Below, one piece after another: positions 1 to 28,773 of a stretch of DNA of 28,773 bases. The position numbers and the translations under genes are program-made. The stretch is from a virus: positions 1-28,773 of IMG/VR virus record IMGVR_UViG_3300030099_004062. One strand, written 5' to 3'. Each line of letters begins with the position of its first letter. Position 1 is the first letter of the stretch. Below the pieces are notes generated by a model. It was not told where the DNA came from. It saw only the letters and a program-made list of their open reading frames with translations, and did not search any database.

Positions 1-276
1 GATATGACTGGTGGAAGAGGTGTGTCTTGGATGTCTAAGCATGCTACACAAAGATTTAGCTCACCTGTAAAGGCTCATTTAACTCCTTCGCAAGAAGAAA
101 AATTAAACGATGGACTTAAGGCAGCAATGCATTACAATAAAGATGAAAAAGATGCAGGAGCTATGGCAAAAATGGTTTCACCTTTAAACCAATATGATGA
201 AGTTGTTTTAGGTGGAAACAAAGGAGACAAATCTAAAACTAAGCCAGGAGAAAAAGACTACGAAGATAAAAAATAG
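1..276 (+). CDS. Small phage protein of unknown function, possibly 5'-truncated
   Basis: The reading frame is open from base 1, so the gene may begin upstream of the window. Internal candidate starts are ATG at 4 and ATG at 31. The product is hydrophilic and lysine-rich, with a polar K/D/E tail ending in DKK, no membrane segment and no motif I recognise. A GGNKGDKSK stretch precedes the tail. The stop is five bases before the next ATG, so it is co-transcribed with the small proteins that follow. I cannot assign a role. Its position beside other small basic proteins suggests a minor virion or accessory product, which is inference only. Confidence 0.6.
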   Translation, partial: DMTGGRGVSWMSKHATQRFSSPVKAHLTPSQEEKLNDGLKAAMHYNKDEKDAGAMAKMVSPLNQYDEVVLGGNKGDKSKTKPGEKDYEDKK

Positions 277-280
277 TTAA

Positions 281-700
281 ATGCCTTTTTATTTAAAACC
301 AGGTAAACATAATCAGCAAAAACCTCAAAGTATAATGGATCCTAATTATACAGAAGAAAAACCTGAGTGGAGCGCTGACAAAGTTATAGAATTAAATAAT
401 TTAGCTTCTAAAGCTGAATCTACAGCGGCTTTACCAGGAGGCAAATTTGCAGCTAAAAGTCTTATTAAAGAAGGTTTAAAAAAATATGTAGGTCCTATTG
501 CAGGTAGAATTTTTGGTATAGGCAGTATGATGTTAACAAGTCAATCAGCTTATGCTAGACCACCAGGTGAAGATGTTGATGGTGAATATATCCAGTATGA
601 TGATTTTGAAAACCCTAAATGGAGTCAAACAAATTATGCTAAACGTTATCAAAATCTTAATTTATCACCACCATCAACAACAACTAATAATGAAGAATAA
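281..700 (+). CDS. Conserved-looking small phage protein (139 aa), unknown function
   Basis: The start is the first ATG after the upstream stop, and the leader is A/T-only with no Shine-Dalgarno sequence. The N-terminus (MPFYLKPGK) resembles that of the next gene (MAFKLGKPP): a short hydrophobic/basic opening. Residues 55-90 form an alanine/glycine-rich, mildly hydrophobic stretch (PGGKFAAKSLIKEG, then VGPIAGRIFGIGSMML) that could be an amphipathic or membrane-active helix. The C-terminus is acidic, then Ser/Pro/Thr/Asn-rich. It sits just upstream of a holin gene, so a lysis-associated or minor virion role is possible. I see no catalytic motif of an endolysin. Confidence 0.7.
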   Translation: MPFYLKPGKHNQQKPQSIMDPNYTEEKPEWSADKVIELNNLASKAESTAALPGGKFAAKSLIKEGLKKYVGPIAGRIFGIGSMMLTSQSAYARPPGEDVDGEYIQYDDFENPKWSQTNYAKRYQNLNLSPPSTTTNNEE

Positions 701-702
701 TT

Positions 703-858
703 ATGGCTTTTAAATTAGGAAAACCACCATATACATATGACCCTACACCAGTGTATCACACGCCAATGGAAAAAGGGAAAACTTACTCTAGAAGTAAAAT
801 GAATGAAGGAGATTCTGCGTTACCATGGGAAGCAGAAGCATATAGAAAAACAAAATAA
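703..858 (+). CDS. 51-aa small phage protein
   Basis: This short gene reads MAFKLGKPPYTYDPTPVYHT at its N-terminus and ends in a WEAEAYRKTK tail before a TAA. It starts two bases after the preceding stop and ends ten bases before the next start, so it fills an otherwise empty slot in the operon. The opening resembles that of the 139-residue neighbour. From memory, short proteins with a MAFKLG-type start are frequent in marine phages, with no assigned function. The tight spacing and plausible codon use support it as real; the role is unknown. Confidence 0.6.
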   Translation: MAFKLGKPPYTYDPTPVYHTPMEKGKTYSRSKMNEGDSALPWEAEAYRKTK

Positions 859-868
859 ATTAAATTAA

Positions 869-1045
869 ATGAATAATAAAAGTAATGAATCTAAAGGTTT
901 AGGAGATACAATTCATAAGTTTACAACTGCAACTGGAATTAAAAAAGTAGTAGATGTAGTATCTGAAAAATTAAATAAACCATGTGGTTGTAATCAAAGA
1001 AGAGACGCTTTAAATAAAATGTTTCCTTATGGCAACAAAAAATAA
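869..1045 (+). CDS. 58-aa protein with CGC-x2-RR motif
   Basis: Translation gives a 58-residue protein with a polar N-terminus, a short predicted helix (GIKKVVDVVSEKL, residues 23-35) and a C-terminal motif PCGCNQRRDALNKMFPY (residues 38-54). From memory the Cys-Gly-Cys, Arg-Arg, Leu-Asn and Phe-Pro-Tyr pattern recurs in small proteins of phages. The two cysteines could bind metal or form a disulfide, but two alone are weak evidence. Its last 17 bases overlap the holin start in another frame, suggesting coupled translation. The function is unknown; association with the lysis block is inferred from position. Confidence 0.72.
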   Translation: MNNKSNESKGLGDTIHKFTTATGIKKVVDVVSEKLNKPCGCNQRRDALNKMFPYGNKK

Positions 1046-1499
1046 AAAAAAATTTTCTGAAACTAAAGTAGGAGCTTTTTTATCAAAAGCAGCACCTGGA
1101 ATTTTAGGTACTGTGGGTGATGTGTTACCAGATCAAGGTGTTTTAGGTATGGTTAAAAACTTAATACAAAAAGAACCTGACACTGTGTTACCACCAGAAG
1201 ATAAAGAAAAAGCTATGAAGCTTTTAGAAATGGATATAATAGAAATGCAAGAAGTATCAAAAAGATGGGACAGCGACATGAAATCAGATTCATGGCTAAG
1301 TAAAAACACACGTCCATTATCTTTAATATTTCTTACAATTTCTATGGTAATTTTAATAATATTAGATAGTTTTCAATGGACCTTCACGGTAGATACTGGC
1401 TGGGTAGAATTATTGAAAACTTTGTTAGTCACCGTTTATGTAGCCTATTTTGGGTCACGAGGTGCGGAAAAATTTAAAAGTATAAGTAATAATAAATAA
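1029..1499 (+). CDS. Holin, GTA/3TM-holin-like
   Basis: This 156-residue protein probably forms the inner-membrane lesion that releases endolysin at lysis. Residues 1-50 are basic with a glycine/valine-rich amphipathic stretch. Residues 60-90 form a charged helix ending in DSWLSKNTRPLSL. Two strong hydrophobic segments follow at about 97-113 and 126-141, then a basic tail. The 'D-W-L-(S/T)-(K/R)-N-x-R-P-L' junction just before the first membrane helix is characteristic of the holin family described for gene-transfer-agent release (3TM holins). The start at 1029 overlaps the preceding gene by 17 bases and has no Shine-Dalgarno sequence. No endolysin is visible beside it; it may lie upstream of the window. 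Confidence 0.8.
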   Translation: MATKNKKKFSETKVGAFLSKAAPGILGTVGDVLPDQGVLGMVKNLIQKEPDTVLPPEDKEKAMKLLEMDIIEMQEVSKRWDSDMKSDSWLSKNTRPLSLIFLTISMVILIILDSFQWTFTVDTGWVELLKTLLVTVYVAYFGSRGAEKFKSISNNK

Positions 1500-1522
1500 T
1501 AACAACAACAATAACAAAAATT

Positions 1523-2662
1523 ATGGCAAGTAGATATTTAAAAATTCCTGTTGTACAAAGAGTAATTACTAGTGATGAAAAAGGATTACAAACTGGATCT
1601 TACAGCAAAATTTTAAAAACTTTAAGAATTCCTCAAGAATTTTTAGGAACTTCAACTGGTTCTGTGTATTTTAGTGATGCAAATTCATCTAATGGATCTG
1701 CTATTCCGCTGGAATTATCATCAATTGTTAAAGAACAAATGAACACATGGGATGATTTATATAATGGAGGTCAATTTCCTGAAAATATTGGTGATCCGAG
1801 TTTCATTTTTGGCGGGTTTTGGATTCAAATTCCTTTAAATGTAAGTAAAACATTATGGCAATCAACTGAAGTCTCTATTCCAGGAGGAGATAATGTAGAT
1901 AATTTCGTACAATATAACGGTTCTTTATGGCTAAGAGTTTCTCAAGAAGTTGTATATACAAACAACTTATTTAACGATGTAACTCAAACATGGTATACAT
2001 ATCCTTTTTTATCAAATTTAGTAAAACAAAACAACTCAGAATATGCAATGAAAATTGATAGTGATATAGCTGTAGTAGGTGATAAAGGATACAATCAAAT
2101 ACAAAAGTTTTTACAAGACAAAGTTCAAAAAGCTTTAGTTTCAAACCCTGGAGCTTCAGAAACTTTATTAGATTTTGGTAAAACTAATAAACAATTAGAC
2201 GCTGGTCAATGGGGATGTTTAACACCTCAAGAGCTTGTTAATGCTGGAGATGATCCAAATGATTTAGTACTTACAAATCAACAATTGCCAGCAGCAGGAC
2301 AAGAATTTATAAACGGCGAGTGTAGACTAGTAGTCACATGTGCTGTAATAACTAATAGAGGACAAGGTGTTTCAACTGCTGATTCAGTAGATGAAATTCA
2401 ATCTTATCCAACTCTTGCAGAGACATGGGGTATTACTGGTGGTTCAGAGGGCGATGGTCTTTACGATGATTCACATCTTGGCGCTTTACCTGGTAATGCA
2501 ACTGGTGGTTTAGCTCAAGAAATAAATTTAAATCCAGCTCAATTATTTAGTGATGGAGCTAATATTCTTGAGCAGTTTGCAGGAACAGTTCAGTTTACAA
2601 GTAAAACAATACAACTTAACTGTTGTGAAAACTGGAGTCAAGGACCAATAAAAGGTAAATAA
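1523..2662 (+). CDS. Probable virion decoration/fibre protein with ANPG-type module (379 aa)
   Basis: The protein is rich in Asn, Gln, Ser and Gly with alternating hydrophobic residues, as in beta-structured virion proteins. It has no signal peptide or membrane helix. Residues 190-220 hold a helix (IQKFLQDKVQKALVSNPG) followed by a short strand ending DFGK. The same helix-NPG-strand unit occurs in the next two genes, at residues 187-220 of the 288-residue protein and 76-98 of the 115-residue protein. A Cys-Cys pair lies near the C-terminus (LNCCENW). No database family is claimed. Its place between the lysis and packaging genes fits a structural accessory protein such as a head fibre. The leader is an A/T- and AAC-repeat run with no Shine-Dalgarno sequence. 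Confidence 0.75.
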   Translation: MASRYLKIPVVQRVITSDEKGLQTGSYSKILKTLRIPQEFLGTSTGSVYFSDANSSNGSAIPLELSSIVKEQMNTWDDLYNGGQFPENIGDPSFIFGGFWIQIPLNVSKTLWQSTEVSIPGGDNVDNFVQYNGSLWLRVSQEVVYTNNLFNDVTQTWYTYPFLSNLVKQNNSEYAMKIDSDIAVVGDKGYNQIQKFLQDKVQKALVSNPGASETLLDFGKTNKQLDAGQWGCLTPQELVNAGDDPNDLVLTNQQLPAAGQEFINGECRLVVTCAVITNRGQGVSTADSVDEIQSYPTLAETWGITGGSEGDGLYDDSHLGALPGNATGGLAQEINLNPAQLFSDGANILEQFAGTVQFTSKTIQLNCCENWSQGPIKGK

Positions 2663-2684
2663 AAACATAAATAACACACAAACA

Positions 2685-3551
2685 ATGAACATAGAATATT
2701 TAAATTTTAGAGGATTTAACACGACCTCTAATGTAAAAGCAACTTTTACAGATCCTGGAAAAGGAGAATTTGAGAAAGTAGAAGACATGTATTATGGAAT
2801 AGAAAATACAAGAACTTTAACAGTTAATAAAAGTGATGTAATGTCTATATACTCTTATATTCCTGAAACAGTAAATTTAGGAGCTGGAGAATGCTCAGGA
2901 TGTAATGTATGCTTAAGTTATAGAGTGGTATTAGGATTAAAAAATCAAGGATATTTAGAATTAAATATTGTTTCAGATGTACCTGTTAACAATGTACAAG
3001 AGTTAGGTCCTGGTCAACTTGGCACATTATCTACAGATTCTGGACTAAGAGCGCTAACAGTTCCTTTTAATTCATGGGTATTAAACAATAATGTTAGTGA
3101 AGATTCAACATGCGGTGGTCAAATGACAAATGCAATTTTCGAAATTCAATCACCAGTTGCTTTGCTAGATGGAAAACAATATCAGTGGACTCCAGAAGCA
3201 ATTAAAGCTTACTTTGGAGTACTTAATTCAGACGGAAATTTTGCAACTAGTGTAAGAGAATTAGTAAGTAGATGGTTAGAAGAAAAAGTAAGTAATTACT
3301 TAATAGCTAATCCTGGAACACCTCTAACAGATGTGGTTTTAGGCGAAGTAAAAGACTATACTTATGAAGGTGTAACTTATGGCGGTTTTAAATTAAGATT
3401 TGGTGGAATTGGAATACCTAAACCATTTTTTAGCCTTGATAAAAACCAGTACGTTTTCTCACAGAATGTTGCAACAGCTTATCCATTTAGATGGAGCGAT
3501 ACATATGTAGTTTCTACGTCAGCTGGTGGACCTCCAGGCGGTGAAGCATAA
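2685..3551 (+). CDS. Probable virion decoration/fibre protein with ANPG-type module (288 aa)
   Basis: This is a beta-rich, soluble protein lying 22 bases after the 379-residue gene. Residues 66-78 contain a CX2CX2C cluster (C70, C73, C76), with a further cysteine at 143, so a metal site or disulfides are possible. Residues 187-220 repeat the helix-NPG-strand unit (RWLEEKVSNYLIANPG, then VVLGEVKD) shared with both neighbours. The C-terminus ends in glycine/proline-rich loops (GGPPGGEA). A structural role on the capsid or tail is inferred from the shared module and gene position. It has no recognisable enzymatic motif and no Shine-Dalgarno sequence. Confidence 0.75.
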   Translation: MNIEYLNFRGFNTTSNVKATFTDPGKGEFEKVEDMYYGIENTRTLTVNKSDVMSIYSYIPETVNLGAGECSGCNVCLSYRVVLGLKNQGYLELNIVSDVPVNNVQELGPGQLGTLSTDSGLRALTVPFNSWVLNNNVSEDSTCGGQMTNAIFEIQSPVALLDGKQYQWTPEAIKAYFGVLNSDGNFATSVRELVSRWLEEKVSNYLIANPGTPLTDVVLGEVKDYTYEGVTYGGFKLRFGGIGIPKPFFSLDKNQYVFSQNVATAYPFRWSDTYVVSTSAGGPPGGEA

Positions 3552-3569
3552 CAATTAATACTTTAAAAC

Positions 3570-3917
3570 ATGGCACAATATTTAGAATTTGAAATTGTAA
3601 ATAGTTCACAGCCATCTGAAGAAGGAAAATTTGTTATCGACAAAGATGATATAAAATTTGCTTATGCAGTAGATAACACAACGTATAGATTAGTAATAAA
3701 TGATACGTTTGAAACAAGCGGTACTAATGTAAATTTATCATTAGACACTACAGTTGATGGAAGTGGAACAGCCCCAACAATTTCTAACAAAACGTTAAAT
3801 GATAGGTGGGCAAGATTAATGACTGCTAATCCAGGTGGCGTAAAAACCAACGTTGGATTTGGTAGAGATAATAATAATGAACCGATATATATAAGCGGAG
3901 GATTATTTAATATATAA
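3570..3917 (+). CDS. Small beta-rich phage protein with ANPG motif (115 aa)
   Basis: Residues 1-66 read as successive beta strands (YLEFEIVNSS, KFVIDKDDIKFAYAV, YRLVIND). Residues 76-98 follow as a helix ending in TANPGGVKTNVGFG. From memory, small marine-phage proteins with this layout and an 'ANPGG' turn are common and unassigned. It looks like a minimal version of the module carried by the two larger upstream proteins. It is the last gene before a strong hairpin at 3926-3946, so it closes this gene group. A decoration or minor structural role is plausible but not shown. Confidence 0.72.
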   Translation: MAQYLEFEIVNSSQPSEEGKFVIDKDDIKFAYAVDNTTYRLVINDTFETSGTNVNLSLDTTVDGSGTAPTISNKTLNDRWARLMTANPGGVKTNVGFGRDNNNEPIYISGGLFNI

Positions 3918-3925
3918 TAACATAA

Positions 3926-3946
3926 GGGGTGTTTTTATAACACCCC
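3926..3946 (+). terminator. Hairpin, possible terminator or processing site
   Basis: GGGGTGTT (3926-3933) pairs perfectly with AACACCCC (3939-3946) around a TTTAT loop, nine bases after the stop of the 115-residue gene. The downstream side reads AAATGTTGAATT, not a T-run, so intrinsic termination on the + strand may be weak. It could instead act as a partial terminator or RNA-stability element separating the structural accessory genes from the packaging operon. Confidence 0.6.
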
Positions 3947-3970
3947 AAATGTTGAATTAAATTTAATATA

Positions 3971-4216
3971 ATGAATAAAAAAGCAATAACCAAAGAAGAG
4001 TTAGACAATATATTAACTCTGCAAAACAAAATAGCGCAACTATTACATAAAATAGGGGTTGCAGAAACAGAAAAACACGCGTTACTTCATGAGCTAGCGG
4101 GTGTAAATCAAGATCAAGGGAAATTAAAAAATGATTTAGAAGATAAGTATGGTGCTATAGATATTAATCTAGAGGATGGTACTTATACTGAACATAAACC
4201 TGACACAGATGAGTAA
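3971..4216 (+). CDS. Small coiled-coil phage protein (81 aa)
   Basis: Residues 6-60 form a continuous charged helix with heptad-like leucine/isoleucine spacing (LTLQNKIAQLLHKIGVAETE). The protein ends in LEDKYGAIDINLEDGTY. From memory this 'long helix, then KYG-x-(I/V)-(D/N)-I-x-DG' layout is widespread in small proteins of marine and T4-like phages, without an agreed function. It is the first gene after the 3926 hairpin, with a purely A/T leader. Its stop codon overlaps the next gene's start (ATGAGTAA), so translation is probably coupled. Confidence 0.75.
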   Translation: MNKKAITKEELDNILTLQNKIAQLLHKIGVAETEKHALLHELAGVNQDQGKLKNDLEDKYGAIDINLEDGTYTEHKPDTDE

Positions 4217-4436
4217 TGTAATACGTAAGATTAGTATTGGGTCGGATTATAAAAACGATGCAATGCATTATTCAGTAGGTCAAGAAGTTTATGGAGGTCA
4301 TATAATTTCTCATATTTTATTTGAGCCTACTGATAACTCTTACAATATACATATTAAAAAAAGAGATGAAATATTGCCATGGAAAAAATTTAATTCCCAA
4401 ATGGCAATAGCAGTAGAATACGATCTTGAATATTAA
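4209..4436 (+). CDS. Small conserved-type phage protein (75 aa), GSDYKxxAMHYxVGQ motif
   Basis: I choose ATG 4209, which overlaps the preceding TAA, over the upstream in-frame ATG at 4176. The extra 11 residues (MVLILNINLTQ) would lie inside the upstream gene and do not look like part of the family. The protein reads RKISIGSDYKNDAMHYSVGQ near its start, then alternating strands and a WKKFN motif, and ends in AVEYDLEY. From memory this is a recurrent small protein in marine phages of unknown function. Its stop overlaps the next ATG by one base (TAATG), giving a translationally linked pair with the GroES-like gene. Confidence 0.75.
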   Translation: MSNVIRKISIGSDYKNDAMHYSVGQEVYGGHIISHILFEPTDNSYNIHIKKRDEILPWKKFNSQMAIAVEYDLEY

Positions 4437-5041
4437 TGAAAAGTTTATACGATTTTATTGTACAACCAATAGGTGAAACATATAACAATAAAACAAAAGT
4501 AAATGGAAAAGATTTAATTTTAAATAATAAAATTGAGTCTTGGAAATTTGTGAATAGAAATGCTAAAGTTATTTCTACACCAACAGCATTTAAAACAGAT
4601 ATAAAAATAGGTGACACTATTGTAGTTCATCAAAATATTTTTAGAAAATTTTATAACATGCAGGGTGAAAAGAAAAACAGTAGAAGTTATTTTAAAGATA
4701 ATTTGTATTTTGCATCATTGGATCAAATATATTTATATAAAAATAATAACAAATGGCATACTTTTGGTGATAGATGTTTTATAAAACCTATAAAAAACAC
4801 TGATGTTTTAAAGCATCAAAAAACAACTCCTTATGTTGGTATATTAAAATATACTAATAGGTTGTTAAAAGCACGTGATATTGCTTTAGAAGATGTAATA
4901 GGATTTAAACCTGGTGCTGAATGGGAGTTTGTTATTGATAATGAGTTGCTTTATTGCATGAAATCTAATGATATTGTAATTAAATATGGAAGTAAAGAAA
5001 ATCAAAAGGAATATAATCCAAGCTGGGCGCATAGCTGTTGA
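4436..5041 (+). CDS. GroES-like co-chaperonin (201 aa)
   Basis: The product probably caps a GroEL-type chaperonin to help fold virion proteins, as T4 gp31 and GroES do. Residues 7-30 (IVQPIGETY, then DLILN) match the first GroES strands. Residues 44-64 (KVISTP, then IKIGDTIVVH) match the 'V-x-(A/S)-x-G ... V-x-x-GD-x-V' core. Residues 160-184 (GAEWEFVIDNELLYCMKSND, then IVIKY) closely follow the GroES C-terminal pattern 'G-x-E-(Y/V)-x-x-D-x-E-x-Y-x-x-x-x-x-x-D-I'. The segment in between (65-158) is much longer than in bacterial GroES, which is about 97 residues in total; it includes HQNIFRKFY and LYFASLDQIYLYK. The family core ends near residue 185; the last 16 residues overlap the next gene. 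The fold call is from pattern only. Confidence 0.65.
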   Translation: MKSLYDFIVQPIGETYNNKTKVNGKDLILNNKIESWKFVNRNAKVISTPTAFKTDIKIGDTIVVHQNIFRKFYNMQGEKKNSRSYFKDNLYFASLDQIYLYKNNNKWHTFGDRCFIKPIKNTDVLKHQKTTPYVGILKYTNRLLKARDIALEDVIGFKPGAEWEFVIDNELLYCMKSNDIVIKYGSKENQKEYNPSWAHSC

Positions 5042-5264
5042 TGAGTTAATAAAAGTTGCAAAAGAACCTATTATAGACTTTGGTCCAGATATTTCAGCTG
5101 ATAGGTTAAAAAATGCAGCTGCTACAAAAAAATTAGCTATATTTGATGCTTTTGAAATACTTTCAAAAATCAATGAAGAAGAAAATATTATAGAAGGTAA
5201 AGTAGAACAAGAAACTAAAAAACCAAAAGAATTTAAAGGTTTTGCAGAAGGGAGGTCTAAATAA
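4986..5264 (+). CDS. Putative terminase small subunit (92 aa)
   Basis: A small helical protein directly upstream of the large terminase, with the stop and start sharing one base (TAATG). Residues 1-30 are basic and helical. Residues 38-65 (SADRLKNAAATKKLAIFDAF, then EILSKINEEE) form a second long helix, and the tail is charged. The size, helical content and position fit a DNA-recognition small terminase subunit, but I see no clear helix-turn-helix, so this rests mainly on context. The start overlaps the GroES-like gene by 56 bases. A later start is unlikely, because no other methionine occurs in the frame. Confidence 0.5.
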   Translation: MEVKKIKRNIIQAGRIAVDELIKVAKEPIIDFGPDISADRLKNAAATKKLAIFDAFEILSKINEEENIIEGKVEQETKKPKEFKGFAEGRSK

Positions 5265-7474
5265 TGTATAAGCAAGAATTATACAAAGTATTAAAAAATC
5301 ATATAAAGCCTAAAATACTTAAACAACAAAATAGATATAAAAAGTGGAAGTATGGTTATAACAAAGAGCATGATATAATTGTTATAAGTAAAACAGGTGA
5401 AATAGGTGAAATATACGAAATACAAAACTTAAAAATAGCTTTACCATTAGAAAAAAATACTCATAAATTTTCAGAAGATAAATGGGAATACACGCCGTTA
5501 CCTAAAGAACTAAGGCGAATAAAAACTATATTTGACTGGGAGGAATATCCTTTAGATTTCAAAGAAACATGGTATGATTATATAGATGAAGAATTTAATC
5601 GTAGAGAAAAAGGTTTTTGGTTTTATAACAAAGGTAAGTCAACATATTTAACTGGCGGTCATTATATGTATTTACAATGGAGTAAAATTGATGTGGGTAA
5701 ACCTGATTTTAGAGAAGCAAATAGATTATTTTTTATATTTTGGGAAGCTTGCAAGGCAGATCCTAGATCTTACGGCATGTGTTATTTAAAAAATAGACGT
5801 TCTGGTTTTTCATTTATGGCATCAGGTGAAACTGTTAATTTAGCTACATTAAACTCTGATTCAAGGTACGGTATATTATCTAAATCAGGACCAGATGCTA
5901 AAACTATGTTTACCGATAAAGTAGTGCCTATATCAGTTAACTATCCTTTTTTCTTTAAACCTATTCAAGATGGTATGGATAGACCAAAAACTGAATTAGC
6001 ATATAGGGTTCCTGCTACAAAATTAACTAGACGAAAACTAACTGCTAATGAAGCTACTACTGAGCTTCAAGGTCTAGATACAACTATTGATTGGAAAAAT
6101 ACAGGAGATAATAGTTATGATGGTGAAAAATTAAAACTATTAGTACACGATGAATCTGGTAAATGGGAAAAGCCAAATAATATTCTTAACAACTGGCGAG
6201 TAACAAAAACAACATTGCGATTAGGTAGTAGAATTGTTGGAAAATGTATGATGGGTTCAACATCAAACGCTTTAGATAAAGGTGGTAGAAATTTTAAAAA
6301 ATTATACGATGACTCAGATGTTACACAAAGAAACGCCAATGGACAGACTCGCTCGGGATTATATAGTTTGTTCATACCTATGGAATGGAACTACGAAGGA
6401 TACATTGATTCTTATGGCATACCTGTATTCGACACTCCAAAACAAGCCGTTCAAGGACCGCAAGGAGAAGATATATATTTAGGTGTAATTGATTATTGGC
6501 AAAATGAAGTTGATGGTTTAAAGGAAGATGCTGATGCTTTAAATGAATTTTATAGACAATTTCCAAGAACTACAAAACATGCTTTTAGAGACGAATCTAA
6601 GTCTTCTTTATTTAATTTAACGAAAATTTATCAACAAATTGATTACAATGAAGATATAAGTAGTAAAAAATTAATAACACAAGGTAATTTTCAATGGGAA
6701 AGTGGGATTAAAGATAGTAGGGTTATATTTTATCCAAGTAATCAAGGAAGGTTTTTTATTACATGGATTCCTGATAATATAATACAAAATAGATATATTG
6801 AAAAAAATGGTGTTAAATACCCAGGTAATGATCACATGGGTGCTTTTGGATGTGATCCATACGATATATCTGGAACAGTAGATAAAAGAGGTTCTAATGG
6901 TTCTTTGCATGGTTTAACTAAATTTAGCATGGAAAATGCTCCTGCTAATCATTTTTTCTTAGAATACATAGCTAGACCTCAAACCGCTGAAATATTTTTT
7001 GAAGATGTTTTAATGGCTTGTGTGTTTTATGGAATGCCAATACTAGTAGAAAATAACAAACCAAGACTTTTATATCATTTTAAACGAAGAGGATATAGAG
7101 GTTTTGCAATGAATAGACCTGATAAAATTTGGAATAAATTATCAGTTACAGAAAAAGAAATAGGTGGTATACCTAATTCAAGTGAAGACATAAAACAAGC
7201 TCACGCTGCAGCTATAGAATCTTATATAGAAACTATGGTTGGATTTAATGGTGATTCTTATGGAGATGTATATTTTCAAAGAACACTAGAAGATTGGGCT
7301 AGGTTTGATATAAATAATAGAACTACTCACGATGCATCAATTAGTTCTGGTTTAGCTTTAATGGCTTGTAATAAGAATAGATATGCACCAGTAAGTAGAA
7401 GAAAAAGAGAGCCTATAGAATTAGGTATAAAGAAATACAACAACAGCGGTTTAGTTTCAAAAATAATTAAATAA
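5264..7474 (+). CDS. Terminase large subunit (DNA-packaging ATPase/nuclease)
   Basis: This 736-residue protein would pump phage DNA into the prohead through the portal and cut the concatemer. The ATPase half shows TYLTGGHYMYLQW (127-139), a degenerate Walker A at 177-184 (NRRSGFSF), Walker B at 292-297 (LLVHDE, with the catalytic Glu) and a coupling motif GSTSN (331-335). The nuclease half has an RNase H-like arrangement: GCDPYD at 529-534 (Asp531), ILVENN at 593-598 (Glu596) and a late Asp690 in TTHDASISSGLAL. Length is at the large end for phage terminases. The start follows a GGGAGG sequence at 5250-5255, the only good Shine-Dalgarno match among the window's genes. The portal gene begins immediately after the stop. 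Confidence 0.93.
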   Translation: MYKQELYKVLKNHIKPKILKQQNRYKKWKYGYNKEHDIIVISKTGEIGEIYEIQNLKIALPLEKNTHKFSEDKWEYTPLPKELRRIKTIFDWEEYPLDFKETWYDYIDEEFNRREKGFWFYNKGKSTYLTGGHYMYLQWSKIDVGKPDFREANRLFFIFWEACKADPRSYGMCYLKNRRSGFSFMASGETVNLATLNSDSRYGILSKSGPDAKTMFTDKVVPISVNYPFFFKPIQDGMDRPKTELAYRVPATKLTRRKLTANEATTELQGLDTTIDWKNTGDNSYDGEKLKLLVHDESGKWEKPNNILNNWRVTKTTLRLGSRIVGKCMMGSTSNALDKGGRNFKKLYDDSDVTQRNANGQTRSGLYSLFIPMEWNYEGYIDSYGIPVFDTPKQAVQGPQGEDIYLGVIDYWQNEVDGLKEDADALNEFYRQFPRTTKHAFRDESKSSLFNLTKIYQQIDYNEDISSKKLITQGNFQWESGIKDSRVIFYPSNQGRFFITWIPDNIIQNRYIEKNGVKYPGNDHMGAFGCDPYDISGTVDKRGSNGSLHGLTKFSMENAPANHFFLEYIARPQTAEIFFEDVLMACVFYGMPILVENNKPRLLYHFKRRGYRGFAMNRPDKIWNKLSVTEKEIGGIPNSSEDIKQAHAAAIESYIETMVGFNGDSYGDVYFQRTLEDWARFDINNRTTHDASISSGLALMACNKNRYAPVSRRKREPIELGIKKYNNSGLVSKIIK

Positions 7475-9868
7475 ATGAATATTACAACAAACTACTCTAG
7501 TACTTTTCCTAGTCAGACAGTGCCTGATGCCGAAAAAGCTACTCCCGAATACGGTAGGCAAGTTGCTCAAGCTATTGAAACAGAATGGTGGAGACAAGGA
7601 GGTAATGGTACACGTTTCGCGTTATCTTATAACTTATTTCATCAAAGAAGATTATATGCTAAAGGCGAACAACCAGTTCAAAAATATAAAGATGAATTAT
7701 CTATAAATGGTGATTTATCATATCTTAATTTAGACTGGAAACCTGTACCTATTATAGCTAAATTTGTAGATATTGTTGTTAATGGTTTATCTAATAAAGA
7801 TTATGAAATAAAAGCGTTTGCTCAAGATCCAGTAGCGTTAAAAAAGCGAACTGATTATGCTACAGCTATAATGCAAGATATGGCAGCTAAACCTTATCTT
7901 GATGGTTTGCAAGATACTTTAGGTCTAGATGAGTATCAAACTGATAAAGCAAAACTGCCTGAATCTAAGGAAGAATTAGATTTACACATGCAGCTTTCTT
8001 ACAAACAATCAATTGAAATTGCTGAAGAAGAAGTTATAAATAATGAACTTAGCAAGAATAGATTTGAAAATATTAAAAGAAGATTTAATCAAGACTTAGT
8101 TACATTAGGTATAGGCGCTGTAAAAACTAGCTGGAATAAAGCTAATGGAGTAACAGTAGATTATGTCGATCCAGCTTATTTAATATATTCTTACACAGAA
8201 GATCCAAATTTTGAAGATATATATTATGTAGGTGAAGTTAAAGCAATGACTATACCAGAGGTTGCAAAAAGATTTCCTGGTTTATCAGAAGCAGAATTAA
8301 CTAAAATACAAGAAACTCAAGGTTATAGTTCTCAAACTATGTATGGTTGGCAGACCTATGATCCTAATACAGTGCAGGTATTATTTTTTGAATATAAAAC
8401 TTATAATACTCAAGTTTTTAAAATAAAACAAACTGATCAAGGTTTACAAAAAGCATTAGTAAAAGATGATCAATTTAATCCACCAGAAAATGAAAACTTT
8501 GAAACAGTTTCTAGAAAAATAGAAGTATTATATCAAGGTGCTAAAATCATAGGTAATAATCAACTTATAGAATGGAAGTTATCAGAAAATATGACAAGAC
8601 CTTTTTCTGATACAACTAAAGTAGAAATGAGTTATACTATTTGTGCGCCTCGCATGTACAAGGGTCGTATTGAAAGTTTAGTTAGCAGAGTTACTGGATT
8701 TGCAGACATGATCCAAATAACACATTTAAAACTACAACAGGTTATTGCTAGAATGGTTCCAGATGGCGTGTTCCTAGATATGGACGGACTTGCAGAAGTA
8801 GATTTAGGTAATGGAACTAATTATAATCCAGCAGAAGCATTAAACATGTATTTTCAAACTGGTAGTATAGTTGGTAGATCATTAACTCAAGAAGGTGATA
8901 TGAATCCTGGTAAAGTACCTATTCAAGAACTTCAAACGTCTAGTGGTGGAGCTAAAATACAAAGTTTAATACAGACATATCAATATTATTTACAACTAAT
9001 AAGAGATGTGACCGGATTAAATGAAGCAAGAGATGGTAGTTTGCCTGAAAAAGATACATTAGTAGGTTTACAAAAAATGGCTGCCAATGCTTCTAACACA
9101 GCTACTAGACATATTTTAACTGCAAGTTTATGGTTAACACTGAGAACATGTGAAAATATTTCTCTTAAAATAGCTGATTCATTAAAAGATCCTTTAACTT
9201 TAAACTCTTTAAAAAATTCTATTTCTACTTATAATGTGGGTACATTAAGTGAAATACAAAATCTTTCTTTACATGATTTTGGTATATTCTTAGAATTAGA
9301 ACCAGAAGAAGAAGAAAAAGCTATGCTAGAGCAAAACATACAAATGTCTCTACAGCAGGGTGGAATAGATTTAGAAGATGCAATTGATATTAGACAAGTT
9401 AAAAATTTAAAACTTGCTAATCAAATGCTTAAGCAAAAAAGAAAGCAGAAGCAAAAACAAATGCAAGAAGCTCAGCAAGCTAATATAAAAGCACAAGCAA
9501 ATGCAAATGCAGAAGCTAGTGAAAGGCAAGCTCAAGCTGAGATGCAAAAACAGCAAGCTTTAACCGCATCAAACGTGCAATATGAGCAAGCTAAAAATCA
9601 AATGGAAATACAAAGACTTCAAACTCAAGCTCAATTAGATATGCAAAAAATGCAAATGCAGCATGAATTAAACATGGAAATTGAAAAATTAAGAGTTGAA
9701 GCTATGAAAGAAAAAGAATCTTTTATTGAAGATAGAAAAGATAAAAGAACTAAAATGGAAGGTACACAACAAAGTAGAATGATTGAACAAAGAAATTCTA
9801 ACGGTTTACCTGTAAATTTTGAACAAGAAAGTCCTGGTATGTATAGTGGTACCGCGGATATTAATTAA
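7475..9868 (+). CDS. Portal protein
   Basis: This 797-residue protein begins on the base after the terminase stop and is the expected dodecameric DNA gate at the packaging vertex. The typical portal pattern 'TGLNEARDGSLPEKDTLVGL' followed by QKMAANASNTATRHI lies at about residues 512-547. The N-terminal third has the usual mixed alpha/beta wing and stem. From about residue 608 onward the protein is a long Gln/Lys/Glu/Ala-rich helical region (QMLKQKRKQKQKQMQEAQQ, then repeated QMQ/EIQRLQ units to about 745). This suggests a coiled-coil barrel of the kind known in P22-type portals. The length fits large podovirus portals. Confidence rests on motif, size and position between terminase and capsid genes. 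Confidence 0.9.
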   Translation: MNITTNYSSTFPSQTVPDAEKATPEYGRQVAQAIETEWWRQGGNGTRFALSYNLFHQRRLYAKGEQPVQKYKDELSINGDLSYLNLDWKPVPIIAKFVDIVVNGLSNKDYEIKAFAQDPVALKKRTDYATAIMQDMAAKPYLDGLQDTLGLDEYQTDKAKLPESKEELDLHMQLSYKQSIEIAEEEVINNELSKNRFENIKRRFNQDLVTLGIGAVKTSWNKANGVTVDYVDPAYLIYSYTEDPNFEDIYYVGEVKAMTIPEVAKRFPGLSEAELTKIQETQGYSSQTMYGWQTYDPNTVQVLFFEYKTYNTQVFKIKQTDQGLQKALVKDDQFNPPENENFETVSRKIEVLYQGAKIIGNNQLIEWKLSENMTRPFSDTTKVEMSYTICAPRMYKGRIESLVSRVTGFADMIQITHLKLQQVIARMVPDGVFLDMDGLAEVDLGNGTNYNPAEALNMYFQTGSIVGRSLTQEGDMNPGKVPIQELQTSSGGAKIQSLIQTYQYYLQLIRDVTGLNEARDGSLPEKDTLVGLQKMAANASNTATRHILTASLWLTLRTCENISLKIADSLKDPLTLNSLKNSISTYNVGTLSEIQNLSLHDFGIFLELEPEEEEKAMLEQNIQMSLQQGGIDLEDAIDIRQVKNLKLANQMLKQKRKQKQKQMQEAQQANIKAQANANAEASERQAQAEMQKQQALTASNVQYEQAKNQMEIQRLQTQAQLDMQKMQMQHELNMEIEKLRVEAMKEKESFIEDRKDKRTKMEGTQQSRMIEQRNSNGLPVNFEQESPGMYSGTADIN

Positions 9869-9885
9869 TTTTATAATATTTTATT

Positions 9886-11085
9886 ATGGCAGAACAAAAA
9901 GCGGCCGTAGAGGTCAAACAAGAAGGTGACTTTAAAATAAAGTCTAAACCTAAAAGAAAAACTAAAGACTTAAGTAAAACTACCGATGAGCCAGTTAAGG
10001 TTGATTTAACAAAACCAGAAGCTCAAGGTGAAGTTATACCTGAAGTTGTAAAAATGGATTTAACAGAAAAACCCAAAGAAGATGCCGTTCAAGAGTCTAA
10101 AACAGAAAAATTACCTGATGATAAACCATCCGGAGATTTACCAGAAGTGGAAGAAGAAGTACGGATCATCAATACAGATGAGACAGAAGAGCCAACCATT
10201 GAGCGTGTTGAAGAAACTGTTGAGCAACAACCTGTTAAACAAGTAGAACAAGAAATAAAAGTTCCTGAAAACTTAAACAAACTAGTTGATTTTATGAATC
10301 AAACTGGTGGAACATTAGAAGACTATGTTAGATTAAATAGAGATTATACTAATATAGATGAAAATGTATTATTAAAGGAATACTATAAAAATACTAAACC
10401 TCATTTAAATGACGATGAAGTATCTTTCATGCTGGAAGATAGCTTTAGTTATGACGAGGAAGTTGATGAAGAGCGAGACATCAGAAAAAAGAAACTTGCT
10501 AAAAAAGAAGCTATTGCAGAAGCTCGTAATCATTTAGATGATTTAAAAAATAAATATTATGATTCTATTAAGTCTCGTAATGTAATTAATGAAGATCAAA
10601 AAAAGGCTACAGAATTTTTCAATAGATATAAAGACGAACAACAAGTCGTTGAAGAACAGCATAAAAGATTTAAAGACAACACTAAAAAATTGTTTTCTGA
10701 AGATTTCAAAGGTTTTGATTTTAAAGTAGGTGACCAAAAATTTAGATATACTGTTAAAAATCCTAACGCTGTTGCTGATAAGCAGTCTAATATTAACAAC
10801 TTTGTAAATCCTTATTTAAATGATAAAGGAGATATGGTTGATGCAGCTGGTTATCATAAAGCTATGTACACAGCTATGAATGCCGATCAACTTGCTACTC
10901 ATTTTTATGAGCAAGGTAAAGCTGATGGTATTAAACAAGTTGTGGACGGCTCTAAAAATCCATCTATAGATACGCCGAGGCAAGTTGCCGGTGGGGATGT
11001 ATTTGTAAAAGGTTTTAAAGTCAAAGCTGTCAGTGGTACGGATTCGTCAAAACTTAGAATTAAAAAGAGAAGTTTTAACAATTAA
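9886..11085 (+). CDS. Probable head scaffolding protein (399 aa)
   Basis: It lies between portal and major capsid protein, the usual slot of a scaffold. Residues 1-130 are low-complexity and rich in Glu, Lys, Pro and Val, with a short internal repeat (VKVDLTKPE at 37-45 and VKMDLTEKP at 55-63). Residues 130-235 are helical and strongly charged (TGGTLEDYVRLNRDY, KPHLNDDEVSFMLED, then RKKKLAKKEAIAEA), as expected for a coiled-coil scaffold core. The C-terminal part is basic (LRIKKRSF), the kind of tail that can bind the acidic capsid interior. No protease motif is visible. Assignment is by context and composition; an internal capsid protein is the alternative. Confidence 0.72.
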   Translation: MAEQKAAVEVKQEGDFKIKSKPKRKTKDLSKTTDEPVKVDLTKPEAQGEVIPEVVKMDLTEKPKEDAVQESKTEKLPDDKPSGDLPEVEEEVRIINTDETEEPTIERVEETVEQQPVKQVEQEIKVPENLNKLVDFMNQTGGTLEDYVRLNRDYTNIDENVLLKEYYKNTKPHLNDDEVSFMLEDSFSYDEEVDEERDIRKKKLAKKEAIAEARNHLDDLKNKYYDSIKSRNVINEDQKKATEFFNRYKDEQQVVEEQHKRFKDNTKKLFSEDFKGFDFKVGDQKFRYTVKNPNAVADKQSNINNFVNPYLNDKGDMVDAAGYHKAMYTAMNADQLATHFYEQGKADGIKQVVDGSKNPSIDTPRQVAGGDVFVKGFKVKAVSGTDSSKLRIKKRSFNN

Positions 11086-11096
11086 AATTAATAAAA

Positions 11097-12554
11097 ATGG
11101 CTTTAACCCCACAATTTGGTACTATTGTACCATCACAAAGACAGGAGGTTTTACAGTCTAACTATTTACAGTGGACAGACGCTGGAGCTGCTAACTTTGC
11201 GGATTTTGCACAGCAGTATTTACCGGAAATCTACGAACAAGAAGTTGAAAGATATGGTAACAGAACTTTATCTGGATTCTTAAGAATGGTTGGTGCTGAA
11301 CTTCCTATGACAAGTGACCAAGTAATCTGGTCTGAACAAAATAGATTACACATTGCATATGATGGTTGTACTGTAGCTGGTAACGTAATTAACGTTAACC
11401 CTACTGCTGCTACTGATATTAACAACGTTATTTCTGCTAGAGCGACTGTAGTAATTATGGACGACTTTGGCGCTGAAGTAAAAGCGCTAGTATCTGTATC
11501 TGACCCAGGTGCTAACACTATTACTGTTGAACCTTATACTGCTGCTACAATTGCAGGAGCTGGTTTAGTAGGTAATGTAAAAGTATTTGTTTACGGTGCT
11601 GAATATGCAAAAGGATCAGTTACTCCTAACTTTGTACCAGGAGCTGGTGCTACTTCAACTCTTGCAAACGGACAATACATTAGTGTTGACCCTGCATTTA
11701 CTCAATTCCAAAACAACCCTATCATCATTAGAAACAAATATGTTGTTAATGGTTCTGATATGGCTCAAATCGGTTGGGTAGAAGTTGCTACAGAAGATGG
11801 AACAGGAGGATATTTATGGTATCTAAAAGCTGAATCTGAAACTAGACTTAGATTTGAAGACTATTTAGAAATGATGTGCGTTGAATCAGAATTAACTGCT
11901 GCAGGTTCTGCAGTTGCTGGTGGTGCTTCAGGAGCTATTGGTTCTCAAGGTTTATTTGCTGCTATCCAAGATAGAGGTAATGTATTAGTTGGTTTCTCTA
12001 CAGCTACAGGTATTGGAGATTTTGACGAGGTTCTTAGAAACTTAGATACTCAAGGTGCTATTGAAGAAAACATGCTTTTCTTGAATAGAGAAACTGCTTT
12101 AGAATTTGATGATATGTTAGCTAACATTTCTTCAGGTGCTGCAGGTGGTACTGCTTATGGTTTATTTGAAAACTCAGAAGAAATGGCTTTAAACTTAGGT
12201 TTTAGCGGTTTCAGAAGAGGTTCATATGACTTCTATAAAACAGACTGGAAATACTTAAACGACGCTTCTACGCGTGGTGGTATGGTTGGTCCTGCTTCTA
12301 TTGAAGGTGTATTAATACCAGCTGGTACTACTACAGTATACGATCAAGTTCTTGGTACTAACATCAGAAGACCTTTCTTACACGTAAGATATAGAGCTTC
12401 ACAAAGTGATGATAGAAGAATGAAGTCTTGGTTAACAGGTTCTGCAGGTGGAGCATTTACTTCAGATCTTGATGCTATGGAAGTTAACTTCCTATCAGAA
12501 AGATGTTTAGTAACTCAAGCTGCTAACAACTTTGTTTTATTCCAAGGAGTATAA
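11097..12554 (+). CDS. Major capsid protein (HK97-fold expected)
   Basis: This 485-residue protein follows the scaffold-like gene and has the composition of an abundant virion protein: rich in Ala, Gly, Thr and Val, and free of low-complexity charge. The N-terminal region contains YLPEIYEQEVERYGNRTLSG and FLRMVGAELPMTSDQVIWSE, a helix then loop layout that I recall from marine podovirus capsid proteins. The coding sequence is set apart from its neighbours by heavy use of C-ending codons: Asn is about 26 AAC against 5 AAT by hand count, whereas the terminase is mostly AAT. It is followed by the strongest terminator-like hairpin in the window. I infer it is the most highly expressed gene here. 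No Shine-Dalgarno sequence precedes its ATG. Confidence 0.88.
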   Translation: MALTPQFGTIVPSQRQEVLQSNYLQWTDAGAANFADFAQQYLPEIYEQEVERYGNRTLSGFLRMVGAELPMTSDQVIWSEQNRLHIAYDGCTVAGNVINVNPTAATDINNVISARATVVIMDDFGAEVKALVSVSDPGANTITVEPYTAATIAGAGLVGNVKVFVYGAEYAKGSVTPNFVPGAGATSTLANGQYISVDPAFTQFQNNPIIIRNKYVVNGSDMAQIGWVEVATEDGTGGYLWYLKAESETRLRFEDYLEMMCVESELTAAGSAVAGGASGAIGSQGLFAAIQDRGNVLVGFSTATGIGDFDEVLRNLDTQGAIEENMLFLNRETALEFDDMLANISSGAAGGTAYGLFENSEEMALNLGFSGFRRGSYDFYKTDWKYLNDASTRGGMVGPASIEGVLIPAGTTTVYDQVLGTNIRRPFLHVRYRASQSDDRRMKSWLTGSAGGAFTSDLDAMEVNFLSERCLVTQAANNFVLFQGV

Positions 12555-12561
12555 CTATTAT

Positions 12562-12596
12562 AAGGTAAGGGCGCTTCGGCGCCCATATACCTTTTT
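12562..12596 (+). terminator. Intrinsic terminator with UUCG tetraloop after capsid gene
   Basis: GGGCGC (12569-12574) pairs with GCGCCC (12579-12584) around a TTCG loop. An outer helix AAGGTA (12562-12567) pairs with TACCTT (12588-12593) across a small internal loop, and a short T-run follows (to 12596). It begins eight bases after the capsid stop. This is a good rho-independent terminator. Partial read-through would lower expression of downstream genes relative to the capsid protein. Confidence 0.82.
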
Positions 12597-12618
12597 AACT
12601 ATTTAATTATATTATATT

Positions 12619-13434
12619 ATGGCAAAAAAGAAAAAAGAAGAACAGGTAGAAGAAGTTGTAACAGCTCATGCTCCTGTTAAAGAGAAACCAGTTAAAAAAA
12701 ATAGCTGGGAAATAAAAGATAGAACTTATCTATTAAAAGGAAATAAAGAACCACTTACATTTACTATACCTAGTAAACATACCAGAAGACATCCTCTGTT
12801 ATGGTTTGATGCGGAAAAAAATACTCAGAGAGAACTTAGGTATGCTACAAATATGAGCTCACCATTTGTTGATGAACAAAAAGGAGAAGTAACTATGGGT
12901 CACATTATTTTTAGAGACGGAATATTATCTGTACCTAAAGAGAACGTAGGTTTACAACAATTACTTTCTTTATATCACCCTATGCGTGATAAAAAATATA
13001 TGGAGCATGTTCCTCAAAGAGTAGCTCAAGATCAATTACAAGATATAGAGTTTGAAATAGAAGCGTTGAACGCTGCTAAAAACATGGATATTGATCATGC
13101 AGAAGCTATAGTAAGAGTTGAAATTGGTTCAAAAGTTTCATCTTTATCATCTAAAGAATTAAAAAGAGATTTATTATTACTTGCTAAGAAAAATCCTCAA
13201 TTATTTTTAGCTCTTGCAAAAGATGACAATGTACAGTTAAGAAACTTTGGTATCAATGCTGTAGAGCTTGGTATTATTAAGTTATCATCTGATCAAAGGT
13301 CTTTCCATTGGGGAAGTAATGACAGAAAGTTAATGGCTGTTCCATTTGATGAAAATCCATATTCAGCTTTAGCATCATGGTTTAAAACTGATGAAGGAGT
13401 AGAAGTATATAAGTCTATAGAAAAAAGACTATAA
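12619..13434 (+). CDS. Conserved-type phage protein next to capsid gene (271 aa), unknown function
   Basis: Residues 1-28 are a Lys/Glu/Val tail (AKKKKEEQVEEVV). The rest is a soluble mixed alpha/beta protein with dense, family-like motifs: IPSKHTRRHPLLWFDAEK (residues 50-67), SLYHPMRDKKYMEH, a long helix DLLLLAKKNPQLFLALAKDD, and ENPYSALASWFKTDEGVEVY near the C-terminus. I recall similar proteins in the same position in marine phages, without a settled role. It is bracketed by hairpins at 12562-12596 and 13443-13464, making it a single-gene unit between the capsid and connector genes. Head completion or capsid accessory functions are possible; none is shown by the sequence. Confidence 0.8.
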   Translation: MAKKKKEEQVEEVVTAHAPVKEKPVKKNSWEIKDRTYLLKGNKEPLTFTIPSKHTRRHPLLWFDAEKNTQRELRYATNMSSPFVDEQKGEVTMGHIIFRDGILSVPKENVGLQQLLSLYHPMRDKKYMEHVPQRVAQDQLQDIEFEIEALNAAKNMDIDHAEAIVRVEIGSKVSSLSSKELKRDLLLLAKKNPQLFLALAKDDNVQLRNFGINAVELGIIKLSSDQRSFHWGSNDRKLMAVPFDENPYSALASWFKTDEGVEVYKSIEKRL

Positions 13435-13442
13435 TAAATATC

Positions 13443-13464
13443 AGGGGCGGATTCGTCCGCCTCT
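13443..13464 (+). terminator. UUCG-loop hairpin, possible attenuator
   Basis: AGGGGCGGA (13443-13451) pairs with TCCGCCTCT (13456-13464), including one G-T pair, around a TTCG loop. It starts nine bases after the stop of the 271-residue gene and ends 21 bases before the next ATG. The bases after it are ATATTAAACAAT rather than a T-run, so it may act as a weak terminator, a transcript-end stabiliser or an RNA-processing site. Confidence 0.65.
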
Positions 13465-13485
13465 ATATTAAACAATAAAAATATA

Positions 13486-14187
13486 ATGGTAAACGTAAAC
13501 ACTGTATATAAAACCGTGTTGTTAATTTTAAATCAACAACAGAGAGGATATATGACACCTGATGAGTTTAATAAAGTATCAGCTCAAGTTCAATTAGATA
13601 TATTTGAGGGTTATTTTGAAAGCTTAAATCAACAATATCGTGTACCACAAAATGATACAGAGTACTCTAATAGAGTAAAAAACATACAGCAAAAATTACA
13701 ATTTTTTCAAAGAACAGGTGCTACAAATTTTGTTGGACCTTATTTTGAACTAGTACCTACTGACATTTATAGAGTAGGTAGTGTTTTTTATAAAGGTCAA
13801 GAGCTTACTCAATATTCTCAAAGAAATGAGTTAACACAAATATTACTTTCCCCGTTAACTCAACCTAACGAACATTTTCCTATATATTTATATGAAGAAG
13901 ATAAACTATATGTTTATCCAACTAGTATAAATGATGATATAACTATATCTTACTTAAAAAAACCAGCTGATCCTAACTGGTCTTTTGGTGTAGGTAGTTT
14001 AGGTCAATATGTTTTTCAACCTGTAGGTCCTACATCTGCTTCTGTAGATTTTGAACTAGCTGTATCAGAACAAACAAATATTATAATGAGAGTATTATCT
14101 TATGCTGGAGTTATAATAAATGATCCAACAATAATACAAGTAGCTAATCAAACTGTAGCTGCAGAAGAACAAAACGCAAAATCATAA
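13486..14187 (+). CDS. Putative head-tail connector/adaptor protein (233 aa)
   Basis: It follows the capsid block and precedes the large tail genes, where podoviruses encode adaptor rings that bind the portal. The N-terminus is helical (VNVNTVYKTVLLILNQQQRG, then MTPDEFNKVSAQVQLDIFEG), typical of adaptor proteins. The middle consists of strands (LVPTDIYRVGSVFYKGQ, IYLYEEDKLYVYPTSIND). The C-terminus is a helix containing EQTNIIMRVLSYAGVIINDP. In crAss-like phages several such ring proteins are stacked below the portal, but I cannot say which one this matches. The next gene begins three bases after the stop. Confidence comes from position and secondary-structure layout rather than a diagnostic motif. 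Confidence 0.68.
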   Translation: MVNVNTVYKTVLLILNQQQRGYMTPDEFNKVSAQVQLDIFEGYFESLNQQYRVPQNDTEYSNRVKNIQQKLQFFQRTGATNFVGPYFELVPTDIYRVGSVFYKGQELTQYSQRNELTQILLSPLTQPNEHFPIYLYEEDKLYVYPTSINDDITISYLKKPADPNWSFGVGSLGQYVFQPVGPTSASVDFELAVSEQTNIIMRVLSYAGVIINDPTIIQVANQTVAAEEQNAKS

Positions 14188-14190
14188 AAC

Positions 14191-15432
14191 ATGGCACAAC
14201 CAAATGGTGGTTTAATAACCGAAACTAATCAACAATATTACGCGGGCGCGCAGGGATTTACAGTATCTAATCCAACCGGTCAAACTGATTTTAAATTTAC
14301 ATTTGACACTGATTTAGTATTTGGTAACTTTGATCCTGCAAATATAGATTATGCTAAAAATAATTTTAAATTATATAGTAGTCCAGATGCATTAACATAC
14401 ACAGAGTATGTGCTACCATATACTGTAGAAGATAACACTGTTAAGCTTGCTGCAGTAGGTGGCTTGCCTGTTGGCCATACCTTAGTTTGTCAATTAAAAA
14501 CAATTACAGGCGGTAATTATGGCAATAAAGATGCTTACGGCATGACTGTAGAACAAAACTATGGTGGCTACGCTTATATAACAGTAAAAGATTTAGTTAA
14601 TAACTTTATGGTTGCATACGTTGGTCAAGATAAAATAATACCTAGAGTTGATAGAACTGATGTAATATTTCATACTAAAAGAGGTTTACAAGAATTTAGC
14701 TATGATACATTAAAAAGTATTAAGTCTCAAGAATTAACAGTTCCACATAATTTAAGTTTAGCATTGCCTCAAGACTATGTTAATTATGTTAGAATATCTA
14801 GAATAGATGCTTTAGGAGTACAACATATATTATATCCTACAAATAACTTAACTGACTCACCATATGAAATGCCTTTACAAGATAACCTAGGGCAACCTAC
14901 TCAAGATAATTTTGGTGAAAATACGGAAGGTACTTCAATTACAGAAGAAAGATGGAAAAGAGCTAATACTAATTTAATAAACCAAAACTTTAATAATTCT
15001 TTATTTAATCAAGGTGCTGATTGGTGGGGTTATGATTGGGGCTACGGTGGATTTTGGTATTATAATTACGGAGAATTGTACGGCATGGAGCCACAATATG
15101 CTCAAGTTAATGGTTGGTTTAATATGAATGAGCGTGAAGGTAAAATATCTTTTTCAAGTAACTTAAAAGGACAACTAGTAATAATAGAATATATATCTGA
15201 TGGTCTAGCATATGATTTAGATAGTAGAATACCTAAACTAGCTGAAGAAGCTATGTATCAACATCTTTTATATTCTATACTATCAACTAGAACTAGCACG
15301 GCTGCTATTGCGCCACAATATAAAAAACAAAGATACGCTGCATTAAGAAATGCTAAAATAAGATTATCAAATATTAAATTAGATGAAATAGCTCAAGTTA
15401 TGAGAGGTAAATCTAAATGGATTAAACGTTAG
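14191..15432 (+). CDS. Putative head-tail connector / tail ring protein (413 aa)
   Basis: Residues 1-125 are beta-rich and may be an added domain (FTVSNPTGQTDFKFTFDTD, YTVEDNTVKLAAVGG). From about residue 130 the layout becomes adaptor-like: an opening helix (YAYITVKDLVNNFMVAYVGQ), a 'TKRGLQEFSYDTLKSIK' helix, a strand section, a glycine/tryptophan/tyrosine-rich loop at about 275-300 (GADWWGYDWGYGGFWYYNYG), and a basic C-terminal helix (PQYKKQRYAALRNAKIRLSN). The aromatic loop is striking and may contact the neighbouring tail protein. The stop lies three bases before the next ATG. A neck ring or tail-tube role is inferred from order. It could be one of several ring proteins in a long podovirus neck. 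Confidence 0.68.
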   Translation: MAQPNGGLITETNQQYYAGAQGFTVSNPTGQTDFKFTFDTDLVFGNFDPANIDYAKNNFKLYSSPDALTYTEYVLPYTVEDNTVKLAAVGGLPVGHTLVCQLKTITGGNYGNKDAYGMTVEQNYGGYAYITVKDLVNNFMVAYVGQDKIIPRVDRTDVIFHTKRGLQEFSYDTLKSIKSQELTVPHNLSLALPQDYVNYVRISRIDALGVQHILYPTNNLTDSPYEMPLQDNLGQPTQDNFGENTEGTSITEERWKRANTNLINQNFNNSLFNQGADWWGYDWGYGGFWYYNYGELYGMEPQYAQVNGWFNMNEREGKISFSSNLKGQLVIIEYISDGLAYDLDSRIPKLAEEAMYQHLLYSILSTRTSTAAIAPQYKKQRYAALRNAKIRLSNIKLDEIAQVMRGKSKWIKR

Positions 15433-15435
15433 TAA

Positions 15436-18400
15436 ATGGCAGAAATTAAAAATACCTTTTTACAAGGTAGAATGAATCAAGACATAGACGCTAGATTAAT
15501 ACCGCAAGGAGAATATCGAGCAGCTGTTAATTTATTAATTAGTAGATCAGAAGGTTCTACTGTTGGTGAGTTTGAAAATATATTAGGTAACTCTGAGTTA
15601 AGCTCTACTGTAAAAGGATTATTAAATAATATAATTGGAGTACATGTAGATGATGTTAAAAATGTAATATATACTTTCAATACTAATTTTCCTTTACCTG
15701 GACAAACATCTGACAGAGCAGATGATACTAATGATTGTTATATTCAAAGGCTTGATTTAAATAGTAATACTTCTAGTATAATAGTAGATGGTTATTGGTT
15801 AAATTTTAGTAGACAAAAACCAATTAATCAAACTAATTTAGTAGAAGATTTATTATTTTGGACAGATGATTTTAATCAACCAAGACGTATAAATGTAACA
15901 TCAGCTTTTAATTCATCTTCTTATTATTTTACAGAGAGTCAAATATCTGTGGCAAGATACTATCCTTATGAAGCATTAATACCTATGGAAAGACAAACTG
16001 TAACAGTTTCTGATCCTAAAGGAACTTCAAGTGATACGGAAATATTTATTACTGTACCTAATGATAAAATAAGATACGGAGATATTGTAACGGCTCATGA
16101 TAAAACAGAACCATCAACATCTGTTATACAAAATTCTATTCCACCAGTTAGAGTAGTAAAAGTTGTAAGCAATACTGAATTTAAAGTTTGGCCACCTATA
16201 CAACCTGGTGCTTTACCAGACGGAGCAGTTATTGATTTTTCTAGAACAACAATGGAAAACAGGGCGGATAAATATAATCCTAATTTTTCTATACAAGACA
16301 TAACTGATTTAATTAGTAATGATCAAATAAAAATAGGTGGAGATTTACCTAGTGGTGATCCTTCCGGATGGGAAATGGGTGGTTTTCCTAGAATAGGAGA
16401 TTTAGTTAGATTAATAAGTGGTGGCGCTGGATCTATAGTTCCAGACAATTTAAGAATAAAACATATATCTTTTGCTGTAGGTAACGCAACAAATCCATCT
16501 ACACAAACTGGTTTAAGTGCTTATACATTAACTTTAAGTGAAGATATAAATACTCCAACTTGTACTTTACAGGTTGGTGATAAAATTTCTATTGGAGACA
16601 ATGAAACTTATGATGTTAGTTTTGACGGAGATACAAAGTATTTAGATGATAAATTTGTAAGATTTAGTTATAGATTTAGATTTGTAGAAAATGAATATTC
16701 TTTAATAGCTCCTTTTAGTCAAATAATGTTTATACCTAAACAAAAAGGACAATTTAATTTAGGTCAAACAAACACGCTTACAGAGGCTAAAAGTAATTCA
16801 TTTCAAAGCTCACAAAGAACAGAGATATATAATTATTATCAAGATGAAACAGATGCTTATACTAGCACAATATTAGAGTGGTTTGAAAACAATGTAGATT
16901 CAATAGATTTAAAAATACCATTACCATTTTTTGTTGGATCAAATAAAACTAACATTATACAGCAAGTACAAGAAAGATTTCAAATAAACTCTATAGATAT
17001 ATTGTATAAAGAATCAGATGCAGAAAGTATAAAAGTTTTAGACACATTAGATCTTTCTTTGCAAACAGAAGACAAAATAGAATCAATACAATACAATGAT
17101 GATATAAATGGTTTAACTAACAGATTGTATTTAAAATACAGTTATACATCTAATAAACCATATAAAACACTTCCTCAAGATCAAACTACAAGAGTTTATG
17201 ACAAAGTGCCTATTAAAGCTTTAAGTCAAGAATTAATATCTAATAGAATAGTTTACGGTAATTATCTTCAAGGAATGACACCTCCAAGTTCTATTGAATA
17301 CTCTGCTGGTTTTTCACCTAGAGATATGCAGACATCTGATTATGCTACTCAATATCCGTTTAGCAATGTTAAACAAAATAGAACTTATCAAGTTGGTTTT
17401 GTATTAGCGGATTATTATGGTAGACAATCTGATGTAATTTTATCTACACTAGATCAAATAGAAGAATTTAAAGGGTCAACAGTTTATGTACCCTATAGAA
17501 CAGCAAGTGATGCTATCGATGAGCCAGTTATTGATTGGTTAGGTAGAAATTTAACTTTAGATATTAGTGAAGAAATTGCAACAGAAATAAATCCTTCTCA
17601 AGGAAAACCAGGTATATATAAAGAAGATGGTCATGTTGTTAATTTATCTGATACTGATCCTGGTGCTGATTTTTTAGCAAATAAAACTTATAATACAATT
17701 ACTTCAGGTAATGGTACAGGTCTTACAATACGTGTTACAGAAGTAGATGGAGTAGGAGCAATACAATCTTTTATTATTGTTACTAGTGGATCTGGTTATG
17801 AAGTAGGCGATACAATAGCAATTCCTAGTACGGTGTTTGGAAGTGATGCTGAATTTGAAATAACTCAAACTGGCGCTGCTAATCCATTAGGTTGGTATAC
17901 GTATAAAGTTGTAGTAAAACAACAAGAGCAAGAATATTATAATGTATTTTTACCTGGTTTTGTAAACGGCTTACCAATATGTGATCAATTGTGGAATGGT
18001 ATAGAGAACCAAACAATAGCTGGAACTGGAGCCAACATATGTCCAGATGTTAATCCAATACAGACTGAAAGAGGTAAAATTGCCTTTGCAACTTTATTAA
18101 GTGAAAATGTAAATAAAATTCCTAGAAGTTTAGATGAAGTTGGACCTACAGACTTAGAATTTAATAGTGATGAAATATTATTTATTAGAGTAAATAATCC
18201 TAATGTTACAGTAGAAAACGAACCTTCAGTAGGGCCAATCACATCTCCTTATATATATCCTAGAGCTATAAATTCACAATATTATCCTGATCAATTACAA
18301 CAAAACGTTTTAACTATTGAAACAGTAAGAGAGAGTGAGCTTCAAGCAATACCATTTAAAAAATTTAGAACTACTCCTAACAGATCAGTTTGGCCTTATG

Positions 18401-20406
18401 TTACAGATGAGGTAACTAATCACTCTGTGCCTTGTACTCAAGGAGTTGGAGGTTTTGGGTCAACAGAGGAATATGTTCAAAAATCTGGATTTCAAGGAGA
18501 ATATAATTCTGAAGTGTTAGTTGCTGATTCATGTTTTCTTGTTAGTAGTCCACCAACAATTTATGGTGGAAATGTATTTAGCGTTTCATCAGGATCAATT
18601 CCATGGGGAGACGTAGGAGATACCGCACCGTTTTATGGAGCGGATCAAAATCCTTTTATTATGAAAATTGGTCAAGTAACTAATTATGAAAACCCTATTG
18701 GTGCAATTGTAGCTGGTCCTCCACTAACACCTCAAGGTTGTGGTGGTGTTGTTATACCTCATGATACTAATTGGCCAACCGTAGATGAAGAGCCTGGTTT
18801 AAGATCTATGAGACCTATATTGAGTATAGCCGAAACTAAACCTGTTTTTTCATTATTAGATATATTTTGGGAATCAACTTTAAGTGGCAAATTAGAAATT
18901 TTAAATAGTTCTATAAGTAGTAATTATAATGGAGTAGTTGGTTGTAGTATAAACTCTCTTGAATTTAATGAAAATCAAGGGTCTCCAGCAAGCTTAACAC
19001 CTTTATTTAATTTTACAAATGGAAGTGGTTCTCTTGCTAATGCAACTAGTGTTTCTATTGTTTCTCTTTACTCTCAACAATCTCCTAATGTTCAATTAGT
19101 ACCTGCAAATTATTTTGAAGTTGTTTCAATTGGAGGTCCAAATAATGAATTTCAAATGAAAACCACATCTGATTATTGGTTTAGAGAAACATCTACTAAT
19201 CCTGGATCAGACGTGTATATTGCTTCTTTGCAAGTAGAATCTACTAGTGGTGCTGAATCATTTACAGATATTCTAACAGATGCTATAACTATAAAATTAA
19301 ATAACGCGGCTCCAGAAATATATAATGATTCTGGTTACAGTAACAATGTAACAGGCACAACAATAACAATACCTTCTAATCCAGATTACCCTGTTGCTCC
19401 TCCTATAACAATAAGTGAAATACTAACATTATGGGGATTAAATGGTAGTGCAGATTCTAATAATTATAAAAAAGAATTAAACTGGGAAGTTCAAGGCGTT
19501 TTAGGAACTCCTACTACTGATTTTGAATTAATAGCTGGTCCAGACGAAGGATCTGTAATATTAAAAAATACAATTGAATTAGTTGCTGATACACCTTATT
19601 TATTAAAAATAATAGTAAAAGACGCTAATGAAGGTGTTGGCTCATTGTCGGCTGAAGTAGATGTTGAAATAACATTTGGCACTCAACCAGCTCCAAAATC
19701 TATATCTACTCCACCTAGTGTTTGGTCTAATTCAAATTGTAATACTATATATGGCCAGTCTCATTATCCTGCTTTTGGTGGTGTTATGCAATATGGAGAG
19801 TTTAGATTTACTAATGTTAGTGCTCAAATATCACCACAGGGATGTATTCCTGAAACAGGTATTTTTAATGTTCCTCCAAATTCAAATCCTAATACTTACT
19901 ATTGTTTTAATGTTTGTCAAGGAACTACTACATCTATATTTCCAAATGGTGGTGGATTTGATGATGAAGCTCCACCTGTTGGATGTCCTGCTACAGAAAA
20001 AGGTAGAGGAGATTTATTTCAAGGAACTTTAGATTTAAAAATATTTACACAAAGGATTACTCCTCCTTCTCCTTCACAAAATGATATGCCTGTCACTGAA
20101 TTTGTAGTGCAATATAGAGCTAATTCTGGAGATGCATGGGGTTATATAGATAGCGTTCCTGTAACTAAAGGAGGTATGGCAGGTAGTATATATGATTCTA
20201 CTGCACCTATAGTAGTTTTAGCTCCCCAAAAACTTAGCAGTGATCCTGTGTGTACATCATACGGTGTTAGGTATAAGTTTGATCAATTAGGAGAATATAG
20301 AGTCGTATGTTCTACTAGAGCAAATAATCCTACTACTTGGGGTTGGTATATAGACTATGCTGATGGTACATATAACGGAACATCAGATGCTTGCGAACCA
20401 GCTTAG
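15436..20406 (+). CDS. Large tail protein, tail-stabilisation/muzzle type (1656 aa)
   Basis: The N-terminus (FLQGRMNQDIDARLIPQGEY at 8-27, then SEGSTVGEFENILGN) matches a pattern I recall from large podovirus tail proteins of marine and crAss-like phages, where it begins a tail-hub or stabilisation protein. About residues 755-800 hold a GNGTGLTIRV ... GSGYEVGDTIAIP unit of the kind found in phage fibre proteins. Residues 892-905 read NKIPRSLDEVGPTD, also recurrent in this family. About 1284-1418 resembles an Ig/cadherin-like domain (TPYLLKIIVKDANEGVGSLS). The C-terminus past 1430 is cysteine- and glycine-rich. A needle/hub or muzzle role is inferred. Its length and modular C-terminus suggest domain insertion compared with smaller relatives. 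Confidence 0.72.
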   Translation: MAEIKNTFLQGRMNQDIDARLIPQGEYRAAVNLLISRSEGSTVGEFENILGNSELSSTVKGLLNNIIGVHVDDVKNVIYTFNTNFPLPGQTSDRADDTNDCYIQRLDLNSNTSSIIVDGYWLNFSRQKPINQTNLVEDLLFWTDDFNQPRRINVTSAFNSSSYYFTESQISVARYYPYEALIPMERQTVTVSDPKGTSSDTEIFITVPNDKIRYGDIVTAHDKTEPSTSVIQNSIPPVRVVKVVSNTEFKVWPPIQPGALPDGAVIDFSRTTMENRADKYNPNFSIQDITDLISNDQIKIGGDLPSGDPSGWEMGGFPRIGDLVRLISGGAGSIVPDNLRIKHISFAVGNATNPSTQTGLSAYTLTLSEDINTPTCTLQVGDKISIGDNETYDVSFDGDTKYLDDKFVRFSYRFRFVENEYSLIAPFSQIMFIPKQKGQFNLGQTNTLTEAKSNSFQSSQRTEIYNYYQDETDAYTSTILEWFENNVDSIDLKIPLPFFVGSNKTNIIQQVQERFQINSIDILYKESDAESIKVLDTLDLSLQTEDKIESIQYNDDINGLTNRLYLKYSYTSNKPYKTLPQDQTTRVYDKVPIKALSQELISNRIVYGNYLQGMTPPSSIEYSAGFSPRDMQTSDYATQYPFSNVKQNRTYQVGFVLADYYGRQSDVILSTLDQIEEFKGSTVYVPYRTASDAIDEPVIDWLGRNLTLDISEEIATEINPSQGKPGIYKEDGHVVNLSDTDPGADFLANKTYNTITSGNGTGLTIRVTEVDGVGAIQSFIIVTSGSGYEVGDTIAIPSTVFGSDAEFEITQTGAANPLGWYTYKVVVKQQEQEYYNVFLPGFVNGLPICDQLWNGIENQTIAGTGANICPDVNPIQTERGKIAFATLLSENVNKIPRSLDEVGPTDLEFNSDEILFIRVNNPNVTVENEPSVGPITSPYIYPRAINSQYYPDQLQQNVLTIETVRESELQAIPFKKFRTTPNRSVWPYVTDEVTNHSVPCTQGVGGFGSTEEYVQKSGFQGEYNSEVLVADSCFLVSSPPTIYGGNVFSVSSGSIPWGDVGDTAPFYGADQNPFIMKIGQVTNYENPIGAIVAGPPLTPQGCGGVVIPHDTNWPTVDEEPGLRSMRPILSIAETKPVFSLLDIFWESTLSGKLEILNSSISSNYNGVVGCSINSLEFNENQGSPASLTPLFNFTNGSGSLANATSVSIVSLYSQQSPNVQLVPANYFEVVSIGGPNNEFQMKTTSDYWFRETSTNPGSDVYIASLQVESTSGAESFTDILTDAITIKLNNAAPEIYNDSGYSNNVTGTTITIPSNPDYPVAPPITISEILTLWGLNGSADSNNYKKELNWEVQGVLGTPTTDFELIAGPDEGSVILKNTIELVADTPYLLKIIVKDANEGVGSLSAEVDVEITFGTQPAPKSISTPPSVWSNSNCNTIYGQSHYPAFGGVMQYGEFRFTNVSAQISPQGCIPETGIFNVPPNSNPNTYYCFNVCQGTTTSIFPNGGGFDDEAPPVGCPATEKGRGDLFQGTLDLKIFTQRITPPSPSQNDMPVTEFVVQYRANSGDAWGYIDSVPVTKGGMAGSIYDSTAPIVVLAPQKLSSDPVCTSYGVRYKFDQLGEYRVVCSTRANNPTTWGWYIDYADGTYNGTSDACEPA

Positions 20407-20442
20407 TGTAATAAATATTAAAAACAAGTAATTATAAATTAA

Positions 20443-22050
20443 ATGGCTTTAACTATAGACGTAAACTATTTTAATTCCTTTTATCTAAAAAGAGTTTATG
20501 GAACAGGATTAGCAGCTTTTCCTGGCGATGCTTTTGTGCCTGGTAATATACCTTACGCTTTTGAGCAAGGTTATCTGCCTACATCTGCATCTTCTGGACC
20601 AGCAAGTAGTTTTAGAGTATGGCAAACAAGTAATATTGATTTGGCTACTGGTGTCCCATATTTTAGATTTAATACGTTTTCTGGTTCAACTGAATTAGAC
20701 TGGTGTATTGAAGAATCTAGAATTAGAGGTGGTTTTAATAATACTAGTGTAGACTTTGGAGTTAAAGCTTACATCGTAGAAGATAATCCAAACCAACAAA
20801 GATTATCTAACACTGTAATTTATTCTGGTATTTTTAATGCTAGAACTGGTATAAACAATACAAATCAGTTTAGTGTCGGTGAAGAAATAACTAGAGGTGT
20901 AGATCCAGTTGGTGGAACTATACAAAGATTATATGCTGAAGATACTAATTTAATAGTGTTTCAAGAAAGAAAAGTAAATGTAGCTTTAATAGATAAAGAC
21001 GCTATATTTACTGCTGAAGGATTAGGTATTAGTACTACAGGAAAACAAGTTATAGGTCAAATAACTCCAGTACCAGGTAATTGGGGTATTGGTAAAAACC
21101 CTGAATCATTTGCTGTTTACGGTTATACAAAATATTTTGCAGATAAAGAGCAAAATGCTGTATTAAAAATGGAAGGCACAAATGTTCAAGAAATATCTGT
21201 AGCTGGAATGACAGACTTTTTTAGAGATAGATTCAATGAATTAGGACCAACAGGTAGATTAGTAGGTGGTTATGATATATATAATAAAAACTATGTATTA
21301 TCTATACAAAATTCTAGCGATATTGTTAGTTCTACATCAGCAGAATCACAAGATATTATAAACAATACGGTAGATTTAACAGGTGAAACACCAACTGGTT
21401 ATACTTTATCATGGGACGAAAGAGTTAAAGGGTGGACAAGTTTTGCAACATACACGCCTAATAATATTTTTAGTTGTATAGGTAAATTTTATTCAACTAA
21501 TTTTGGAAGAGTATATGAGCATTACATCAACACGTCTAGAAATAGTTTTTATAATATATCTAAACCATCTATAGTTCAGTTTGTATTTAATCCTGAACCT
21601 AATATTGTTAAAACATTTAAAACAATAAACTACGAGGGTAGTAATGGTTGGGACGTGTTAAGTATACAGTCAGATAATACAGGTGAAATTGAATATCCAA
21701 TAGGCTCTGGTGTTTATAGAAATTATAACGATGATGCTACTGGTGAGGTAAGAGAGGCTGACGGTGCTGGTTCAGGTGTGGTGTATAATCAAATATATAG
21801 TTACCAAGAAGGAGCATATTCAGAAAATGGAATTCAGTATAGAGCAGGATTTGATAGAAAACAAAATAAATATTACGCAGTGATACCTAATAACACACAA
21901 GATCCTATACCGGGAGAAGTTATATGGGGTAATCAAACCATGGGAATAAAAGGATATTATACAACTGTAACTATGAGTACAGATCAATCAACAAATGTTG
22001 GCGGGCCAAAAGCATTATTTGCCGCTAGCAGTGAATTTATAAATAAATAA
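20443..22050 (+). CDS. Beta-propeller-like tail protein, P22 gp10-like type (535 aa)
   Basis: Residues 160-182 (GTIQRLYAEDTNLIVFQERK, then VNVALIDKDAIFTAEG), 207-236 (VIGQITPVPGNWGIGKNPES, then FAVYGYTKYFADK) and the repeated strand-turn-strand pattern match my recollection of gp10-type tail accessory proteins that fold as a beta-propeller below the neck. It starts 36 bases after the 1656-residue gene. The region AVYGYTKYFADKEQNAVLKM looks like a propeller blade in which the protein reports its own state through tightly packed strands. It lacks Shine-Dalgarno and membrane features. In some phages this and the preceding protein could correspond to parts of one tail hub. A search against structures is needed for an exact role. 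Confidence 0.7.
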   Translation: MALTIDVNYFNSFYLKRVYGTGLAAFPGDAFVPGNIPYAFEQGYLPTSASSGPASSFRVWQTSNIDLATGVPYFRFNTFSGSTELDWCIEESRIRGGFNNTSVDFGVKAYIVEDNPNQQRLSNTVIYSGIFNARTGINNTNQFSVGEEITRGVDPVGGTIQRLYAEDTNLIVFQERKVNVALIDKDAIFTAEGLGISTTGKQVIGQITPVPGNWGIGKNPESFAVYGYTKYFADKEQNAVLKMEGTNVQEISVAGMTDFFRDRFNELGPTGRLVGGYDIYNKNYVLSIQNSSDIVSSTSAESQDIINNTVDLTGETPTGYTLSWDERVKGWTSFATYTPNNIFSCIGKFYSTNFGRVYEHYINTSRNSFYNISKPSIVQFVFNPEPNIVKTFKTINYEGSNGWDVLSIQSDNTGEIEYPIGSGVYRNYNDDATGEVREADGAGSGVVYNQIYSYQEGAYSENGIQYRAGFDRKQNKYYAVIPNNTQDPIPGEVIWGNQTMGIKGYYTTVTMSTDQSTNVGGPKALFAASSEFINK

Positions 22051-22052
22051 TT

Positions 22053-22781
22053 ATGCCAATAGATCCAGTTTCAGCTGCCATAGGTATTGGAGGAAGTGTT
22101 CTTTCCGGTATATTTGGAGGCAGCGCAGCTAAACGAGCAAAAAGAAAAGCTCAGAAAGAAGCTCAAAGATTAAAAGGAAAACTAGAGTTTTTAGAAAATA
22201 ATCGCCAAGCTATTATTAATCCTTATGAAGGAGCGACAGACTTGTCTAGTATGGCCACTGATTATTCTTCTCAATTTAGTAATCCTTATGCTAACCTATC
22301 AGTTGCTACTCAAGCTGCTGAAATGAAAATAGAACAAACTGATATAGCTTTAGCTAATACACTTGATACTTTAGCTCAAACTGGTGGAGGTGCTGGTGGC
22401 GCTACAGCATTAGCTCAAGCAGCTGCAGCAAGCAAGAAAGAAGTTGCAGCCAGCATAGAGCAACAAGAAGCTGCAAATGAAAAAATGAGAGCTGAAGGAG
22501 AGGCTAGATTAGAAGATAAAATAATAGCTGAAAAACAAAGAATAGAAGGAATAGAAATGAGTCAAGCAGAAAGAATGCAAAATCTAGATGCTCAAGGTCA
22601 ATTATTCCAGTTTCAGCAAAAAGAAAACAGAGAACAACAAAAAATCGATAGAACAGCTGCTGAACTTGATAATGCTAGGATGATGGCTGCTCAAGCACAA
22701 GCTGATCAAACATCTGCATTTACAGGTATGTTAGGTGGTATTACTGATACTTTATCAAGCGCATTCACTCCAAAATCATAA
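22053..22781 (+). CDS. Internal virion (ejection) protein, small, T7 gp14-like position (242 aa)
   Basis: The N-terminus (residues 3-26) is a glycine/alanine-rich hydrophobic segment with GxxxG-type spacing (VSAAIGIGGSVLSGIFGGSA), suited to membrane insertion after ejection. It is followed by a basic patch (KRAKRKAQKEAQRLKGK) and a helical body rich in Ala, Gln and Glu. The middle contains NPYANLSVATQAAEMKIEQT and ALANTLDTLAQTGGGAGGAT, which I recall from internal virion proteins of marine podoviruses. The C-terminus has a second short hydrophobic segment. It sits first in a three-gene series of growing size, as gp14, gp15 and gp16 do in T7. A role in the trans-envelope ejection channel is inferred from this. 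Confidence 0.75.
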   Translation: MPIDPVSAAIGIGGSVLSGIFGGSAAKRAKRKAQKEAQRLKGKLEFLENNRQAIINPYEGATDLSSMATDYSSQFSNPYANLSVATQAAEMKIEQTDIALANTLDTLAQTGGGAGGATALAQAAAASKKEVAASIEQQEAANEKMRAEGEARLEDKIIAEKQRIEGIEMSQAERMQNLDAQGQLFQFQQKENREQQKIDRTAAELDNARMMAAQAQADQTSAFTGMLGGITDTLSSAFTPKS

Positions 22782-22784
22782 ATT

Positions 22785-24134
22785 ATGTCATATACAAGTC
22801 CAAAATACACATATATATCTAGTCAATCTGCTTTTGATGAATTAAGAAGATCAGCTACTGGTGCGGCTAAAACTATTGCTGATAAAAAAGCTACTGCAGC
22901 TAAAGAAAAGAAAGCTGAAGAAGAAAGAAAAAGACAGATTAATGAATCAAGATTAGCTTTAGGTAGAGGTGCTACTCAAAAATATTTAAACTCTTTAGTA
23001 TCAAACTCTACTGGAGGAGCTAAAGAACAAGGAGCAATAGAAGAATACTTTAAGGGCACGGGTAAAAGAGTTGGTGAATTAACTATGCGTACTCAAGGTG
23101 TTAGTCCAGTTTGTGAAACAGAAGGAACTTGTGATGCTGATATGGCTGAATTAGCAAGATTAGAAGCTAGACCAGCACAGGTAAAAGAATTAACAGAAAA
23201 CATGTTAGATCAATTAGATTATAGCGATATAAAAAACATAGATCCTAATCAACCTGGTAATTTCTTTTTAGCAGCAAATATATTAAAAGGTGCAGTTGGT
23301 ACTGATCCTGACTCGGGTTATTCGTATAGTTTAAGAACAAATGAAAAAGGTGGTACTGATTGGGTTTTTACTTTTGATGAAGCTAAAGCTAGAGAAAGTT
23401 TTAAAGACAGTGATTTAACAGAAGAGCAGATCAATGAACAAATAGAAGCTATGAAATTTGATAATGGTGCTAATGAATTTGTAATAAATAGTGAAGGTTT
23501 AGAAACCGCTGCAAGAAACGGTGGTAGTGTTTTTGTTGATACACCTGAAATTACTAATGATGTAAATGAAGTTTATGCTGACACACAGTTGTTTGGGGGT
23601 ATTAAATTTGATGACAAAGGTAATTTAGTTCCTGGAAGTGGTATGTTTGATATGTCTAGATTTTTAAAAGGAGTTAAACCATACTATACTTATGATAATG
23701 ATGGTAAAAAAATATTAAGTTATGAAGGTGTAGTAGATAAACAAGAAATTGCACGTGATCCTGCTTTTAAAACGCAGATAAAAAGAAAAATTGAAGAATA
23801 TTTAAAGCCAGAAAATAGTGGTGAAATGACAGCTTTGTGGAACATGACATTGTCTGGTCATTCATATGATTGGGACGAAAATGAAATAGCTAAAGAAATG
23901 AACTTTGAAACACCTGAAGATATGAGAGCCGCGTGGGATTATGGCGAGATAACTCCTACAATGAAAAAGGTTTTTGCTAAATACTATACACAATATATGA
24001 TTGATGATGCAGCCGCCACAATGAATTCAGCTAGTTTTCAACAATATAGACGTACTTCTCAGATACGTGATTTAGGTTTTCAAAATCAAGAAACTGATTT
24101 TATCATAGATAATGATGAAGTCTACCAAGGATAA
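22785..24134 (+). CDS. Probable internal virion protein (449 aa)
   Basis: Residues 10-55 are a highly charged helix (KTIADKKATAAKEKKAEEER). The rest is hydrophilic and mixed, with a C-x4-C pair at residues 111 and 116 (VCETEGTC), acidic DNDG/NDND stretches and a tyrosine-rich C-terminal region. It has no signal peptide, membrane helix or recognised enzyme motif. Its start lies three bases after the previous stop. Placement between a small membrane-active protein and a giant internal protein suggests it is carried inside the capsid or neck, but this is position-based. Confidence 0.65.
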   Translation: MSYTSPKYTYISSQSAFDELRRSATGAAKTIADKKATAAKEKKAEEERKRQINESRLALGRGATQKYLNSLVSNSTGGAKEQGAIEEYFKGTGKRVGELTMRTQGVSPVCETEGTCDADMAELARLEARPAQVKELTENMLDQLDYSDIKNIDPNQPGNFFLAANILKGAVGTDPDSGYSYSLRTNEKGGTDWVFTFDEAKARESFKDSDLTEEQINEQIEAMKFDNGANEFVINSEGLETAARNGGSVFVDTPEITNDVNEVYADTQLFGGIKFDDKGNLVPGSGMFDMSRFLKGVKPYYTYDNDGKKILSYEGVVDKQEIARDPAFKTQIKRKIEEYLKPENSGEMTALWNMTLSGHSYDWDENEIAKEMNFETPEDMRAAWDYGEITPTMKKVFAKYYTQYMIDDAAATMNSASFQQYRRTSQIRDLGFQNQETDFIIDNDEVYQG

Positions 24135-24145
24135 AATAATTTAAT

Positions 24146-27100
24146 ATGACTAGATACGTTCTGCCAACAGGTAAAACATTTCGTGTTCCTGATGATAAAC
24201 TTGAAAAATTTTTACAAGAATATCCAGACGCAGTAAAACAAGAAGCTAATCAAGCTAGCGAATCTAATATAGCTGGTCAACAAATTGGTCAAAAAGTTAC
24301 TAGATTTTTTAATGAAGAAGGTAAATCTATAAGAGTTAGAGATAAAGATTTAGATAAGTTTAGAAAAGAAAACCCTGGTTATATGACAAGGGAAGAAATA
24401 GAAAAACAAATTGCTGATTATAAAGATCAAATAAAAAAAAGTAAACAAAAAGAAAAGGAAAGAAAAGCCAAAGCCGAAGAAGATAGAAGAATATATGAAA
24501 ATAGAATTAAAGAAGGTTTTGCCAAGCATAAAGGAGAAGAGTTAGGTGGGAGTCAAACTCACAAGCAAAAAGCAGCTTATAATAAATGGATAAGCGAAAA
24601 TAATCCTTCTATAGAAGAAATGGAAAAATACCTTAATGACAATAATTTTGATTATGTTATAAAAGGTGGCGAACAAGATAAAGGTGGTACTATAGGCGAT
24701 GAAATAGAAGCTATAGGTAGTGGTCTTTATATGGCTTTAGATAGGTTTCTTGGTGATTTTAATTTTAGCAATATACAACAAAACTATATCAGTGGAAAAG
24801 CATTATCAAAAGTAGATCAAAAAAGAGAAAGAGAAATATTAGAATACGATCCTAATCTATATAATACAAAACGTGCTGAATATTTTAAAGAAATAGAAAG
24901 ATTACAAAAAGAGCAAGAATTATTAGAAAAAGATAGTGAAAAATACAATCAATTACAAGATCAAATAAATCAGACTAAGGCTGAAATACCTAGTGAATTT
25001 AAAGTATATAAACAAATAGAGGTAGAAGATGCTTTTGATCAATATGATAACTTAGTTGGAGCAACATTACAAATAGGTAGTGATGGTGAAGGTAGAGGAA
25101 TGCTTGGTGGTAAAAATCAAAAACTATTAAATGAAGACGGAACATTTAAAGATTTTGATGATGCTTTTACTAAAGAAGAATTATCACAATATTCTGATGC
25201 AGATATAGAAATGTTTAGAGAATTACATGCTATCAACCAAGATATGCATAGTTTAGATACTTTAGTCGATCAATTTAAAAGTGAAACTGGTTTAATTGAT
25301 AGTGGTCGTGGCGAGGTGCTTGAAAAAATACTTACTGAAAATGAAGATAAAATAAATGAATTATCTGAGAAATATAATTTTGAAGTTGATGATTTTAAAA
25401 GAGAGATACAAGCAAACAATATGGGTATTTTTAATGGTGACACCAGCGCGTTATTTAAAGATGCTAGAGACAAAGTAGCTCAAGATTACGATACCGTAAT
25501 GGAGGAAAAAGGTTTTGTTAGAGATAATTGGATGGATGATGAGTATGTAAAAATAGTTTTTGATGAACAAGGTTATAGACCAACAGATGAAGAAATTGAA
25601 TACATAGGGGGTAAAAAATTAGCTGTAGATTTTAATCCAGCAGCTATTGCTCAATACAAACAATATTTAAAACCTTATGAAACTGAGTTACAAAGTTTAA
25701 TTAAAAATGTAAGAACAGCTAGCACAACTACAGGTAGTGAAGAAGATATATTAGCAGATGACGCTAGAGTAGCTGAAGGTGAAGCTAAAGTACAAGCTGT
25801 AATAGATAATGCTTATATGGACGCTATAGGCCAAGACCCTCAGATAAGATATATAATGAATGGTTTAGTTGACAAGGCTAAGCCAGAATTAGACGCTTTA
25901 CAAAAAGAATATCAAGGTTTAATAAGTCAAGCTAATTCACAAGATGAAGTTGTTAAGTTAAATTTAGAGTTAGAAAATAAGCAAAACGAATTAGTAATAG
26001 GTAAGCTTGTCATGGATCCTAAATATAAAAAGCGAGCTACTGAAATAGGTATGGCTTTTGGTGAAATAGGTAAAGAGTATAATATTGATTTTACTAGACA
26101 ACAAAGTGGTTTTACTAGATTCATGGATAGTATATACGATAGAAAAGACTTTGACTATTATAATCCTTTAGAGTGGGCGGCTGAAACAATTAATGCTTTT
26201 GGAGGCGGTGTTGAAGGTATAACTACAGCTATTGGTGATCAGGCGGTTGCTAGTTTTAGTGGTTTTATGGTTCGTAATAGAGATAAAAAAATAAAAGCTC
26301 TTGAAGAAAAAATTAAATCAGGAGATATAGAGCCTACAGAAGATGTTTATTGGGATGAGTTTGATCAAGAGTGGAAAACTGGATATGAAGGTGATTTTGA
26401 TTTAGGTTTTGGTTTTTCAGGAGAAAATATAGTTGGTGATTATGATGCTAGATCTCAGTTAGAAGATATGAAATCTAACAAAAACTATTGGATTAATTCT
26501 ATCGAAAAACAAATGACTGAAATGGCTAGATCTTCTAAAAGACTAGAAGGTTATGGTGGTGCTGATTATACTGATGGTGTTAGTTTAAAAGATGTTTTTC
26601 AAACAGTTGGCCAAACATTACCACATATTGGTATGGCCGCAGCAGGTACAGCTTTAGCTCCATTTACTTCTGGTACTTCTTTAGCACCAGTTGCTACAGT
26701 TTTAGGATACGCTGGAACAGTTGCTATGGGATTACAAATGTACGGTGATAATTACAACTCAGCTTTAGAAGAGTATATAACTTTAAATGGTAAAGGTAGA
26801 GACAGTATAAGAGCTAGAATACAAGAAGAAAATCCAGATTTAAATGAGCAAGAGATAACTACTTTAGTAGAAGAAGAGTTTAAAGACAACATGATTCAAG
26901 CTTACATATCAGGTGATGGTGCTAATATCGCTACATCAGCGGCTATAGCTGGAGCTCAAACATTGTTAGAAAAATTTGGTGCAGAACAATTAGTAGGTAG
27001 CTTTCAAAAAGCAGCGGGATTACAAAAAGTTATTAGTAATAGTCCAATGAGAGGTTTAACAGCTGCAAATATGTGGCAAGCAACATGGGACGATGTAGGT

Positions 27101-28773
27101 AGAGGATTATATGCTTATGCTTTAGATCGAGGTGGTAACGCTTTATCAGAGTTTGGAACAGAGTATATGCAAGAGGTTTTAGGTATGATGGCTACAGGTA
27201 TTCAAACAGGTGAAGGAGCTGGTAGTTATGTAAAATATGACGAAGCATTACAAGCTGGTATTGGTGGTGCTATATCTGGTTTTGTTATACCTTTTTCTGG
27301 TGATATTAAAACACAAAGCGCAATAGCTCTTAGAGATGTTGCTTCTAATATTGCTTTAAGATATTCTTCTAATAGCAAATATGCTTTAAAAGCAAAAATA
27401 GCTAATGAGTATTTTGAAAAATCAAAACTAGAACTTGATGAAGCATTAGCGTCAGGCGCTATGAAAGCAGATAAACATAGGCAGCAAATGATGACATTAT
27501 CTAATGTTGTAAATGCAGCTAAATCATTAAATTTATTTGGAGATAAAGCAGGTGTTAGCAGCACCACTATGACTAAACAAGATAAGTTTGATTTAATGAA
27601 CTTGCAAATGGACATAGGTCAGCTAGATCAAGAGATTCAAATGGCTAAAGACAATATTCCATTGCAAAACGCTTTAAAACAAGAAAAAAGAATACTTGAA
27701 ACTAGAGCTACAGAAATAATAATGGCCGATAGAAATGCTCAAAGACAAGCAAAACAAATTGAAGCTGAAAGAAGACGTAGAGACAATAGTGGTCGTTTGT
27801 TTTCAGGTGTGCCAGTTATAAATCCTTTCTCAGCTTTTGGTAAAAAGCAAGAAGATATGTCAGCAGAAGAATTAGTAGCTGACTATGAGTTAGATAAAAA
27901 ACAAAAAGATGACTACAGCAAGTTACAAAGGCTAAGAATCAAGCAAGAAGCAGGTGAGCTAGATAGTAGTACTCAAGAAGGTTTTGATCAAATAACAGAA
28001 GCTGGTGGTGGTATAATAGAAAACGCTTTTCAAAGACTATATCAGAAAGGTAGTTTAGCAACGCCATCACAGTTTAGACAAGAATTAAAAAATGAGTTTG
28101 TAAAAGTATTTGATAGTTATAATCAAACTAAAGATCCTAATAATTTAGGTATTGGTAAGCAAACAAGTAACTTATTTAATTTAAGAGCTAATGCTGTAGC
28201 TACTAGAAATATTAGGCAACAAGGTGATACTATTAGTATGTCTGATGAAAAAGCTCCTCAAATAGGTGATACTACCGAGCAAACAGATTTTGATGCTGAT
28301 CAGCTGCAAGAAGTTGGAAAGCGTGAAAAGAAATACATGGCTGATAATACTAAAGTTACTGAAGCTGTAGGTGAAGAAGCCGCTGGTGAAATAGACAGAG
28401 AAACTAGTCAAGAAATATTAAGAGAAGCTAATAAAGGCGAAAGCGCTGAAGGTATAGCAGGCGCATTAGCTAGAGCGTTTGGTCAAGCTACTAATAGAGG
28501 CGGTAGAGGTTTGTTTAATATTATAGGTAAAAAAGTAGGTACGCTTAATAAAGGATTTAAAGACTTTGTAGACAATACAGTTGACAGAGACTTTATAGCA
28601 GCATTGCCCGCCGCGTATTTAAAACAATCTAAAGAATTACAAAGAATATTAGGTATAAAAAATATAGGTGACACTCAAGTTGTTAAAACAGATAAAGATG
28701 GTAAGAAAACATATTCAAGACCAAGTGTATTTGCGATACCATCTGATATTACAGACGAACAAGTACAACAAGT
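24146..28773 (+). CDS. Giant internal virion/ejection protein, 3'-truncated by window end (>=1542 aa)
   Basis: The frame opened by ATG 24146 has no stop through base 28773, giving at least 1542 residues. Residues 9-27 and 59-77 are two aligned copies of one motif (GKTFRVPDDKLEKFLQEYP and GKSIRVRDKDLDKFRKENP), identical at 10 of 19 positions and 50 residues apart. Residues 82-125 are K/E-rich helix, and long coiled-coil-like stretches follow. Glycine/alanine-rich hydrophobic segments lie at about 673-708, 824-865 and 1034-1052, and a 'GTEYMQEVLG' element lies at about 1004-1013. A structural or membrane-crossing internal protein, like T7 gp16, is inferred. No RNA polymerase or muramidase motif is seen in the visible part; such domains could lie beyond the window. 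Confidence 0.85.
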   Translation, partial: MTRYVLPTGKTFRVPDDKLEKFLQEYPDAVKQEANQASESNIAGQQIGQKVTRFFNEEGKSIRVRDKDLDKFRKENPGYMTREEIEKQIADYKDQIKKSKQKEKERKAKAEEDRRIYENRIKEGFAKHKGEELGGSQTHKQKAAYNKWISENNPSIEEMEKYLNDNNFDYVIKGGEQDKGGTIGDEIEAIGSGLYMALDRFLGDFNFSNIQQNYISGKALSKVDQKREREILEYDPNLYNTKRAEYFKEIERLQKEQELLEKDSEKYNQLQDQINQTKAEIPSEFKVYKQIEVEDAFDQYDNLVGATLQIGSDGEGRGMLGGKNQKLLNEDGTFKDFDDAFTKEELSQYSDADIEMFRELHAINQDMHSLDTLVDQFKSETGLIDSGRGEVLEKILTENEDKINELSEKYNFEVDDFKREIQANNMGIFNGDTSALFKDARDKVAQDYDTVMEEKGFVRDNWMDDEYVKIVFDEQGYRPTDEEIEYIGGKKLAVDFNPAAIAQYKQYLKPYETELQSLIKNVRTASTTTGSEEDILADDARVAEGEAKVQAVIDNAYMDAIGQDPQIRYIMNGLVDKAKPELDALQKEYQGLISQANSQDEVVKLNLELENKQNELVIGKLVMDPKYKKRATEIGMAFGEIGKEYNIDFTRQQSGFTRFMDSIYDRKDFDYYNPLEWAAETINAFGGGVEGITTAIGDQAVASFSGFMVRNRDKKIKALEEKIKSGDIEPTEDVYWDEFDQEWKTGYEGDFDLGFGFSGENIVGDYDARSQLEDMKSNKNYWINSIEKQMTEMARSSKRLEGYGGADYTDGVSLKDVFQTVGQTLPHIGMAAAGTALAPFTSGTSLAPVATVLGYAGTVAMGLQMYGDNYNSALEEYITLNGKGRDSIRARIQEENPDLNEQEITTLVEEEFKDNMIQAYISGDGANIATSAAIAGAQTLLEKFGAEQLVGSFQKAAGLQKVISNSPMRGLTAANMWQATWDDVGRGLYAYALDRGGNALSEFGTEYMQEVLGMMATGIQTGEGAGSYVKYDEALQAGIGGAISGFVIPFSGDIKTQSAIALRDVASNIALRYSSNSKYALKAKIANEYFEKSKLELDEALASGAMKADKHRQQMMTLSNVVNAAKSLNLFGDKAGVSSTTMTKQDKFDLMNLQMDIGQLDQEIQMAKDNIPLQNALKQEKRILETRATEIIMADRNAQRQAKQIEAERRRRDNSGRLFSGVPVINPFSAFGKKQEDMSAEELVADYELDKKQKDDYSKLQRLRIKQEAGELDSSTQEGFDQITEAGGGIIENAFQRLYQKGSLATPSQFRQELKNEFVKVFDSYNQTKDPNNLGIGKQTSNLFNLRANAVATRNIRQQGDTISMSDEKAPQIGDTTEQTDFDADQLQEVGKREKKYMADNTKVTEAVGEEAAGEIDRETSQEILREANKGESAEGIAGALARAFGQATNRGGRGLFNIIGKKVGTLNKGFKDFVDNTVDRDFIAALPAAYLKQSKELQRILGIKNIGDTQVVKTDKDGKKTYSRPSVFAIPSDITDEQVQQ

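Follow-up and report, generated by a model that had tools for sequence, protein, structure and literature searches.

Gene organization of the locus

The window, by which we mean the whole analysed stretch of 28,773 nucleotides, is part of the genome of a flavobacterial crAss-like podophage. The phage type is identified by the genes for the terminase large subunit and the portal protein (positions 5264-9868; PHROG 6681 and 6547) and by the muzzle protein (20443-22050; Pfam crAss_MUZ_C, E=1e-9), which also provided the anchor for fetching relatives. These genes and all features of the window described below lie on the plus strand. Downstream of the muzzle gene the same module encodes a 242-aa protein (22053-22781), recognised by its relatives and by a position like that of T7 gp14, and a 449-aa protein (22785-24134), referred to as mid, which directly precedes the last gene of the virion module. 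This last gene starts at 24146 and runs open to 28771 and beyond, encoding a giant protein that begins MTRYVLPTGKTFRVPDDKLEKFLQEYPDAV and comprises 1542 aa up to the end of the window. Its complete homologue in the related locus L001 has 2995 aa, and by this length and its gene position the protein belongs to the very large multidomain proteins of virion modules. The order muzzle, small, middle and giant protein parallels gp44-gp47 of crAss001 (cf. PMC10172136), and in the cultured relatives phi38:1 and elemo the position of the giant is taken by gp101 and gp18, respectively, both annotated as structural.

A duplicated unit at the N-terminus of the giant protein

The giant opens with two related units, copy 1 (residues 1-33, 24146-24244) and copy 2 (residues 51-81, 24296-24388), which are connected by a linker (residues 34-50, 24245-24295). 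A sequence-only reading of the window had proposed a gapless duplication of residues 9-27 (GKTFRVPDDKLEKFLQEYP, 24170-24226) and 59-77 (GKSIRVRDKDLDKFRKENP, 24320-24376) with a spacing of 50 residues, and our analysis confirms it. The two segments are identical at 10 of 19 positions and align with a BLOSUM62 score of 49, while the best score in 500 shuffles of residues 1-90 is 31, so that none equals the observed value. The pair is also the top self-match within the whole 1542-aa protein. When the entire protein is shuffled the best of 40 trials scores 50, and it is thus the local test that gives the duplication its significance. Four IMG/VR homologues (L001-L004) retain both copies, with pN values of 0.02 and 0.04 (0.036 for copy 2), while the linker (residues 32-50) drifts with a pN of 0.28 and a pS of 0.29.

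AlphaFold2 predicts a strand-strand-helix(-strand) arrangement for copy 1 (strands 2-5, 11-14 and 30-32, helix 19-25) and strand-strand-helix for copy 2 (strands 51-55 and 61-65, helix 66-75), with pLDDT values of about 83-86 for both copies and below 50 for linker residues 35-47. The two segments are thereby assigned the same predicted fold. A family profile built without the window scores copy 1 with 41.7 bits. Copy 2 is not recovered by this profile, and in an ungapped PSSM comparison its score is matched by 362 of 5000 shuffles, which marks it as a divergent relative that is recognisable mainly via copy 1. The tandem that the sequence-only reading had singled out as a clear case to test therefore holds with regard to conservation and predicted fold, and is weaker with regard to family membership of its second unit. 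Judged by sequence profile, copy 1 is a canonical member of a phage-wide family of about 30-residue units, which we call tag A.

A DNA block over copy 1 (24138-24254) is near-identical among the homologues including synonymous sites. Here pS is 0.04 (residues 1-31) compared to a gene median of 0.34, and blastn identities between homologues range from 96.6 to 99.2%. Either recent exchange of the tag or a constraint acting on the DNA could account for this. The near-identity of the window with L001-L004 also spans about 8-12 nt before the ATG, and the rest of the gene differs.

Tags of classes A and B are N-terminal and virus-specific

Starting from the giants of 80 IMG/VR crAss-like loci, we find that most of these proteins open with a unit of 30-40 residues, which falls into several classes and is followed by a low-complexity linker. 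Tandem duplication at the N-terminus is not limited to one class, and 8 of 57 non-redundant giants exceed the 99th percentile of 796 internal segments. The tag A profile gives no significant internal match in 1249 ORFs comprising 645,567 aa. A first, stricter DNA pattern for tag A matched the window's own homologues only; in the subsequent pattern scan of IMG/VR, every match lies within residues 8-38 of a long ORF, six spurious short ORFs excepted. Among 37 pattern matches in 257 Gb of cellular genomes one is genuine, and it is phage-like. The class B tag shows the same N-terminal and phage-restricted behaviour.

Carriers of tag A are the last and largest proteins of otherwise unrelated phages, namely crAss-like phages, a phage with T7-like gene order (L100) and gut Bacteroides phages. 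In T7-like phages it is the protein at the gp16 position that opens with the tag, and further carriers are a 2560-aa protein in L117, the giant of a gut phage, and gp3 of Bacteroides phage BS-TP4, a polyvalent protein of 5391 aa with ddrB-ParB, pyrophosphatase and helicase domains. BS-TP4 was also the only useful match in direct tblastn searches of INPHARED with the window tag, tag consensus sequences and the giant. The suggestion that similar units begin other large phage proteins is thus borne out, and the profile search proposed along with it returns strictly N-terminal, virus-specific matches whose carriers are giant virion or ejection proteins at the end of their module. Searches of Pfam, PHROGs and PDB sequences assign the tag to no family, and tags A and B are not detected in crAss001 gp45-gp47, gp49 and gp50. 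Copy 1 (24164-24244) and five other tags align with positions 1-33 of Pfam PF23162 (AEP_C962R), with scores short of the curated threshold (best E 8e-4).

Tags are exchanged between giants

The giants of L042 and L076 have bodies that are 59-60% identical over about 2200 aa and carry unrelated tags. Conversely, identical tags are found on unrelated bodies (L187 compared to L061, L181 and others). Among pairs of giants with similar bodies, the tag is kept in 14 of 16 cases in which both phages have the same mid family and in 0 of 10 cases in which the mid families differ, i.e. mid is replaced together with the tag. Over all loci, the similarity of the muzzle and gp14-like proteins shows a correlation with the tag close to that of whole mid proteins, and a Mantel test on whole-protein similarities gives a weak tag-mid association that is not specific to mid. 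Because other neighbours track the tag about equally well, whole-protein similarity alone identifies no partner.

The C-terminal peptide of the upstream protein tracks the tag

A more local signal is found at the very end of the upstream protein. In tag A phages its tail carries the motif D[DEP]?[FYW]xx[YF] at 19 of 33 loci, compared to 2 of 961 background ORFs and 0 of 76 proteins upstream of other tags. For a held-out test on new tag A variants, the threshold was fixed ahead of the scans at more than 30% of the new clusters. The strict motif is present at 23 of 41 new loci and in 3 of 9 new clusters (p=7.5e-7), narrowly above this threshold; the looser core [FYW]xx[YF], which was defined after the new data had been seen, occurs in 7 of 9 clusters (p=1e-5). 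Taken together, 42 of 74 tag A loci have a D-[FYW]-x-x-[YF] tail, against 0.2% of background ORFs. The motif is absent at some tag A loci, e.g. L022, L099 and L124.

Across 134 loci, covariation with the tag is seen in the last 14 residues of upstream proteins that are otherwise unrelated (p=0.0002), with p<=0.02 in 20 of 20 one-per-cluster picks and p=0.0098 when tag A is left out. Five phages with two tags have doubled tails (L147 with EDFSQYEVTSDDDFSQYEVK, L210, L239, L200 and L114); when counted by cluster, there is no significant link between the number of tags and the number of tail motifs (p=0.5).

In the window itself, mid ends TDFIIDNDEVYQG, and its last 14 residues (ETDFIIDNDEVYQG, 24090-24131), the proposed docking peptide region, deviate from D-[FYW]-x-x-[YF] and fit the motif only loosely. 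A tentative alternative is SFQQYRRT (mid residues 417-424, 24033-24056), which contains the looser core and lies about 25 residues before the end. As the tag of the window is canonical and the tail upstream of it is not, our confidence is lower for the window than for the family. Many mid N-termini read M-[SG]-[AY]-Y-x-N-P (MSYTSP in the window, 22785-22820) and another group starts with MENKN, which possibly represents a further docking element.

Predicted fold of the tag

The tag fold is predicted to be a BRK/GYF-like β-hairpin plus helix. Among the chains ranked by Foldseek, BRK domains take ranks 1-3 and 6 as structural neighbours of copy 1. The best of them, BRG1 (6sy2), is a weak match that superimposes with 1.8 Å over 38 residues and a Z-score of 4.4, a value typical of a common arrangement, and Foldseek returns no significant PDB match for the tag (E about 2). 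GYF domains are peptide-recognition modules, and BRK domains resemble them and have been proposed to bind peptides (PMC7096718). The predicted β-β-α(-β) arrangement of the tag may be set beside the β-β-α-β fold of BRK, and its proline before the helix and the aromatic residue within the helix beside the BRK AP motif and Trp. BRK domains are known from eukaryotic chromatin proteins (CHD7/8, BRG1). The tag has no BRK signature at the level of sequence profiles, 0 of 18 tag members matching PF07533 at E<=5. The GYF signature (Gly-Pro-Phe/Tyr, Trp) is likewise absent from the alignment of 18 tags, and there is no Pfam GYF match. When an artificial read-through fusion of tail and tag is modelled, the tail placed beside the tag rises to a pLDDT of about 74 with a two-residue bridge, a gain that, with six sequences, is no more than suggestive.

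A proposed docking model for consecutive ejection proteins

Sequence comparison establishes the tag family with its N-terminal position, its swapping and tandem copies, and its covariation with the peptide that ends the upstream protein. We consider it probable that this reflects physical docking of the giant, by its N-terminal domain, onto the C-terminal peptide of the ejection protein encoded before it. According to this model, the small β-hairpin and helix module on the giant ejected protein would act as docking domain for a short linear peptide that terminates the upstream ejection or cargo protein, mid being the proposed partner in the window. Within the virion the pair would tie the giant to the protein before it, the cargo might be loaded, ordered and ejected as a chain, and a second tag copy could offer a second attachment point. 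The sequence-only reading had suggested a capsid-targeting or docking tag without naming a partner. Its docking part is supported by the upstream peptide; its capsid-targeting part is not, and for the giant RNA polymerase of phage N4 the encapsidation region has been reported to lie at the C-terminal end (PMC5512222).

A signal of this kind could also arise if the tag and the adjacent 3' end of the upstream gene recombined together without any interaction of the proteins. The distance from the tag to the upstream stop codon, which ranges from -4 to 22 nt with one outlier of 101 nt and is thus usually within about 20 nt, would allow a single recombination event to move both, and tags clearly do move between phages. 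The tag DNA of the window is near-identical in otherwise diverged phages (pS 0.04), and some pairs, such as L098 and L113, share a longer C-terminal segment of mid. However, in the 134 loci only the last 14 residues carry the signal, and the two adjacent 14-residue segments before the tail show no tracking (p>0.5; none at -28 to -15). Moreover, conserved tail residues use the same codon between clusters at a frequency of 0.63 against 0.55 expected. Such near-random codons show that the tail is conserved at the protein level and kept by selection, which argues against recent hitchhiking. Finally, one tail motif recurs with unrelated upstream proteins of crAss-like (PEDFSIYKVN), T7-like (EPDPFEAYL) and Bacteroides phages and of a gut phage (EDDYESYIID), and we regard co-transfer without interaction as improbable.

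The tag and the tail might instead dock independently onto a third component, i.e. the portal, the core, the capsid or a host factor, and both adapt to it. The crAss001 cargo protein gp45 has segments that bind to the portal and to the inside wall of the tail (PMC10172136), and the weak correlation of the muzzle and gp14-like proteins with the tag would fit such a scenario. Against it, crAss-like and T7-like phages, different as they are, have tag and tail motifs in common, and no third protein was found whose tracking of the tag is as local as that of the upstream tail, making a common third partner unlikely. Least plausible, and in our estimate very improbable, is that the unit directs the giant into the head as a capsid-targeting sequence or propeptide, perhaps to be cut off by a prohead protease. 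T4 internal proteins carry such N-terminal sequences, and the unit described here is N-terminal on virion proteins as well; against this explanation, the unit of 30 residues looks folded, occurs in tandem copies and many interchangeable classes, and tracks the tail of another protein.

Returning to direct docking of the tag onto the upstream tail, we somewhat favour the broader view that class-specific pairs of tag and peptide constitute a general, interchangeable docking code that links consecutive ejection proteins in short-tailed phages and enables swaps of cargo. Candidate pairings are tag A with D-[FYW]-x-x-[YF], a class B subgroup with LP[IV]xK, and another with DPLNPN. In phi38:1 (L011, 25759-32498), gp101 opens with a duplication, ELDEFGIPVKK / ELDEFGIPLKK, that is similar to the LP[IV]xK tails found elsewhere, and the C-terminal helical segment of gp100 bears a loose resemblance to class B tags. 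A reversed polarity with the domain on gp100 and the peptide on gp101 was considered, but is not supported by the class B profile, which misses gp100.

Comparison with known systems

Our literature search found no account of docking domains in phage ejection proteins. A related arrangement is known from nonribosomal peptide and polyketide synthases, where β-hairpin docking (bhD) domains pair with short linear motifs (SLiMs; PMC9113145, PMC6195595). As in these systems, a small N-terminal hairpin domain sits on a giant multidomain protein, its putative partner is the C-terminal peptide of the subunit before it (<15 residues in bhD systems), and several interchangeable classes exist; at the sequence level, tag and tail thus appear to share the bhD architecture of an N-terminal domain and an upstream C-terminal peptide. 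The folds differ, bhD being α-β-β-α-α and the tag, as predicted by AlphaFold2, a smaller β-β-α(-β) without the leading helix. In addition, bhD pairs operate in synthases, whereas tag and tail belong to proteins of the virus particle and would bind each other there.

T7 gp14-gp15-gp16 and crAss001 gp45-gp47 follow the same idea of order, small, middle and giant last. In podophage ejection cores, consecutive cargo proteins are stacked in the virion, and docking through a tag and a tail is not described for the cores of T7 and crAss001 (PMC11784390, PMC10172136); the structure of crAss001 leaves the larger part of its giant cargo without resolved density (PMC10172136). The giants also resemble polyvalent proteins, which are large, multidomain, packaged and injected, and for which the excerpted text describes no N-terminal docking unit (PMC5512222).

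If the model is correct, it would bear on the question of how phages load very large proteins into the head and expel them in sequence. A pair of peptide and mini-domain would be a concrete hook for giant cargo that can be tested with peptides, swaps of plug and socket would account for the mosaic pattern in which giant injected proteins are exchanged, and the tag could serve for loading chosen cargo into particles of harmless laboratory phages.

Further observations on related loci

Several features of the relatives were noted in passing. The giant at L025:14079-20939 has a second class B tag at residues 123-150, i.e. a widely spaced tandem. A class-B-like hairpin (YEIDGQNYSAEQL...) followed by predicted coil is found at about residues 70-145 of proteins resembling head scaffolds in L162, L166, L168, L182 and L197. 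In the C-terminal half of the L001 giant (L001:10001-18988), the sequence FDLDDTLALT and a later DDS suggest a phosphatase domain of the HAD type. At the N-terminus of the MW202828 giant (L010:741-12320), a different unit (TAHSLFEAQGYTKGLDAF) occurs twice as a strong tandem; the annotation of this protein as reticulocyte binding/rhoptry protein is probably a misannotation.
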